A stretch of 64,000 nt of DNA from Deltaproteobacteria bacterium (GTDB lineage Bacteria > Myxococcota_C > UBA6777): the NCBI GenBank assembly GCA_002731275.1, contig PCBK01000045.1, positions 1-64,000 on the forward strand. Reading direction: 5' to 3'. Position 1 is the first letter of the stretch; each line of letters starts with the position of its first letter. Shown piece after piece: positions 1-64,000 of the stretch. The notes under the pieces are model-generated. The model saw only the letters and a list, made by a program, of their open reading frames with translations, was not told the origin of the DNA and did not search any database. The position numbers were made by a program, and so were the translations under genes.

Positions 1-49
1 GTTGCATCCCCCTCTCACCAACGCAAAGCGTTGGATCTTCCTTGAAAAC

Positions 50-654
50 CTATCGGTTTTCTTGGATAGAATGGCTGATGACAGCCATTCTGGACGGATG
101 CGCCAAGGGAGTTGGTTGCAAAGGGGAAATGGGATGGTTGCTGTCTGCATGGGTTTTGGGGAGTGGAGGTTTTTGTGGGTGTTGTTTGGATGGCGCTTGA
201 GAACGCGAAGGTTCGGTGGAGAACCGAAAGCTCTCTTTCAGCACTTCTAGTGTTGTGGGGGAGCGGTTGATGAGGACATTTGGGGAAGGAACCGCAAGGC
301 CAATAGCTCGAAGTCGTAAAGCAAAGACTCTCTTGTACTTTGTTTCCATGCGCTTGATGTTCTTGACTTCGCCGGGAAATATGACAAAAGGAACCCCCCT
401 TGTTGTACGACACTCACTTCTCTTTGCGAAGAGTAGGATACAAAGATGACGTCGTAGATGTTGAGATCCATTGCTTGTCCTGGAGATACACACAAATAAC
501 CAAGCGAACCACCCGCAAAAAGCGTCTCCGCATAAGGTTGTTTGGACAATCGCTCCAGGAAAAATAACAACTCATGTGTCTCGGTTGTATCTCGAAGCCA
601 ACGCACTTCTCTGAACTTTGTTAAAAGCTCCGGCGAATTTAAAGGTTTCCACAT
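50..654 (-). CDS. Hypothetical protein, frame broken at a G6 run
   Basis: Function not recognised. The reading frame opens with ATG at 654 and, as the bases stand, ends at 247 (135 aa). After the run of six G residues on the coding strand (plus-strand C394-C399) that frame turns Ser/Pro-rich and unlike a protein. Adding one G restores a natural-looking Lys/Glu/hydrophobic sequence (VPFVIFPGEVKNIKRMETKY...) that runs on to a stop at 50, giving about 200 aa. I therefore treat the gene as one product with an indel at the homopolymer: a sequencing error, a real mutation, or slippage. The last 60 residues of the restored frame are Pro-rich. The gene lies 45 bp downstream of another unknown gene on the same strand and is probably co-transcribed with it. 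Confidence 0.5.
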
Positions 655-699
655 CTTACGTTTCCATTTTTGTCAGGCTTATTTTACCTACTTGGAGTA

Positions 700-1143
700 T
701 CAGGTCTCATCTGGATCCTCAGAATGTTCGCGTTGGAGTTCTTCTGCAATGTCAATGAGTTCCTCATCAGAGAGTATCGGAGCTTTCCATCCTTTGCTCT
801 CCATGTAGTTGAGAAACTCTTCGGGCAATTCGACATGATAATTTTTGATCAGGTAGGGGAGCTCATCAGGCCACGTCCATTGTCCATCTGTCCTGGTATC
901 CCCTCGCAAATATACCACTTCGTCCTTGATAAATGGATCGACGATGGGACCTAACAACACACAAAGTACAGGTGCATTCTCCAAGTATCCTAGAACATGT
1001 GGCATGTTCGAGAGTCTTTCAGAACGCGTAGATTGCGCGCTCACAATGCTTGGATAGCTTGGGACATCGGGATGTAACTCGAAAAAGAAACCAAATTCTT
1101 TCATTTGCTTGATACTCCTCAACAAAATGAACAAATGATCCAT
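700..1143 (-). CDS. Hypothetical acidic protein (about 147 aa)
   Basis: Unknown function. I chose ATG at 1143 (MDHLFILLRS...) over an in-frame TTG at 1170, because the TTG lies inside the repeat array that starts here and has no Shine-Dalgarno, whereas GAGGG lies about 10 nt before the ATG. The protein has no signal peptide or membrane segment. Its C-terminus is acidic, with an alpha-helical look (SDEELIDIAEELQREHSEDPDET). Size, acidity and pairing with a second small unknown gene would fit an accessory or immunity-like pair, but no family motif supports that, so it stays unassigned. The upstream region is the 24/33-bp repeat array at 1144-1637. Confidence 0.55.
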   Translation of the reverse strand: MDHLFILLRSIKQMKEFGFFFELHPDVPSYPSIVSAQSTRSERLSNMPHVLGYLENAPVLCVLLGPIVDPFIKDEVVYLRGDTRTDGQWTWPDELPYLIKNYHVELPEEFLNYMESKGWKAPILSDEELIDIAEELQREHSEDPDET

Positions 1144-1637
1144 GGAGAAAAAACCCTCTATGCCAAGCAACGCGCGGCAGCGCTCGAAGAGCGCAACACA
1201 AACGATGCGTGAGCATCGTGGGGTCTGGGGTTGAACAAACCCCAGGCGGGTGTGGGTGGCAAACCCACAATGGCAAGCGGAGCGCGGCAGCCAGAGGCAA
1301 GCGGAGCGCGGCAGCCAGAGGCAAGCGGAGCGCGGCAGCCAGAGGCAAGCAGAGCGCGGCAGTCAGAGGCAAGCAGAGCGCGGCAGTCAGAGGCAAGCAG
1401 AGCGCGCCAGCAGATGGCAAGCAGAGCGCGCCAGTAAGGGCAAGTGGAAACTTGCCCAACTTCCAGCTCCCAGAGAGTGGCAACTTGCCCAGGTTGTGGC
1501 TCCTAGAGAGTGGCAACTTGCCCAGGTTGTGGCTCCCCAGGTAGTGGCAACTTGCCCAACTCCCAGCTCCCGAGAGAGTGGCAACTTGCCCAGGTTGTGG
1601 CTCCCAGAGAGTGGCAACTTGCCCAGGAAAAGAGGGC
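1144..1637. repeat. Compound tandem repeat array with hairpins (family A)
   Basis: There is no believable gene here. The left part (about 1160-1265) holds small hairpins: GCGCTC/GAGCGC, ACGATGC-gtga-GCATCGT, and arms of GGGGTT/AACCCC and GTGGGT/ACCCAC. Next come seven 24-bp units based on GGCAAGCGGAGCGCGGCAGC (about 1272-1440), drifting from CGG to CAG and CGCC variants. From about 1441 come 33-bp units containing GTGGCAACTTGCCCAGG (about five copies, to 1630). The hairpin segment matches 11465-11610 in inverted orientation, and the GCGCGGCAGCC and GGCAACTTGCCCA cores recur at 20340-20749. Long ORFs through the array exist only because the unit lengths are multiples of three. Confidence 0.85.
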
Positions 1638-3161
1638 TCAAAGGGTCTTGAGAAGCTGTCGACCTACATGTGTGCCAAGGGTGTAAGTTGTGAGCTGTGG
1701 TGGTCCACCTATAGAGGATGGAAAGAGTGATGTATCCGCCACATACAAGTTATCCAGGTGGTGATAGCGTCCTGTCGCGTCGACACAAGAGGTCTTGGCA
1801 TCGTCACCCATCCATACCGAGCCCATCGGATGAACCGCCGTAATGTTGATGTCGAACTTCTTGATCTGTGCGTCCTTGAGCTGCTTCTCGACGGCCCCTG
1901 GAGAGGTCAACTCCATCGTCTTGGAGAACGGAATAATCGCCTTCTTTGCACCTGCTGCTAGCATCAACTTTGCACACTCTTTCAATCCCAACAGGAGCTG
2001 CTTTTGATCGGACTCATTGGGCCAATAGTGGATCTTGACGCCAAACTTGCCATCCTTTCTCACGCTCCCTACGGTCTCATCGTGTAACATCGCTGTAAAC
2101 GCTGCCATCTTATGATAGTGCTGAAAATACTCCAAATGCTCATCTCCAAAGCCCGACAAAATAGAAGATACACCCACCGGATGTGCAAACGCCGGGATGA
2201 TCCAGGCACGCTTCTGGCTTCCCTCGGAGAAATCTAAAAACTCCGTACACTCATAACTCTGTGGAATCCCTTGCCAGCCATTGAGCACCTCGTCAAAGAT
2301 CCCTGCCACCGCAACTGCCGGATGGATAAAGAGACGTGAACCGACCAATCCGTGAGGATCTGGCACACCACTTCGTTGTAATAACGCTGGTGTCCCTGTC
2401 GCACTCGCCGAAACACAGTACGCCTTGGCCTTAATCCTGATACGATGCTTTGGTTCGAGCGTCTTGGGGTCACGTGTATATGCCCACAACGAAGTCACCT
2501 TCCGACCTGTCATAAACATCTGCGCCCCCCACGTATCTGAGAGCACCATCAAACCCTTCTCGACGGCTGGCGCGACGTACATCTTCAGCGCATTTTGCTT
2601 GGCGTCAAAGGCACACCCCACCTCGCAAAACCCACTCGATACACAACCCACCCGGTTGTGCTTGAGATAACCACCCTTGTAGCCGAGCGCTTCGACGCCT
2701 TTTTTGAGCAACCTGTTGTTACTGCTCATCTGCGACGCGTCCAACGTCGTCACGGAGAGCCTCTGCTCGACCTCCGTGTAGAGCGCATCGAGAGTCTTCT
2801 CTGTGAGCTGTTTGAGACCCTGCTGCTTACGCCATCTGTGTTCGATCTGCTTGGGTACACGGGCACACAAGTTGAGATTGTGAAGGGTCGAACCACCAAC
2901 ACCCTTTCCTTGATGGATGTGGACGGCTTTGTCGTAAGATGTGCGACTGCCTTTGTCCTGATATAACTTGGGGAACATCTCATGTTCGAGCTGTGTGAAG
3001 TCTTTTGGACGCCAAAAACGTCCGCCTTCGAGCAGGATGACTTTTTTGCCCGCCTTGGCAGCCTCAAAGGCAACAGGCGCGCCTCCTGCACCCGAACCGA
3101 TCACACACAGGTCCGCCTCAAGCTCCATGTTCTTTTGGATGTGTTCAAATGTGTAGATCAT
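1638..3161 (-). CDS. GMC family oxidoreductase (FAD-dependent)
   Basis: FAD-dependent oxidoreductase of the glucose-methanol-choline family, acting on an alcohol or sugar-type substrate that cannot be named from sequence. The N-terminal Rossmann motif is clear (residues about 17-47, VIGSGAGGAPVAFEAAKAGK followed by an acidic LLEGG). The C-terminal GMC_oxred_C region shows the catalytic His in AVHPMGS (about residue 440) and the GGPPQLTTYTLG end. It has no signal peptide. A GAGG ribosome site overlaps the upstream stop codon, and the start is 9 nt after the Gluconate_2-dh3-like gene. That partner is the usual small subunit of membrane-bound GMC dehydrogenases, so the two probably form one complex. 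The length, 507 aa, is normal for the family. Confidence 0.9.
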   Translation of the reverse strand: MIYTFEHIQKNMELEADLCVIGSGAGGAPVAFEAAKAGKKVILLEGGRFWRPKDFTQLEHEMFPKLYQDKGSRTSYDKAVHIHQGKGVGGSTLHNLNLCARVPKQIEHRWRKQQGLKQLTEKTLDALYTEVEQRLSVTTLDASQMSSNNRLLKKGVEALGYKGGYLKHNRVGCVSSGFCEVGCAFDAKQNALKMYVAPAVEKGLMVLSDTWGAQMFMTGRKVTSLWAYTRDPKTLEPKHRIRIKAKAYCVSASATGTPALLQRSGVPDPHGLVGSRLFIHPAVAVAGIFDEVLNGWQGIPQSYECTEFLDFSEGSQKRAWIIPAFAHPVGVSSILSGFGDEHLEYFQHYHKMAAFTAMLHDETVGSVRKDGKFGVKIHYWPNESDQKQLLLGLKECAKLMLAAGAKKAIIPFSKTMELTSPGAVEKQLKDAQIKKFDINITAVHPMGSVWMGDDAKTSCVDATGRYHHLDNLYVADTSLFPSSIGGPPQLTTYTLGTHVGRQLLKTL

Positions 3162-3170
3162 AGCGCGTCC

Positions 3171-3776
3171 TCAAAAAGAAGGTTCTTTGCCTTTGGGTGC
3201 AAGCAATTTGTCATATCGTGCCTTGCTCTTGGGAGGACCAGGATAACCCTTCGAGACCATCGGTCCAGTGTAATGGATACTGTCAAAGGCCTTCTTGTCG
3301 CGGTAATGCACCAAAAAGGCGATCGTCTTGAGATTCTGGAATCCTAACCGCACCAACCCCACGGGATGAGTTTGCCAATGCTTGAGCACAACCCGACGAT
3401 GGGGGATCGAGAGACGTGTAAAGCGACTCAATTTCCAACCCAGAGGGAGGGTCGAGTGCTCAATCGCATACAACAACATCAACAAAAGACGCCGATCCGT
3501 CGCAGGTAAACCCGTGATGTAATTGTCTGCACATTCGACCATCTCACGTAATTCTTCAGGCGTCCTCTTTGGTGTACTCGGAAGCATCGCCGGGAGAATA
3601 GCATAGAGGATCGCACCTGTTGTCGGCGTCAATTGTTCGAGCTTGTAGAACGCACTGCGCGCATAAAAACCCGCGCGGTAAACTGCAAAGCCACCTGTCA
3701 ATGCACCCACAAGGCCATACTGAAGGAGCTTTCTACGTGTGAGCGTGCGCTTGGGTTTGGGAGCAGGTGTCGTCAT
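3171..3776 (-). CDS. Gluconate 2-dehydrogenase subunit 3-like protein, Tat-type signal
   Basis: Small partner subunit of the downstream GMC oxidoreductase. The N-terminus carries a Tat-like signal (TRRKLLQYGLVGALTGGFAV) followed by an all-alpha region resembling Gluconate_2-dh3 (LTPTTGAILYAILPAMLP...). Known members help export or anchor the flavoprotein subunit; that role is inferred here. I place the start at ATG 3776, not at the in-frame ATG at 3791. GGAGGT lies 7 nt before 3776, and that ATG overlaps the stop of the M1 peptidase as ATGA, which indicates translational coupling. The GMC gene follows 9 nt after the stop. Confidence 0.8.
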   Translation of the reverse strand: MTTPAPKPKRTLTRRKLLQYGLVGALTGGFAVYRAGFYARSAFYKLEQLTPTTGAILYAILPAMLPSTPKRTPEELREMVECADNYITGLPATDRRLLLMLLYAIEHSTLPLGWKLSRFTRLSIPHRRVVLKHWQTHPVGLVRLGFQNLKTIAFLVHYRDKKAFDSIHYTGPMVSKGYPGPPKSKARYDKLLAPKGKEPSF

Positions 3777-5854
3777 CGTGATGACCTCCATTGTTGTAAC
3801 GTCATGTCGATCCGTCCGTGAAGATTGTAGTAGTTGAGCGCCTTCTTACGCAAGGCCTTCAGGAGCTGTCTCGCGCGCGCTGTCTTACCCTGTTTGTAAA
3901 GCAATGTCGCCTGTCGGAACACTGACCAAGGGACGATCCAGCCTGGTGTCTGTGCCGAACGCTTTTGCTGAGAGGCGCTCTTGTAATAGGAGATCGCCTT
4001 GTCGATCTTTCCACCTAACTCTTTGATCCGTCCCATCTCATAAAGTGCCCGCCCATGTTGAGGGAACGCCTTGAGGAGCTTTGTGTATTGCGCTGCCGCC
4101 TGTTGATACGATCCTTCTTTGCGCAACGCGTAAGCTCTCGCGAAGGTCGCGCGCCACCTCACACCATGTAACATCTGTCCCTGTGGATCGAGCACGACTT
4201 TGTTCCATTGACTCCCCTCCACGTCCAGTGTCACGCTCTTTTTGGCTGGAACACGTATCCATTTGGTGAGCTTTCTTCGGTTTGTTTGGACCAACAGGTG
4301 CGCGTGTCCAGGGATGTCTCCGTGATTCCGAAGGGTGAGCGTACACACCTTCTTTTTTGGAGGACAATGTTTACCCACAAGCGTGAAGAAGGGGAGGGCG
4401 GCGCCCTTGATCCAGTTGTCAAAGAACGTCTGAAGAGAACGACCGGACGTCTTTTCGAGGACACGTTGTAGATCCTTGACCGTCGCAAAGGAGCCTCTAA
4501 AACGTTGAAAGTATCGCTTGAGTCCACGATCCAATGTGCCTTGACCGAGTTCTCTCGCGAGCTCGTAGAAGACAAGCGCCCCCTTTGTGTAAGGTGTTCT
4601 GTGGGCCATCTGTGCGATCCCACCCTGGCCGATCAGCGAGCCTTTGTCTTTGCCACGCAGGTAGTAGAGGATGTGTCTTCGGACGGCAGCGCGTTCATCC
4701 TGGGGACTGAGGAGATGACCCATCGCACGAAGAGAGGCGTAATTGGCGAGACCTTCGTTGAGCCACGTCGAACCCTCATCAATCCCTGTGACGGCGTTTC
4801 CCCACCATGTATGGGCGATCTCGTGAAGGAGCACCTGTCCGAGTGTAAACATCCCGTCCATAGAGAGCTTCATATCTGCGAAGAAGTGACCCTGTGTGCG
4901 ATCGAGCAACAGAGAGAACGGATACCCCCGTGCGCCTGAACCCCCAAACGATATCAACTTCCAGCGCCAAGTCTTCGTCGCGCGCTTCTTTGTGGTCGGG
5001 GGGATTGGGGAGCCGTACATCTTCCGATAGAAGGAGGCTGTCCTCGCGACCATCTTCGCGAGCGTCTTGCGGCGCTTGATGGAGACGTCATGATGCAGAT
5101 AGAAGACGACCTTTGTGTCGGCGGTCGGAGTGTGGACGTGGCGTGTGTATGTCCCTGAGGCGATGAAGATCGCGGCTTCAGGCACAGATGAAGAGGTGTA
5201 GACAAAGCGCGTCCGGCCTTTGGGCAGGGACTTCGTTTGGATGAGTGTACCCGCGCCGATCGCCGTTTCACCTTTGGGGACGTCGATGGTCAGGGTATAA
5301 GAGAAGCGCTCTTTGCCGATCAATTGGCCTCGTAAGGGATCGGCGAAGGGCTGCAGAGAGGGATACCAACCGTAGAGGAAGTAGGTGTTTCCCTTCTCGA
5401 TGTTGCAGAATATCCGACGGAACAGATAATTTTTACGACCAAAAAAGACGATCTTGTAGCGCACACGCAGGGTAAAGGAGAGGGATTTGCCCTTTGGGAG
5501 GGTGAGTCGTGCGGTCTCAAGCGCCCGCTTGAAGGGGACGGGGTGCCATGTCGTGCCTCGTTGGATGTGGAGTGTGTTGATGCGGGGCATTTGGCCGAGG
5601 TAGAGCGTGAGGTGGGTGGGGCGTGTTTTTCCTTTGATGTGGAGGAGGGCGGTGACGTCGATTTGATGTTGGGCTGGAAAGATACGAGCGTGAAGTTTGC
5701 TGTGAAACAATTTGAGAGAGGATGGGTTTTGAGAAGGGTTGGTGCTGCGCGCATTTACGGAGGCCGTGGAGAGCAAAAGAAGCGCGCTGAGGAGTCCAAG
5801 ACACAGTGTACGAAGATGGCGTTGTTTGTGTGAGCGCGTGGGGGTGAGGTGCAA
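3773..5854 (-). CDS. M1 family (gluzincin) metallopeptidase with C-terminal TPR-like region
   Basis: Secreted or periplasmic zinc aminopeptidase-type enzyme. The signal peptide is at residues about 14-36 (hydrophobic LCLGLLSALLLLSTASVNA). The zinc motif is H344-E345-x-x-H348 with the third ligand E367 (HEIAHTWW...WLNEGLANY), exactly the HExxH-x18-E pattern of M1. The usual GxMEN exopeptidase motif is not obvious: the equivalent stretch reads ISFGGSGARGYPF, so endo- versus exopeptidase activity is uncertain. The last 130 residues look like TPR helices (ALYEMGRIKELGGKIDKAIS). The start is TTG at 5854, preceded by AGGAGG, better placed than any ATG nearby. The stop overlaps the next gene start (ATGA). 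Confidence 0.85.
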   Translation of the reverse strand: MHLTPTRSHKQRHLRTLCLGLLSALLLLSTASVNARSTNPSQNPSSLKLFHSKLHARIFPAQHQIDVTALLHIKGKTRPTHLTLYLGQMPRINTLHIQRGTTWHPVPFKRALETARLTLPKGKSLSFTLRVRYKIVFFGRKNYLFRRIFCNIEKGNTYFLYGWYPSLQPFADPLRGQLIGKERFSYTLTIDVPKGETAIGAGTLIQTKSLPKGRTRFVYTSSSVPEAAIFIASGTYTRHVHTPTADTKVVFYLHHDVSIKRRKTLAKMVARTASFYRKMYGSPIPPTTKKRATKTWRWKLISFGGSGARGYPFSLLLDRTQGHFFADMKLSMDGMFTLGQVLLHEIAHTWWGNAVTGIDEGSTWLNEGLANYASLRAMGHLLSPQDERAAVRRHILYYLRGKDKGSLIGQGGIAQMAHRTPYTKGALVFYELARELGQGTLDRGLKRYFQRFRGSFATVKDLQRVLEKTSGRSLQTFFDNWIKGAALPFFTLVGKHCPPKKKVCTLTLRNHGDIPGHAHLLVQTNRRKLTKWIRVPAKKSVTLDVEGSQWNKVVLDPQGQMLHGVRWRATFARAYALRKEGSYQQAAAQYTKLLKAFPQHGRALYEMGRIKELGGKIDKAISYYKSASQQKRSAQTPGWIVPWSVFRQATLLYKQGKTARARQLLKALRKKALNYYNLHGRIDMTLQQWRSSR

Positions 5855-6136
5855 GGTGCCTCCTTTGGCGGTACGTTTCTCGGTGAGTTGGGGAGCAGAA
5901 TGACACCCAAGCGCGTCATCGCGTCATCCTATATGAGAGACAAGGTTGCGAAATTTCGTGATTTGGCGTACGTTGTCGGGATTCTGCTGTGGTTGCAATC
6001 TGCGTATATGATGAGTAGTATAGAGCGAGATCTTCCTACAATCCAGACCCTTTGGAGGATTTGGGCGGAGGTCGACTTGGGTGTACATGAAAGTGCTGAA
6101 TTTCTCGCGGAATTTGGCGTAACCAGACGAAAAAGG
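5855..6136. promoter_or_regulatory. Divergent intergenic region
   Basis: This stretch separates the minus-strand M1 operon from the plus-strand DUF4159 gene, so promoters for both directions should lie here. I could not fix convincing -35/-10 pairs. An open frame continues upstream of the DUF4159 start through this region, but its composition does not look coding and it begins inside the M1 Shine-Dalgarno area. Confidence 0.35.
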
Positions 6137-6922
6137 ATGTTCATTTTGTGGAGTCATCGATCGAGCCATCCTGTGAGATGGTTGGTGTTGTGTCTCTTTG
6201 TGGCGCTTGCTGCGGGGAGTGTTCAGCTTGAGACGGGTGATGTACATGCGATGGGGAAGACCTCACGTGTGCGTATCGCGCGATTGGCGTTGTCCAAAGA
6301 TAACCCACGTCCAGCCTCGATGCGTCGGCTGCTTTGGGAGCTTGACAAGCGCACGAGTTTGAAGCCGATCCTCACCCCTGTCGAGGTCACAATTAACGAT
6401 CCGCAACTCTTTCTGTATCCTTTGATATACGTCTCAGGTTCCAAGGCCTTCCCAAAACTCTCGGCGCAAGACGTCGTGCGCTTGCGGACCTATCTCGTCT
6501 CAGGTGGGACGTTGTTCTTTGATATGGCCGAAGGGAACCCAAAGGGCCCCTTTGACACCTCTGTGAGACGACTCTCCAAACGTCTCTTCCCACAGCAGCC
6601 CATGCAAAAGTTGAAGCAAAAACACACCTTGTTCAAGTCGTTTTACTTGATCCGCCGCTTTGGTGGTCGTGTGCTTCAGGCTCCATATATCGAGGGCGTG
6701 ACCCAAGATGACCGCACCATGATCATCTACTCGATGAATGACCTCAATGGGGCGTGGGAGCGCGACAACTTTGGCAATTGGACACACCCTGTTGTGCCTG
6801 GAGGCTCCTCACAACGTGAGCACTCCTTCCGGCTCGGCATCAACATCGCTATGTACGCTCTTTGCGTGAATTACAAGGCGGATATGGTTCACATTCCGTT
6901 TATCATGCGGCGTCGAAAATAA
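6137..6922 (+). CDS. DUF4159 domain-containing exported protein
   Basis: Exported protein of the DUF4159 family, whose fold resembles type-1 glutamine amidotransferases without known activity. After a basic start come a hydrophobic signal (VRWLVLCLFVALAAGSVQL) and the family core: LFLYPLIYVSG, then LRTYLVSGGTLFFDMAEG, then a long tail with GIN(I)AMYAL near the end. Family members commonly neighbour MoxR/BatA-type VWA proteins, and a VWA/GATase-like gene lies 1.9 kb downstream here. Start: ATG 6137 is listed, but TTG 6146 has the better spaced AAGGA (8-9 nt) and gives the same mature protein. A hairpin-plus-T terminator follows the stop. Confidence 0.75.
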   Translation: MFILWSHRSSHPVRWLVLCLFVALAAGSVQLETGDVHAMGKTSRVRIARLALSKDNPRPASMRRLLWELDKRTSLKPILTPVEVTINDPQLFLYPLIYVSGSKAFPKLSAQDVVRLRTYLVSGGTLFFDMAEGNPKGPFDTSVRRLSKRLFPQQPMQKLKQKHTLFKSFYLIRRFGGRVLQAPYIEGVTQDDRTMIIYSMNDLNGAWERDNFGNWTHPVVPGGSSQREHSFRLGINIAMYALCVNYKADMVHIPFIMRRRK

Positions 6923-6924
6923 AT

Positions 6925-6962
6925 AGAGCATCGACCTCATCGTGCTCTTTGTACCTTTTTTC
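6925..6962 (+). terminator. Rho-independent terminator after DUF4159 gene
   Basis: AGAGCA(T)CGA pairs with TCGTGCTCT around a CCTCA loop, with one bulged T. It is followed by TTTGTACC and a T6 run. It starts within a few bases of the stop codon and would separate this gene from the lipoprotein gene at 7044. Confidence 0.6.
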
Positions 6963-7043
6963 ATGTTTGCCCTCTGGGCTGGATTTGTTTGCGATCGTAA
7001 CGTATTGACCGTTTGATCTTTGTTTGTCAGGAGCTTGTGAAGG

Positions 7044-8822
7044 ATGAAGACACCTGCCCGTTCCAGGTATATTGTATTTTCTTGTATCGTTGGTTTTGCC
7101 CTCTTACTCGGCTTTACCTCCACACAGGGGTGTAACTGCGATACACAAGTCGGTCGTACATACGACACTGAGATCGACTTCCTCAAACCACGTGGTACCA
7201 TCATCTCCGAAGGGCTCACACAGGTCAAAGTCAAAGACCTCGATGGTCTCGTCGAAGTCAAGATCTCCGTCGGTGGGAAAGTCGTGAAGACCGAAAAGTA
7301 CGACGCGACTGACGAGAAGAGCGAGGTGACCATCACCGCCGAGTTCAAACTCGATGACCTTCCCGATAGCTTCGACATCCTCGTTGAGACACTCGACTCA
7401 CAAGAGGAGACGGCCAACAAAAAACTCTCCGTCATCAAAGAAGCCAGCCCTCCAAGTATTCGCATCGTCCTTCCTGAAAAACTCGATCCCAAACACGACG
7501 CGATCTTTGTCGGCAAAAAATTCACGACCGCCGCCGAGTCCACCGATGACCGCGAAGGCGTCAAAAAGATCGTCATGACGATCAAGCGCAAAGATGGCAC
7601 CGAGCAAGAGATCAAACAATGCTCCGGTAGCTCCGAGCCCGGCAAAAAAGAACGCTGTGAGACTGAGGTCGATGCTTCCGATGACAAGGTCTTCCCTGAA
7701 GGACCTCTCGTGATCCAGGCACAAGCTACGGACGAAAAGAACAACCAGTCCATCACGACCAAACTCCAAGTCATCATGGACAAGTCGGGACCACAGCTCA
7801 AGATCATCTCACCACTCGACAATGAACAGCTTACACCTACCACTGAACTTCGTGTCCTCGCGCTCGATCAGGTCGGTGTCAAAGAGGTGAAGTTCTCCCT
7901 CGCTGGTAACGCGATCAACGCGACCGCAGACCCCAACAAACCTGGTCACTTCGTCGCGACTGCCGGGAATTCTTTGGGTGCAGGGACGGTTGAATTTAAA
8001 GTCACCGCGCTCGACAATCTCGACAACCCCTCCGAAGCGAGCACCAAGCCTCGCGCAGGATGTCAAACGGACGCAGATTGTGAGCAGCTCAAGCCCGGGA
8101 CACGTTGCTGCCTCGCGAAGTCAGCCGCTAACCCCGACGAAAAACTCAACGGTACATGTCAAGAAGTCGTCAACACCGAAGGTGGACTCTGTGACCCCTG
8201 TACACAACCTTGCGGCAAAGGCTCAGACGGTAAATTGATGGGATGTCTGCCACAACCCTGTACGGATCAACCTCCATACCGCTGCCGTCGTGCATGTAAC
8301 CTCGGGAACCCCAACCGCGCTGCTGATTCCTGTCAGCCAGCCAGCGCAGCCAGCCCCGCTGAATACTGCACACGCTCTGACATCACAAAGTTCGACCCCA
8401 CACTCGGTTCTTGTGCGATTGGACACAAGTGCGATCCTGTCAATCCAAAAGTCTGTCCTGCTGGGATGAAGCCTCCCTACAACAACTGCTGTCCTTCTGG
8501 GATGACTTGCTTTCCTGCGGACAAAGACGCAAACTTCTGTGTTGTTGCAGGAAACAAAAAAGAAGGAGAGACCGGATGTATCAACGATCTGTGTAGTGGC
8601 GGGAACACCTGTGGTAGCGGGATGGTATGTGTCACACCCATCGGCGCAAATGGCCAGCCCTCTGGACCTGCACGTTGTAACAAGCTCTGTACATGCGATC
8701 AGCTCTGTCAATCAGGTCTTTTCCCCCAACAATCCAATTGCAACACTGGACAATTCTGCACACCATTGACGCTTACCAACGGAAATGTTCGTTTGCCTGT
8801 TGGTGCTTGTACTTCTCCATAG
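7044..8822 (+). CDS. Cys-rich lipoprotein with Ig-like N-terminal half
   Basis: Predicted outer-membrane or surface lipoprotein of unknown role. Signal peptide at residues 8-29 ends in the lipobox STQGC, followed by a second Cys. Residues about 40-330 look like three beta-sandwich (Ig/cadherin-like) modules, each opening with a phrase such as EIDFLKPRGTIISEG, IRIVLPEKLD or LKIISPLDNEQL. The last 240 residues are very Cys-rich with repeated C-x(4-8)-C spacing (QTDADCEQLKPGTRCC, CTQPCG, CDPVNPKVCPAGMKPP), a style common in myxobacterial surface proteins. AGGAG lies 10 nt before the ATG. The next gene begins 22 nt after the stop, so the two are probably co-transcribed and may act in one envelope complex. 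Confidence 0.8.
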   Translation: MKTPARSRYIVFSCIVGFALLLGFTSTQGCNCDTQVGRTYDTEIDFLKPRGTIISEGLTQVKVKDLDGLVEVKISVGGKVVKTEKYDATDEKSEVTITAEFKLDDLPDSFDILVETLDSQEETANKKLSVIKEASPPSIRIVLPEKLDPKHDAIFVGKKFTTAAESTDDREGVKKIVMTIKRKDGTEQEIKQCSGSSEPGKKERCETEVDASDDKVFPEGPLVIQAQATDEKNNQSITTKLQVIMDKSGPQLKIISPLDNEQLTPTTELRVLALDQVGVKEVKFSLAGNAINATADPNKPGHFVATAGNSLGAGTVEFKVTALDNLDNPSEASTKPRAGCQTDADCEQLKPGTRCCLAKSAANPDEKLNGTCQEVVNTEGGLCDPCTQPCGKGSDGKLMGCLPQPCTDQPPYRCRRACNLGNPNRAADSCQPASAASPAEYCTRSDITKFDPTLGSCAIGHKCDPVNPKVCPAGMKPPYNNCCPSGMTCFPADKDANFCVVAGNKKEGETGCINDLCSGGNTCGSGMVCVTPIGANGQPSGPARCNKLCTCDQLCQSGLFPQQSNCNTGQFCTPLTLTNGNVRLPVGACTSP

Positions 8823-8843
8823 CCCAAAAGAGGATATACCCCC

Positions 8844-11204
8844 TTGCTACGGCTCTTCATTCAATTCTTCACAAAACAGCCTGAGCTTTATAACGACTAC
8901 CGCTGGGTATGGGCGGGGCCCTGGTCTCAGTGGAGCCTTATCCTGCTCGCTGTTTTGTTGACCGTCGCCTTATTCTTCTCCTGGCACGCGGCGCGCCGTC
9001 TGCCCAAGCTCAGCCAAAAGCTTATGCTCGTCGGACTCCGCACGCTCCTCGCGGGGCTGTTGTGGTTTTTGATCGCTGGGCCTGCGCTGGAGCTTCGTCA
9101 CGTCCAAAAGATCCAGAATCATCTGCCGATCTTTATCGACACTTCTGCGAGTTTGCGGACCCAAAACACCAAAAATGGGCCGACTCGTATGGAGAAGATT
9201 AAGCAATTCTTTGCACGTAACAAAGCCTTCATCGAGCGCCTCAAGCAAGAGCAGAAGGTGCGTTTTTACACCTTCGATCGAGATGTCAAAGTCCTCGGCA
9301 AGGCGATCAAGTCTCTCCAACCAGAGGGCGATCAGACCGACCTGCTCAAGATCGGTCATCTCCTCCAAGAGAAGTATCACGATCGTCCTCTCGCCGGTGT
9401 GATCATCGTGACCGATGGTAATGATACCCTCGCCTTCGCGGAGGGGCGCTCCAGTGTCACCAAAAAGGACACCGTCAAAAAACGCAAAGAACAGGCCAAT
9501 CGACGTATGCGCTATCTCTTGCAGATGCTCAAGCGACTGCAAATCCCCGTGCATATGATCGTCCCACCTGTCCGCAAAGGTCTTCGTGACATCGCCGTCG
9601 CAGAGATCTTTGGTGACGCCTTCGCCTTCTTGCACAACACCGCAACTGTCGAAGCCAAGATCGTCGTCCAGGGCTACACCTCGATGCGTCTGCCTGTCTC
9701 GCTCTACAGAGAAGGCCAGCTGCTCAAATCGACCTTCATCTCGCTCAAGCCCGGGCAGCGTGAATACACCGTGTCCTTTAAGTTTAAACCTCGCAAAGCT
9801 GGGAAGTTCATCTACTCCGTCCGTGTCCCTGTTTTGCGTGGTGAGGCTGTCACTGAGAACAACCGCAAAGACTTCATCCTCAAGATTATCCGCGACAGGA
9901 TCCGGGTACTTCAGGTTGTGGGGCGTCCTTCGTGGGATGTGCGGTTTATGAGACGTCTACTCAAAAAGAACGCGAACATCGACCTGATCTCCTTCTTCAT
10001 CATGAGAACACATCACAACGTCCAACGTGTCCCTCTTCAGGATATCGCGTTGATCCCGTTCCCTGCCAAGGAGCTCTTTACAAAGGCGATCTTCTCGTTT
10101 GACCTGATCATCTTCCAAAACTTCAATTATGCACCTTACTTGAGGCGACAATATCTCGACAACATCACGCGATTCATCCAAAAGGGTGGGGCGTTTGTGA
10201 TGGTGGGTGGAGAGTTGTCCTTTGGCGCAGGTGGATATCTTGGGACCTCTCTCGAACAGGCGCTTCCAGTCCGGTTAGGTCTTGGTCACATCGACACACG
10301 TCCTTTCAGTCCACAGCTCTCGAAGGCTGGTATTCATCACCCCATCACTCGTTTGCTCCCCAATTTGCTGCAAAGTCAGCAAGTCTGGAAGTCCCTCCCA
10401 AAGGTGACAGGGAGCAACATCATTGGACCAGCCAAACCCAACTCGACAGTCTTGTTGGAGCACCCGTTCTTGCAGACTGATACGGGCAAGCCGCTGCCTG
10501 TGTTGACGATCGGTGAGCACAAAAAGGGCCGCGTGATGTCTTTGACTGTGGATGAGAGTTGGCGTTGGAACTTTAGTCACGTAGGGCAGGGAGGCACAAA
10601 GGCTCCTTATTATCGCTTCTGGAACAACGCCATTCGTTGGTTGATCCGAGATCCTGAGCTGGAACGTGTACAGGTGACGACTTTCCGCTCCTCCTACAGA
10701 CAAGGTGAGAAGGCACGATTCCGCATCCGTGTACTCGATCGCAATTACCAGCCCAAGAAAAAGGGTGATGTGCGTATCTCGATCCAGAAGGCTTCCGAGA
10801 CTGGTTTTCTACATCAGTCGACAGAGAAGCTCCAGTCAAATGGGACGGTTTCATTCTCCTGGTTACCCTCGAAGCCTGGGATGTACCGCATTCGTGTCGA
10901 GTCAAAGCTGTCCGAGAAGGTCACGGCAACAGGCTCCGAATTGTTCCAGGTCCACGGTCTTCATGATGAGTTCCAACGTATCCAGCCAAATGTGTCGCTG
11001 TTCCGCTCCGTAAAGAAGGCAACAAAAGGCCGGACGATTGGACTGGATGAGACATTGAGTGAGCTAGCTCTTCGTCCTGCGACGATTGTGCGCGTGGATC
11101 GCAGTCAAACCGTTGATTTGTGGGACAATATCATTGTCTTGCTGTTGCTTCTTCTCCTCCTCACCACCGAATGGACCTTGCGTCGTCGCTGGGGCCTCCT
11201 CTAA
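8844..11204 (+). CDS. VWA/GATase-like membrane protein (BatA-type)
   Basis: Large inner-membrane protein. Two membrane segments lie near the N-terminus (WSLILLAVLLTVALFFSW and RTLLAGLLWFLIAGPALEL) and one at the C-terminus (NIIVLLLLLLLL). Between them is a VWA-like region with a partial MIDAS start (FIDTSASL, residue about 96) and VIIVTDGND (about 190). An amidotransferase-like fold follows (RVLQVVGRPSWDVRFMRRLL to GGAFVMVGGELSFGAGGY). This order is that of the BatA-like/DUF1355 proteins that accompany DUF4159 genes. The canonical MIDAS D-x-S-x-S is reduced to D-T-S-A-S, which still fits. Start TTG 8844 has AGAGGA 9 nt upstream. Its function is not known; cell-envelope or stress roles are assumed for relatives. 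Confidence 0.75.
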   Translation: MLRLFIQFFTKQPELYNDYRWVWAGPWSQWSLILLAVLLTVALFFSWHAARRLPKLSQKLMLVGLRTLLAGLLWFLIAGPALELRHVQKIQNHLPIFIDTSASLRTQNTKNGPTRMEKIKQFFARNKAFIERLKQEQKVRFYTFDRDVKVLGKAIKSLQPEGDQTDLLKIGHLLQEKYHDRPLAGVIIVTDGNDTLAFAEGRSSVTKKDTVKKRKEQANRRMRYLLQMLKRLQIPVHMIVPPVRKGLRDIAVAEIFGDAFAFLHNTATVEAKIVVQGYTSMRLPVSLYREGQLLKSTFISLKPGQREYTVSFKFKPRKAGKFIYSVRVPVLRGEAVTENNRKDFILKIIRDRIRVLQVVGRPSWDVRFMRRLLKKNANIDLISFFIMRTHHNVQRVPLQDIALIPFPAKELFTKAIFSFDLIIFQNFNYAPYLRRQYLDNITRFIQKGGAFVMVGGELSFGAGGYLGTSLEQALPVRLGLGHIDTRPFSPQLSKAGIHHPITRLLPNLLQSQQVWKSLPKVTGSNIIGPAKPNSTVLLEHPFLQTDTGKPLPVLTIGEHKKGRVMSLTVDESWRWNFSHVGQGGTKAPYYRFWNNAIRWLIRDPELERVQVTTFRSSYRQGEKARFRIRVLDRNYQPKKKGDVRISIQKASETGFLHQSTEKLQSNGTVSFSWLPSKPGMYRIRVESKLSEKVTATGSELFQVHGLHDEFQRIQPNVSLFRSVKKATKGRTIGLDETLSELALRPATIVRVDRSQTVDLWDNIIVLLLLLLLLTTEWTLRRRWGLL

Positions 11205-11687
11205 CCCATACGCCCTTCCCACTCCACATTCCATCCCTTTTTTTCTCTCAGGACTGTCTTTTTGGAGCGAGTTTTGGGGGGAGTTGCCACTCTTTTTGGG
11301 GCGGGTTTTGGGGGAGTTTTGGGGGGAGTTGCCACTCTCTTTGGGGGAGTTTTGGAGCGAGCTGCCACTCTTTTGGGGGGAGTTGCCACTCTTTTTGGGG
11401 GGAGTTTTGGGGCGAGTTGCCACTCTTTTTGGGGGGAGTTTTGGGGCGAGTTGCCACTCGCCCTTACTTACTGACGCGCTCCGCTTGTCTCTGTGGGTTT
11501 GCCACCCACACCCGCCTGGGGTTTGTTCAACCCCAGACCCCTACGATACTGCGTATCGTTTGTGTTGCGCTCTTCGAGCGCTGCTGCCGCGCGTTGCTTG
11601 GCAAGCTGCAGTGTCATCAGCCTTCGCGAAACGAAGGCTGATGGCAGAGAGAAAAAGAGAGGAGTGTGGGTTTGTGTTTTGTTGGGA
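11205..11687. repeat. Hairpin-string repeat block between convergent genes (family A, inverted)
   Basis: No gene. From about 11262 to 11460 there are 33-36 bp units built from GAGTTGCCACTC plus T/G runs (TTTTTGGGGGGAGTTTTGGG). From 11465 to 11645 five small hairpins follow in a row: GTGGGT-ttgcc-ACCCAC, GGGGTT-tgttc-AACCCC, ACGATAC-tgc-GTATCGT, GCGCTC-ttc-GAGCGC, and a 12-bp stem CATCAGCCTTCG/CGAAGGCTGATG. The middle three match 1160-1265 as the reverse complement. The block fills the space between the stop at 11204 (+) and the stop at 11688 (-). Confidence 0.8.
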
Positions 11688-14246
11688 CTACGGGGCAGGG
11701 AAGCTCCAGATAAACATTGAGATGTCAGATGTTTGTGGCAATGTGAAGGAGCCTAGTGTGGCTGGACCTGCATAGGGAGTCACCATGAGCAAACGAGCAC
11801 CATTGTGTGTGAAGTAGAACAGATCTTGGTTGCTGCCGATTTTTTCTTGTTTGACTTGACTCCACTTTCCCTGTGGATTGATGTTGGCAACAAAAGTAGA
11901 ACCTTTTGTGAAGGAGTCTTTGAGTGTCATCCCTTGTACTGTAACTGTACCAAAGAATTTACCGGCGATATAGATGCCTTTTGGTGTTGATACAAGTCCA
12001 CGAATGTAGGCACCCGAATTTGTGTTCGTGAAAGTCTCCAACCATTTTAGTGTTCCTTTTGTGTTAAACTGAGCGATGTAACCGTCATTTGAACCCTTTG
12101 GGGTGATTTGTGTTCCATGGAAGTAAAAGGTGGAGGAAGCACTACCACTGACATATACATTGCTACTAGCGTCGATTGTTAGCCCATCTTTCACCTCTCC
12201 GATTTCGCGTATCCACAACCATTTTCCGTTTGCATCGAGTTTGGCGAGCACACCACCCCCCACTTTTGTTGTTTGGGTTCCAAATACAACACCCTTTGAG
12301 GCGCTACCTACAACGTAAACATTGCCACTTTGGTCTAGCGCGAGCTTTTTTCCTGAGGATGTGTATTTGGAGTTGTCCGCCATCTGAACCCAAAGCCATT
12401 TTCCTGTTGAGGCATCGATTTTTGCGACAAACAATCCCACTCCGATGTTAAGTGGGAGAGGTGGGAGATTTCCAAACGTTCCGCCATAAGCAGATCCGGT
12501 GACATAGATGTATTTGTTGTCGTAAACAATGGCTCCTCCGACTCCTTTGGCTCCCGTCGCCCACTTCCAACTTCCTTTGTTGTCGGATTTTGCAATGAAC
12601 ATGTTCACTTGGTTGGGATTGCTTCGCATCGTCGTTGTGCCGAATTTGGCGAGCCCTGAGAAAAAGCCTGTGACATATGCATTCCCGGTTGGATCACTTG
12701 TGACTCCGCGGGTCTCGTCGAATGTGGCGTATACAGTGCGTTGTGCCCATGCCCATCGACCTTTATTGTCGATTCTGGCGAGGAATGAACTGTATTTGCT
12801 GTCAAAGTTGGGGGTTGTGACCTTTTTGGTTCCAAAGTCTGCATACTTTTCGACACGACCGGCGATATAAACATTTCCAGATGCGTCTATCGAAGCATCA
12901 AGGATTTTTCCACCGTGGGGAAATCCGCCATTCCAGTTATAAAAGTTGGAGTATTGTGCCCATGAGTTGGTGCATTTACTCTGAAAGCAAAATGTGTTGC
13001 TTGTACATGGATTGTTGCATTGTCCGCTGTGAGCGTCGTTTTTGGTCGTGTCGACACAGTTTCCGGCACACAAGCTGGGATATGTTGAGCCACAAACACA
13101 CTGGCCTACTTTGCATACTTTTTCCGAAGAACAGGGGGTGTTGCAAGCTCCACAATGTAAGTTCGAGAGTTGTGTATTTACACATTGATGGGCACAAGCC
13201 GTATATGTCGATGAGCACGGAAGTTTTTCACAGTATCCTAGTGTACATCTCTCGATGTCTTTACAGTCTTCGTTCTTTTGGCAAGGTGTCCGACATGTCC
13301 CTTGTGTACATACTTGGGGAGCACTACACAAAGGATTGCCCGAGTTGTTGTCGATTTGTCCGTCACAGTCATCGTCTTTGTTGTTGCAGATTTCCGTTTG
13401 GGGTGTGACTTCGTTTTGGCAGGAACCCCATTGACCGGCAGTACAGACTTGCGAGCCTTTTTTACAAAGACCTTTTTCGGCGGTATTGGCGGGACCAGTG
13501 TAGCATATTTGTGTGAGTTCTTCGTCTGTTTGTCCGTCGCAGTCGTCATCTTTGTTGTTGCAGATTTCTGTGTTTGGTGTGACTTCATTTTGACAGGAGC
13601 CCCACTGACCAGCAGCGCAGGTTTGTGTTCCCTTTTTACACAGACCTTTTTCGGCGGTGTTGGCGGGTCCAGTGTAGCATGTTTGTGTTAGGTTGTTGTC
13701 AATTTGTCCGTCACAGTCGTCATCTTTGTTGTTGCATATTTCAGTGTTTGGGGTGACTTCGTTCTGGCAGGAACCCCATTGACCGGCAGTACAGGTTTGT
13801 GTTCCTTTTTTACACAGACCTGTGCCGACGGTTTTGGCGGGACCAGAGTAACAATCTTGTGTGAGGTCTTCATCTGTTTGTCCGTCACAGTCGTCATCTT
13901 TGTTGTTACACGTTTCCGTTTGGGGTGTGACTTCATTTTGGCAAGAACCCCAAGTGCCTTGAGCAGAGCAGGTTTGTTTGCCTGTTTTACAGAGCCCTAT
14001 GCCGGATGTACTGGAAGCACCACTATAGCAATCCTTGCTTGTCGTGGGGACACACTCTTGCTCAGGAGTGTTTTCCTCTGGCGTTGTCGACTCGGTGTGG
14101 GTTTCGTTATGGGTTTCTTTGGTGTTTGCGTCTGTTGTGGTTTCCGAACAGGTTTCGCTTTGTGAGCAAGGGGGTTCGACTCCACAAGCAAAGTGCAAAA
14201 GGGTGGCGAAAAGGCCGATGAAAATGAAACTCCTGAAGTATATCAT
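11688..14246 (-). CDS. MopE-like Cys-repeat lipoprotein with beta-propeller C-terminal half
   Basis: Predicted surface lipoprotein. The signal ends in the lipobox LHFAC at about residue 21, followed by a Ser/Thr/Glu-rich linker. Residues about 70-310 carry 57-residue repeats of the form C-Y-x-G-P-...-GLCKKG-QTC-...-GQWGSCQNEV-...-CNNKDDDCDGQ. DDDCDG modules of this kind are frequent in myxobacterial proteins and are named after the MopE/myxo-dependent families. Residues about 400-850 hold repeated IDASGNVYIAGR-like blades (SBBP/NHL-type beta-propeller). AAGGAAG precedes the ATG at 14246. The gene is convergent with the VWA gene across a repeat block. Role unknown; adhesion or metal binding is only a guess. 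Confidence 0.85.
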   Translation of the reverse strand: MIYFRSFIFIGLFATLLHFACGVEPPCSQSETCSETTTDANTKETHNETHTESTTPEENTPEQECVPTTSKDCYSGASSTSGIGLCKTGKQTCSAQGTWGSCQNEVTPQTETCNNKDDDCDGQTDEDLTQDCYSGPAKTVGTGLCKKGTQTCTAGQWGSCQNEVTPNTEICNNKDDDCDGQIDNNLTQTCYTGPANTAEKGLCKKGTQTCAAGQWGSCQNEVTPNTEICNNKDDDCDGQTDEELTQICYTGPANTAEKGLCKKGSQVCTAGQWGSCQNEVTPQTEICNNKDDDCDGQIDNNSGNPLCSAPQVCTQGTCRTPCQKNEDCKDIERCTLGYCEKLPCSSTYTACAHQCVNTQLSNLHCGACNTPCSSEKVCKVGQCVCGSTYPSLCAGNCVDTTKNDAHSGQCNNPCTSNTFCFQSKCTNSWAQYSNFYNWNGGFPHGGKILDASIDASGNVYIAGRVEKYADFGTKKVTTPNFDSKYSSFLARIDNKGRWAWAQRTVYATFDETRGVTSDPTGNAYVTGFFSGLAKFGTTTMRSNPNQVNMFIAKSDNKGSWKWATGAKGVGGAIVYDNKYIYVTGSAYGGTFGNLPPLPLNIGVGLFVAKIDASTGKWLWVQMADNSKYTSSGKKLALDQSGNVYVVGSASKGVVFGTQTTKVGGGVLAKLDANGKWLWIREIGEVKDGLTIDASSNVYVSGSASSTFYFHGTQITPKGSNDGYIAQFNTKGTLKWLETFTNTNSGAYIRGLVSTPKGIYIAGKFFGTVTVQGMTLKDSFTKGSTFVANINPQGKWSQVKQEKIGSNQDLFYFTHNGARLLMVTPYAGPATLGSFTLPQTSDISMFIWSFPAP
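13340..14040. repeat. Tandem 171-bp coding repeats in the MopE-like gene
   Basis: Four full copies plus a partial one of a 57-codon unit lie head to tail inside the lipoprotein gene. Adjacent copies are nearly identical at the DNA level (for example around 13500-13560 and 13670-13740), which points to recent duplication or gene conversion. Confidence 0.75.
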
Positions 14247-14577
14247 ACGTCCAACTTCCTTATTGTCCGTTGTGTTTGCTCTCTTTCTACTCTACCCGTT
14301 TTTTCTCAATATATCACGATGGTTGCGTTTTGTAGTGCGGGGGCTTGTTGATGAACTGTCCACATATTGCACACTTGGACAATCGCCGAACGAAATGTGG
14401 ACAGACTTGAGACATGACCCTGTGTGTGATTTTAATTTAAGTCCTTGAAAGTATAGTCAGAATCTCATAGATGTCTTGTCGGTATTCTCTTTGCTCTGGT
14501 GGGGGGCCAGACGCCGCAAACAAACAAATCGCGGCAACATATTCACCTTCACCACATTTTGAATAGGAGCTCACATT
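14247..14577. other. Divergent intergenic region without a visible gene
   Basis: This 331-bp stretch lies between two divergently transcribed genes. It is AT-richer than its surroundings, and promoters for both should lie here. I could not define a convincing -35/-10 pair. AGGAG for the plus-strand gene lies at 14565-14569. ORFs crossing it are antisense to the next gene. Confidence 0.5.
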
Positions 14578-15255
14578 ATGAGAGAATCCCAAAAAATCCA
14601 ACAAGCCAAAGCCTGTCTTCTTGTCCTTGGGGCACATCCTGAGGATGTCTTCTGCCAACACAAACATCCCATCCTTGAAAAACAGATCAAAGATACTGAA
14701 AGTTCTCTGGCACAAATTGCCGCAATTGACGGTGAATGGCGCCGAGAACGCATCGAATCGAACGCCGCACTTGAGGTCCTGACAGAACGTGCCCTTTATT
14801 TTGGAGACCTCCTCAAAATGGAGCTTCCTCACCTCGAAGTCGTCCAATCCCTCAATACTCCCAAAAACCTCACAGAGAAAGAACTCTACGCTGATGCCGT
14901 CATCGAAGTCATCATCAGCAATCAACAACTCTACTTTTCAGAACAAGCCCTCGACGAGTTACTTGTCCTCGAAGCCGCCTTTGACAAAGAACAAGGCGAA
15001 GCTGATGACATCAAAGAGTTGTATCACCAGTATGTCCGCGAAAAAAACAACAACATCGAAAGCATCAGCAAACTCGTCAACGACACAAAGCGCTTCACAA
15101 GACGCAAGTTTGGTGTCAACTCAAGACAATACCAATCGATCAAAAACAGCATGTTCGTGCAGAAAAAACCCGCCCAACAGGGCAATCAAGCCACAAACAA
15201 CGAGCCCTCCACAACGAACAGTACAACCGAAACGCCGACTCCCCAAGTATCCTAA
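14578..15255 (+). CDS. Hypothetical alpha-helical/coiled-coil protein
   Basis: Unknown function; soluble, with no signal peptide. Residues about 1-185 are strongly helical and charged, with heptad-like runs (HPILEKQIKDTESSLAQI and DIKELYHQYVREKNNNIE). Residues 195-225 are a low-complexity Gln/Asn/Thr tail. AGGAG is 8 nt before the ATG. No family was recognised. Its 3' side runs into a 21-bp tandem array that ends at a terminator-like hairpin near 16.05 kb, so the array may be part of this transcript. Confidence 0.65.
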   Translation: MRESQKIQQAKACLLVLGAHPEDVFCQHKHPILEKQIKDTESSLAQIAAIDGEWRRERIESNAALEVLTERALYFGDLLKMELPHLEVVQSLNTPKNLTEKELYADAVIEVIISNQQLYFSEQALDELLVLEAAFDKEQGEADDIKELYHQYVREKNNNIESISKLVNDTKRFTRRKFGVNSRQYQSIKNSMFVQKKPAQQGNQATNNEPSTTNSTTETPTPQVS

Positions 15256-15409
15256 AGCTTTTCCAAGGAAAAAAGCCCACAAAAGAGGGCTGGTGATGGA
15301 ACTCTCAGGCAAGTTTACTTGGAACAGCTTGGTATGTCTTCATTGTGTCTTCGGACCTGTCATTTCACTTGAATGGCCTGTTAGGCCGCTGGAAAGACCT
15401 CCTCCCATC

Positions 15410-15935
15410 AAAAGATGAAGCCCTCTCGTACTCTACAATTTGCTCCTTGCACTCTACAATTTACTCCTTTCACTCTGATGCTGTCTCCTTGAACTTTGAT
15501 GCCGTCTCCTTGCACTCTGATGAGGCCTCCTGGAACTTTGATGCCGTCTTCTTGCACTCCGACGGTGTCTTCACGCACTCGAATGGCTATACTCAGTCAC
15601 TCAAAGGAGCTGTTCTTGCACTTTGAGAAGGCCCATCTTCACTTTGATGATCCCCTTCTTGCACTCCTTGAACCCTCTCGTGTACTCTTGAGACCCCCTT
15701 ACGCAAAGTGTACCCCCCACCCTCGCAAAGTGTACCCCCCTCGTAAGCGAATTGCACCCCCCTCTCGCGCACTTTCGGACCCCCCTTCGGCGAATGACAC
15801 CCCCCTCTCGTTCACTTTTGAACCCCCCTTAGGCACTTTCGGACCCCCCTTCGCCGAACTGTACTCCCCACCTCTGCACAACGCTTACCCCTCTCACGCA
15901 TTCTTTGCTCCCTCTTGTGTAACCCCCAACAAATG
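15410..15935. repeat. Degenerate 21-bp tandem array (about 24 units)
   Basis: Head-to-tail 21-bp units begin near 15420 with TCTACAATTTGCTCCTTGCA(C) and drift along the array through TTTGATGCCGTCTCCTTGCA(C) to C-rich forms such as CGCAAAGTGTACCCCCCTCG(T). On the minus strand the best-kept units read as a heptapeptide V-Q-G-D-G-I-K/R. The last several units (about 15580 down to 15405) are open in one frame and end at a stop. Further up, the frame is broken several times. No confident gene is present on either strand. Confidence 0.75.
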
Positions 15936-16013
15936 CCTAAGCCTTTCGAGGGGAGGAGCCATTCAACCGCTCTGCTTGAGGGAACTTTGAAATCCATCCC
16001 CGCCGTTTCGCTC

Positions 16014-16060
16014 AGCTCCTCCTCTCAGGAAGGAAGTAGGAGGTGTGGGGAGCTTTTTTT
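16014..16060 (+). terminator. Terminator-like hairpin with T7 run
   Basis: AGCTCC at 16014-16019 pairs with GGAGCT at 16049-16054 (with further TCCT/AGGA pairing inside), and T7 follows directly. It lies 750 bp past the nearest plus-strand stop, after the 21-bp array and before rtcB. The rest of 15936-16265 shows no gene. Confidence 0.5.
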
Positions 16061-16265
16061 GAACTTTTTGTGTGGTATTCCGTAGAGTGTTGTAAGCTAT
16101 GTATCGAGTGGGATATGTAGGCGGGGGACGAACTCCGATCCGGCGTGACAGGCTGAAAATCCACCACCAGACAATGTTTGATGGTACAAGTAGAAGAAAC
16201 ATGTGATCGAGCAAGGGATAAGTGCAGACGGTGTTTGCATGATACCCTTTGAAGAAGGAGTTCCC

Positions 16266-17657
16266 ATGAAGGGTCGAGAATTACAGAATCTAGGAATCCC
16301 AAAAGGTCCAAAAGTGAAATTGGCGATGCGTTTGTTGCGGGGGGCTGCTGAGAGTGGTCTGAAGAAACGCGAGATTCGTGCGCACCTCAAAGAGGTCGTG
16401 GCTGCACCTGCCGATCACACCGAACACCCATACTTTTCTGATCTTGCACGTGCTTTGTGTACACCTGACGAACTCGACTTCATCGAGCGCGCTGAACCTG
16501 CGCCTTGGAAGCAGTGGGGGACGGATCTCGACGATCAGGCCATCAAACAAATCAATAACGCTTGTCGTCTGCCTGTCTCCGTCGCGGGGGCGTTGATGCC
16601 CGATGCCCACACTGGTTATGGTTTACCCATTGGTGGTGTGTTGGCGACCGAGAATGCGGTCATTCCATACGCTGTCGGTGTGGATATCGCCTGTCGCATG
16701 AAGATGACAGTCTTGGACATGCCAGCGCAAGCTCTCAAAGGTGAAAAGCAACGTCTGATCAATGTGTTGGAGGATGAGACCGCATTTGGGATCGGTGCCT
16801 CCTTTCGTAAGCCCCACGACCACGAGGTGATGGACCAAGACTGGAACATCACAGAGGTCACGCGAAATATGAAAGGGAAAGCTCGCTCACAGCTCGGAAG
16901 TAGCGGTTCGGGGAACCACTTTGTGGAGTTTGGGACGTTGACCTTGACCAAAGACGATCTGGGCTTGAAAGCCGGTACATACTTGGCATTGTTATCGCAC
17001 AGTGGGAGCCGTGGTCCTGGTGCGAATGTGGCGTCCCATTATTCGAAGCTCGCGCAGGCATTGCATCCAGAGCTGCCCAAAGAGTTGAAGCATCTGGCGT
17101 GGCTGGATATGGACTCCGAAGAGGGTCAGGAGTACTGGGCTGCGATGAATTTGATGGGTGACTTTGCGGCGGCGAACCACGCGGTGATCCACCGTGAGAT
17201 TGTACGTGCTCTTGGCGCAAAAGCCCTCGCTGATGTCGAGAATCACCACAATTTTTGTTGGCAAGAAATCCACGATGGGCGCGAGGTTTACGTTCACCGG
17301 AAAGGTGCGACTCCAGCAGGCGAGGGCGTGCTGGGGATCATTCCAGGTTCGATGGCAACACCAGGGTATGTTGTGCGCGGAAAAGGAAACGCCGCGTCAC
17401 TTGAGAGTGCATCCCATGGTGCCGGTCGTGTGATGTCTCGCCGTAAAGCCAATGAGTCATTCCGTTGGTCCGATGTGAAGAAGTTCCTGAAGGAGCGCGA
17501 TGTCACGTTGATCAGCGCAGGGCTTGACGAGAACCCTGGTGTATACAAAGATATCGACCAAGTGATGGGCGCACAAGAAGATCTCGTCGATACCGTTGCA
17601 CGCTTCGATCCAAAGATCGTCAAGATGGCACCCGCCGGCGAACGCCCCGAAGATTGA
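16266..17657 (+). CDS. rtcB: RtcB-family RNA ligase
   Basis: GTP- and Mn-dependent RNA ligase that joins 2',3'-cyclic-phosphate or 3'-phosphate ends to 5'-OH ends. Family motifs in order: PDAHTGYGLPIGGVLATE, the Cys metal ligand in GVDIACRMKM, GSSGSGNHFVEFG, HSGSRGPG, and SASHGAGRVMSR, which carries the His that receives GMP. Metal-site histidines are in NHAVIHREIV and ENHHNFCW. I moved the start from 16203 to ATG 16266, which has AAGGAG 5 nt upstream; this gives 463 aa, normal for the family. It stands alone, with no archease or RtcA nearby. The downstream gap of 157 bp separates it from the next operon. Confidence 0.9.
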   Translation: MKGRELQNLGIPKGPKVKLAMRLLRGAAESGLKKREIRAHLKEVVAAPADHTEHPYFSDLARALCTPDELDFIERAEPAPWKQWGTDLDDQAIKQINNACRLPVSVAGALMPDAHTGYGLPIGGVLATENAVIPYAVGVDIACRMKMTVLDMPAQALKGEKQRLINVLEDETAFGIGASFRKPHDHEVMDQDWNITEVTRNMKGKARSQLGSSGSGNHFVEFGTLTLTKDDLGLKAGTYLALLSHSGSRGPGANVASHYSKLAQALHPELPKELKHLAWLDMDSEEGQEYWAAMNLMGDFAAANHAVIHREIVRALGAKALADVENHHNFCWQEIHDGREVYVHRKGATPAGEGVLGIIPGSMATPGYVVRGKGNAASLESASHGAGRVMSRRKANESFRWSDVKKFLKERDVTLISAGLDENPGVYKDIDQVMGAQEDLVDTVARFDPKIVKMAPAGERPED

Positions 17658-17814
17658 TCCACCCCATTTGATGCCTTCCTTACTCTCTTCTTACCTGTCA
17701 CACTCGACTTGATACCCCCACTGATCACCATGACATCTGAACTTTTTGTGACATGAACCGTTAAATACATACTGCATATAAGATCGCAAGGTATGTTTTT
17801 GTTGAGAGGATTGC

Positions 17815-18978
17815 ATGACACAAACAGACAAACAGGTTTCTGGTACGCCATCATTTCGCTATCCCTGTACAGGTCTTGTCCAGACGGAGGGTTTTGGTGC
17901 CTACCTGGAAGAACAGCTCGGACCTCCGAGACATAACATCCGTACATTTGCGGATGAGCTCTCCACACACTTCGACGTCCCCTACCTTTCACTCGTCAAT
18001 TCTGGTTCTTCGGCGAATCTCGCGGCGTCCTTTGCGCTCGCAGAGAAGACAGGTCCCGGTGAAGCGCTCGTCGCTGGATTCACTTTTCCGACGACGATGA
18101 CCTCTTTATTGACCGCTGGATATCGCGTCAAAATCGTCGACACTACGCCTGGGACGTTCAATCTCTCACCACAAGCCCTCGAACAGGCGATCTCTTCTGA
18201 GACCAAGGTTATCTGTGTAACGCACTTTTTGGGGTTTCCTGCGGAACTTGCCGCGATCAGGGCGCTGTGTGACAAACACAACCTGCTCTTGTTACAAGAC
18301 GCTTGCGAGAGTCAGCATCTGCTTTACGAAGGCAAAGCTGTCCATCACTATGGGGATTTGACGACGTGGAGCTTCTACCACCCTCATCATCTCTCGGCGT
18401 TTGGTGGAGGCGGGGTGATCTCACTCGACGAAGATACACACAAACTCGTCGAATCTATCACACATTGGGGGCGCGCATGTACTTGTCACTTCGACCCTTC
18501 GAGCTGTGAAGCCCCCGAAGGGATGTATCACAACTTCTACTATGTGCGTCGTGGGCATAATCTGGAGATGTCCGAACTCAACGCTTGTTTTGGTCGCTTT
18601 CAACTACGTCAGTGGCCGACATTCGAAGCAAAACGCAAAGAACACTACAACATCTTATGGGAAGCACTTCGTGACTGTGGGTCGATCGAGGTGTATCCAG
18701 CCTTGGAAAACAACGGATCTCCCTTTGTGTTCCCGATCACGCTCAAGGACAAAGAGGTGTTGGAGGTGTCGAGGAGCTTGGCGGAGAGAGGTGTGGAGAC
18801 GCGCAACTTGATGGGAGGCGTGATCGCTGACCAACCGGCTTTTCAGGACCTTCCAACGGATGGCTTGCAACATTGTCGTGCCCTCGCGAAGACCTCGATC
18901 TTTGTCGGGATCCATCAGACGCTCACGACTGAAGACGTCCACGACGTCGCAAAGCACCTTCGTGCGGTGTTGTCATGA
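17815..18978 (+). CDS. DegT/DnrJ-family dehydratase, E1/RfbH-like with [2Fe-2S] motif
   Basis: Resembles CDP-4-keto-6-deoxyglucose-3-dehydratase (E1, RfbH), a PMP enzyme with a [2Fe-2S] cluster that removes a C-3 hydroxyl of a nucleotide sugar. Two features support this over an ordinary sugar aminotransferase. The lysine that normally binds PLP is replaced by His (SFYHPHHL, H191). The cysteines C164, C222, C224 and C231 have spacing C-x57-C-x-C-x6-C, close to the C-x57-C-x-C-x7-C of E1. The start has GAGAGGA 4 nt upstream. The stop overlaps the radical SAM gene start (ATGA). No other sugar-nucleotide genes are near, so the real substrate may differ from that of E1. Confidence 0.75.
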   Translation: MTQTDKQVSGTPSFRYPCTGLVQTEGFGAYLEEQLGPPRHNIRTFADELSTHFDVPYLSLVNSGSSANLAASFALAEKTGPGEALVAGFTFPTTMTSLLTAGYRVKIVDTTPGTFNLSPQALEQAISSETKVICVTHFLGFPAELAAIRALCDKHNLLLLQDACESQHLLYEGKAVHHYGDLTTWSFYHPHHLSAFGGGGVISLDEDTHKLVESITHWGRACTCHFDPSSCEAPEGMYHNFYYVRRGHNLEMSELNACFGRFQLRQWPTFEAKRKEHYNILWEALRDCGSIEVYPALENNGSPFVFPITLKDKEVLEVSRSLAERGVETRNLMGGVIADQPAFQDLPTDGLQHCRALAKTSIFVGIHQTLTTEDVHDVAKHLRAVLS

Positions 18979-20303
18979 AGATCGAATACAGCCAATCGCT
19001 CGCTTCGCAAGCGCCCTGGGAATTTACGATACAATACCCACCTCGACCGGCGTATTTTCGCGAGCACTTTTCGGGGGTTGTTTCTCTCCGTGAGAAGGTC
19101 AAAAGAGCGCGCTTTTTGCTCTATATCCACGTCCCTTTTTGTGAGCGGAAGTGCTTTTATTGCAATTTTGCCGTAGATGTCCGCGATCGGGCTGAGGTCT
19201 ATACGCGCTATGTCGATCATCTCCTTCGTCAGCTCGACGCACTCGAAGAAGAGGTCGATGCACAGGTCGATATTGGTGGGATTGATATTGGAGGTGGGAC
19301 CCCAACGCGGCTGCCTCTTGTGGAGTTAGAGCGGCTTTTGGTCGCCGTCGCGCCGTGGAAGAGGCGTTCGGATCATGCGTTCCCTTTGTCTATCGAGACG
19401 ACGCCACGGATCGCCTCTGAGGAACCCGAAAAGTTAGGTCTTTTGGTGGAGAGGGGAGTGGATCGCATCTCGATGGGGATCCAGAGCACCAACGAAGAGA
19501 CCCTTGAAGAGGTCAACCGTCGCACGGGTCTTGTGATGATTGAGCGCGCTGCAAAGAATCTTCGTCTTGCAGGTGCGAAGAGAATCAATGCCGATCTCAT
19601 CTTCGCGTTACCGGGGCAGAGTATGGAAGATTGGAAGCTCGATCTTCACCGTGTGATCGAGATGGGCTTTGATTCAATCACGACGTATGATTGTTTGTAT
19701 CGTGGGGTGGGGCGTGTGATGAACCGCCATTCGCCTGATATCCCCGAACCCTCTGTGTATCAAGAGATGTATGATGTAGGGTATGCGTTGTTGACGGCGC
19801 ATGGATATCATGCCCGGTATGGGTCGGTGAATTTCTCTCGTTATCCTGACGAGACGGGAACATCTGCCTATTTTGAGGGGCGCTTGTTGGATGGCGAGCC
19901 GTATCTTGGTATTGGGAATTACGCGACGAGTTTGTTCGATTGGACGTGGTCTTTTGCGCCGTATCGTGTGCGGGATTGGGAGCGTGCGATCGATGGTGGT
20001 GATGTGTTTCCTGTTGGGGATGGGTATGTGCTCCCTGAGGATGAGGTCGCGGCCAAATATATTTTGCTCTCGCTGAACTTTGGTGTGATTGACTCCAGGC
20101 GTTTTGCGCGGATATTTGGTGTCCCTCTCGAAGAGCGTTATGATGACGAGCTCTCATTTGCCCTCGAACAAGGCTGGTTGGTCTCCGAGTCTAAGGGGGT
20201 GTACACCCTCTCCGAAGGGCACTTTGGCCACATGCCCCATCTCAGAAGTCTCTTCTACTCGCTCTCTGCCCTCCAGTGGATGCAAAAGCAGAAAACACGT
20301 TAA
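18975..20303 (+). CDS. HemN-like radical SAM protein
   Basis: Radical S-adenosylmethionine enzyme of the HemN/coproporphyrinogen-oxidase-like group. The cluster motif is C56-E-R-K-C60-F-Y-C63 (CxxxCxxC), followed by the SAM-binding IDIGGGTPTRL and by GVDRISMGIQS and ADLIFALPGQ. A HemN_C-like winged helix covers the last 90 residues. HemN proper is part of haem synthesis, but many homologues act elsewhere. Coupling by ATGA to an E1-like dehydratase argues for a joint reaction, possibly reductive or radical chemistry on the same substrate. There is no separate Shine-Dalgarno at the start, consistent with translational coupling. Confidence 0.8.
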   Translation: MKIEYSQSLASQAPWEFTIQYPPRPAYFREHFSGVVSLREKVKRARFLLYIHVPFCERKCFYCNFAVDVRDRAEVYTRYVDHLLRQLDALEEEVDAQVDIGGIDIGGGTPTRLPLVELERLLVAVAPWKRRSDHAFPLSIETTPRIASEEPEKLGLLVERGVDRISMGIQSTNEETLEEVNRRTGLVMIERAAKNLRLAGAKRINADLIFALPGQSMEDWKLDLHRVIEMGFDSITTYDCLYRGVGRVMNRHSPDIPEPSVYQEMYDVGYALLTAHGYHARYGSVNFSRYPDETGTSAYFEGRLLDGEPYLGIGNYATSLFDWTWSFAPYRVRDWERAIDGGDVFPVGDGYVLPEDEVAAKYILLSLNFGVIDSRRFARIFGVPLEERYDDELSFALEQGWLVSESKGVYTLSEGHFGHMPHLRSLFYSLSALQWMQKQKTR

Positions 20304-20749
20304 CCCACCCTGTCCGTGTGACCAACACGCCGAAGGCGTCAACAGGAGGGGAAGGCAAGCGAAGCGCGCTTGGGGATGCCCGTGCATCCCCGATAGTCAA
20401 TGCCAAGCGAAGCGCGGCAGCCTGTAAGGGCAAGTGGCAACTTGCCCAAGATGGAGTCCGGCAAGCGAAGCGCGGCAGCCTGTAAGGGCAAGTGGCAACT
20501 TGCCCAAGATGTGTGCCCGGCAAGCGAAGCGCGGCAGCCTGTGAGGGCAAGTGGTAACTTGCCCAAGATGGAGCCCGGCAAGCGAAGCGCGGCAGCCTGT
20601 GGGGCAAGTGGTAACTTGCCCAAGATGTGTGCCCGGCAAGCGAAGCGCGGCAGCCTGTGAGGGCAAGTGGTAACTTGCCCAAGATGTGTGCCCGGCAAGC
20701 GAAGCGCGGCAGCCTGTGGGGGCAAGTGGCAACTTGCCCAAGATGGAGC
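20304..20749. repeat. 58-bp tandem hairpin array between convergent genes (family A)
   Basis: Six copies of a 57-59 bp unit (about 20402-20749) start with GGCAAGCGAAGCGCGGCAGC and contain GGCAAGT-GGYA-ACTTGCC, a perfect 7-bp stem with a 4-nt loop. The stem is unchanged while the loop varies (GGCA or GGTA here, GGAA at 1439). Before them lie ACGCC-gaa-GGCGT and GGGGATGC-ccgt-GCATCCCC hairpins. The array fills the space between the stops at 20303 (+) and 20750 (-). No gene is present. Confidence 0.85.
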
Positions 20750-23700
20750 CTACCGACGACGTTTACGTCGCTTGGTGCGTCTGCGTCGGCGTTTTCGTTT
20801 GGGTGTTGGGAGTGTTGTGCGTTTGGCGGAGGGGGGGTTATAGTCGGTACAGACGCCGACGTGGTGAAGCATTGACAGCAAGATGTCATGTGCGAGGTAT
20901 TTGGCTTCGGCTCTATCCTGATCCTGTCCACCTTTGCGGCAGGGTTGTCCTTGTGGGTGGTATCCATTGCCAACGACGACTGCGAACGCGATGTCCCGAA
21001 AGCGCCAGCCCTTGCCTCTGGGGATGACATCACTTCCACCTTGCTTGGTGGGGATAATGGCACCTGTAAACAGCGAGTCAGCGATGTTCTCCTCGGGATA
21101 GTCGTACAATGAGAATGTCCGCTTAAAACAGCCACTCTGTCGACGCCACTTTTTCGACGCCCTGTACGTTCTCCCTGCACGTTTGACTCTCTTGAGCAAT
21201 GCCTGACGTGAACGGGCACTTCGTGTCTCTGCTGTTCCCGTCTTCCCTACGACCTGAAGACCATAGGGGCGCAAGCAATACTTGTTGAGTGACGCAAATG
21301 GTTTGGCTGCTGTCCCTCGTGTCGTGACCGACGCCATCGCTTCTTGAATGCGTTTGGCATCTGCTCGTTGCACGATCCGTTTGGCTTTTGGGCGCTTGAG
21401 TGGTGTGCGTATCGACATCGGGGGATGTTCTTTATTGGCATCCCAATCACCGACCCAGAACTTCGGAGATGGTAAGATCCCATCATTTGCGAGCGTCGCG
21501 CTCAAGAGGGCGAGTCGAAGAGGGGAGACCGTCAGGTTCTGTCCAAAACCGACATAGGCCATCCCACGTAAAGACGCCGCGACGGAGCCAAATGTCCGTG
21601 CGGGTGAGGTTGGATATCCGTGGCGTGGGTCCGTGGCCCGTGTCGTCCACTGTTGCCATGCCGGATAGGCCGCAGCATACCCGACGTACCGACCGACGCC
21701 AAAGTAGCCTTGTGGTTGTTGCTCTCTCATGCGTTTACGAAGCGTTGCCAGAGAGGCTTTTCGTCGCTGCTTGGGTGATAATGTCTCCGAAGGCTTCGGC
21801 CACTTACTGCGTCCCGGTTCCCAGTAGACGTCTGTGTAGCGACGATAGATACGTTTGCGACCACGTCCCATCCTATAGGTATAGCGCATCAAGAAGCCGA
21901 GCTCCGACGCCGTCTTGAACAGCTCTCTATGGAGAGTTGAACGCTGGATCGCGTTGGAGATGGTCTTGGGTTCGATCTTCATAAATTGATAGCGACCGTT
22001 GCCATAGCGACTGCGATGCCAGCGGACATGGGCGGCGTTGTGACGAAGTTGTTCTTTGGGGACGCCCGCCATCTCCAACGCGAGATGGGCAAAGTAGACA
22101 TTGCAAGAGGTGGAGAGCGCCTTTTTGAGGCCGACAGGACCATGTCCTCCACGTTTATGGCAGCGGAAGTGAATCGGAGAGGGGCGCCACGTGACACGTT
22201 CATTGCCTCGGCGGTCGCGCTTCTTTTTGGGGAGCTGGAACATCAAGCCACCTGCACAGTGGTGGACCGGGAACTTCAGTGGGCGTCCTTTTTTGCGAAG
22301 GTAGCGAGCGTAGGCCATCGCGGTCACGAGCTTCGCTGTCGAGCCTGGAGTCTGTGAACCGCTGAGAGCGCGTTCGAGTAGCCAACCACTGCGGGCAGAA
22401 CCAAAGATCCCACGTCGCTCTTCCTCTTTATCCCACAGGATCGCTTCGAGATAATTGGGGACAGGTGTGGGTTTGCCGAGCAGACGCTTCTTTTTGGGGG
22501 CGTTTGGTGGCAGATGGGCTGGGTCATATGCGAGGAGCGGGTCGATGATTCCAAATCGGTCCACGAGTTGCCCCTGTAGATACCTGTACCCGCCTTTTTT
22601 ACGGTCCTGAAGGGACTTGGGATCTGGAAGGTTTGGGTCAAAGGTCGGAAAGCTCGCGGCGGCGAGGACACGTCCATTCTTTCGATTGAGCAAGACGACA
22701 GCGCCAGTGTGGGGTTTATGAGGATTCTTGAAGAAGCGCCGACGAAAGAGTTTTTTGAAGGCCTCTGAGTCCATGCGTTTGAGGTGTTGTTGTGTCGATG
22801 TAAAGGCGATGCGTTGTAGGTCTGGTAGCAGTGTCGTCGCGATCTTACGGACCTTTGGTGTCGCAGAGGTCTTGTTGTCCGTCTCTGATCTGGGAGGGAG
22901 CTGTGCTTTGAGCGCAGAAGGACGTGAACGATAAGGACCACCCACACTGCCGGCGATCGCGTGGGAGAAGACAGCGCCTTCTGGGTAGTGAGAGACGATT
23001 TGGTCCCCTCGAAAACGTGCGAAGGCCAACAGACCTTGTGGACGACGAAAGCGAAAGGAGATGTCTCCGAGCTGGAGCACGTCGCGGTCTTGAAGGGGGA
23101 TCTCATGACCCGCCTGGACGACACGTTCATTGAGCCGGATCTCCAATGAGCCCGATTGGACACGCATGTAATACCGAAGAGGTGCACCGCGTTGTTGTTC
23201 GAGTTGAGTGCGTGGAAGAGGCGCGAGGACGACTGCGTACAATCCCTGAACATTCCCGACAGGTCGTTTGACGATGCGTCCCTTTGGATCGATAAGAGGT
23301 GCTTTTGTACCGGGCTTACAATGAAGCTCCCTGATACGGCTGCGCACCAAAGAAGAGCAGGGCACAAGGATGGATGTACCCGAACGTACAAGCGCATCAC
23401 TTCCCCAGCAGGTCGTCTTATGGGTCCACTTTCTCCCTTTACGGAGGCTCTGGTTTCCACAGTGTTTGTGTCGGCTCCAGCGACCTTTGTTACGTGTCTG
23501 CAAGTCTTTGAACAGCTCGTCTTGTGTGAGGACTGTTCCGAGGCGAGTGGCGATCTCTTTGAGGGGCCAATCTTTGCTGCTCTGTTGGAGCGTCTTCGTG
23601 CGCTTCCACCAGCGTTTTTGTGGGAGCTTGTACAAAAATTGTGAGGGGGCTGCTCCTTTTGTCGGCTGTTTCTTCGTGGGGTTGGGACGATACGCGAATG

Positions 23701-25384
23701 GATGGCGACTTTCGTAAAGAGTCGCGTTGAGTGAGAGCAAGGTACGTGGGTGGGAGAGCGCACCGACCTTTTTGAATTGTCGCTCTCTCGCCTCGTTAGG
23801 AGTGTACGTCGACGCGAGTAGCTCGACAGGTTGTGTGGACAGAAATGCGACGTGCGCAGGCACTGGAGCGTTGCCTGTGTCGAGCTGTTCGAGGAAGGCC
23901 TGCCCTGTATCTGCGGCTGTTAGGATCGTCGCGAGACGTGGGTGGAGCTGCCTCTTGCGGTTGAGGTGTTTGGGGTGCATCAGGTTGCGATAAGGCGCTT
24001 GAAGGGTCGCGCCACCGACGCCCAGTCCGAGTAATTCACCCCCACTTTTGCGTTGTCTGATCCGAAAGAGAGAGCGGGCCTGTGCTCTGTAACGACGAGC
24101 TAGAGCCTGATTGGCCATCCAGATCCTGTTGCGCAAGAATGGATTTTTGTGAAGCGGCTTGAGAGTGTGTTGCCACGCTGGCAGGGGGACGAGTTGGGAC
24201 AATTGGGAGATATCGACACCTGGTTGGTGGCGTGCCGCGAGAGAGCGACGAAGATCTTCGGGGGTGAGATAGGTGAGATACTTTCTCAACACCAACTCGT
24301 GAATTTGTTCTTCGAGGTCGAGTGTACGGACGGCCTCTGGGAGGAGTTGACGAAAGTACACATCGGCCTTGCCGACGAGGAATCCCCGTTGTTCGCGCTC
24401 TTCGAGATGGGCTGGGTTGAGCTGTCTGACGCTCAGCCCTTCGCTGTCTGCCGGGTACAAGAGCAGGTCGTCGTGGTCTTTCTCCTGCTCCGACTCCCTC
24501 CACCGGAGTGTCACGGAGTGATGGGGGTGATAGCGAGGATACAGACGCAGGACATCTCCGGGCTTCAACCACAAAGAATCATTTGGACACGTTGTGCTCT
24601 TCGATGTTTTCGTTGGCGCCTTGGCGTCTTTCTCTTCTGTCTGTGAAGGCGGCGTGGGCTGCTCCTTTTGAAAGCACAACAACCGCTCGGCTTTGGGGAT
24701 GTCTTTCTCTTTGCTGTCGACGAGTAACTGGCTCCCACGTCTCTGGACAAAGAGGCTCTTGGCTGGGATCAGGGCGGAACCAATGACGATATCGTTTGAT
24801 GCACTTTTGCCGAACTGGAGACCTTTTTCCCACTTCCATTTGGGGAATCGCCAACCGACACGACGTAGCTCGATGCGTTGTTCGAGGGTGGGGTGGAGAC
24901 AGAGCCACAAGATCATCCCGTCATGTGTGAAGAATCGGATGTCCTGTGGTGTGGGTTCTCGTTCACACGTCGCTAAGAAGACCTCGGCACGTGGTGCACG
25001 AGCCCCGAAGATTGGGACGGCATCGCTTCCTCGAAAGGCACGTGTCCCAGGGCTCGGTTGGTGCGCGACAAGGTGTCCTGCGTCACCCTGTACATGGAGC
25101 AAAAAGTAGATGCCTGTCGCCGAATCCCGCAAGAGCGAGTGTGCTGACTGAAGAGGTGCATCCAAAATGACCGGTGCGTAGCGTTGTTTGGGCATATTCG
25201 TGAGCCGAAAGAGTTGGCTACATGCGACGACCGCGACGACACCAAAGAGCAAAGGCAAGATCAGCCAGGGGAGTCTATCCATCCACTGAGGTGGGGCCTT
25301 TCTCTCTCGCTCATGGCCTCCTTGAAGTCCCCATTTGGTCGACAGCTCCTGCCATATCCGTGTGAGATCTCTACGAATACTCAT
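20750..25384 (-). CDS. PBP2-like transpeptidase with FHA-like domains
   Basis: Class B penicillin-binding protein, about 1544 aa, more than twice the usual size. A single membrane anchor at residues 39-58 puts the rest in the periplasm. FHA-like features are FGKSASNDIVIG (191-202) and a later LQDRDVLQLGDISFRFRR strand pair, typical of FHA C-termini. The transpeptidase domain has S1015-T-A-K1018, S1093-C-N1095 and K1381-T-G, so it should be active and beta-lactam-sensitive in principle. The C-terminus is a polybasic tail (KRKRRRRRTKRRKRRR). I set the start at ATG 25384, with GGAGGAGGT 5 nt upstream, overlapping the FtsW-like stop as ATGA; the longer form at 25492 lacks such a site. Confidence 0.85.
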   Translation of the reverse strand: MSIRRDLTRIWQELSTKWGLQGGHERERKAPPQWMDRLPWLILPLLFGVVAVVACSQLFRLTNMPKQRYAPVILDAPLQSAHSLLRDSATGIYFLLHVQGDAGHLVAHQPSPGTRAFRGSDAVPIFGARAPRAEVFLATCEREPTPQDIRFFTHDGMILWLCLHPTLEQRIELRRVGWRFPKWKWEKGLQFGKSASNDIVIGSALIPAKSLFVQRRGSQLLVDSKEKDIPKAERLLCFQKEQPTPPSQTEEKDAKAPTKTSKSTTCPNDSLWLKPGDVLRLYPRYHPHHSVTLRWRESEQEKDHDDLLLYPADSEGLSVRQLNPAHLEEREQRGFLVGKADVYFRQLLPEAVRTLDLEEQIHELVLRKYLTYLTPEDLRRSLAARHQPGVDISQLSQLVPLPAWQHTLKPLHKNPFLRNRIWMANQALARRYRAQARSLFRIRQRKSGGELLGLGVGGATLQAPYRNLMHPKHLNRKRQLHPRLATILTAADTGQAFLEQLDTGNAPVPAHVAFLSTQPVELLASTYTPNEARERQFKKVGALSHPRTLLSLNATLYESRHPFAYRPNPTKKQPTKGAAPSQFLYKLPQKRWWKRTKTLQQSSKDWPLKEIATRLGTVLTQDELFKDLQTRNKGRWSRHKHCGNQSLRKGRKWTHKTTCWGSDALVRSGTSILVPCSSLVRSRIRELHCKPGTKAPLIDPKGRIVKRPVGNVQGLYAVVLAPLPRTQLEQQRGAPLRYYMRVQSGSLEIRLNERVVQAGHEIPLQDRDVLQLGDISFRFRRPQGLLAFARFRGDQIVSHYPEGAVFSHAIAGSVGGPYRSRPSALKAQLPPRSETDNKTSATPKVRKIATTLLPDLQRIAFTSTQQHLKRMDSEAFKKLFRRRFFKNPHKPHTGAVVLLNRKNGRVLAAASFPTFDPNLPDPKSLQDRKKGGYRYLQGQLVDRFGIIDPLLAYDPAHLPPNAPKKKRLLGKPTPVPNYLEAILWDKEEERRGIFGSARSGWLLERALSGSQTPGSTAKLVTAMAYARYLRKKGRPLKFPVHHCAGGLMFQLPKKKRDRRGNERVTWRPSPIHFRCHKRGGHGPVGLKKALSTSCNVYFAHLALEMAGVPKEQLRHNAAHVRWHRSRYGNGRYQFMKIEPKTISNAIQRSTLHRELFKTASELGFLMRYTYRMGRGRKRIYRRYTDVYWEPGRSKWPKPSETLSPKQRRKASLATLRKRMREQQPQGYFGVGRYVGYAAAYPAWQQWTTRATDPRHGYPTSPARTFGSVAASLRGMAYVGFGQNLTVSPLRLALLSATLANDGILPSPKFWVGDWDANKEHPPMSIRTPLKRPKAKRIVQRADAKRIQEAMASVTTRGTAAKPFASLNKYCLRPYGLQVVGKTGTAETRSARSRQALLKRVKRAGRTYRASKKWRRQSGCFKRTFSLYDYPEENIADSLFTGAIIPTKQGGSDVIPRGKGWRFRDIAFAVVVGNGYHPQGQPCRKGGQDQDRAEAKYLAHDILLSMLHHVGVCTDYNPPSAKRTTLPTPKRKRRRRRTKRRKRRR

Positions 25385-28300
25385 GATACCTCCTCCTCTG
25401 CGGGCTCCCAGGGATGATGGTGCATCTGACGATAGATCAGCGCCAGCACAAAGTAACAGGCGACGAGGCTCGTCCCTCCCGACGAGACCCACGTCAGGGT
25501 GACCCCTGTCATCGGTGTCAGACGCAGTGTTGAGCCTATATGAATGAAGTTCTGTGCGAACAGGTAGATGCTCCCAAACAACATCAGCAGGCTGCGGATA
25601 CTGCTCTGTTTTTTGTAGGCGAGGGCGGCTTTGTTGTCGCCAAAAGAAGCCTCACCTTCGGCCTTTGGAAACAGCGGATACCAGTGCAGCCACGCGACAC
25701 CTAACGTCATCAAGGGGAACGCGCAGGTGGTGAGCAACACGATGTATCCCCACAGCGGCGAGAGGACGCGGACGACAGCGGTCAGCACAAAGTCACTGTG
25801 TAGGTTGTTGAACCACTGAAAGGCACCCTTGTATCCAGCGAGATCCCATTGGTTTTGTAGGAGCTGTTCACCCACCATAAAGCGCCAGGGTTGGTTCCAC
25901 AGCGCCAATCGTTCGCGCACCTTTTGTAGCTCGCTGTTATGTAAGGCCCACTCCGGTTGGAGCGTTGCCAGTAAGTCTGGGAGCCAAAACAGTACGGCGA
26001 TCCCACCAAAGACCACGCCGATACGCAAGAGGTTGCCCGCAGTCACCAGACGGTCGACACCTGGGGCGAGAAAGATAAACAGGATGTACAGCGAAAAGCA
26101 CAGCGTCAAGATCAGCCCCGGCCCCAGGTCCCCCTGGATCGTGTACAGAACGCAGATCGCGCCGAGCAAAAACAAGTACAACATCGAGAGCTGCATCGCC
26201 CCAAACAGGATCTTCCCTCGCTCCTGTGGGGTAAAGGTCTGGACTGCTTTTTGTTCGGGCAGTGTGGCCGTTCGTTCTCCTGGCTGGGCGAGCTGTTGGG
26301 CTTCTCTTTGTCGTTGTTGTGTGTGACGCGCTTTGCGCAATCGCAGGGCAAAGAGTTCGTGTCCCAAATAGCCTGAGAAGAAATAGATCGCCGCCAGGAT
26401 CGCGAAGTCCGAGAGCTTCACTGTACCGATCAGTGGGATGACCAAAAAGAACCTGTTGTGGACGGCGCCAGGTATCAACAGACCTAACAATGGGACAAAG
26501 CCCAGTAACGCCAAGGTATAAAAGAAGAAGCGCAAACTCTTTCGCTGTAGGGGGACCTGTCGTGCGCGTTCGAACTCCTTCATCAGGACGCTCCCACAAA
26601 AGAGCACGACGATCGCGAGCAGGAAGGTCAACCACGTCCCAAACAGCCAACCAAAGAAGATGGCGCAGACCAAACACACGAGCGCAAAGCCACGAAACTC
26701 CCATGTCTCAAAGAGTGGTGTCGGCGCAAACTCTGGTTCAATCGCCTGTTTGATGTGATCGCGTGTGCGCCAATCTTGGACGCGCTGCCAGATATCTCGT
26801 GGCAGTATAAAGAGCCCAACAAATGCGGTGAATCCGACGAGAGACCACAAGAGTTGTCTGTACAAGAAGTCGTTGTTGTTGAGCCCAAGAGACGAGAGGG
26901 AGAGTGTGGCGAGGACATACAATCCCATACCGTTGAGGAAGATCGCGACAGGTAACAACAACATCGCGGGGAACCACAGCGCAAACATCAACAGGCTACC
27001 GTACCACGGGAGGGCTGGGAGCGGTTGACCTTCTTCTTCGGAGGCGCGCCACATTCGACGCTGTGTGCGTGTGAGCAGTGCCTGACGCAGGTCGCCTTCT
27101 GGAAGTAACTTCATCAAAACACTGCTCGGTGGGATGGGACTCCAGGTGACACGTCCAGTCGTAAGCATCCAATACAAAAAGAGGGACAACCCCATAAAGA
27201 TCGTGCCCCAGAGTAAGGCGATGCGCCACGCGAGGGCCGCATACGATGGCCGAAAGACTCGAAAATAAAAACGCTTTGTGTAGTAGATGTGTTCGGCTTT
27301 GTGGGGGATACCGGCTTTGGGGAGTTTCTTGAGCAGGGTGCCATCTGCTTTGGCGAGGTAGAGCGCTGCGCCTTCGAGTGGGCGGACCTGCAAGTGGCCT
27401 TTTTTGTCTGGTTGTATCTCCATAAACGGACGGTAGGGAGAGACGAGCTGTGTTTTACCGGGCTCGCCGACAAGTGATGTGCGAATGGTCCAACGATCGG
27501 CCTGTGGGTTCCCACCACCGCCACCTGTGATGAGCAAGTGGCGTCCTTCTGGCAAGAAACGTCTCATCGGATAGTTGTGGGATGGGTAGGTCGAGAAGAA
27601 CGGTATCAACGTCGTCTTAGGGAGACGTGTGAGCATCATCCTCACGCCTTCTGGGGTGAAGGAGAGTCTGTAGGTGAGTTGGCCTGCGGAGAGTAGATCG
27701 CCATCGTAGAGGCTGGTTGTACCGAGCAGACGAGCTGAACCACGCCCCGGCAAGATCTGCATAGGGCGGTTACCCTGTCCGAGATGTTGCAGGAGGAGGC
27801 GTTTATTCTGGAAGTACAGACGTGCGATGCCCGCGATCTCCAGGCCACCAGGGATCGCAGACTCTCTGAGCGGAAAGGGGCAGGAGGTGTTGGTCTGTGT
27901 GAGTGTGTAACCCGGCGCGGTCGTCAGGTAGGTCTTGTGTTGCAAGGACACATTGTAAGATGGTTGTTTGCCCCACGAGATCGTCCCTGTGAAGGGCTTC
28001 CACTGTGTCCCAAATAAGCGTCGCCACTGACCATATCTGTACGCGAGCGCGTCGCCTTTGACCTCCTTTGGGAGCCTGTAATACTGGTGTGGTCCGAGTC
28101 TCATCTGTCGTGGCTGCTTGCCTTTGATGTCAAACAGGAGTTGCTCTTCGTTCCAGCGTATAGGGAGTTTGGATGCTTGGATGGTGAATGAGATGGTCTG
28201 CCCATCGTCGCGCTTCTTTTGGGTCTTACTTGGTTTGGGTGTCTTTGTCTTGGAGGCTGTGGTTTTGGGGGGCGGACTCGTGCGCAGGAGTTGAAGGAGT

Positions 28301-28797
28301 TGTGATGGCTGGCACCAGTCGATTTTTCGGAGCCCTTGAAAGGAGGCATTTTTGCGGATGTGTTGTAGTGGGAGGAGGAAGTGATCGCCGTCACGCAGCC
28401 TATGTCTATTGACTTTGACAGTGCCGCCTTTTTGGCGCCTGATCATGATGCGTCTATCGCGGCTGCGGTTGTTGAGCTGTGCCCATCTGTGGCCTTTTCC
28501 GCCGCGACGTTCGAGGACAAAGTGTTCGCCAGAGGCTTTGCGATCGTGAAGGACGATGTCATTGTCCCGTCTTGTCGTACCGACCGCGATAATATGTCGT
28601 TGTGGACCCACTCTGCGCCAGGACGCGAAGTGACCGACCTGGGCGACCTGAAGTGGCTCGGAGAAGTCGCGCAGGCCGATCTGACAAGACCAGAACAACA
28701 CCGATATCGTGCTGCCCATCAAAAGGATCCATGCTGCCAGACGATCCTGGCTTCTTGGTGTCGTCTTTTTTTGGAAGAGGGAACCCACATTCAGCAC
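25381..28797 (-). CDS. FHA-like domain fused to FtsW/RodA/SpoVE-family glycosyltransferase
   Basis: SEDS-family peptidoglycan polymerase with a long N-terminal addition. TM1 is at residues 20-38. Residues 70-93 (VGTTRRDNDIVLHDRKASGE then HF) match the FHA core G-x-x-x-x-x-N-D-I-x-L-x-D-x-x-x-S-x-x-H. A second FHA-like end (LYDGDLLSAGQLTYRLSF) lies near residue 370. A further TM near 550 returns the chain to the cytoplasm before the SEDS core (about 630-1130), which contains multiple TMs, the NNLHSDFVLTAVVRVL loop (the SEDS H-S/T-D-F signature) and the end MTGVTLTWVSSGGTS. Start GTG 28797 has GAGAGG 8 nt upstream. It is coupled to the PBP by ATGA and lies 17 nt after the EEP gene. Confidence 0.85.
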   Translation of the reverse strand: MLNVGSLFQKKTTPRSQDRLAAWILLMGSTISVLFWSCQIGLRDFSEPLQVAQVGHFASWRRVGPQRHIIAVGTTRRDNDIVLHDRKASGEHFVLERRGGKGHRWAQLNNRSRDRRIMIRRQKGGTVKVNRHRLRDGDHFLLPLQHIRKNASFQGLRKIDWCQPSQLLQLLRTSPPPKTTASKTKTPKPSKTQKKRDDGQTISFTIQASKLPIRWNEEQLLFDIKGKQPRQMRLGPHQYYRLPKEVKGDALAYRYGQWRRLFGTQWKPFTGTISWGKQPSYNVSLQHKTYLTTAPGYTLTQTNTSCPFPLRESAIPGGLEIAGIARLYFQNKRLLLQHLGQGNRPMQILPGRGSARLLGTTSLYDGDLLSAGQLTYRLSFTPEGVRMMLTRLPKTTLIPFFSTYPSHNYPMRRFLPEGRHLLITGGGGGNPQADRWTIRTSLVGEPGKTQLVSPYRPFMEIQPDKKGHLQVRPLEGAALYLAKADGTLLKKLPKAGIPHKAEHIYYTKRFYFRVFRPSYAALAWRIALLWGTIFMGLSLFLYWMLTTGRVTWSPIPPSSVLMKLLPEGDLRQALLTRTQRRMWRASEEEGQPLPALPWYGSLLMFALWFPAMLLLPVAIFLNGMGLYVLATLSLSSLGLNNNDFLYRQLLWSLVGFTAFVGLFILPRDIWQRVQDWRTRDHIKQAIEPEFAPTPLFETWEFRGFALVCLVCAIFFGWLFGTWLTFLLAIVVLFCGSVLMKEFERARQVPLQRKSLRFFFYTLALLGFVPLLGLLIPGAVHNRFFLVIPLIGTVKLSDFAILAAIYFFSGYLGHELFALRLRKARHTQQRQREAQQLAQPGERTATLPEQKAVQTFTPQERGKILFGAMQLSMLYLFLLGAICVLYTIQGDLGPGLILTLCFSLYILFIFLAPGVDRLVTAGNLLRIGVVFGGIAVLFWLPDLLATLQPEWALHNSELQKVRERLALWNQPWRFMVGEQLLQNQWDLAGYKGAFQWFNNLHSDFVLTAVVRVLSPLWGYIVLLTTCAFPLMTLGVAWLHWYPLFPKAEGEASFGDNKAALAYKKQSSIRSLLMLFGSIYLFAQNFIHIGSTLRLTPMTGVTLTWVSSGGTSLVACYFVLALIYRQMHHHPWEPAEEEVS

Positions 28798-28814
28798 GAT
28801 ATTGACCTCTCTGT

Positions 28815-29882
28815 TTATTTTTTGAGTGTGATCTCAAAGACGATGGGAAGGTGATCGGACAGCGCATGGTGTTGGCTGAGCACCTCGTATTTTTTGACTT
28901 CGATATCTTTGCTCACGAATACGTGGTCGATCCAGCGATCGGCCTTGCTCTTTTTCGGGGGCATGTACGTGTTGTATTTGGCGGGCGCTTTGTTGTAGTC
29001 TTCGACGGAGAGCGCAGGATGTAACGTCTTGTAGAGTGGCGCGATGGGGTTATGTGTTTTAGAGTAGAATGTCGCCGCTGCTTTTCCCAGACGTTCGGGC
29101 TTATCACCTGGGGGGAGCAAGTTGAGATCGCCAGCTGTCACCGTGTAGCCTTTCTTTTCGGCCTCTAGTGCCAGTGTTTGCAACTTCTTCACTTGCTTGT
29201 CGAGTGTCCCATCACCAAAGCTAAACGCCGAGAAGTGAGTGTTTAAGAAGGTCAGTGATTTACCACCTTCGACGGGCAGCTCGACTTTGAGGATCGCGCG
29301 CTTGAGGTTGAAGGCGCGACGCAAGAAGCTCTCTTTTAACATCGGCAGGGCGTGGCGGGATGCGTGGGTGATCTTGTACTTTGAGAAGACCCCAAGCTCC
29401 ATGTCTACACGTTTGAGAAACTTTTTGCCTGGCGAGGGGACAAAGGCCGACTTGTGGTAGGGGGTCGCGCTCCAACAGGCGTATTGCGGATCTCCCTTCC
29501 AGAAGATCTTTAACTCGTCGAGCATATGGGTCCTGTTGGAGCCTCGATCGAATTCTTGCCAGAGGATGACGTCTGGTTTGACCTCTTTGAGCACTTTGAG
29601 CATCTTTTGAAGGTTGTCTTCGACGACTTTTTTCTCCGCGTAGACATCCGGACCACCATCGTAGAAGAAGTGGTAGTTGCGGCTCGCACCGTATTGAATG
29701 TTCCACGAGAGGACGCGGATGGTGTCACCTGGCTTGAGTGTTTTGGGAGCTTTTCCATCGCAGGCGAGCTCTGCCTTCTCGGTCTCTCCTGGGAAGTAGT
29801 TGAGCCACCAGATCATAAACAGTCCAAAGCTCACGAGAAAGATGAGCATGAGCACAACGATGATAGCGATTCGTTTCAACAT
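28815..29882 (-). CDS. Membrane-anchored endonuclease/exonuclease/phosphatase (EEP) family protein
   Basis: Metal-dependent phosphoesterase of the EEP superfamily (DNase I / sphingomyelinase fold). One N-terminal membrane segment (residues 5-27) with no clear cleavage site suggests a periplasmic, tethered enzyme. EEP landmarks in order: VLSWNIQYG, DVILWQEFDR with the metal Glu, FLNTHFSAF, TAGDLNLLPPGD, and SDHLPIVFEI at the end (Asp-His pair). It is the first gene of the FtsW-like/PBP operon, 17 nt upstream of the FHA-FtsW gene. A lipid or cell-wall-precursor phosphate substrate is an inference from context only. GAGGA lies 10 nt before the ATG. Confidence 0.8.
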   Translation of the reverse strand: MLKRIAIIVVLMLIFLVSFGLFMIWWLNYFPGETEKAELACDGKAPKTLKPGDTIRVLSWNIQYGASRNYHFFYDGGPDVYAEKKVVEDNLQKMLKVLKEVKPDVILWQEFDRGSNRTHMLDELKIFWKGDPQYACWSATPYHKSAFVPSPGKKFLKRVDMELGVFSKYKITHASRHALPMLKESFLRRAFNLKRAILKVELPVEGGKSLTFLNTHFSAFSFGDGTLDKQVKKLQTLALEAEKKGYTVTAGDLNLLPPGDKPERLGKAAATFYSKTHNPIAPLYKTLHPALSVEDYNKAPAKYNTYMPPKKSKADRWIDHVFVSKDIEVKKYEVLSQHHALSDHLPIVFEITLKK

Positions 29883-30094
29883 GATGGGTCAGTCCTCTAG
29901 CGTGGACAACTTACAGCTCCGGCGTCGGAGAGCTTGATGTATGAGAGGGCTGCGGGGCTGTGTGTCGTCAATGTGAATGTTCCAAGTTTGGATACTTGGA
30001 TAGACGATTACAAGGATTGACACAAGATGCGGGCATCGTTAAAGACACCTGAAGTGAGAAAAAGGATTACCAAGAGGGGAGGTTTTTTTGCTGT

Positions 30095-32290
30095 TCATCG
30101 TTGTCGTTTGCGCGCAGTTGACCAGAGCAGAAGGGACATCAGGGCCAGCCACAGCAAAGGAGGGGGAGCTGTCGAGGTTGTCTGACAAGTGAAGCCACCT
30201 GACGGTGTGACTGCTTCTGTGGCTTGGACCTGGATCGCGATCTCTTCGCGGTCGAGCAGCGTCCCATCTGAGACGAGCAGAGAGAACGCATACAAACCTG
30301 GTTCTGTTGGGATAAACGATGCGTTGGCGCGCTCTTCACCGACGAGTGTGATTTTGGGTCCGTTGAGCTGCTTCCAGGTGTATGTGAGTGTGTCTGTCGG
30401 GTTGGGATCGCTGCTCTTGGTACCATCGAGGACGATCTTTGTGTGGGTTTGTGGCATCGTGGGGGCGATGATCTTGGCGACAGGGGGCTGGTTGACGCCG
30501 ATCACCTCTACGTCGACATGTGACTCTGTGGAGAGGAGCTTGCCATCATCGACGATCAATCCAAACGTGTACGTCTTGACGTCTGTCCCTTTTGGGATCA
30601 AGAAGGTCGGTTTCTCCGGTGTCTCTGTTAAAATACGGACTTGGTCGTCTGGGTGTGTTGGGCTAACCTGCCGCCAGATGTATGTGAGGGTGTCTTTGGG
30701 GTCTTGGTCTTCGCTCTTTGTGCCATCGAGCTGGACGGTTGTACCAGCGAGCGCTTTGATCGTCTCGCCAGCATGGGCGACAGGGATGTGGTTGATGTTG
30801 TCGTGGACTTCGACCTGAAGACGTTGTCCTGGGAAGGTCGTGACGTGTCCATCGGAGACCAACAGCTCGAAGGTATAGCGTCCATAGCTGATCGGTAAGA
30901 ACGTCGGGGTTTTGGTGTATGGGTTTTGTAAGAGGGCTGGAATCCCCCCTACTTGTCGCCAAGTGTAAGAGAGAGTGTCACCTTCGGGATCGGAGGCTGT
31001 GGCGGTGAGGGGGAGAGTGTTGCCCGCGTCGATCGCATCTTTGCCCAAAAGTGAAGGCCCAACGTCGACTGTTGGGGGTTTATTGTCTCCTTCGTTGACG
31101 CGCACGATGACTGTTGATGGCGCGCTCTGGACGTCCCCTTGAGCGACGATGAGTTGAAAGTGGTACGTCCCCTTGTTGAGCACAAAGAAAGAGGGTGTTG
31201 CGCTGTCTGGATTGTCGAGTGTCACACGCGGACCTGCGAGCTGTGTCCAGGCGTAAGTCAGGGGGGTGTCGTCAGAGGCTTTGCTCTTGCTTCCGTCGAG
31301 TGTTGCGGTCGTCTCAAAGCCGACAGAGACGTGCTGTGTGGTAGCCTGTGGGAGCTTTTTTTGTGTGGGATGGACATTGATGCGCAGTGTACGGGGAGGT
31401 GAAGTGGATTGTGCGTCTTGTACTGTCAAACGGAGGAGGTAGCTGCCTGCTTTGGTTGGACGGAACAGCGCCTTGTCCTTTTGTGTCTCGGAGAGGACGT
31501 CTTGGGCGGGTCCTTTGACGAGCTCCCAATTGTACTGGAGAGGGAGCTGTGCGAGGCTGCGACTTCTTGTGCCGTCAAGACGGAGACTCTCACCAAGTGT
31601 CAGCTCTGTGGCGTATACGCTGATATGTGCTGAAGGAGGTTGGGCTTTTGGGCGCGTTGGATCGATGATGATGACCGTGACCTCTGCGTCATCACGGTGG
31701 CCTCCACTGTCTTCGACTGTCAACACAAACCGGTATAGACCGGTCTGTTTTGCGATGAAAGAAGGCGTCGCTGTGTTCGGGTTGGTGAGTAAAATGGGGG
31801 CACCTGCGGATTGGGTCCAGCGGTAGGAGAGGTTGTCTTTTTGGCCGTTAGGGTCATCACTTTTTGTGCCGTCGAGTGTGACTGTCGTGTTGAGCTTTGC
31901 AGCGAAGGTGTGTCCGGCGTGGGCGAAGGGATCGATGTCTTTGATCGTGACGCGTATCTGACTGGCTGGGCTTTTCTCTCCCCGATCGTTGGTGACGATT
32001 AAAGAGAACGTGTAGTCTCCAGCCCGACGCAAGATCACGTGCGCTTTTGAGTTCGTCGCGTCCTGAAGCTGGCTTGTGGGGCCTGTCAGTTGGCGCCATT
32101 GATAGGTCAGAGGGCGGCCGTCAGGATCGTTGGAGGCGGTTCCATCGAGCTCTATCTGGGCAGGTGGACTTTCTGGGACGGGGAAGATATTGGCGATGGG
32201 GGCGGCGTAAAGGAGCGAGGGGAGAGTAAGCCACACCAGCACGAGCAGGAGCTGTTGGGGGCGTGTGAGGATTGTGTGTGTTGAAAACAT
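30095..32290 (-). CDS. Seven-PKD-repeat surface protein with MYXO-CTERM-like tail
   Basis: Secreted or surface-anchored protein. Signal peptide at residues about 7-28 (LLLVLVWLTLPSLLYAA). Seven PKD/REJ-type beta-sandwich repeats follow, each marked by LDGTxSxDP...LTYxWxQ...GP and a closing GxYxFxLxVxD strand. The C-terminus reads FTCQTTSTAPPPLLWLALMS followed by LLLWS and ARKRQR: a Cys, one membrane segment and a basic end, as in MYXO-CTERM sorting signals. Start ATG 32290 gives the signal peptide directly; the longer in-frame form to 32500 would overlap hslU and lacks a signal at its N-terminus. Likely an adhesion or spacer protein. Confidence 0.8.
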   Translation of the reverse strand: MFSTHTILTRPQQLLLVLVWLTLPSLLYAAPIANIFPVPESPPAQIELDGTASNDPDGRPLTYQWRQLTGPTSQLQDATNSKAHVILRRAGDYTFSLIVTNDRGEKSPASQIRVTIKDIDPFAHAGHTFAAKLNTTVTLDGTKSDDPNGQKDNLSYRWTQSAGAPILLTNPNTATPSFIAKQTGLYRFVLTVEDSGGHRDDAEVTVIIIDPTRPKAQPPSAHISVYATELTLGESLRLDGTRSRSLAQLPLQYNWELVKGPAQDVLSETQKDKALFRPTKAGSYLLRLTVQDAQSTSPPRTLRINVHPTQKKLPQATTQHVSVGFETTATLDGSKSKASDDTPLTYAWTQLAGPRVTLDNPDSATPSFFVLNKGTYHFQLIVAQGDVQSAPSTVIVRVNEGDNKPPTVDVGPSLLGKDAIDAGNTLPLTATASDPEGDTLSYTWRQVGGIPALLQNPYTKTPTFLPISYGRYTFELLVSDGHVTTFPGQRLQVEVHDNINHIPVAHAGETIKALAGTTVQLDGTKSEDQDPKDTLTYIWRQVSPTHPDDQVRILTETPEKPTFLIPKGTDVKTYTFGLIVDDGKLLSTESHVDVEVIGVNQPPVAKIIAPTMPQTHTKIVLDGTKSSDPNPTDTLTYTWKQLNGPKITLVGEERANASFIPTEPGLYAFSLLVSDGTLLDREEIAIQVQATEAVTPSGGFTCQTTSTAPPPLLWLALMSLLLWSTARKRQR

Positions 32291-32420
32291 CGGGGTGTTC
32301 TTCTCTGTATGGGACTCTTTCCTTACGAGGCCGCCACGAGAGGGAGGCCGCCATACAGGATACATATTGTTTGTAGATAAGTCCAGCGTGGTCGAGAAGA
32401 TGAGAGAGGGAGGAGGGGGA

Positions 32421-33788
32421 CTAGAGGATGTAGTGTGAGAGGTCTTCGTCTTGGACGAGCGGTTCGAGTCGATCGGTGACGTACTTGCCATCGATGACAC
32501 ATGGTTTGCTGCGATCCATCTCGGGTGCTTTGAAGGAGATCTCGTCGAGGAGACGTTCCATGACCGTATGAAGTCTACGTGCGCCGATGTTCTCGGTGCG
32601 TTGGTTGATCATGGCGGCGAGGCGTGCGATCTCTAGGATGCCTTCATCGGTAAATTCGAGGCTCAGGCCTTCAGTATCGAGGAGGGCAGTGTACTGTTTG
32701 AGCAGGGAGTTTTTCGGCTCTTTGAGGATCTTGGTGAAGTCGTCCTCTGTAAGGGAATCGAGCTCGACACGGATCGGGAAGCGCCCTTGTAGCTCGGGGA
32801 TCAGGTCCGTGACTTTGGACACGTGGAAGGCACCTGCGGCGATAAACAGGATGTGGTCTGTGCGGACCATGCCGTACTTGGTGTTGACGGTGGAGCCTTC
32901 GATGAGTGGGAGGAGGTCACGCTGGACACCTTCGCGAGAGACGTCGGGGCCGCTGCTGTGTTCGCGTCCGGCGACCTTATCGATCTCATCGAGGAAGATG
33001 ATACCAGCTTGTTCAACGCGTTTGACAGCGTCTTTGGTGACTTTCTCCATGTCGATCATTTTTTGCGCTTGTTCCTGTTGTAGGATCTCGATCGCTTCGG
33101 AGACTTTGAGTTTGCGTCGCTTGGTGCGGTTGGGGAAGATATTGCCGAGCATATCTTTGAAGTTAAAGCCCATCTCTTCGAGGCCATTGGGCGAAAAGAT
33201 CTCGACAGAGGGGGTTTGTTTGTCAGGGACATCGAGCTCGACCAACTTGTCGTCGAGTTGTCCATCGCGCAATTTGCGTCGGAACTTCTCACGTGTATCT
33301 GTGGCCCACTGGAGGTCGTTGTCTTCCCCGGTGTGTGGTTTGTCGCTACCTGGAAGTAAGAGGTTGAGGACCTCTTCTTCGGCGGCTTCGCGTGCTTTGA
33401 TCTCGACAGCTTTGGTCTCTTCTTCGCGGACCATTTGGACGGCGAGCTCTGTGAGATCGCGGATCATGGATTCGACATCACGTCCGACATAACCGACCTC
33501 TGTGAACTTAGAGGCTTCGATTTTGAGGAAGGGAGCCTGTGCGAGCTTCGCGAGTCGTCGGGCGATCTCGGTTTTTCCCACACCGGTGGGTCCGATCATG
33601 AGGATATTTTTGGGTGTGATCTCGTCTTTGAGTTCACCGGTGACTTGTTGTCGTCGCCATCGGTTACGAAGAGCAATAGCGACGGCACGTTTGGCGTTAT
33701 TTTGGCCGATGATGTATCGATCGAGTTCGCTGACCGTTTCGCGTGGTGTAAACGTGCTGACAGGGGGGGGAGTGTCGTGACGGCTCAT
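32421..33788 (-). CDS. hslU: ATP-dependent protease ATPase subunit HslU
   Basis: AAA+ unfoldase of the HslUV (ClpYQ) cytoplasmic protease. N-terminal [25 protein letters not shown] signature region, Walker [13 protein letters not shown] (about residue 70), Walker [10 protein letters not shown], sensor region [12 protein letters not shown], and the [15 protein letters not shown]-terminal helix. It ends in DLSHYIL, close to the conserved C-terminal tail that inserts into HslV pockets. Length 455 aa is normal. The ATG overlaps the hslV stop (ATGA), so the two subunits are translationally coupled. Confidence 0.97.
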
Positions 33789-34318
33789 GCTTCGATCTCC
33801 TCAAAGGTGATGTGTGTGTTGCTGTAGATACAGATCTCGCCGGAGATTTTGAGTGCTTCTTGGGCGATAGAGGTTGCATCGAGCGTCGAGTGAAGTTTGA
33901 GCGCTCGGGCGGCTGCGAGTGCGTAGGGACCCCCACTGCCGATCGCGTAGACATCATCATCAGGTTCGAGGACGTCGCCATTTCCGCTGATCACGAGGAT
34001 TTGGTCTTTGTTGGCGGCGATGAGGAGCGCTTCGAGTTTGCGGAGGATCTTGTCTGTGCGCCAATCTTTTGCGAGCTCGACAGCGGCGCGGGCGAGATTT
34101 CCGTTAAACTCTTTGAGTTTGTGCTCAAATTTTTCTTGGAGGGTGATCGCGTCAGCGGTAGAGCCTGCAAAACCGCAGATCACTTTATTTTCGTGGATGC
34201 GTCGCACTTTTCGGGCTGAGTGTTTGACCACTGTGTTACCCATTGAGACCTGTCCATCACCAGCGACGACGGTCTTTCCATCTTTTCGGACAGCGACGAC
34301 TGTTGTACCTTTAAACAT
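33785..34318 (-). CDS. hslV: ATP-dependent protease peptidase subunit HslV
   Basis: Threonine peptidase of HslUV. Start ATG 34318 ([18 protein letters not shown]) has AAGGA 9 nt upstream. Processing after Gly4 would expose Thr5 as the catalytic N-terminal Thr, as in known Hsl[21 protein letters not shown] and [11 protein letters not shown]...AIGSGG are family signatures. An upstream in-frame extension to 34585 is not coding in composition and would bury the nucleophile. 177 aa is the expected length. It is first in the hslVU unit. Confidence 0.95.
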
Positions 34319-34392
34319 GCAATTGTTCCTTTCGCGCGAAAGTCTTTTCTTTTTGCTACGTGATGCGGTGCATTCACTGCCAAAGTGGATGC

Positions 34393-34420
34393 AAGCTAAC
34401 CACGATTTTGCATGTGTCAA
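34393..34420 (-). promoter_or_regulatory. Possible sigma70-type promoter for hslVU
   Basis: TTGACA (34420-34415 on the minus strand), 16 nt, then TAGCTT (34398-34393), 75 nt before the hslV start. The -35 is perfect and the -10 is weak. Confidence 0.35.
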
Positions 34421-34496
34421 AGGATCAAGCGCTCGGCTGTGTTGGATCATCTGTGGGGGTGTGGTGTTGTGAGGAGAAGATTCTAGGGAGAGGCCG

Positions 34497-37400
34497 TTAA
34501 CGTCGGGAGAATGGTGCAGGGTCAAAGCGTGGGTTTTTGGTGTGGATGGCGTTCGCGAGGCTGTTGAGCTGGTAACGCTGTTCAAAGTGATCGATCACTG
34601 CTTGATAGATCAACTCGTCAGGGAAGTTACGGGGGATGATGTCGGAGAGATGGAGCGCAAAAAAGTCATCGAGTAGGCGAGTGAGCGAGCCGATGGAGAT
34701 GGCTTTTTGGAGACTTTGACATAGCGCGTGATGTCGGAAGGCGTTTGGGTTGAGCGGCGCCTGAATGCTACCTGTGTCGCGATGATCGGCAAACAACGTG
34801 ATGGGTTGTGTTTGCAAGGTCGAGGTGACTTTTCGGATCGGCGAGCGTTGCAACGCGCTCAAAGTTTCTCGCAAGGCTTTTGCGTAAGGACGCATGGCCA
34901 TTCCCAGGTGCATATGGTGTTGAGTGATCTGTTTCTTCTGGCTGTTTTGGGCCGAGTCGAGGAGCATCTTGCCGATCCGGATGCGTTCTTGTTCTTCGAT
35001 AGAGCCAAAACATTCGAGAATCGCTGGGAGGATCGAACGAATGGCGAAGGCGTCTCCCCCAAATAAAAAGATCGTCTGCCCTGCGAGGTAGCTGTTGTTT
35101 GCAAAGATCGGCGGAGGGGTCGTTTGGTTCATGCGCTGCTTGAACAGCTCTCGGGTATGATCGACATATTGGAGGAACATGAACAACCCACGCATATCGA
35201 GTTGGGCGCCAAAGACGATCTGGACGTGCTCTGGAGGGAGTGTGTTGTGTTGTGGAAGCTCGGTGGAGCTTCCCATCCCCTGCGGTGCGGGGGTTATAGG
35301 CTCGTTATGTCGGTGGTACGAGGCCGTTTGTGGTCTTGGGGGCGTGTGGTATGCGCCTGAGGGAGGAGGTGTCGAAGACCGCCCGTTGACCGGAGGAGGG
35401 AAGGGGGGCGCGCTCTGGTAAGGCGTTCCTTGAGAGATTGTTGCAAAAGAAGAGGACTCTGTGTTCCCTTGTGCACCTGGAATGGGTGGGGGAGGGATGG
35501 AGGGTTCGTTCCCGAAAGAAGGAGGCTGTGTCGGTGAATAAACCGAAGATGAGCCTGTTGTGTGAAGAGATGCGGCGGTGATATTTGGGTTGTCTTCGCG
35601 CCAACTCGCACCTGTCGATGGAGGTACGACCTCATCATCGATGAGTTCGCTTCCCTGTGGTGGAAAGGTTGGAGATGGACCCGTTGGAGGAGGGTCAAAG
35701 GGAGAGGGGGCACCAAAGCCTTGGTTGGGTGTATCCCGTCTTGTTGGTGGCGCGTGCATTTCACCGTATGTTTCCTGAAACGCGGCGGTGTTGTTGGTCG
35801 GTGAGCTTTCTTCGATCTCTTCGATATCTGCGGTGAGATCTACACGGATGATCTCTTCAAAGGGGGCGGCTGTTCCCTGGATGGTCTTTTCTTCTTCTTC
35901 GTTGGTTGGGAGCAAAAACTCCAGCTCGTCTTTGTTGGGTTTTGCTTCACTATCTTCTTCGATGATCGTCCCAACGAGCACTTGTAGCGGTTCATTCTTG
36001 TCGTTTTTTTCAGTTGTTGTGGGTTCTGTGATGATCTCTTCTTCGATACCAAAGTCATCGTCAAAATCATCTTCGATGATCTCTGTGCCCATGACAGGAA
36101 CGTTTGTGTCCGCGAGGGTTTCAGTATGTGCCGAGATGGATTTCATCTCTATCGTTTTGTCTTGGTTGCTGAACTCCTCATCAATATCGATGTCAAATCC
36201 AATGTCGTCGTCGAGGACTTGCTCTGTGAGGACGATGGCATCTACCTCAGAGGGAGGCGCTTTGGGGACAAAAGGGGACATCTCTGCAGTTGGTGTGAAC
36301 GCGTTGTTTTTTTGGTTAGGAGTGAAGGGCATCATCTCGCCGGTTGGCGCGAACGCGCTGGGGGATTTGCGCGGCGGGGTTTTGAGCGGAGTCGCGGCCT
36401 TTGGGCGTTTGTCTGTTGAAGTATTTTTGGCGATCGTCGAAGGCGCACGAAGGGCTCGTTTGAGCTCTTTGGTGGACTTTGTGTCTGGATCGAGAAAGGG
36501 CAGCGCGAGCCTTGGTGGATCGAGGAATGGACCGCTTTGTTCTTGTGCTGATGGGGTTGGGTAAGGTTGTGGGGAGTTGACCTTCTCGGCTTTGGGGACA
36601 CTCTCAAAGGAGTGGGTAAAGAAGAACACCTGAGAGGGGTGGATAAAGTAGGCTTCTTTGTGCCCTTTGCCTTGTTGGTAAGTTTGGACGAATGCCCCGA
36701 GTTTGGGGGGCGCAAATGGTAGATCTTTTGGGTTGGCAGAGGGGAGCTTGGGGAGCGTTTTTGGCTCCTTCTTTTTGAGCGCAGGCAGAGGAGGAGGGAC
36801 GAGGTTGTCCGAGGATTGAAAGTAGTCGTTTGCGTGCTTTGGCCCTGTTTTCGCGTTCAGCGAGACCGGAGCGGATGACCCGCTGTCGCTGCCTTTTTTG
36901 AGCTCAAAGGGGGAGGAGAGCGGCGGGGGCTGTGGAGGTCGTTGTTGCGCTGGCGGAGGTTGAGGAGGGGCGTGGGAGACGGAAGGCAAAGGTGGTGGTG
37001 TCAACTCTCCTGCTGAAGGAGCATCTGATGCTGCGGGCAGGGGAGGAGGGGTCAGTGTGCCTCCTGGAGATGCAGGTAGAGGGGGAGGGGTCAGGCGCCC
37101 TGATGATTGTGTGTCTCGAAAAGGAGGCATCTGCCCTGTCTCTGCGAAAGCAACGGGCTCGCCCCCCTCGTACGAAGACAGCTCTTCGACGGGGGCCATG
37201 AAGATCGGATCGCTCTCATCAAACACAGGTGAGGAACCCGTTTCTTGCGAGGGGAGTGCTGCTTGGGTGTCTTCTGCATCATCTTCTTCGACGGATATTT
37301 CGAGGTTTTCAAATTCGACATCAAACTCCATCGAGTCATGTGCGGTGTCAAAGTAAGTGGGTTCGCTGTGAGGTTTCTCGAAGGAGAACGCGAGCAGCTC

Positions 37401-37748
37401 AGATGTCCGCTCTAGCAGGTCATTGGTCTGGAAGGGTTTACGCAACACACCATCGACATGGCTTTTTGGAGCGGCTGAGGAGCTGTAGGACTTGCCTGCG
37501 AGCAACAAGATCGGGAGGTTTGCGAGCGCATCGACCGCGCGGAGCTGTGAGATGAGTTCATCGACCTCGATGTCAGGCAGGTCATAGTCGAGGATCAAAA
37601 GATCGAAGGATTCATCTTGGAGCCTTTTGCGTACACGGGTGCCTTTGCTTTCGATGGAGAGCTCGAGAGCGTCGATGGTGTGGAAGGTGATCTCCAGCGC
37701 ACTCTGTATGGTTTTACTGTCATCTACAGCGAGAATCCGTTTCGACAT
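34497..37748 (-). CDS. Response-regulator receiver protein with disordered linker and EAD-like C-terminus
   Basis: N-terminal REC domain (residues 3-120): acidic pair D9/D10 (AVDDSKTIQ), phosphoacceptor D54 ([10 protein letters not shown]), conserved Lys in VLRKPF. Then about 700 residues of low-complexity Pro/Ser and acidic sequence. From about 820 a folded region begins ([20 protein letters not shown]). The last 85 residues form a helical unit ([47 protein letters not shown]) whose spacing resembles effector-associated domain 1, a death-like adaptor. No DNA-binding or kinase output is visible, so signalling is probably through protein-protein contact. Start ATG 37748 has AGAGG 9 nt upstream; an in-frame GTG at 37757 sits too close to it. 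It lies 30 nt downstream of the secreted protein gene. Confidence 0.75.
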
Positions 37749-37778
37749 TCGAAGCACCTCTTTTGTCGCAGGGTCGGC

Positions 37779-39881
37779 TCAGTTGGCGTGTACTTCAGAG
37801 AGGCAGGTGGTGTGTCCGATTTTGCCTTTGTAAAAGGACTGTATCGTCAATTTGACAGAGAGCGTCCGGACGGAACCTACCTTGATCTTTTGTGTTTTGT
37901 TTGTGTCTTTGAGTGTGACGGTTCGTGTCATTCCATTGGAGAATGTCAACAGCACTTCTTTCACACGATTGTTAAGGATAAACTTTTCACCGGGACGTTT
38001 GCAACCATTGACGATGTTGATCGTGCGCAAGGTGCGTGGGGTCGGGAAGATCATTTGTACCCATTCTCCGATTCCATCGTCTTTTCGTCCTTCAGCCCAG
38101 CCAGTTGTTTTGCGTTTGTCACCGATGTTGGATGCGACAAAGGAGGTGCCTGCGCCGTGTTCAAAGGAGGAGGAGGTGTAGCGTACGCGATCTTCGACGG
38201 GGAGGATCTCGGAGATAAAGCCGAGGGAGCGTTCCCCTTTGGGCACGACAACACGGTGTCGTTTGCCACTTTGGTCTTTGTACTCTTTGAGCAGTTTGAT
38301 CTTGACAAAGCGCGTGAAGACAGGTGTTGGGAAGCGGTAGAAGTTGTATTTCTTCATGGGGTCGACTTCCACGTCCATTTTGAAACCGCTGCCTGTCTCA
38401 ATGCGCAGATACCGGGGAGGCACGAGGGCAGGGGCGCGACCTGTGTAAAGTGAGCGTACGACGTGGATGGGAGTTTGGGGTTTTTGTACGGCGATGGCGA
38501 GTCCGATCAATTTTTGGTTGCGATAAAATTCGACACGCACACTGTCTCGCAGCCCGCGGTTCATGCGTCCAGAGACCCATGAGGTGTTGCGGAAGCCGTC
38601 GATCAGGTTGCTCGCGAGGACACGTTGACTGACGCGTCGTAAGATGCTCGCGGAGCCTTGTGTGGTCACCTTTTTCCAGGTGGAGCTGGCTGTTGCGCGG
38701 TGGATGCCTCGGTATTTATTGAGTGTCACATAGCGTCCTTGATACCACTTGTACATCGTGCGGCGGACCATCCCGTTAAACTGAGGGGTTTCGTAGTACG
38801 TATCGGCGACGATTTCGACCCAGGCATCGCTGTCCATGTTTTTGTACGCGAGTGATGTCCAGCGTCGTGCGTCTGCTGAGCGGTCGAGGTTGCTTTTGGC
38901 TGTCTCGATGCTGAAAACACTCTTCATTTGGTCGGCTTTTCCGGCATCGTAGATGTAGAGTGTTTCGAGCTGTACACGTGGGGAGTACTGTGTGAGTTGT
39001 TTGGTTTGCTCGATACGAAGTCCGATGATCTTCCCGTCCACAGTCAGGGCGACAGGTTGGACATTTTCGCCACGAAAGCGACCGATGACTTTCAGTTTAT
39101 TTTGTTCCATCCCTGTGTCACTGCCTTTTTTGGGCGCGAGGGTGCGCGCGACAGTGACAAACAGTGGTTTTCTGGTCTTGGGTTTTTGGGCACCAGGTTT
39201 CTTTTTGGGGCAGGCACAGGTCTTGATGTTGGCTTGGTCCATACCTTTGCGATAGCGTTCCCAGATGCGATCGACGCGTTTTTGTCGTCTGTTGCGTCGT
39301 CCTCTTCTGGACGCTCGATACATGGAGCGACATCGTTTCGCCGAGATCCTCGCCGCTTTTCCTGTGTCGATGTCGATGAGGACAAAGCGTCTGATGCGAT
39401 AGCGTCGCCAGCTCGTGTAGCGTCGTCCCAATCTCATGCACCACTGCTTCATCATTTTGTCATGGGAGCGTTTTGCGAGCTCTGAGGCGTACCAGATGGT
39501 GAGCTGACGGCGGCCTCTTTTTCTATGGACTTTGAGTTCGTAAATGGAGTCTTTGCGTTTGCGCAACATATTGAAGATGCGCTTTGCTTTTTTGCCTTTG
39601 GGTTTGACTTTGGGGCAGCGGCACTGGTTGGCTTTGCGGATGCTCTTTTTCTTTTTGTTGGGGTTTTCGACGAGCAACCATTCTTTTTTGCCATCGCCGT
39701 TGAGATCGATTTGCCAACTCTTGTAACGAAAGAGCTCTTCGCTGATCGCTTTGTGTGCGGGGACGAGTTGTTTGAGGATCTCAAGTGGTGGGGGTTGGCC
39801 CTGTCCACTTTGTGCTTGAGCAGATGAGCTGATCATTCCAATACAACCCAAAAACAAAACGATCGGGACGAGACGCTGCAT
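37779..39881 (-). CDS. Secreted protein with NADase-type glycan-binding/discoidin-like C-terminal domain
   Basis: Signal peptide at residues 1-24 (cleavage after SSAQA). Residues 25-270 are unusually Lys/Arg- and Cys-rich with an EF-hand-like phrase (DLNGDGKKEWLLVEN). Two galactose-binding-like folds follow: around 400-540 (ASNLIDGFRNTSWVSGRMN) and 560-700 (FVASNIGDKRKTTGWAEGRK, then GEWVQMIFPTPRTLRTINIV, NGC...NNRVKEV). The latter pattern is that of the NADase-type glycan-binding (discoidin-like) family. No catalytic motif is seen. AAGGAG lies 6 nt before the ATG. It is probably co-transcribed with the REC protein downstream. Confidence 0.7.
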   Translation of the reverse strand: MQRLVPIVLFLGCIGMISSSAQAQSGQGQPPPLEILKQLVPAHKAISEELFRYKSWQIDLNGDGKKEWLLVENPNKKKKSIRKANQCRCPKVKPKGKKAKRIFNMLRKRKDSIYELKVHRKRGRRQLTIWYASELAKRSHDKMMKQWCMRLGRRYTSWRRYRIRRFVLIDIDTGKAARISAKRCRSMYRASRRGRRNRRQKRVDRIWERYRKGMDQANIKTCACPKKKPGAQKPKTRKPLFVTVARTLAPKKGSDTGMEQNKLKVIGRFRGENVQPVALTVDGKIIGLRIEQTKQLTQYSPRVQLETLYIYDAGKADQMKSVFSIETAKSNLDRSADARRWTSLAYKNMDSDAWVEIVADTYYETPQFNGMVRRTMYKWYQGRYVTLNKYRGIHRATASSTWKKVTTQGSASILRRVSQRVLASNLIDGFRNTSWVSGRMNRGLRDSVRVEFYRNQKLIGLAIAVQKPQTPIHVVRSLYTGRAPALVPPRYLRIETGSGFKMDVEVDPMKKYNFYRFPTPVFTRFVKIKLLKEYKDQSGKRHRVVVPKGERSLGFISEILPVEDRVRYTSSSFEHGAGTSFVASNIGDKRKTTGWAEGRKDDGIGEWVQMIFPTPRTLRTINIVNGCKRPGEKFILNNRVKEVLLTFSNGMTRTVTLKDTNKTQKIKVGSVRTLSVKLTIQSFYKGKIGHTTCLSEVHAN

Positions 39882-40093
39882 GGTTGACTCCTTACGGAAG
39901 GGATTCGTATATCACTCTAGAGATCAAATATTTGCGTGATTCTTTCACAAAGGTCGACGCTGCTGTGATGTCATGATGATCCAAGTGTCCGTCTTTGTGT
40001 CGTTTCTTTCATACCACATTCTGGGCTGAAGATGTATCCCCAGTTGTTGTGTTTGTGGTGTAGGCTGCTTTTATTGTAGGCATATTGTCCTAC
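39882..40093. other. Intergenic region downstream of mutS
   Basis: No gene. Contains GTAGG-N8-CCTAC near 40075-40092, close to the mutS stop. It lacks a T-run on the mutS strand, so it is a weak terminator candidate only. Confidence 0.4.
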
Positions 40094-42736
40094 TCACTGT
40101 TCCTCTTTCATGCGCTTTTTCCAGTCAAACAAGGTCTGCAAGGCCTCCATAGGGGAGAGGCTGTTGATGTCGAGGCGTTCGAGTTCGTCTTCTAGGAAGG
40201 AGGACATCACATTGTTTGTGGCGGCGGGGGCAAAGAGCGAGAGTTGGCTGTTGTCTTTGCTCGCGTGAAGCCCACCGATGTCTGCGCTTGAGGGAAGTTT
40301 ACCTTGCTCCAGACCTGTGAGGATTTGTTGTGCGCGTTTAACGACGCTACGAGGCAAGCCAGCGAGCCTTCCTACCTGAATCCCATAAGAGTGGTTGGTC
40401 CCACCTTCTACGAGCGTGTGGAGGAAGTGGATCTCTTCGTTCCACTCCTGGATCGAGATGCTCATATTGCGGAATGTCTCCAGGCAGGCTTCAAGCTCTG
40501 TGAGTTCGTGGTAGTGGGTCGCAAAGAGGGTTCGACAGCTGATACGGTTGTGCAAGAATTCCGCGACAGCCCAGGCGATCGAGATCCCATCAAAGGTGCT
40601 CGTGCCGCGACCGATCTCATCGAGGATCACGAGGCTTCTAGAGGTTGCGTTGTGCAAGATGTTGGAGGTCTCGGTCATTTCAACCATAAAGGTCGATTGT
40701 CCGCCTGCGAGGTTGTCCGATGCGCCGACCCTCGTGAAGATGCGGTCACAGATACCCAGTTGGGCTTTGCGTGCGGGGACGAAGCTCCCGATTTGTGACA
40801 TGAGGCTGATCAGCGCGATCTGTCTCATAATCGTACTTTTACCCGACATGTTAGGACCTGTCAGGAGGACAAATTGTCCCTTGTCGAGGTACATCTTGAG
40901 GTCGTTAGGGACGAACTCACCGGCTTGCATCATCTGCTCGACGACGGGGTGTCGACCTTGTTCAATGTCGATGATGCTCTCTTCGAAGAGCTCGGGTTTA
41001 CAGTAGTCATAGCGCACGGCAAGCTCAGCGAAGGTGACGAGCGCGTCGAGTTGTGCGATGCGATCGGCGAGGGAGGCGATGCGGGGACCAAACAAAGAGA
41101 CACGTTCACGCAGCTCGGTAAACAGTGTCTGCTCTAGCTCAAGGGACTTCTCTTCGGCTTGTAGGACCTTTGTGCCAAATTCATCGAGCTCTGTGGTGAT
41201 GTAGCGCTCGTGGTTGGCCATCGTTTGTTTGCGTTGGTAGCGGTCTGTAGGGACGAGGTGGATGTTGGGTTTGGAGACCTCGATAAAGTAGCCAAAGACG
41301 CGGTTAAACTTGATCTTGAGCGAGTTAATGCTCGTGTCTTCCCGCTCTCGCGCCTCCATCTCCAAGATCATGTCTTTGTTGTTTGAGGCGATATATCGGC
41401 ACTCGTCGAGTTCTTCATCAAATCCTTCACGGATCACACCACCATCTTTGAGGAGCGCGGGAGGATCTTCGATCAGCACCTTTTGGATGTCTTCGACGAC
41501 TTCCTCTACAGGGTCGAGCTCACGAAGGATATGGAGTTGCTCACCATCCTCACCCAGCTCTGCGAGCAGCTGTGAAACTTCGGGGACAGCCGCAAGAGAC
41601 GTTCGTAGGGTGTACATGTCCCTTGGTGTTGCGAGCCCGGAGGCGACTTTTCCGTTGAGGCGTTCGAGGTCATAGATCTTTTTGAGCGCTTCTCGGAGGC
41701 TATCACGGAGCATGCTGCGTTCGGTGAATAACTCGACTGCATCGAGGCGTCGTTGTATACGACTTGGTTCGAGCAGGGGATACATCAGCCAGCTGCGGAT
41801 CTTTCGGCTTCCCATGGGGGTGACTGCGCGATCGAGTAGGCCAAAGAGTGAGCCTTTTCGTGTGCGAGCGCGAGAACTTTCGAGCAGCTCAAGGTTGGTG
41901 CAGGTGACCTCATCGATGACCATATGGTCGTGAAGTGCGTAAGGGATGAGGCGGCTGATATGGGGTGGGTCTTTCTTTTGCGTTTCAAAGACGTAGTCGA
42001 GCAGTGCGCCGGCTGCACGTGTCCCTAGCTGCATCTTTTCGACACCAAAGCCATCGAGGCTATGGACTTCAAAGTGCTCACACAGACGCTCATGGGTTTC
42101 TTTGTTTGCGAAGCAGCGAGGTTCACGAAATTTGATCGCGACGCCTTCGAGGCGTGAGAGGTGGTCGCGGATGAGGGGGATGTCTCGTTGGTCTTCGCTC
42201 AGCAACAGCTCACTCGGTGAGATCCTGTATGTCTCTGAGAGGACTTCTTCTTCGGAGACCTCGGTCAGTCGAAAGTCACCTGTTGTGAGATCGAGCATGG
42301 AGAGACCCCACCGCTTCTTTTTGTTGATGATGCCCATCAAGTAGTGGTTGCTGTGGGAGTCAAGCGCGTCAGGATCAAGGACCATCCCGGGGGTGACGAT
42401 ACGCGTGACATCTCTCTTGACGAGTCCTTTGGCGAGCTTGGCATCCTCCACTTGATCGCAAATGACGACAGTGTGGCCTGCAGCGACCATTCGATTGACG
42501 TAGTTGCGGTATGAATGGTGAGGGATCCCTGCCATTGGGATCGGCTCGTCCTTCATCTTGTTGCGGTGGGTGAGTGCGATGTCCAGGACGCGCGACGCGA
42601 GCTTGGCGTCGTCAAAGAACATCTCGAAGAAGTCTCCCATGCGGAAAAAGACAACACCGTTGGGGTATTGGTCTTTGACCTTCATGTATTGTTGCATCAT
42701 GGGCGTCAGTTTTTTTTCCTTGCCTTTTCGCGCCAC
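40094..42736 (-). CDS. mutS: DNA mismatch repair protein MutS
   Basis: Mismatch recognition ATPase. N-terminal mismatch-binding motif GDFFEMFFDDA (Phe-x-Glu wedge) near residue 35, then the connector and lever regions, Walker A GPNMSGKST at about residue 627, DEIGRGTSTFDG (Walker B/signature) and THYHELTELE. The C-terminus carries the dimerisation helix (RLDINSLSPMEALQTLFDWK). I place the start at GTG 42736 (MARKGKEKK...), which has AAGGAG 9 nt upstream. The longer GTG form at 42805 lies at or before the predicted transcription start and has no ribosome site. Length about 880 aa is normal. It stands alone in its transcript. Confidence 0.96.
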   Translation of the reverse strand: MARKGKEKKLTPMMQQYMKVKDQYPNGVVFFRMGDFFEMFFDDAKLASRVLDIALTHRNKMKDEPIPMAGIPHHSYRNYVNRMVAAGHTVVICDQVEDAKLAKGLVKRDVTRIVTPGMVLDPDALDSHSNHYLMGIINKKKRWGLSMLDLTTGDFRLTEVSEEEVLSETYRISPSELLLSEDQRDIPLIRDHLSRLEGVAIKFREPRCFANKETHERLCEHFEVHSLDGFGVEKMQLGTRAAGALLDYVFETQKKDPPHISRLIPYALHDHMVIDEVTCTNLELLESSRARTRKGSLFGLLDRAVTPMGSRKIRSWLMYPLLEPSRIQRRLDAVELFTERSMLRDSLREALKKIYDLERLNGKVASGLATPRDMYTLRTSLAAVPEVSQLLAELGEDGEQLHILRELDPVEEVVEDIQKVLIEDPPALLKDGGVIREGFDEELDECRYIASNNKDMILEMEAREREDTSINSLKIKFNRVFGYFIEVSKPNIHLVPTDRYQRKQTMANHERYITTELDEFGTKVLQAEEKSLELEQTLFTELRERVSLFGPRIASLADRIAQLDALVTFAELAVRYDYCKPELFEESIIDIEQGRHPVVEQMMQAGEFVPNDLKMYLDKGQFVLLTGPNMSGKSTIMRQIALISLMSQIGSFVPARKAQLGICDRIFTRVGASDNLAGGQSTFMVEMTETSNILHNATSRSLVILDEIGRGTSTFDGISIAWAVAEFLHNRISCRTLFATHYHELTELEACLETFRNMSISIQEWNEEIHFLHTLVEGGTNHSYGIQVGRLAGLPRSVVKRAQQILTGLEQGKLPSSADIGGLHASKDNSQLSLFAPAATNNVMSSFLEDELERLDINSLSPMEALQTLFDWKKRMKEEQ

Positions 42737-42806
42737 CCTGTTCTTCTCCTTGTTTTTCCTTGAGAAATGTCTTCTTGAGGTCTCTCGAATGATTGAAATC
42801 TGCACG

Positions 42807-42834
42807 ATCTTAGCGGATTCAACCCGAAAATCAA
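42807..42834 (-). promoter_or_regulatory. Predicted sigma70 promoter of mutS
   Basis: TTGATT (42834-42829) and TAAGAT (42812-42807) are separated by 16 nt on the minus strand. Transcription would begin near 42800, which supports the GTG at 42736 rather than the one at 42805 as the mutS start. Confidence 0.5.
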
Positions 42835-42938
42835 GGCCTACATCTTAATTGCCTGAAATGAGACTGAATGTTCGAGCTTCTTTGCGGTTTCACTTGCCCG
42901 ATGGACCACGGACCGCTTCTTTGTAGCCTATCTTTTTG

Positions 42939-42966
42939 TTGACTCCTCTGTTTTTCATGTTATACT
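42939..42966 (+). promoter_or_regulatory. Predicted sigma70 promoter for the 43139 gene
   Basis: TTGACT at 42939-42944 and TATACT at 42961-42966 are separated by 16 nt, a strong match to the housekeeping consensus. The start would be near 42974, leaving a leader of about 165 nt before the ATG at 43139. The rest of 42737-43138 shows no gene. Confidence 0.6.
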
Positions 42967-43138
42967 CATGCACTGTGATGAGGACAAAATCACGAGGAGA
43001 CCGCTATAAACACCATCTCAGCAGCACTCACTCAAAGCGCTACTGGGTATCGCATCATCATCTCTTGCATGGACTCCACTTTCACCAACCAAATCACATG
43101 TTTCGTTTTCCTGAGGACGCGACAGGAGTGACCTTACT

Positions 43139-43858
43139 ATGAATCTGTTTACCCTCAGCCTGATGGTTGCAGGCGGGATTGTTCTCATTCTCGCGGTGAT
43201 TGGATTGATCATCGCTATCTCCGAACGTGGTGCAAAGAAAAAACGCGCCGCCTACTTACGTTCGTTGTGGGAATCCCCTTCTGGCCTCTCATGGTCACCG
43301 CCGGGCGTTATCCCTATGCCTGAGCTGACAACGCCACCTTCACAAGCACTCAGCTCAACACAAGCTCTCGATCATGCTGTCCCTTCTGAGCCTGTTGCGC
43401 CGACGCCAACTGCTGAAGAAACAGATGCGACCCTCGCGTATGATGCGAACGAAGACGCCGCGCTTCAACAGCTTCGTCAACAAGCTGCAGCCGAAGAGGC
43501 TGCTTCTCTCGACACTACACAGGCGATGGGTGGGACACCTGACTTCATGGAGTCTGTCCCCGAAGAAGCACCCATCCCTGAAGCTGTGGAGGCCCTGCCT
43601 CCTGCAGATCGAATCTTGTACCTCGATCCAGAATTTGAACTCGCTGAGATCAAAAGAATTCTGCGTATTTGGTCGATGTTGCCCGACGAAAAGTTTGAAC
43701 AGTCTCAACTCTGGCAGAGTGATGATGGCACCACCGTCAAACTCCTGACCGAGACTGATAAAGGTTATCCCTGCCTTGAGCTTCGTGGTGATATGGCTGA
43801 AGACCTCGCTGAATACCTCCCCGAAGACCTCCCCATTATCCCCACTCTCTCTGTATAA
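43139..43858 (+). CDS. Single-pass membrane protein with acidic cytoplasmic domain
   Basis: Function not recognised. One N-terminal membrane segment (residues 5-27, TLSLMVAGGIVLILAVIGLI) is followed by a basic stop (RGAKKKRAAYLR), so the rest is probably cytoplasmic. Residues 50-155 are Pro/Ala/Glu-rich and probably disordered. Residues 160-239 look folded and acidic (RILYLDPEFELAEIKRILRI, TVKLLTETDKGYPCLELRGD). AGGAG lies 10 nt before the ATG, and a good promoter lies 170 bp upstream. Similar bitopic proteins with disordered linkers occur in envelope scaffolds, but nothing here fixes a role. Confidence 0.7.
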   Translation: MNLFTLSLMVAGGIVLILAVIGLIIAISERGAKKKRAAYLRSLWESPSGLSWSPPGVIPMPELTTPPSQALSSTQALDHAVPSEPVAPTPTAEETDATLAYDANEDAALQQLRQQAAAEEAASLDTTQAMGGTPDFMESVPEEAPIPEAVEALPPADRILYLDPEFELAEIKRILRIWSMLPDEKFEQSQLWQSDDGTTVKLLTETDKGYPCLELRGDMAEDLAEYLPEDLPIIPTLSV

Positions 43859-44701
43859 TCCAACTTCACTGATTTGATCCAGGGGCCGTTGCACTTGTGT
43901 CTTCGCAAAGTGCACCCGAATACACGGCACAATCCCTCATGAACATACGTATGTCGCAAGCGTGAAAAAACCCCCTCAGACGGGCTTTGCCCGCCAGCTC
44001 CCCCTACGCAACTTCGTAGGCAAGGGGAGCGATGCAAGAACCCCCTCAGACGGGCTTCGCCCGCCAGCTCCCCCTACGCAACTACGTTGGCAAGGGGAGC
44101 GATGCAAGACCCCCTCAGACGGGCTTCGCCCGCCAGCTCCCCCTACGCAACTTCGTTGGCAAGGGGAGCGATGCGTATCAAACGATATACCGCGATATAA
44201 AAGAAAAATCTTCGTGTATATCGTATGGATGTCAGTAGGGGCGGGCCTTGTGTCCGACCTCAATTGTCGTATAAATCGGACAAATGGTCCCTCCTCTCGA
44301 AAGGCTTGAGAGGAGGGAAGAGCCGGAGGCGAAGGGTGGAGAGTTTGTTGAGGTGGATGATTGCAAGTGAAGACGCAAAAAACCCACTGAAAGCTCGTAA
44401 GCAAAGGGGCTTTATAAGGATGTCGCCTGCGACATACGCCTGAAAGAAGGGGATGAAATAGGATGGTCAGGGGAGTTTGCGGAGACACAAGTGCAACGTC
44501 CGCCGGAGCAGTTGCCGAGTACCTTTCGTATATACCGTTGCATCCCCACATCTCGCCAAATCTTTGGATATATCGGATGAATGTCAGTAGGGTCGGGCCT
44601 TGTGTCCGACCTCAATCTTCGTATATATCGGTTAATTAGTCCCTCCTCGAAAGGCTTGAGCGGAGTGACAGGGTGGTGAGTTTGTTGAGGCGTATAAAGC
44701 T
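43859..44701. repeat. Repeat-rich convergent junction (family B)
   Basis: No gene. ACATACGTATGT, a perfect 12-bp palindrome, is at 43943-43954. From about 43970 to 44172 there are three 68-70 bp copies of a unit starting CCCCCTCAGACGGGCTTCGC. Each can fold CGGGC-tty-GCCCG and CTCCCC/GGGGAG enclosing CTACG/CGTAG. Two diverged copies (about 120 bp) of another element, marked by GGGCCTTGTGTCCGACCTCA, lie at about 44205-44325 and 44565-44695. The first contains CCTCCTCTC/GAGAGGAGG. Between them ATGTCGC-ct-GCGACAT (44420-44435) is another perfect stem. The block fills the space between the stops at 43858 (+) and 44702 (-). Confidence 0.8.
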
Positions 44702-47700
44702 CTAGCGGCGTTTGGTGGGGCGGCGTTTGGTGGGGCGGCGTTTGGTGGGGCGGCGTTTGGCGAAACGGCCATTGGGTTTTACGATGACACCTTCTTTGGA
44801 GTAGTAGACCATCAACTCTTCGACACCGGAGAATTTTTCGGTCTCACGTGCTCTGATCAAGATGCGGTTTTGGCCGTTTTTGAGCTTGATCTTGAGCTTG
44901 ATGGGGAGTTGGGGACGATTGCGCATTGTGTGGTAGTAAACCTTTTCTCCGTTCACAAGGATATACACGTCGCGCAGTGAGGTGTTGTTGTTGATCATCC
45001 CCTTGAGGGTATATGTTTTGCTTTTGGACCAAATGGGCTTTTTGCTGGCTTTTACGACGATCTTTGGGGTCTTAAATTGCCAGTGGAATTGGAGCTTTTG
45101 TCGACGTCCGCGTTTTCCAACGGCGACATCCTTGGCGTAGATCCAGCCTGTCCACTTCCCGGACTTTTTGCGTTTCTTCTTGGCATCGAGCTCCTTCGTT
45201 GGCGCTCTAAAGAGTATCCTGTAGAAGGGTCCAAGACGTCCTGTCACTTTAAGTGACGAGCCTTTGGAGAGTCGTGCAACACGTGGTGCGTCGAAGGAAG
45301 CACCACCGTAGACCCACGCTGTACGTCCTTGGACACGCATCGCTTTGGCTTTGAGTCGCTTGGGACGTAGGCCACTGTGATACAGGCGGAGCTTCAGGTG
45401 CTCAACAGAGGAGGTGAGAAGCTCTGCATCGAAGATCGTCAGTCGTATATCGAGGTTCTTTTTAAGGATGTCACTTTTGAGGCGGAAGCGGAACCGACCG
45501 GTTGTGGATTCGCCGGGATTAAGTGTTCCAAAGCGGAAGCGTCCGCGCTCGATAAAGAGCTCACGTCCTGTTTTGTTGCGTAGAACACCGAGGACTTTGG
45601 GGGCTTTGCCTTTTCCAATGTTGCGTACGGAGACACGGAGGCTGATGGATTCACCGGCTTGTAGGAGCTGGTCACCGTTACCTTTACGCTCTTCGATCGC
45701 GTAGCTAAACGCAAAGCGTGGCTTTTTGTGCCCGTGGCAATAGAGGGTGATGGATTCGCTCTGCTCGATGTTGTCTTCTGCGCGAAGTTTGAGCTTGAGC
45801 TGATGGACTTGTGTGTTGAGCCAATTGGGGAGCTTGACGTGGACAGACCACTTACGGCTTCGCTTCGGAGCGATTTTCCCAAAGATAAACTCCTTGCGAT
45901 TGAGGAACCAATACTTGGAGTCCGTCACACCACGTACACGGTACGCGGTCCCTGTGCCTTTGTTGGTCACGGTGACTTGGAGGCGGAAGGAACTGCCGGC
46001 CCAAACGCGCAATCCACGTGGGGATTTGTTTTTGAAGGCGGGTTTTTTCCCCTTCTTCTTCTTCGCTTTTGAGGGGAGGAGGCGGTAGGAGACGACGAGT
46101 TTGGGGGTTCCTTTCTTTTTGGCGAGAGGAGACCAGGAGACACCAAGTGATTTGATGGCCTTGAGGATCTTTTTGCGTTCCTTTTTGCGGATGGAGAGCA
46201 ACTCGCTCTCTGCATCTTTGTAAAAGGACTTCCTCATAGAATGCTTTGTGTTTCTGAGGAGTTTGTGTGCAAGATCGATCTCAAAGTCCATGTCCAACTT
46301 TTTGTTGGTGTATTGGTTCTCATACCGCTTGAGCTTCTCTTTTTGTGTGAGCGTATCAAAGTAAGAGATGCGGAAGAGTGGCTTGCGGTGTTCGCGGACA
46401 CCTTTAAGGTATTTGGGGAGCTTCTTTTTGGCGACACCATTTTTGTGTTTGTTGCCAATAAAGTGGATGTTGTCTTTCTCGATATGGACGGGTTTGAGGT
46501 CGATATCAGGTGAGACTCCGATCTTTTGGATGGAGATGCCACCTGGCGTCAGGTATTGCGCGACGGTCAGCTTCAGCGCGGAAAATTCGCGTGTGTAGCT
46601 GGAGAGTCGTGAGATGGGGTAGAGGACTTGGACAGTCCCTTTACCATACGTGCGTTGTCCAAGGACGATGGCACGTTCGTTGTTTTTGAGTGCGCCTGCG
46701 ACGATCTCCGAAGCCGAAGCCGAGCCGTTGTTCACGAGGATGATGATGGGGTAATCGGGCTGTGTTCCGTAGGAGGAGGCTCTGTGGACTTTGTGCTGTG
46801 AAGAGCCACCTGCGTGGGTCACGATGACGCCTTTGCGCAAGAAAGTATCGGAGACCTTGATCGCTTGGTCGAGGAGTCCACCCGGATTATCGCGGAGATC
46901 GATGATGAGACCACGTAACCCTGATGTTTTGGTGTTCATTTTGCGCAGCGCTTTGTGCAGATCAGGCGTTGTATTTTGTTGGAAGTTCTTGATGCGAACG
47001 TAGCCAATTTTGTTTTTGAGCAGGTGGTGTGTCACGCTCTCAACTTTGATGATGGCGCGGATGATGGTGAACTTTCGAGGCTGCGTGAAGCCCTTGCGCA
47101 TGATCCAGATGATGACCTTGCTACCGGGTTTTCCTCGAAGTTTCCCGACGGCATCAGTCAGGCTCATGTTGATCGTCGATTCATCGCCGATGCGGACGAT
47201 ACGATCGAGAGGTCGGAGACCTACTTTGGAAGCGGGTGTGCCGGGCATGGGGCTCACGACAGTCAGGAAGCCATCGCGGTTTTGGATGACGATCCCCAAA
47301 CCTCCAAACTCACCTCGCGTGTGGATCTGCATGTCTTTGTAGTAAGAGGGAGGCAGAAAGTTGGTGTGGGTGTCGAGTGTTTTGAGCATCCCGTGGATGG
47401 CGGCAAATTCGATCTTGCGGAGCTTAATATTGCCTTTGTAGTGTTTTTGAATGAAGGCAAAGATCGGTTTGAGCTGGTGACCGACGTCAAAGATCGTTTG
47501 GAAGCGACGCAGTGTGAAGCGTTTGACTTTGCGGTCGACGTGTATCTCGAGTTTTTCTTTATGTCCTGTGACAAAGCGCACCATGATCGCCGGGACGAGC
47601 ATTTGAATGCGCTTGACCGCTTCTCGAAACATCTTTTTGGGTCGGATTTGTTTGCGCTCTACGTAGTTTTCATTGCAGAGCCAGGTGACGCGACGGATGT

Positions 47701-47848
47701 ATGTGAGGTCGAGAAAATTGTATCCGACTTGGGCATGTGCACGTGCTGGTTGGAGAGGTTCAGCGAGCCAGCTTGTCGGCGTGATGCTGAACACACCACC
47801 GATACAAAGCACGCCCAAGAAGAACAAAAACCATCGACTTTTTCTCAT
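44702..47848 (-). CDS. Very large S41 (C-terminal processing) peptidase
   Basis: Periplasmic serine peptidase, about 1048 aa. Signal peptide at residues about 6-40. PDZ domain (GEFGGLGIVIQNRDGFLTVV to KVIIWIMRKG, about 155-250). The S41 core has LIIDLRDNPGG, NNGSASASEIVAGAL with the nucleophile Ser, and QRTYGKGTVQ with the catalytic Lys (about 330-460). After the core come extra Ig-like CARDB/NEW3-type domains (about 610-860) and an SH3-like strand region (TAWVYGGASFDAPRVARLSK). The protein ends in a run of RPTKR repeats encoded by four 15-bp units (44703-44762). The architecture recalls the MXAN_5808-type peptidases of Myxococcota. AAAGG lies 7 nt before the ATG. Confidence 0.88.
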   Translation of the reverse strand: MRKSRWFLFFLGVLCIGGVFSITPTSWLAEPLQPARAHAQVGYNFLDLTYIRRVTWLCNENYVERKQIRPKKMFREAVKRIQMLVPAIMVRFVTGHKEKLEIHVDRKVKRFTLRRFQTIFDVGHQLKPIFAFIQKHYKGNIKLRKIEFAAIHGMLKTLDTHTNFLPPSYYKDMQIHTRGEFGGLGIVIQNRDGFLTVVSPMPGTPASKVGLRPLDRIVRIGDESTINMSLTDAVGKLRGKPGSKVIIWIMRKGFTQPRKFTIIRAIIKVESVTHHLLKNKIGYVRIKNFQQNTTPDLHKALRKMNTKTSGLRGLIIDLRDNPGGLLDQAIKVSDTFLRKGVIVTHAGGSSQHKVHRASSYGTQPDYPIIILVNNGSASASEIVAGALKNNERAIVLGQRTYGKGTVQVLYPISRLSSYTREFSALKLTVAQYLTPGGISIQKIGVSPDIDLKPVHIEKDNIHFIGNKHKNGVAKKKLPKYLKGVREHRKPLFRISYFDTLTQKEKLKRYENQYTNKKLDMDFEIDLAHKLLRNTKHSMRKSFYKDAESELLSIRKKERKKILKAIKSLGVSWSPLAKKKGTPKLVVSYRLLPSKAKKKKGKKPAFKNKSPRGLRVWAGSSFRLQVTVTNKGTGTAYRVRGVTDSKYWFLNRKEFIFGKIAPKRSRKWSVHVKLPNWLNTQVHQLKLKLRAEDNIEQSESITLYCHGHKKPRFAFSYAIEERKGNGDQLLQAGESISLRVSVRNIGKGKAPKVLGVLRNKTGRELFIERGRFRFGTLNPGESTTGRFRFRLKSDILKKNLDIRLTIFDAELLTSSVEHLKLRLYHSGLRPKRLKAKAMRVQGRTAWVYGGASFDAPRVARLSKGSSLKVTGRLGPFYRILFRAPTKELDAKKKRKKSGKWTGWIYAKDVAVGKRGRRQKLQFHWQFKTPKIVVKASKKPIWSKSKTYTLKGMINNNTSLRDVYILVNGEKVYYHTMRNRPQLPIKLKIKLKNGQNRILIRARETEKFSGVEELMVYYSKEGVIVKPNGRFAKRRPTKRRPTKRRPTKRR

Positions 47849-48192
47849 GTGTGAGCCTTTCGTTTTTGCTTGAGGTTGGAGTGGTCCGTTTTCGATCCAT
47901 AGAGCATGAAGTAGTACTCCAACTTTCCAATAAGAAGGGCCATCAAATGGATTGGATGAGCCCCTTTGATCCTTTGCCTGTTGAAGGCATCGCTCTTATG
48001 CAAACGGTGGGAATTCTGTTTTGATCCATTCCAATCTTCCACGAATGCACGAAGAGATACAACCCTAGCTTGGGTCCTTTGCCAAAAAATGCAATCCTTC
48101 CCTAGTCAAACGTATTGAAATAATTGTTGTTTTTTTGGTGTGTTCGTTTGTGAAAAAAGAAGGGGGCGTGGGAAAAGAAGAGAGTGTGTGGG
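47849..48192. other. Intergenic region upstream of the S41 peptidase gene
   Basis: No gene was seen in these 344 bp. The region should carry the promoter of the S41 gene and the 3' end of the dehydrogenase transcript, but I found no clear hairpin-T terminator or -35/-10 pair. Confidence 0.45.
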
Positions 48193-49635
48193 TTATTTTT
48201 TGAAGTGCGCGCAGGTGCCAAGCGCAAGCTCTGCGGCTTCGAGCAGGGCTTCGCTAAGGGTGGGGTGGGGGTGGATCGTGTTGGCGATATCATCGAGGAA
48301 GGCGTCAAGCTCAATGGCCAGCGCACCTTCTGCGATAAGCTCGGCGACATGAGGTCCTGCGAGGTGAACGCCGAGCAGACGCTGTGTCTCTTTGTCGGCG
48401 ACAAACTTCGCAAATCCATCGGGACCACCGAGTGTGAGCGCACGACCGGAGGCTTTCAGTGGGAAGTTGCCGGTGATGACTTCGTACCCGGCCTCTTTGG
48501 CTTCAGCCTCTGTGAGTCCAACTGTTGCGACCTCTGGATCTGTGAACATCACAGCGGGGACGACGCGGACGTCGTAAGCTGCGGGATGTCCTGCGATCAC
48601 TTCGGCGGCGACTTTGGCTTCGCGATACGCTTTGTGTGCGAGCATAGGCTGACCTGTGATGTCACCGATCGCGAAGATGTTGGGGACCTTTGTGCGGCGA
48701 TACTCATCGACGGGGATACAATTGTGCTCGTCGAGTGAGATGCCGATGTTTTCGAGGCCAATGCCACTGGTGTTGGGGCGACGGCCGATGACCACGAGCA
48801 CCTTGTCCGCGAGAAGTTCGGATTCTTTTCCTTCTTCATCGACGATCTTGACGATGCCAGGGGTTCCACCCTCGCCAGGTTTGGCGCTGACCGCTTTGTG
48901 TTTGAGCCACAGGTCGATGCCGAGCGCCTTGGCGCGACGACGGACGAGTCTGTGGATCTCTGGTTCGAGACGACCGCCGAGTAGGTCATCTTGAAGCTCG
49001 ACGATCGAGACCTCGGAGCCGAGCTTGCGGTACGCTGTACCAAGCTCCAGCCCGATATATCCACCACCGATGACGACGAGTCGTTGGGGCAGCGTGTCTT
49101 GTTCGAGAGCTTCACGCGAGCCGATGACCCAGTCTCCATCGAAGGGGACAGGAGGCAGCTCGATCGCGCTTGTACCTGTGGCGATCACTGCGTGGTCAAA
49201 TTGGATGTTGATGGTGCGATCGTCTTCGTCGTTGGCCAGCTCTACGTTGTGGTTGTCCGTGAAGGTCGCGGTCCCCTGCATAATTCGCACACCGTGTGCT
49301 TTTTCGAGCTGTTTGACACCGCCAGTGAGTCGTGTGACGACTTTGGATTTCCAGGCTTGCAGCTGCTTCATGTCGATGGTGGGTTCGTCGTTGAAGACGA
49401 GTCCCATCTCCGAAGCGTGTTTGGTTTGTTCGAGCAGCTCTGCGGCGTGAATAATCGCTTTACTTGGGATGCAGCCTTCGTTGAGGCAGACACCACCGAG
49501 GGAAGCTCTTTTGTCGACGAGAATGACGTCTTTGCCGAGCTGGGCGAGTCGGATGGCGCAGAGATAGCCACCCGGTCCTGCGCCGATCACGAGGACTTCA
49601 CAACCTTCTGATGCGTTGAGATTACCGACTACCAT
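48193..49635 (-). CDS. lpdA: Dihydrolipoyl dehydrogenase (E3)
   Basis: FAD-dependent E3 component that reoxidises lipoyl groups with NAD+. FAD site VLVIGAGPGGYLCAIRLAQL, redox disulfide CLNEGCIPSK, NAD site VVIGGGYIGLELG, second FAD site IFAIGDI, and the C-terminal active-site HPHPTLSEA with the His-Glu pair. Start ATG 49635 (MVVGNLN...) has AAGGA 7 nt upstream; the ATG at 49662 has none. It is the last gene of the E1 alpha, E1 beta, E2, E3 cluster, 52 nt after E2. Confidence 0.95.
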   Translation of the reverse strand: MVVGNLNASEGCEVLVIGAGPGGYLCAIRLAQLGKDVILVDKRASLGGVCLNEGCIPSKAIIHAAELLEQTKHASEMGLVFNDEPTIDMKQLQAWKSKVVTRLTGGVKQLEKAHGVRIMQGTATFTDNHNVELANDEDDRTINIQFDHAVIATGTSAIELPPVPFDGDWVIGSREALEQDTLPQRLVVIGGGYIGLELGTAYRKLGSEVSIVELQDDLLGGRLEPEIHRLVRRRAKALGIDLWLKHKAVSAKPGEGGTPGIVKIVDEEGKESELLADKVLVVIGRRPNTSGIGLENIGISLDEHNCIPVDEYRRTKVPNIFAIGDITGQPMLAHKAYREAKVAAEVIAGHPAAYDVRVVPAVMFTDPEVATVGLTEAEAKEAGYEVITGNFPLKASGRALTLGGPDGFAKFVADKETQRLLGVHLAGPHVAELIAEGALAIELDAFLDDIANTIHPHPTLSEALLEAAELALGTCAHFKK

Positions 49636-49687
49636 GGGTTTTCCTTTATATCGTGAGCCCATCGGAGCGGAAGTTCATGAGACTTCC

Positions 49688-50998
49688 TTAGATCCGAGTG
49701 AACAAGTATGTGGGATTGGAGACCAGCTCGACGAGCGTTCGCATAAAGCGCGCAGCGTCTGCGCCGTCGATAATCTGGTGGTCGAAGGAGATGCTGATGT
49801 ACATCTTCTTGCGAATACACAGCTCACCGTTGTGGACAGCGGGGCGGTCTTCTATCGTGTGCAGTGCGACGATCGCGGACTCTGGGTAATTGATCACAGG
49901 CGTCGCGTGAATACCACCGATCGAGCCGATGTTGGTGATGGTGAACGAGCCACCTTTCATCTCATCGATCTGAAGGGAGCGATCGCGAGCACGAGTTGAC
50001 AGGTCACGGATCTCTGCTGCGATGGTCGCGATGTCTTTTCGGTCAGCGTCTTTGACGACGGGGACAACGAGACCTTCTGGAGTGTCTACGGCGAGACCAA
50101 TGTTGTAGTATTTTTTGTAGATCAGCTCACCTGTGGCCTGATCGAAGGAGCTGTTGAAGATGGGGAACTCTTTCAAGCAGCTGACGATGGCTTTGACGAA
50201 GTAAGCGAGAGGTGTGAGCTTGATGTCTTTCTCTTTGAGGACCGCTTTGGCCTCTTTGTAAGTCGCGAAAAGATCTGTGACATCGGCTTCATCGACGTGG
50301 GTTACGTGGACGAGGCGCTCTGTGGACAGGCGCATTTGTTCGGCGATCTTGCGTCGGAGGAAGCTGAGTTGGACGCGCTCAACGGGTCCTTCACCTGTTT
50401 GGATCGGTGTGGGAGCCGGTACAGAAGGCATCGGCGCGGCTTGTGCGACGGGAGCAGCCTGTGGTGCAGCAGCTTGTGCGACGGGGGCGCCGCCACGTGC
50501 AGCAGCTTCGACGTCCTCATCTGTGATACGTCCGCTGCGGCCTGTCCCTGCGACTGTGGTAATGTCGACACCGAGTTGTCTCGCGAGTGCGCGTGTATGG
50601 GGCGTTGCACGGACATCCTGTGGGCGGACATTGCCTGCTGGGGCGACGGCTGGTGCGGTGGGGGTGTTGAGCTGGCCACCGAGGTGACTCGCGGGGGCTG
50701 CGGCAGGCGCTGCTGGGGCAGGTGCTTCTGCTGCTGCTGGGGCTTCCTCTGCGCCACCTTCGCGATCGAATGTGACGAGGGGGTTGCCGACGAAGATCAG
50801 CTCACCAGGTTCTCCGTGCAATTCGAGGATCTTACCTTCGACAGGAGAGGGGATACCGACGACAGCTTTGTCTGTCTCGACGTTACAGATCGGTTGGTCT
50901 TCTTTGACTGTATCGCCTACACTGATGAACCATTCGACCAATTGGCCCTCGTGGATGCCTTCTCCGACATCGGGGAACTTAAAGACGTGTTTTGCCAT
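49688..50998 (-). CDS. pdhC: 2-oxoacid dehydrogenase dihydrolipoyllysine acyltransferase (E2)
   Basis: Core acyltransferase of the complex. One lipoyl domain with the acceptor Lys in VETDKAVVGIPSP (about residue 43), an Ala/Pro linker, the E3/E1-binding domain (ATPHTRALARQLGVDITTVA, GTGRSGRI), another linker, and the catalytic domain ending in SFDHQIIDGADAARFM with the HxxxDG active site. Length 436 aa is typical for a one-lipoyl E2. Substrate (pyruvate or branched-chain 2-oxoacids) cannot be set from sequence; pyruvate is preferred because E1 is PdhAB-like. AGGA lies 5 nt before the ATG. A hairpin with a T-run stands between E1 beta and this gene. Confidence 0.9.
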   Translation of the reverse strand: MAKHVFKFPDVGEGIHEGQLVEWFISVGDTVKEDQPICNVETDKAVVGIPSPVEGKILELHGEPGELIFVGNPLVTFDREGGAEEAPAAAEAPAPAAPAAAPASHLGGQLNTPTAPAVAPAGNVRPQDVRATPHTRALARQLGVDITTVAGTGRSGRITDEDVEAAARGGAPVAQAAAPQAAPVAQAAPMPSVPAPTPIQTGEGPVERVQLSFLRRKIAEQMRLSTERLVHVTHVDEADVTDLFATYKEAKAVLKEKDIKLTPLAYFVKAIVSCLKEFPIFNSSFDQATGELIYKKYYNIGLAVDTPEGLVVPVVKDADRKDIATIAAEIRDLSTRARDRSLQIDEMKGGSFTITNIGSIGGIHATPVINYPESAIVALHTIEDRPAVHNGELCIRKKMYISISFDHQIIDGADAARFMRTLVELVSNPTYLFTRI

Positions 50999-51079
50999 GC
51001 TTTCCTACTCCAATCTATTGAACCTGTGATGCGCAAGTGGGGCACTCACCGGTGGTTCATGAGAGATGATATGTGTACC

Positions 51080-51110
51080 AAAAAAACGTGAAGGGCCTCT
51101 GTAGAGGCCC
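51080..51110 (-). terminator. Hairpin and T7 between E1 beta and E2 genes
   Basis: On the minus strand GGGCCTC-TACA-GAGGCCC (51110-51093) is followed by TTCACG and T7 (51086-51080). It lies in the 203-bp gap between the E1 beta stop (51202) and the E2 start (50998), and could terminate or attenuate the E1 transcript before E2-E3. Confidence 0.55.
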
Positions 51111-51201
51111 CAATCGTGATTGTGGACGCTTCGTCATTGTGAATGTCAGTGGTGAAAAGAAGGACGAAGTGTATGTGTGCAGCCGTGAATGTGGAGCGAT
51201 C

Positions 51202-52206
51202 CTAGAATGCCAATGTGTCTCTTGCGGCTTTCAGGATACGCTGGCTGCTTGGGAGGTATGCCATCTCTGATTTGGCGAGAGGCATGGGCGTGTCATAGCC
51301 AGTGACGCGTGCAACAGGTGCGAGCAAGTGAAGCAGCGCTTTTTCGTTGATCAACGCGCAGATCTCAGAGGAGATACTGCTAAAGCGGGGGGCTTCGTGG
51401 ACGACCACACAGCGACCCGTCTTGGTGACGGACTCGACGACTGTGTCCTGATCGAGTGGCATGATGGTGCGCAAATCGATGACTTCAGCTTTGATGCCTT
51501 CTGACTTGAGGACCTCTGCGGCTTCGAGTGTGGGTCTCATCATCGCGCCGTATGCGACAAAAGTGATGTCTTCACCTTCTTTGACGACCTTGGCTTTTCC
51601 GATGGGGACAGTGTACGCTTCTGTGGGGATCTCTTCGCGGAAAGCCCGGTAGATACGCTTAGGTTCGAGGAATAACACTGGATCATCGTCGCGAATGGCG
51701 CTGATCAGGAGTCCTTTGGCGTCATAAGGTGTACTTGGGATGACGACCTTCATACCGGGTGTGTGGGCAAAGATCGACTCGTACGACTCGCTGTGGTGTT
51801 CAGGAGCGTGGATCCCACCACCGTATGGCATGCGGACCACCATGGACATCTTGTGACGCCCACGTGTACGCCAGCGATAACGGGAGGCGTGTGCCATCAA
51901 TTGGTTTACACATACGTAGACAAAGCCCATAAATTGGATCTCTGCGACGGGGCGGAACCCACCGATCGCGAGACCTACGGAGAATCCAACAATTCCGGAT
52001 TCTGCGATGGGAGTGTCCATGACGCGATCGGGACCGAAGGCATCAAACAGACCTTCTGTGGCGCGAAAGACACCTTCGTCTTTTCCGATATCTTCACCGA
52101 GGACGAGGACTTTTTCGTCTCTCTCCATCTCAACTTTCATCGCGTTTGCGACCGCCTGGACGATGGTCGCGCGCATTGTTTTTCCTTTTGCTGCTGCCTG
52201 GCTCAT
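51202..52206 (-). CDS. pdhB: 2-oxoacid dehydrogenase E1 component, beta subunit
   Basis: Beta subunit of the thiamine-diphosphate-dependent E1 heterotetramer. Shows EDIGKDEGVFRATEGLFDAF, DTPIAESGIVGFSVGLAIGG with the conserved Glu that activates ThDP, VVRMPYGGGIHAPEHHSES, and a C-terminal transketolase-C domain (VIDLRTIMPLDQDTVVESVT). 334 aa, normal length. Its ATG overlaps the E1 alpha stop (ATGA), giving equal subunit synthesis. Confidence 0.93.
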   Translation of the reverse strand: MSQAAAKGKTMRATIVQAVANAMKVEMERDEKVLVLGEDIGKDEGVFRATEGLFDAFGPDRVMDTPIAESGIVGFSVGLAIGGFRPVAEIQFMGFVYVCVNQLMAHASRYRWRTRGRHKMSMVVRMPYGGGIHAPEHHSESYESIFAHTPGMKVVIPSTPYDAKGLLISAIRDDDPVLFLEPKRIYRAFREEIPTEAYTVPIGKAKVVKEGEDITFVAYGAMMRPTLEAAEVLKSEGIKAEVIDLRTIMPLDQDTVVESVTKTGRCVVVHEAPRFSSISSEICALINEKALLHLLAPVARVTGYDTPMPLAKSEMAYLPSSQRILKAARDTLAF

Positions 52207-53279
52207 GAGAGGCTCTCCTTCATCTCTTCCATTTGTTCTACGAGGTGGGGTGGCATTTCACCGTAGAGATAGCGGAAAGTGTCTGTGGGATCTGGTTTTT
52301 CGAGTGCTTCACGAGCGGCGACTTGTTCGGCGACGCGCGCGGTGACTTCTTTCTCCATGCTTTCGAGGAGGGCGTCATCAAAGCAGCCTTGCTCGCGCAG
52401 GTAGAGTTCGAGGCGACGCATGGGGTCGCGCTTGGACCAGAGCTCCAGCTCTTCAGCGGGGCGGTACTTGCTCGCGTCATCAGCCGTCGTGTGGTCTTCC
52501 ATACGATAGGTGAAGGCTTCGAGGATCGTCGCTTTTTTCTCTTTGCGCGCGCGCCCAAGCGACTCTTTTCCTGCCTGGTACATCGCCATCACATCGTTTC
52601 CATCGACTTGGAGGCCGTGGAGTCCGTAGCCGATGGACTTTTGCGCCAACGTCGGTGCAGCGGACTGACGATGACGGGGGACGCTGATCGCCCATTGGTT
52701 GTTTTGGATCAGGATGACAGTGGGGCAGTCAAAGACACCTGCAAAGTTACAGGCTTCGTGGAAGTCCCCTTCGGAGGTCCCACCATCTCCAACACAGACG
52801 ACACAGGCGGCATCTTCGCCACGTAGGGAGAGGGCTTTACCCAGTCCCGCGCCGTGCAAGAGTTGTGAGCCTACAGGAACACAGATGGGAAGACAGTTGA
52901 CGCCTTCGTCGTATTGAGAACCACGTTCGTCACCATTCCAGTATGTGATGATCTTGTGTCCGGGGACACCACGCAGCATCATCAGACCTTGGTCGCGGAA
53001 GGAGGGGACCAACCAGTCCTTCTCATTCATCGCGTAGCCGAGCCCAACTTGGGCGGCCTCTTGTCCGATCAAACTCGCATAGGTTCCCAGTTGTCCGGTT
53101 CTTTGAAGGGCAAGTGCTTTCTTGTCAAAGCGACGAAAGAACAACATCTCTTTGTACATTTCGACAAGGAGCTCATTCGTCAATCCTTCGGGAACTCCGA
53201 TCTCTGGATCAACTTTTCCATTTTCATCGAGAATCTGCAGGTGCTCGATTTGTCCTTCGAAAACGACTTTCCGAGGCAT
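52203..53279 (-). CDS. pdhA: 2-oxoacid (pyruvate-type) dehydrogenase E1 component, alpha subunit
   Basis: Alpha subunit of E1, binding thiamine diphosphate through the GDGGTSEGDFHEACNFAG-x12-NN motif. The active-site loop contains the TYRMEDHTTADD segment; RQSAAPTLAQKSIGYGLHGL is the family region near phosphorylation site 1 of mitochondrial enzymes. Start ATG 53279 (MPRKVVFEGQ) has AAGGAGG 6 nt upstream; an in-frame ATG at 53336 lacks one. 358 aa. First gene of the cluster, after a 362-bp gap. Confidence 0.93.
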   Translation of the reverse strand: MPRKVVFEGQIEHLQILDENGKVDPEIGVPEGLTNELLVEMYKEMLFFRRFDKKALALQRTGQLGTYASLIGQEAAQVGLGYAMNEKDWLVPSFRDQGLMMLRGVPGHKIITYWNGDERGSQYDEGVNCLPICVPVGSQLLHGAGLGKALSLRGEDAACVVCVGDGGTSEGDFHEACNFAGVFDCPTVILIQNNQWAISVPRHRQSAAPTLAQKSIGYGLHGLQVDGNDVMAMYQAGKESLGRARKEKKATILEAFTYRMEDHTTADDASKYRPAEELELWSKRDPMRRLELYLREQGCFDDALLESMEKEVTARVAEQVAAREALEKPDPTDTFRYLYGEMPPHLVEQMEEMKESLS

Positions 53280-53641
53280 CGATTCCTCCTTATGTGAAAG
53301 GTGCGCGGGCACACATGTCGATGGACGCCTCTTCATAAGGAGTTATGAGAGGGCGATCCTTCACCTCTGCATCTGCGCATTGAATGATGCATGATTGGGT
53401 CGCAATGACTTGTCTGAGAACCCAAGAGGTAATGGTGCCAGGGCCAATCTATATCGGTTGGTGGCAATGGTTTGCCAGTGAAAGCCAGTGTGTGATACCA
53501 CACTTGAATGAAGGTGTAAAGGGATGCCTTTGTGTACAGTGATAGACCTACGCGCACACTAAGGTAAACGCGAGGTTTGGTGTCTGCATGGGATGAGGGG
53601 AGTGGAGGGGAGTGTTGGAGAGCGGGCGACTCTATTGTGGA
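53280..53641. promoter_or_regulatory. Upstream region of the 2-oxoacid dehydrogenase cluster
   Basis: No gene was seen in 362 bp between adk and E1 alpha. Two imperfect inverted repeats stand out: CCTCTTCATAA/TTATGAGAGG around 53329-53353, just before the E1 alpha leader, and AGTGTG-N6-CACACT around 53489-53506. Either may be an operator. No promoter pair is certain. Confidence 0.35.
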
Positions 53642-54211
53642 CTAGAGCGCTTCTTTGATGCGGCCATAGACCTCATCAAGTGTACCCATGCCGTTGATCT
53701 CTTTGAGATTACCTTTTTCAGTGTAGTACTCAACGAGAGGTTGTGTTTGCTTGCGGTAGACGCTCATACGATTGCGAATGGTCTCTTCGTTATCGTCTTT
53801 GCGGCCTTGTTCGACAGCGCGTTTGAGCAGTCGTGCGACGATCTCTTCTTCGTCAGCTTGCAACAACAACACACAATGCAGAGGGATGGAGAACTCATCG
53901 AGCAACGCCGCGAGCGCATCTGCTTGTGCGGTGGTGCGGGGGAATCCGTCAAACAAGATGCGTGTTTTGCCTTGCTCCATCTCTTCGATTTTGGAGCGGA
54001 CCATACCGATGATAACGTCGTCTGGGACGAGCTCACCAGCGTCCATCAGGCTCTGCGCTTGCTTGCCGAGATCGGTCTCGCGCTTGATGTGGTCGCGCAA
54101 CATATCCCCTGTGGACAGGTGATGAAGTTCGCGATCTTTGCACAAGTTGTTGGCCTGGGTGCCTTTGCCGGCGCCCGGAGGTCCCATAAAGATGATTGCC
54201 TCATTGCTCAT
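53642..54211 (-). CDS. adk: Adenylate kinase
   Basis: Converts ATP + AMP to 2 ADP. P-loop GPPGAGKGTQA near the N-terminus, AMP-binding LSTGDMLRDHIKRETDLG and LFDGFPRTTAQADAL. The LID is the short form without zinc cysteines. Start ATG 54211 (MSNEAIIFMG) has GAGG 6 nt upstream; two earlier in-frame starts are less well placed. 189 aa. It is unusual as the last gene behind the ferredoxin oxidoreductase genes (72 nt gap), where it may share their transcript. Confidence 0.93.
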   Translation of the reverse strand: MSNEAIIFMGPPGAGKGTQANNLCKDRELHHLSTGDMLRDHIKRETDLGKQAQSLMDAGELVPDDVIIGMVRSKIEEMEQGKTRILFDGFPRTTAQADALAALLDEFSIPLHCVLLLQADEEEIVARLLKRAVEQGRKDDNEETIRNRMSVYRKQTQPLVEYYTEKGNLKEINGMGTLDEVYGRIKEAL

Positions 54212-54283
54212 AATTGGCCTCATATCATTGTCGCTGTTGCGTCCACACATTCGGACGATACGGCGTGGGTGAAAGGTGAACAG

Positions 54284-55306
54284 TTATCGAAGGGATTTGT
54301 TGATCTCTTCGAGGGATGCTTTCGAAGGACGAAGTCGCTCTTGTGGAAGAGTCGCGAGCGGCTCATCGACGAGATTGAGTGTATCCTTGAAATTGGGTTG
54401 GTTTTCATTGACATAGATCAAACCAGTGACGAGCTGCTGGTTGGCGCTCGCTTCTTCGAGCATCTGCATCGCAGCGTACTTGTTGGTTGGATCGTATTCT
54501 TTGTCGACCTTTTTGAGTTGGATCATCGAGCCGTCGTGAAGTTTGACCTGCTTGACCTCACCTTCTTCGTAATCTTCGATGGTGATCTCTTCGTAGTGGG
54601 GGACAAAGGAGATCTCGTGCAGAGGCATCTCATTTTCTTTCCCCCAAGGATAACTCTTGGTTGACCCGGGACTGTTGTTAAACGTGACACAGGGACTGAT
54701 GATGTCGATGACTGCGGTTCCGTTGTGGTGGAGTGCGGCCTTCATCAGCTCTGTGACCTGCTTGGGGTCGCCGGCGAATGAACGTGCGACAAAACCGCAG
54801 TTACTGACGACGGCTTCGAGGCAGATGTCGATGGGCAGGTACTTGTTGACACCTGCGTACTTGAGCTCTTGCTCAATGTCCGAAGTTGCCGAGAACTGTC
54901 CCTTTGTCAGGCCGTAGACGCCGTTGTTTTCCACGATGTAGATCATGGGGACATTGCGACGCAGTAAGTGTTTGAACTGTCCGAGGCCGATGGACGCGGT
55001 ATCGCCATCGCCACTGACGCCGATCGAGGTCAGCGTGTGGTTGGAGACATACGCGCCTGTCGCGACGGAAGGCATACGTCCGTGGACCGCGTTGAATGAG
55101 TGGGAGCGACCCAAGAAGTACGCAGGACTTTTACTTGAACAGCCGATCCCGCTGAGTTTGATCGTTTCGTGGGGTTCGAGACCCATCTCAAACGCCACGT
55201 TGATGATACGGGAGCTGATCGAGTCGTGTCCGCAACCTTTACAGAGTGTCGAAGGTTTCCCTTTGTAATCGGATTTTTCGAGCCCAAGCTTGTTGGTTTT
55301 TGCCAT
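54284..55306 (-). CDS. korB: 2-oxoacid:ferredoxin oxidoreductase, beta subunit
   Basis: ThDP- and Fe-S-binding subunit of a two-subunit 2-oxoacid:acceptor oxidoreductase (KorAB type). Opens with LCKGCGHDSISSRI; GIGCSSKSPAYF and GVSGDGDTASIGLGQFKHLL carry the remaining Cys and the ThDP-Mg motif (GDGD...N, with ENNGVYGLTKGQ). AAGGAG lies 7 nt before the ATG. 340 aa. It lies 45 nt after korA. 2-oxoglutarate is the likely substrate by type, but pyruvate or branched-chain acids are possible. Confidence 0.9.
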   Translation of the reverse strand: MAKTNKLGLEKSDYKGKPSTLCKGCGHDSISSRIINVAFEMGLEPHETIKLSGIGCSSKSPAYFLGRSHSFNAVHGRMPSVATGAYVSNHTLTSIGVSGDGDTASIGLGQFKHLLRRNVPMIYIVENNGVYGLTKGQFSATSDIEQELKYAGVNKYLPIDICLEAVVSNCGFVARSFAGDPKQVTELMKAALHHNGTAVIDIISPCVTFNNSPGSTKSYPWGKENEMPLHEISFVPHYEEITIEDYEEGEVKQVKLHDGSMIQLKKVDKEYDPTNKYAAMQMLEEASANQQLVTGLIYVNENQPNFKDTLNLVDEPLATLPQERLRPSKASLEEINKSLR

Positions 55307-55351
55307 GATGGTTCTCCTTATTTGTGAACTTCCTCAACCGAGAAGTGCGAT

Positions 55352-57175
55352 TTATTTGCTTTCGTTGATTGCTTCCACGAGCCAGTCAGCGTCCAGTGGG
55401 AGGCCGTTGCATCGCGAAATCGAGACCATCTTGGTCGCAAACTCCGGAAGTTCCAATTGGAGGATCTGGTGAAGTTGTCCATCGAAGTTGTTTTCGACGA
55501 CAAACACCTTGTCGTATGAGGAGACAAATGTGTGGACATCGTTGTTAATGGGCAGCGCTTTGATACGCATGTAGTCACAAGCGACACCTTGTCCTGCGAG
55601 TCTGTCGAGCGTCTCAACCATCGCAGGCTCGTTGGAGCCGAGGGAGATGATCCCGTAGGTCGCGCCTTCTTGTTTGGTGACTGTTGGTGCAGGCACGAGG
55701 TTACGTGCTGTGTTGAACTTGCGCTCGAGTCGCTGAAGGTTCGCCTGCCAATCCTCAGCACGCTCGCTGTATTCGGCTTTTTCGTTGTGGCCTGTGCCGC
55801 GCGTGAAGTAACCCGCGAGTTTGTGGGGCGTACCTGGAATCGAACGGTGTCCGATACCGTCACCATCGACGTCTTTGTAGCGTCCCCAGTCAAACTTCCA
55901 CTCGTTGAGTTGTTCGACGGAGACGACTTTACCACGGTCAATGGGAGCTTCTGGGTATTCATATGGATCGGAGATCCAGAGGTTCATCCCGAGGTCGAGG
56001 TCGCTGAGGACGAAGACGGGAGTCTGGAGACGCTCTGCGAGGTCGAGGGCGATGTGTCCAAACTCAAAGCACTCTTTGGGGCTGGAGGGGAACAGGATGA
56101 CGTGACGACAGTCCCCATGAGAGAGGAAGTACGTCGAGATGATATCACCTTGTGAGGTACGTGTGGGGAGTCCTGTACTGGGTCCCATACGTTGAATATC
56201 CCAGACGACAGCGGGGATCTCTGCTTGGTAGGCGAGCCCTGTGAACTCGGACATCAAGGAGATACCAGGACCAGCGGTCGAGGTCATGGCGCGTGCACCA
56301 GACCAACCTGCGCCGATGACTGCACCGAGCGCCGCGAGTTCGTCTTCTGCCTGGAAGATCGCGTATGTAGCCTTCCCGGTTTCTTCGTCATTGCGGAGCT
56401 GTGGGAGGTATTCGTTGAGTCCATCTGCGAGGCTTGTGGCGGGCGTGATGGGGTACCACGCGACGACCTGGATACCACCGTAGATCGAACCGAGCGCGCC
56501 GGACATGTTTCCTTCTGCGAGGATCTTGCCTTCGTTGCCACCTTCGATGCGCTTCACCTTGAATGGATCGACCTTTGCGATGTTTTGTCGTGCCCACTCT
56601 GCGGAGAGGTTGACGACTTCCATGTTGAGGTCGACGGCTTTTTGTTTGCCTTTGAAGTGTGTATCGAGCGCCAGACGGATCTCGTCGAGTTCGATGTCGA
56701 GGAGCTGACAGAGCACACCAACATACACCATGTTGGCGATGTAGTTGCGGAGGCTTGTGGGGACCTGGACTTGCTTGACGATCTCTTTGACAGGCATCGC
56801 GTAGTACGTGACATCTTCGCGCTCTGCCGGCATACGCAGGCTGTCGTTGTAAAAGATCACGCCACCGGGTTCGACCAGCGTGACATCTTCGTGGACTGTC
56901 GCTTGGTTCATCGCGACGAGGATGTGTGTTTTGTCGCTGTATCCCGTGTAACCTTTGTCGTTGAGGCGTACACGATACCACGTGGGAAGCCCCTGGATGT
57001 TGGAAGGGAACAGGTTTTTGGGAGCGACAGAGATCCCCATGCGGAAGAACGTACGGGCCAGCGCGATGTTAGAGGTCTGGCTACCTGTACCGTTCGCAGT
57101 CGCGACGTTGAGGACAAAGTCATTGACGATCTCTTGGGGGGATGTGGTGGAGGGAGCTCCAAGTTGCTCGCTCAT
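55352..57175 (-). CDS. korA: 2-oxoacid:ferredoxin oxidoreductase, fused gamma-alpha subunit
   Basis: Fused gamma (residues about 20-200, VATANGTGSQTSNIALARTF) and alpha (220-600, VVAWYPITPATSLADGLNEY; ARAMTSTAGPGISLMSEFTG) domains, as usual in KorA. The C-terminal domain has SLGSNEPAMVETLDRLAGQG and VFVVENNFDGQLHQIL. Residue order and 607 aa length fit the aerobic-type KorA. AGGAG lies 5 nt before the ATG at 57175. It lies 92 nt after the FNR-type flavoprotein. Confidence 0.92.
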   Translation of the reverse strand: MSEQLGAPSTTSPQEIVNDFVLNVATANGTGSQTSNIALARTFFRMGISVAPKNLFPSNIQGLPTWYRVRLNDKGYTGYSDKTHILVAMNQATVHEDVTLVEPGGVIFYNDSLRMPAEREDVTYYAMPVKEIVKQVQVPTSLRNYIANMVYVGVLCQLLDIELDEIRLALDTHFKGKQKAVDLNMEVVNLSAEWARQNIAKVDPFKVKRIEGGNEGKILAEGNMSGALGSIYGGIQVVAWYPITPATSLADGLNEYLPQLRNDEETGKATYAIFQAEDELAALGAVIGAGWSGARAMTSTAGPGISLMSEFTGLAYQAEIPAVVWDIQRMGPSTGLPTRTSQGDIISTYFLSHGDCRHVILFPSSPKECFEFGHIALDLAERLQTPVFVLSDLDLGMNLWISDPYEYPEAPIDRGKVVSVEQLNEWKFDWGRYKDVDGDGIGHRSIPGTPHKLAGYFTRGTGHNEKAEYSERAEDWQANLQRLERKFNTARNLVPAPTVTKQEGATYGIISLGSNEPAMVETLDRLAGQGVACDYMRIKALPINNDVHTFVSSYDKVFVVENNFDGQLHQILQLELPEFATKMVSISRCNGLPLDADWLVEAINESK

Positions 57176-57267
57176 ATTGTCTCCTACATTGATTCTATCT
57201 ATGCGCTCTGCTCATGATCGAATCAGCGCGCCATCTATGAATGTCGTGGATGAATCTCGTCATCAGA

Positions 57268-58635
57268 CTAAGAGCGCTCTTTGCCCAACGCTGCGAACAT
57301 TTGTTCATCCGTATCAAATTTAAAGAACTCTTTTCCTAACTCTTTGGCCTTGGCTTGTTCAATGGCTTCGAGCTTTTCGATGTCGTGTTTGTCGACGTAA
57401 GGGATGTTGTGGGTCTCAAGATAGGTCTTCAAGCTGCCACAACAGCCGAGAAATGAAGGTGTGCTGACGTCGTTGTGTTGGAGGTAGTGTAGGACCTCAT
57501 CGGCGGCGTTTTCACCATCAGCGCGGGCTTTACCAACGAGCCCATCGGACGCGACTCGCGCCCAACCGCCTAGAAAGTATCCTGGGCGTGCGCCTCTCTC
57601 TTCATCGTATACTTCGTAGCGAGGGCGCTCTGGGTCTCTCGGGTGTGAGCCCTCTGCGACCTTGAATTTGCCCCACTCAAAGGGCAAACCAACGCCTTCG
57701 TCAACCTGATCTCCAATCGCAAATACCAGAGTATCCAACGAAAGTCGAGTCAATTCACCTGTGCCCTTAGGACGCAAGCGGCCATCTCTCTCGACCAATT
57801 CGTTGCGTTCGACTTCTAGCGCTGTGAGGCGTCCTTGTTCGTCTGCGATCAACTGCTTGGTCGAGCTTAAGAACACAAAGCGGAAGGAAGTCGGACTATC
57901 AATGGTCTTGGCTTTCTTCATCGGCGCGAGGAGGTCTTCTTTGATGCTCTCAACACTGACGCCGGTCGCTTCTAGCTGAGGTTGGATACGTGCGAGCTCT
58001 GCGTCAAGGGCTTCGAGATCCCATGCCTGGATGATCTCTTTCATCTCTTTGTCTGTGTACGCGCGCTGTGCTGGACCTCGACGTCCAATCACGACGACCT
58101 CTTTGACCTTCTTCACGGTCACAAGCCAGTGCGCGATGTCGACCATCACGTTACCCATACCGATGATCCCGACACGCTCTCCGACTGGAAACTCTTTGGT
58201 CGCGAAAGGGGGAAGCTGATTGAAGTGGTACACGAGATCCTTGGCGTGATAAATCCCCCCGCAGCAGTCACTCTCTCCAGGCACACCGAGTGAACGTGTT
58301 CCCTGTGCGCCGATCGTGAAGAGTGTCGCGGAGAAGTCGAGCTGCTCTAGGTCTGAGAGCTTAACCACTCCATTGTCACCGACGGAGACACCGCCAAGAT
58401 AGTGGACGTTGGGGAGCGCCAAGATTTTGCGGAATTGCTTACGTAGACCCTCTTTCAACTTGTGTTTGGTCGGGTAGATCCCGTACTCTGCGAGTCCTCC
58501 AGGTTTGAGATCTCTGTTGATGAGTACGACGCTGATGCCTTCTTCTGCTAGCTTTCTCGCGGCGTATAACCCTGCAGGTCCTGCCCCCAAAACTGCGACT
58601 ACATGTTCGCTGCTCTCTGATCTGTCATCTGTCAT
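57268..58635 (-). CDS. Ferredoxin-NADP reductase-like flavoprotein (adrenodoxin-reductase type)
   Basis: FAD- and NAD(P)-dependent oxidoreductase. FAD motif VVAVLGAGPAGLYAARKLAE, then GGLAEYGIYPTKHKLKEGLR (the glutamate-synthase-small-chain/adrenodoxin-reductase signature), NAD(P) site VGIIGMGNVMVDIAHWLV, GRRGPAQRAYTDKE, and TLVFAIGDQVDEG plus YFLGGWAR near the end. Start ATG 58635 (MTDDRSES) has AAAGG 8 nt upstream; the earlier ATG at 58713 gives an unlikely N-terminus. Standing first before korA and korB, it could pass electrons between ferredoxin and NADP; this is inference from context. Confidence 0.88.
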   Translation of the reverse strand: MTDDRSESSEHVVAVLGAGPAGLYAARKLAEEGISVVLINRDLKPGGLAEYGIYPTKHKLKEGLRKQFRKILALPNVHYLGGVSVGDNGVVKLSDLEQLDFSATLFTIGAQGTRSLGVPGESDCCGGIYHAKDLVYHFNQLPPFATKEFPVGERVGIIGMGNVMVDIAHWLVTVKKVKEVVVIGRRGPAQRAYTDKEMKEIIQAWDLEALDAELARIQPQLEATGVSVESIKEDLLAPMKKAKTIDSPTSFRFVFLSSTKQLIADEQGRLTALEVERNELVERDGRLRPKGTGELTRLSLDTLVFAIGDQVDEGVGLPFEWGKFKVAEGSHPRDPERPRYEVYDEERGARPGYFLGGWARVASDGLVGKARADGENAADEVLHYLQHNDVSTPSFLGCCGSLKTYLETHNIPYVDKHDIEKLEAIEQAKAKELGKEFFKFDTDEQMFAALGKERS

Positions 58636-59066
58636 GTTCCTTGCCTTTCTCCCGCATGTGGCCAAAGTTGCTCGCTCGCCACGTCTTTGTGCCGGAGATA
58701 TGTCGTTGTGCAAAGAAGCGATCCGGATTGCTCTTCGCTTCGCATTCTTTTAATGTACGACGTACATTTGATCACAGTTTCTTACCCACTCTCACCTCCT
58801 GAGTCAAGGCGTATGTTGCATTGCAGCATCTCCCCAACCTACCAAGACAAGTACACAACTCCCGTATTTTTCGCTCTTTGCTGCGAGAGGTTATGTCGGG
58901 AGTTTCCTTGTGGAGGAGATGAGTCGCTTTAGAAAAGGGCGAACAAAGTGAGCAACAGGGATCGTCGCCCTCGATCGTCGCACGAGGTTGTGTGGGATGT
59001 TGTGAGGTGCGTGTGTATTGTATGGAGAAAGGAGAGGGGTGTAAACGGAGGTGGGAGGGGCGGGGA
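58636..59066. promoter_or_regulatory. Upstream region of the FNR-korAB unit with a perfect palindrome
   Basis: No gene was seen in 431 bp. At 58752-58768 there is AATGTACG-A-CGTACATT, an exact 8+1+8 inverted repeat, about 117-133 bp upstream of the flavoprotein start. Its length and symmetry fit a dimeric-repressor operator. ORFs across the region have no coding character. Confidence 0.45.
58752..58768. promoter_or_regulatory. Perfect 17-bp palindrome, candidate operator
   Basis: AATGTACGACGTACATT reads the same on both strands apart from the central base. It is the only perfect inverted repeat of this size that I saw in a gene-upstream region of the window. It probably controls the downstream flavoprotein-korAB-adk unit; the cognate regulator is not in the window. 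Confidence 0.45.
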
Positions 59067-60008
59067 CTACTTGAGGCCGATCTCGCGGAGACGTTCTTCG
59101 AGGAAGGCGCGTGCTGTGATCGGGGGGAATTTCGCGGGTTGTTCATCGGTGATGAAGCGTTCTTTGACGGAGAGGTCGCAGGTCGCGTAGGGGTGGATAA
59201 AGAAGGGCATGGAGTAGCGCGACTTGAGGTGTGCGTCGGGGGTGTTGATCACGCGGTGTGTGGTCGCGGGGATCACGTTGTTGGTGATACGGGAGAACAT
59301 ATCACCGGAGTCGACGACGATGTCACCTTCGAGTGCGTCGATCGCGAGCCAGTTGCCTTCGTGTGTGAGGACTTCGAGACCTGAACCGTGGCTCTCGACG
59401 AGCAGGGTGATCAGGTTGATGTCTTCGTGAGCTGCTGCGCGTACGGAGTTGGGGTGTCCTTCGGGGATGGGTGGATAGTGGATGGGGCGCAGGATGCTGT
59501 CGCCGTACTTCATCATAGACGCGAATGTATCTTCGGGAAGTTCGAAGTATTCAGCGAGCGCCTTGAGGATAATCTCACCACAGTTTTCGAGGGAACGGTA
59601 GAGCGTGAGGGCTTTGTCTTTGAGCGCTGGGATCTCTTCGGGCCAGACGTTATCTGGGTACCATTCTTTGAGCTCATGTCCTTCGGGGACTTCTTGACCG
59701 ACGTGCCAAAACTCTTTGAGATCGGGGTATTCACTGTCTTTTGCGTGCTCGCGACCAAAAGGAGTGTAACCTCGTGCGCCACCGGCAACACTGTCGTATT
59801 TCTTTTTGGTCTCCTCGTCGAGTGCGAAGAAATCCTGGAACCCTTTGTAGGCATCCTGGATGGTATTTTTTTCGATGCCGTGGCCTTCTACTGTCAAGAA
59901 ACCGAACTCTTTGAGTCCATCTCCGAGGGTTTGGACAAACGCTTTTCTACGCGCAAGGTCGTCGTTTTGGAAATCTCGTAAGTCGATGTGGGGGATATCC
60001 CTGGCCAT
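59067..60008 (-). CDS. 2-oxoglutarate/Fe(II) oxygenase, isopenicillin-N-synthase-like
   Basis: Non-haem iron dioxygenase of the IPNS/DIOX-N type. DIOX-N region IPHIDLRDFQN and FGFLTVEGHGIEK. Iron ligands are H and D in AAHEDINLITLL (H-x-D) and the distal His in PATTHRVINTP. The 2OG-binding Arg-x-Ser is in RYSMPFFIHP. Start ATG 60008 (MARDIPHIDL) has AGGAG 8 nt upstream; the longer frame to 60149 is a basic non-coding extension. 313 aa. Substrate unknown. No biosynthetic neighbours, so a small-molecule or amino-acid hydroxylase is possible. Confidence 0.9.
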   Translation of the reverse strand: MARDIPHIDLRDFQNDDLARRKAFVQTLGDGLKEFGFLTVEGHGIEKNTIQDAYKGFQDFFALDEETKKKYDSVAGGARGYTPFGREHAKDSEYPDLKEFWHVGQEVPEGHELKEWYPDNVWPEEIPALKDKALTLYRSLENCGEIILKALAEYFELPEDTFASMMKYGDSILRPIHYPPIPEGHPNSVRAAAHEDINLITLLVESHGSGLEVLTHEGNWLAIDALEGDIVVDSGDMFSRITNNVIPATTHRVINTPDAHLKSRYSMPFFIHPYATCDLSVKERFITDEQPAKFPPITARAFLEERLREIGLK

Positions 60009-60148
60009 AATATTTTCTCCTATCACTCGCAGTTTGCGGCGGTTTTGAATCGCTTGTTTTGATGTCGGTGTCAAACAAAGCGATTCTTTTTTCGGCGTTT
60101 TTCTCCTGAATGTCAAAGTTTTTTTGCGTTGTGATGTGCTAGCGCCCA

Positions 60149-61912
60149 CTATCCGGCGTGAAATTGTAGACCGGGCGTCTCACGTGACGAGAGCAGCACC
60201 TCTTGTACGTCTTGTGAGCAGTCGGAGATGTCCAAATGAATGCGTAGTGAGGGGTGTTCCATCCGTTGGTCAAAGAGCTGCAAAAGAAACCCTTCGCTGA
60301 TGTGGTTGCCTTGCAGGTGAAGGTCTTTGAGTTGGAGGCGAGAGGCGTCGTTGAGGAGGAGCGTGACATCTTGATCGTCGAGCGAACAATCTCGAAGTGA
60401 CAGGGTCTTGAGCTCTGTAAAGTGTGTGCAAGAGGCGAGCGCTCGTGTACCTGTGTGCAGTGGGATGTGATCCAGTCGGAGGGTTTGTAATGTACGTAGG
60501 GAGGGGATATCAGCGAGCGCGTAAAGGCTGGAAGGGGAGAGCTGGTTTTGGCTCAAGTCGAGTGTTGTGAGTGAGGTCAACTCGCTGCCCTGACTCCACG
60601 TGTCGAGCGCGCGTTCTTCGAGATCACATGTGGAGACGTTGAGCTGTTGAAGCCCCTTCAAATGTTTGGAGCGAATGAGCGATGTAAAGCCTGCCGTCCC
60701 GATCGGGTTGGCGTGCAGATTGAGTGAGGTGAGGGAGCGGAAATGATCTGCTTTGGCGATCATTTTCGCGTGTTTTTTATTGAGGATATAGTGAAGAGAG
60801 AGGCTCGTCAGTCTCTTCCAGTCGGATGTTTTCAAAAACTGCGTGATCGTCTTGTCCTTCCACCCTGAGCCTGCGAGCAAGATCGCTTCGTATTCTTTGA
60901 GGAGGGGAGCGCGAAACCACTGGTGCTTTGCGGGGTAAGATCGATCCGAGTAGAGGATCAGGGGGAGATAGCTCGCGAGGGAGATGCGAGGTTCATCGTG
61001 TCCTTCGAGGAGGGCGCGTATCCACAGAGGCGGAAGAATACGGAGCTTGGCCGGCCATAGCATTGTATGTTCACGGGCGTAGTGGATACCTCTTTGTAGA
61101 TCTTCTTCTTCGGGCCACATCGCGAAGAGGCTACACAGCGCTTCCCATGTCACTTGACGGGGCTTTTGGGCGCTGAGTAGTCCTCGCAAGGCGGCAAAAG
61201 CTTCTTCTCGTCGTAGTGATGTGTGATGGGGCGGTAAAAATTGTGTGCGCAGTGACTCGTAATTTTGTTGGAAGGTGTCAAAGCTCTCTTGCCGTCTTGT
61301 GTATCTCATGGGTCTGGGCAAAAGGGTCTGCAAGAAGCTGTGCATGATATTGCGGATGTCTTCGGGGCTGTCGGCGACGCTCACCCACGAGGACTCTGGC
61401 GCGATCGCGAGCTGCTCTTTGATATCTCTGTATGCGATGTGTCGAGAGCGCTCTCTGTGGTAGAGCAGGACGCTGTGGACAAACCCTCTGTGTTGCCAAA
61501 AGTAGGGAAAGACCGGCGCTGATTGGAAGAGCCCTGAGGGGGTGAGTTGGTTGGCGAGTCTTCGATAGAAGGGACGATTTTGAGCGATCGTTTGGGGATC
61601 GGTGTCGAGGACAAACAGAAACGCATCGGCGCCGAAAATACTTCGTCGCTCGATCTCCTCTTCTTGTAGATGGAGATGAAGGTGGAGATCGTATCCAAGG
61701 TAGGAGGCGACGGAGAGCTTGATGCGGTGCGTGTTTGTCTGCTTTTTGAGTGTGACGTCAAACTCGCCAATGGATTGTGTTGTGGAGAAGGCTTGCACAA
61801 GACGCTGAAACAGCGCCAATCCTACCTCTTGAGAAGGGCTGAGGACTGGAACGCGTAAATGGATACGCTTGTCTGATTCGTCGATTGTGCAGTTGTCAAA
61901 GGGGGGTTGCAT
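60149..61912 (-). CDS. Leucine-rich-repeat protein with degenerate small-GTPase-like N-terminal domain
   Basis: Two parts. Residues about 1-200 look like a Ras/MglA-like fold: a beta strand IFGADAFLFVLDTDPQTIAQ matches the 'R-x-x-x-x-G-A-D-x-x-x-x-V-x-D' strand of MglA-type GTPases, and a later FVHSVLLYHRER matches the position of NKxD. No P-loop is present and NKxD is not kept, so it is probably catalytically dead. Residues about 370-587 hold ribonuclease-inhibitor-type leucine-rich repeats (FRSLTSLNLHANPIGTAGFT, LTSLTTLDLSQNQLSPSSLY, LKTLSLRDCSLDDQDVTLLL). The middle (about 200-370) is helical. Likely a cytoplasmic protein-interaction scaffold. ATG at 61912, divergent from the next gene. 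Confidence 0.75.
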   Translation of the reverse strand: MQPPFDNCTIDESDKRIHLRVPVLSPSQEVGLALFQRLVQAFSTTQSIGEFDVTLKKQTNTHRIKLSVASYLGYDLHLHLHLQEEEIERRSIFGADAFLFVLDTDPQTIAQNRPFYRRLANQLTPSGLFQSAPVFPYFWQHRGFVHSVLLYHRERSRHIAYRDIKEQLAIAPESSWVSVADSPEDIRNIMHSFLQTLLPRPMRYTRRQESFDTFQQNYESLRTQFLPPHHTSLRREEAFAALRGLLSAQKPRQVTWEALCSLFAMWPEEEDLQRGIHYAREHTMLWPAKLRILPPLWIRALLEGHDEPRISLASYLPLILYSDRSYPAKHQWFRAPLLKEYEAILLAGSGWKDKTITQFLKTSDWKRLTSLSLHYILNKKHAKMIAKADHFRSLTSLNLHANPIGTAGFTSLIRSKHLKGLQQLNVSTCDLEERALDTWSQGSELTSLTTLDLSQNQLSPSSLYALADIPSLRTLQTLRLDHIPLHTGTRALASCTHFTELKTLSLRDCSLDDQDVTLLLNDASRLQLKDLHLQGNHISEGFLLQLFDQRMEHPSLRIHLDISDCSQDVQEVLLSSRETPGLQFHAG

Positions 61913-62036
61913 GGTCGTCTCTTGGGTGCAAAGGATCGATGTGGGGATGGCGAATGGTAGAAATTGTTGTATGATGGAGCCATCTTTGAGGTGTGCATTC
62001 TGGTCTCGTACCCATCAAACAAAGGATCACAAACAC

Positions 62037-62444
62037 ATGCGCTTTGATCGAAGTCGTGTCTCAACACAGGTTCAATTGATCGTCGATGATCTCGTCAAAC
62101 AAAATCTCGTAGAGGTGCTCGCCGCACAACGCCCTGATTTGTGTAAGCGTATCGAGCGGATCATCAACAACTATATCACGCGGTATGACGAACTGGAAGA
62201 CAAGATCCGGGAATTCCTCATCGCGCACAACCTCGATGAAGAGGAGTATGGGCGACGTGTCCGTCGCAATCTCTCAAAGGATGAAGAGTTACCGATCTTT
62301 GGAGACGCTTACGACTATCTCAATGAACAGATCGAGAGCTTTTTGTGGGACGCAGATGAGGTCGAGGAGATCTTCGCGAACAAGCAAGAGTTGGTCGCAG
62401 CGATCACACCTCACTTGAAGGCCATGGCGATCAAAAAACATTGA
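62037..62444 (+). CDS. Small helical protein, possibly DUF507-like
   Basis: Acidic, helical 135-aa protein (MRFDRSRVSTQVQLIVDDLV, then CKRIERIINNYITRYDELED). The pattern of an N-terminal helix, a Leu-Val-Glu turn and repeated 'RIxxII' helices recalls DUF507 proteins, whose role is unknown; this is a low-confidence match. Start ATG 62037 has AAGGA 11 nt upstream. An in-frame ATG at 61869 would give a Cys/Trp-rich extension that overlaps the divergent LRR gene. It lies 23 nt upstream of the Cys-rich lipoprotein gene. Confidence 0.65.
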   Translation: MRFDRSRVSTQVQLIVDDLVKQNLVEVLAAQRPDLCKRIERIINNYITRYDELEDKIREFLIAHNLDEEEYGRRVRRNLSKDEELPIFGDAYDYLNEQIESFLWDADEVEEIFANKQELVAAITPHLKAMAIKKH

Positions 62445-62467
62445 TCTTGAAAGAGGAATCACGAAAC

Positions 62468-63535
62468 TTGAAACGAAATGCTTCTGTTGTTTTTTTGCAA
62501 TGTGCGATCGGTTGTTGGTTGTGCTTTTGCTTTTTGATGTTGTCTTTTGCGCCGGCCTGTACGGATAATGGGGCAGGAAATGACGAGGTCGCAGTGCAAA
62601 CCTGCGATCTAGAAGGGGTCTGTACGATCAAGTACGACACCGCAAACAGCACAACCCTTGGAGAGCGGACCTGTGCGCTGCGCACGGAGAAGGGCAAAAC
62701 CTGTGGCGACTGTTGGGATTATCAGTTCGACAGTGATGGGAACGTGACGCAGAAGACGTGCGTCATATGCAAGCTCTGTAACGCTGACTTCGATTGTATT
62801 GAGGACGAAAATTGCCCAACGGCAGCTCCCTTTTGTCAACAAGGGACGTGTGTCAGTTGCCAGAGCAACAGCGACTGCGACACAGAGAAGCCCTTTTGTA
62901 TCGAGGGAGGATGCCAAGCCTGCCGCAAAGACAATGACTGTACAAAAGAAGCGCTTCCTCAGTGTGAAGATGGTGTCTGTGTCGCGTGTAAGTGCTCATC
63001 CACAGATAAGACGAAACCTTACTGTCTCAAGAAAGAGGCCGATCAGAGTGTCGATTGTGTCGCCTGTTTGAAGGACTCACATTGTGGCGCAACGACGCCA
63101 AAGTGCGACACCACAGAGTACGTCTGCAAGCCTTTTTGTACCAAAGACAGCGACTGCGCCTCCAACGAGTTTTGTGACAGCGGCAAGTGTCTGCAATGTC
63201 GCGCGAGCAGCGATTGCACGAGCGCTAAGCAGCCTCTTTGTGTTGAGGGGGTGTGTATGTGTGAGAAGGACAGCGACTGTCCTGCCGGATTTGGTAAGTG
63301 TGAGAGCGGTAATTGCATCCAATGTTCACAGTCATCGGATTGTCCCGAAGGTTTTACGCGCTGTGTGAGCGGAGAGTGTCTGTTACAGCTGTGCTCTGAG
63401 AGCGCGGAGTGTACCAATCCAAATTACGGTAAATGTAAGCGCATTGGTCCAAACACATTCTGTGTGGGATGTCTTCAAGACAGTGATTGTGACAATGGAA
63501 AGTCGTGTGACACGACGGTCTTTTTGTGTCGTTGA
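62468..63535 (+). CDS. Cys-rich lipoprotein
   Basis: Predicted lipoprotein. From TTG 62468 the N-terminus reads (M)KRNASVVFLQCAIGCWLCF followed by a lipobox ending in FAPAC, and GAGGA lies 10 nt upstream. An earlier TTG at 62441 overlaps the previous stop and adds acidic residues that do not suit a signal peptide. The mature part is about 11% Cys in repeated units such as C-x2-D-S-D-C (NSDCDTEKPFC, DNDCTKEALPQCEDG, DSDCASNEFCDSGKCLQC), typical of myxobacterial surface proteins. Role unknown. It is convergent with the partial Arg-rich gene, 56 bp away. Confidence 0.78.
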   Translation: MKRNASVVFLQCAIGCWLCFCFLMLSFAPACTDNGAGNDEVAVQTCDLEGVCTIKYDTANSTTLGERTCALRTEKGKTCGDCWDYQFDSDGNVTQKTCVICKLCNADFDCIEDENCPTAAPFCQQGTCVSCQSNSDCDTEKPFCIEGGCQACRKDNDCTKEALPQCEDGVCVACKCSSTDKTKPYCLKKEADQSVDCVACLKDSHCGATTPKCDTTEYVCKPFCTKDSDCASNEFCDSGKCLQCRASSDCTSAKQPLCVEGVCMCEKDSDCPAGFGKCESGNCIQCSQSSDCPEGFTRCVSGECLLQLCSESAECTNPNYGKCKRIGPNTFCVGCLQDSDCDNGKSCDTTVFLCR

Positions 63536-63591
63536 GGTTGTCTTTTGTGGGGAGTGTTTGTGGTGGGGATGAGTGGGGAAAAGAGGGGAGC

Positions 63592-64000
63592 TTATCGACG
63601 TCTACGTCCGCCGCGACTTCTGCTACGGCTACCTCTGCTGCGGCTTCGACTGCTTCGGCTTCTGCTGCGGCTGCCACTGCTGCGGCTTCCTCGGCTACGG
63701 AAGTAACGGTTTGTGCGTCTTGTCCTGTTGTTTGAGCCACCTCTGTAACGACGTGAACCTCTGTTAAAGCGTGTACGGTTTCTGTAGCGACGTGTACGAT
63801 TTCTGAATCGTGTACGGTTTCTGTAGTGACGTGTACGATTTCTGAATCGTGTACGATTTCTGTAGTGACGTGTACGTGTGCGGTAGCGACGATAGCGTCT
63901 ATAGTTGTTGTAGCGACGGTAGCGTCCGTATCTTCCGCGGTAACGTCTGTTTACACGGCGATAGTAGCGACGATAGAATCGGTTGCGGTAGCGACGTGAG
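63592..64000 (-). CDS. Arginine-rich repeat protein, C-terminal part only
   Basis: One minus-strand frame is open from the window edge (64000) to TAA at 63592-63594, at least 136 codons; the start lies beyond the window. The product is dominated by Arg, Tyr, Asn and Ser: first RRYRRYN-type units, then alternating RTRHYRN / RTRFRN hexa/heptapeptides, then an RS-type tail (SRSRSRSSRSRSRGSRSRSR) ending in RRRR. DNA units containing GTACACGATTTCTG-like motifs repeat between 63770 and 63880. The alternative frame (Ala/Glu/Val-rich, 63354-63740) meets a stop near 63950, so I prefer the Arg-rich frame. Function unknown; nucleic-acid or polyanion binding is a guess. Confidence 0.55.
   Translation of the reverse strand, partial: SRRYRNRFYRRYYRRVNRRYRGRYGRYRRYNNYRRYRRYRTRTRHYRNRTRFRNRTRHYRNRTRFRNRTRRYRNRTRFNRGSRRYRGGSNNRTRRTNRYFRSRGSRSSGSRSRSRSSRSRSRGSRSRSRGGRRRR

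Follow-up and report, generated by a model that had tools for sequence, protein, structure and literature searches.

Antibiotic action is centered on SEDS polymerases and their class B PBP partners, two activities whose coupling on the outer side of the membrane is still debated. In actinobacteria, FHA modules are linked with RodA-type synthesis, RodA/PbpA being accompanied by FhaA, FhaB and PknB. As for the RodA-PBP2 pair, it has been reported that the PBP2 pedestal is opened by MreC, and it has been proposed that RodA is activated in this way (PMC5626683, PMC6207328). The window analyzed here, i.e., the whole stretch of 64,000 nucleotides, carries a SEDS gene and a PBP gene whose products both bear large ectodomains with FHA-type modules (Table 1). 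The pair looks like a distinct and undescribed branch of the wall-building machinery, since the same paired design recurs in a second phylum. The titles and abstracts covered by our partial literature search reported neither FHA-SEDS fusions nor extracytoplasmic FHA domains.

Table 1. Features of the FHA-SEDS/FHA-PBP locus (positions in the window; PBP residues numbered from the GTG).
Feature	Position	Strand	Evidence or remark
FHA-SEDS gene	25381..28797	-	1138 aa, GTG start; PF01098 E 1e-9
SEDS TM a, residues 20-38, in to out	28684..28740	-	hydropathy
FHA-a, residues ~70-144	28366..28590	-	Pfam FHA E 8.7e-4 at 77-141
FHA-b, degenerate, residues ~316-400	27598..27852	-	hhalign 24.1 vs shuffled maximum 21.6, weak alone
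Membrane-proximal FHA-type fold, SEDS residues ~412-517	27247..27564	-	AF2 pLDDT 70-89 at 459-518
SEDS TM b, residues 526-544, out to in	27166..27222	-	hydropathy
SEDS core, residues 603-1121	25435..26991	-	extra TM hairpin at 700-739
Catalytic-type Asp D1002 in NLHSDF of SEDS core	25792-25794	-	
ATGA overlap, SEDS stop/PBP start	25381..25384	-	Shine-Dalgarno-like purine-rich GGAGGAGG immediately upstream
FHA-PBP gene, class B, PBP2-type	20750..25384	-	PF00905 E 3.7e-19; pbp2_mrdA 104.5 bits
PBP membrane anchor (single), residues 77-95	25208..25264	-	hydropathy
PBP FHA-like region 1, residues ~205-345	24458..24880	-	hhalign 30.1 vs shuffled maximum 15.8, aligned 225-258
PBP FHA-like region 2, residues ~730-830	23003..23305	-	hhalign 35.6 vs shuffled maximum 16.2
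Transpeptidase domain, STAK 1051, SCN 1129, KTG 1417	20813..22855	-	Pfam, motif positions
Endonuclease/exonuclease/phosphatase-family gene	28815..29882	-	PF03372 E 1.8e-11; N-terminal hydrophobic segment

The coordinates and reading frames assigned to both genes in an earlier, sequence-only reading of this DNA proved correct. The SEDS protein belongs to the FtsW/RodA/SpoVE family (PF01098), scoring 38.3 bits against a cut-off of 26.4 (68 bits for its second-phylum homologue), and falls below the NCBIfam equivalog cut-offs for both ftsW (38 bits vs 337.5) and rodA (25.1 bits vs 336.7). Its D1002, located in the large extracytoplasmic loop, corresponds to the HTDF aspartate of E. coli RodA and FtsW and is invariant. 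Along the chain, the first membrane segment is followed by an ectodomain of 487 residues, a second membrane segment and, from residue 603, the core; hydropathy placed the first segment exactly where it had previously been noticed and also recovered the second one, at residues 526-544 and not near residue 550. The N-in orientation of the SEDS core is known; given this orientation and the two preceding membrane segments called by hydropathy, the segment 39-525 is strongly predicted to be extracytoplasmic, and a cytoplasmic location was rejected. The FHA-like modules of the PBP are likewise predicted to be extracytoplasmic, on the basis of its single N-terminal anchor and of the cysteines, which are invariant in the ectodomains of both proteins. 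The extracytoplasmic placement suggested by the sequence-only reading is thus in agreement with hydropathy, core orientation and cysteine conservation.

Concerning the PBP, its open reading frame extends up to a GTG at position 25492, and translation probably begins from the ATG at position 25384; this difference in numbering explains why the anchor previously assigned to residues 39-58 lies at 77-95 in Table 1. Besides its one membrane segment and a transpeptidase domain that is intact, the protein contains some 780 additional residues; it has the SxxK, SxN and KTG motifs and the single N-terminal anchor expected of class B PBP2 enzymes, and no transglycosylase domain was found in it. The best NCBIfam model is pbp2_mrdA, yet its score is far from the equivalog cut-off of 455 bits. 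None of the five members matched the Pfam family corresponding to the PBP2 pedestal (PBP dimerisation domain), even with E values as high as 5 allowed. Since the window PBP receives no Pfam FHA call, the claim of FHA-like regions rests on profile-profile comparison, in which both the motif formerly noticed at residues 191-202 (227-238 in GTG numbering) and a further one, located at about 730-825, exceeded all the column-shuffled controls. Region 2 directly precedes a conserved YPEG/GSVGG segment and is kept in the second-phylum PBP (58.4 vs 28.8).

On the evidence of sequence comparison, the FHA homology of the SEDS ectodomain is genuine. Indeed, the FHA core first spotted at residues 70-93 was recovered by Pfam (PF00498), with 24.6 bits in the genome search, over the cut-off of 20.7, and 20.1 bits, slightly below it, by hmmscan; in the profile comparison (hhalign), FHA-a scored 35.5 vs a shuffled maximum of 20.4. 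FHA-b aligns with the corresponding region of the second-phylum SEDS (31.2 vs 20.3). No sequence signal for a third FHA domain was obtained by hhalign at residues 420-522, though the structure model suggests one; the first strand of this membrane-proximal fold is probably formed by residues 47-56 (28630-28659), with the remaining domains inserted between, an exact assignment of segments that we infer from the model. The AF2 model of the whole ectodomain, mostly of low confidence (mean pLDDT 52.7), matched 3gqs with a VIA Z of 12.0 over 98 aligned residues (model range 9..480), its best structural match being the FHA domain of Chlamydia CT664. Pfam Yop-YscD_cpl was also weakly matched in SEDS orthologues.

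That these modules merely share a beta-sandwich arrangement, without being FHA homologues, appears very improbable. This idea might find some favor in the lack of a Pfam FHA call in the PBP and in the AF2 prediction of FHA-a in isolation, which had low confidence and no FHA structural match. However, each of the four full-length SEDS orthologues has a Pfam FHA match in its ectodomain (best E 4.9e-5) and, separately, the second-phylum SEDS has one at the position equivalent to FHA-a (E 0.046); moreover, the profile scores exceed all shuffles, and nearly all the top structural matches of the ectodomain model are FHA domains. Even harder to credit is an extracytoplasmic phosphothreonine signalling in which the FHA domains would read phosphorylated envelope proteins. 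Ser89 and His92 of FHA-a are present in all the members of the window's phylum, and of the five sequences compared, three have an Arg after the Gly; nevertheless, the full set of pocket residues (GR, SxxH, SxNG) is not conserved in FHA-a, the Arg being replaced by Thr in the window SEDS and in genus g2, the Ser by Asp in the second phylum, and NRS being found where SxNG is expected. All these residues are kept in 10 out of 10 control FHA domains from the window's genome, and ATP-dependent kinases act in the cytoplasm. The loss of the conserved pocket makes ordinary phosphothreonine binding unlikely, in agreement with the previous suggestion that something beyond it would be needed.

Each of the five genomes of the window's phylum carries both genes; the two are neighbors in the window's genome alone and lie on separate contigs in the other four, so that their pairing is not conserved across the phylum. 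A PF03372-family gene is found immediately upstream of the window SEDS gene and upstream of the SEDS gene in the other genera too, with one intervening gene in G003. A homologous pair, whose genes overlap by 4 bases, occurs in one genome of the second phylum and is missing from seven relatives of that genome. One probable chimeric contig (L069) was set aside, and scanning genome contigs and viral contigs with single proteins gave no matches. The FHA-SEDS proteins of both phyla form one clade (100/100), as do the FHA-PBPs (98/98); the second-phylum SEDS core scores 119-137 bits against the window family (ordinary SEDS <=45), and the window-family SEDS are separate from the RodA and FtsW clades in the tree. 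Each of the five genomes harbors one further, canonical SEDS, which is FtsW in the window's genome. MreC was detected in none of these five genomes at E <= 0.001. Matches to the MreB model do not exceed 64 bits, a level that we would expect of DnaK/FtsA-type actin-fold proteins; judging from these low scores, MreB is apparently absent from the phylum.

We have good grounds to consider the SEDS protein and the PBP as partners, although, the two genes being adjacent in just one of the five phylum genomes, their physical partnership is something that we infer. In cells lacking MreC and apparently MreB, the role of RodA-PBP2 would naturally fall to this pair, since the canonical SEDS is the only other SEDS in the genomes of the window's phylum and, in the window's genome, a separate FtsI-like protein is the only other class B PBP found. 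FHA-SEDS and FHA-PBP would then act as one cell-wall synthase. The FHA modules, devoid of the usual pocket, would most likely be protein-protein docking or structural modules; they might couple or activate the two enzymes, holding or switching the complex of polymerase and transpeptidase, as MreC does elsewhere through the pedestal. The likeliest reading, to which we give about even odds, is that of a separate synthase of the SEDS-PBP2 type, with FHA-fold ectodomains that have assumed the extracytoplasmic regulation or coupling otherwise exerted by MreC and the PBP2 pedestal. In its boldest form, this reading would add a third SEDS-PBP synthase to RodA-PBP2 and FtsW-FtsI, one whose extracytoplasmic, phosphothreonine-independent FHA modules directly pair or activate the two enzymes, replacing MreC and pedestal in bacteria devoid of an Mre system; this form is doubtful. 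The direct FHA-FHA pairing previously imagined obtained no direct support: the similarity between the two ectodomains (25.9) is barely above the shuffled maximum (25.3), and the genes are unlinked in four of the five genomes. A shared ancestry of the two ectodomains is unsupported by the same scores.

It is rather unlikely that the FHA-fold ectodomains are instead sensors gating each enzyme separately in response to a ligand such as lipid II, glycan strands or some protein of the envelope. The large basic ectodomains (82 K+R vs 31 D+E in the SEDS), a segment of the second-phylum PBP that resembles LysM (Pfam E 0.16) and the very dispersion of the two genes would fit such sensors, but no known ligand-binding family was found beyond FHA and this weak LysM, and the congruent SEDS and PBP clades, together with the gene overlaps in two phyla, favor a joint role. 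Unlikely, too, is a synthase specialised for spores, cysts, predation or the division site, and not for elongation or general growth. A ddl-ftsQ-ftsA cluster is located some 6 kb away from the SEDS gene of genus g3, and subfamily models put the SEDS nearer to FtsW than to RodA; on the other hand, the FHA-SEDS is the sole SEDS besides the canonical one in all five phylum genomes, and PBP2/MrdA is the best-scoring model for every PBP scanned. If the ectodomains do take over the control exerted by MreC and the pedestal, a deep and apparently MreC-free clade with fused FHA-type modules would offer a compact natural system for studying the coupling, and the FHA fold would be employed in an unusual manner, with no phosphothreonine involved and on the far side of the cytoplasmic membrane.

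Among the described systems, RodA-PBP2 (MrdB-MrdA) shares with this locus a SEDS polymerase and a class B PBP with catalytic motifs kept, the PBP being best recognised as PBP2/MrdA, and overlapping genes in the window and in the second phylum. It differs in that both FHA-clade partners have large FHA-type ectodomains, the FHA-SEDS has two extra N-terminal membrane segments (plus, in the window, the extra hairpin) and a clade of its own, and the FHA-PBP has no recognisable pedestal family, in a phylum without MreC and apparently MreB. FtsW-FtsI comprises the same kinds of enzymes, but a separate canonical SEDS exists in each genome, and the window's genome has its own FtsW and FtsI-like PBP. 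With MreC, a separate protein of another family undetected in these genomes, the FHA modules would share the proposed job, i.e., the extracytoplasmic control of a SEDS-PBP pair. The ring proteins of type III secretion systems (YscD/PrgH/MxiG, PscD, CdsD) also embed an FHA fold within a membrane protein; their FHA domain, however, is the cytoplasmic part, unlike the modules of the FHA-SEDS, predicted to be extracytoplasmic. Finally, actinobacterial FHA proteins are separate, cytoplasmic and phosphothreonine-binding, whereas the modules described here are fused to the enzymes themselves, are predicted to lie outside the cytoplasm and have lost the conserved pocket.

The first product of the gene pair (FHA-SEDS) matches PF01098 (E 1e-9) and carries an FHA match at residues 77-141 (E 8.7e-4; 24.6 bits in the whole-genome search, above the Pfam cut-off), and all four full-length orthologues also match Pfam FHA (best E 4.9e-5). 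Its partner (FHA-PBP) matches the transpeptidase family (E 3.7e-19), with PBP2/MrdA as the top-scoring subfamily model; the enzymes themselves are of known kinds, SEDS and class B PBP. The two genes share an ATGA overlap, just upstream of which a strong Shine-Dalgarno-like site is found.

Genes of the FHA-SEDS/FHA-PBP locus
Feature	Coordinates	Strand	Remarks
FHA-SEDS gene	25381-28797	minus	GTG start, 1138 codons
FHA-PBP gene	start 25384, end 20750	minus	ORF open from 25492
EEP-family hydrolase, N-terminal hydrophobic segment	28815-29882		17 bases upstream of FHA-SEDS gene

In each of the phylum's three genera, FHA-SEDS is preceded by a gene for an EEP-family (exo/endonuclease/phosphatase) protein with a hydrophobic N-terminal segment (the tabulated gene; loci L048, L053 and L066); in genome G003 one peptidase gene lies in between. 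An Arg/Lys run ends FHA-PBP in the window (20750-20880); it is far longer in G003 (L049) and missing in genus g3.

Against a profile of ten ordinary FHA domains from the window's genome (with shuffled, reversed and unrelated regions as controls), the SEDS and PBP ectodomains scored 35.5 and 38.4, versus shuffled maxima of 20.4 and 19.0, respectively; reversed and unrelated regions did not exceed 20.3. Local peaks fell at residues ~70-144 of the SEDS protein and at ~225-258 and 758-825 of the PBP (numbered from 25492), and a second SEDS segment (~327-385) was weaker (24.1; shuffled maximum 21.6). These data bear out the FHA domain that the sequence-only reading had placed in the SEDS ectodomain and, at the level of sequence, argue for FHA-like segments in the PBP. 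The same genome (10.75 Mb) holds 58 FHA matches above the Pfam cut-off.

The AlphaFold model of SEDS residues 39-525 (six-row alignment) had a mean pLDDT of 52.7, with block means of 70-89 across residues 459-518. Its best Foldseek match was an FHA domain (probability 1.00, but E-value only 0.016), and VIA-align superposed it on the CT664 FHA domain (Z 12.0, rmsd 2.6, 98 residues, spanning model positions 9 to 480); the rows listed by VIA-align were nearly all FHA domains. On the simplest reading of the model, a membrane-proximal FHA fold would be formed by strand 47-56, after the first TM, and residues ~412-517, the other domains being probably inserted between them. An FHA-type fold appears in the low-confidence model of the whole ectodomain; the first FHA segment (~70-144) modelled poorly by itself.

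Hydropathy places TMs at residues 20-38 and 526-544, the SEDS core from 603 and an extra hairpin at 700-739. Assuming the orientation established for SEDS cores (N-terminus inside), residues 39-525 are predicted to be outside the cytoplasm, as should be the transpeptidase of FHA-PBP, which has a single membrane anchor. The SEDS ectodomain contains exactly two cysteines, neither of which varies across the phylum's aligned sequences; together with seven invariant ones between PBP residues 100 and 880, they are consistent with disulphides. The proposed extracytoplasmic location of the FHA-like regions is supported by all these features. RodA and FtsW carry their catalytic Asp within HTDF, to which D1002 (NLHSDF) corresponds, and the EELG that follows it is lost; FHA-PBP retains STAK, SCN and KTG.

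Both proteins are present in all five genomes sampled from the window's phylum (three genera; named records are MAGs labelled Myxococcota, Myxococcales or Deltaproteobacteria), but it is in the window's genome alone that the two genes lie side by side. Among 386 genomes, those five were the only convincing matches to the profile of the SEDS ectodomain; that of the PBP ectodomain additionally matched G352, from a second phylum, seven other genomes of which gave no match. In G352 a SEDS of ~977 residues has the same TM-ectodomain-TM-core layout, with Pfam FHA (E 0.046) at the corresponding place; its gene overlaps by 4 bases the PBP gene after it, whose product shares the pre-transpeptidase module. 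Cross-phylum profile comparisons gave 58.4 versus 28.8 for the PBP and 31.2 versus 20.3 for the SEDS ectodomain, and the G352 SEDS core scored 119-137 bits against the window family versus at most 45 against ordinary SEDS. FHA-SEDS from both phyla form one clade (100/100), recovered also without long rows, and the FHA-PBPs form one inside class B (98/98), so the partners appear to share a common history across two phyla. Two further large proteins follow the G352 pair (L098:8367-13388), neither with a Pfam match; the second has weak FHA-like segments (24.5; shuffled maximum 22.4). In another MAG, an unrelated membrane protein fused to an FHA-SEDS fragment at a contig end (L069:8500-9905) is probably a chimeric assembly.

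Each genome of the window's phylum has exactly one other SEDS above cut-off, in the window's genome a canonical FtsW (366 bits; cut-off 337.5). Besides FHA-PBP, the latter encodes one FtsI-like class B PBP; its remaining PBPs are class A (L017 classed by reading its sequence). One of these is a divergent protein of 1383 aa with several N-terminal TMs (P0003, L056:8325-12476). In genus g3, FHA-SEDS lies ~6 kb from apparent ddl, ftsQ and ftsA (L066:17975-21205; names from reading the sequence). MreC was found in none of the five genomes. A true MreB also looks absent, since matches to its model, taken by score and size, reach at most 64 bits and their frame sizes fit DnaK and FtsA.

What might these ectodomains do? 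Phosphothreonine reading is unlikely as their conserved function, since the pocket residues are not conserved although the homology to FHA domains persists: GR, SxxH and SxNG occur in all ten control domains, whereas the five SEDS-family sequences show GT, GT, GR, GR and GR at the first position, SGEH, SPEH, STEH, SIEH and DGEVH at the second, and NRS where SxNG is expected. Direct FHA-FHA pairing of SEDS with PBP is neither supported nor excluded. The best-supported proposal is, in our opinion, that the FHA-type ectodomains took over the extracytoplasmic control or coupling done by MreC and the PBP2 pedestal in the Rod complex. In FHA-PBP, the second FHA-like module (~730-830) directly precedes a YPEG/GSVGG segment, itself before the transpeptidase, and a recognisable PBP2 pedestal family was not found. 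In the literature searched, which was partial, fusions of this type are not described; as far as tested, the clade is new, and so are its architecture and the fact that it occurs with no MreC. In the Rod complex, the PBP2 pedestal is bound and opened by MreC, a step proposed to activate RodA (PMC5626683, PMC6207328), whereas here both MreC and the recognisable pedestal family are missing, and FHA-type ectodomains might stand in their place.
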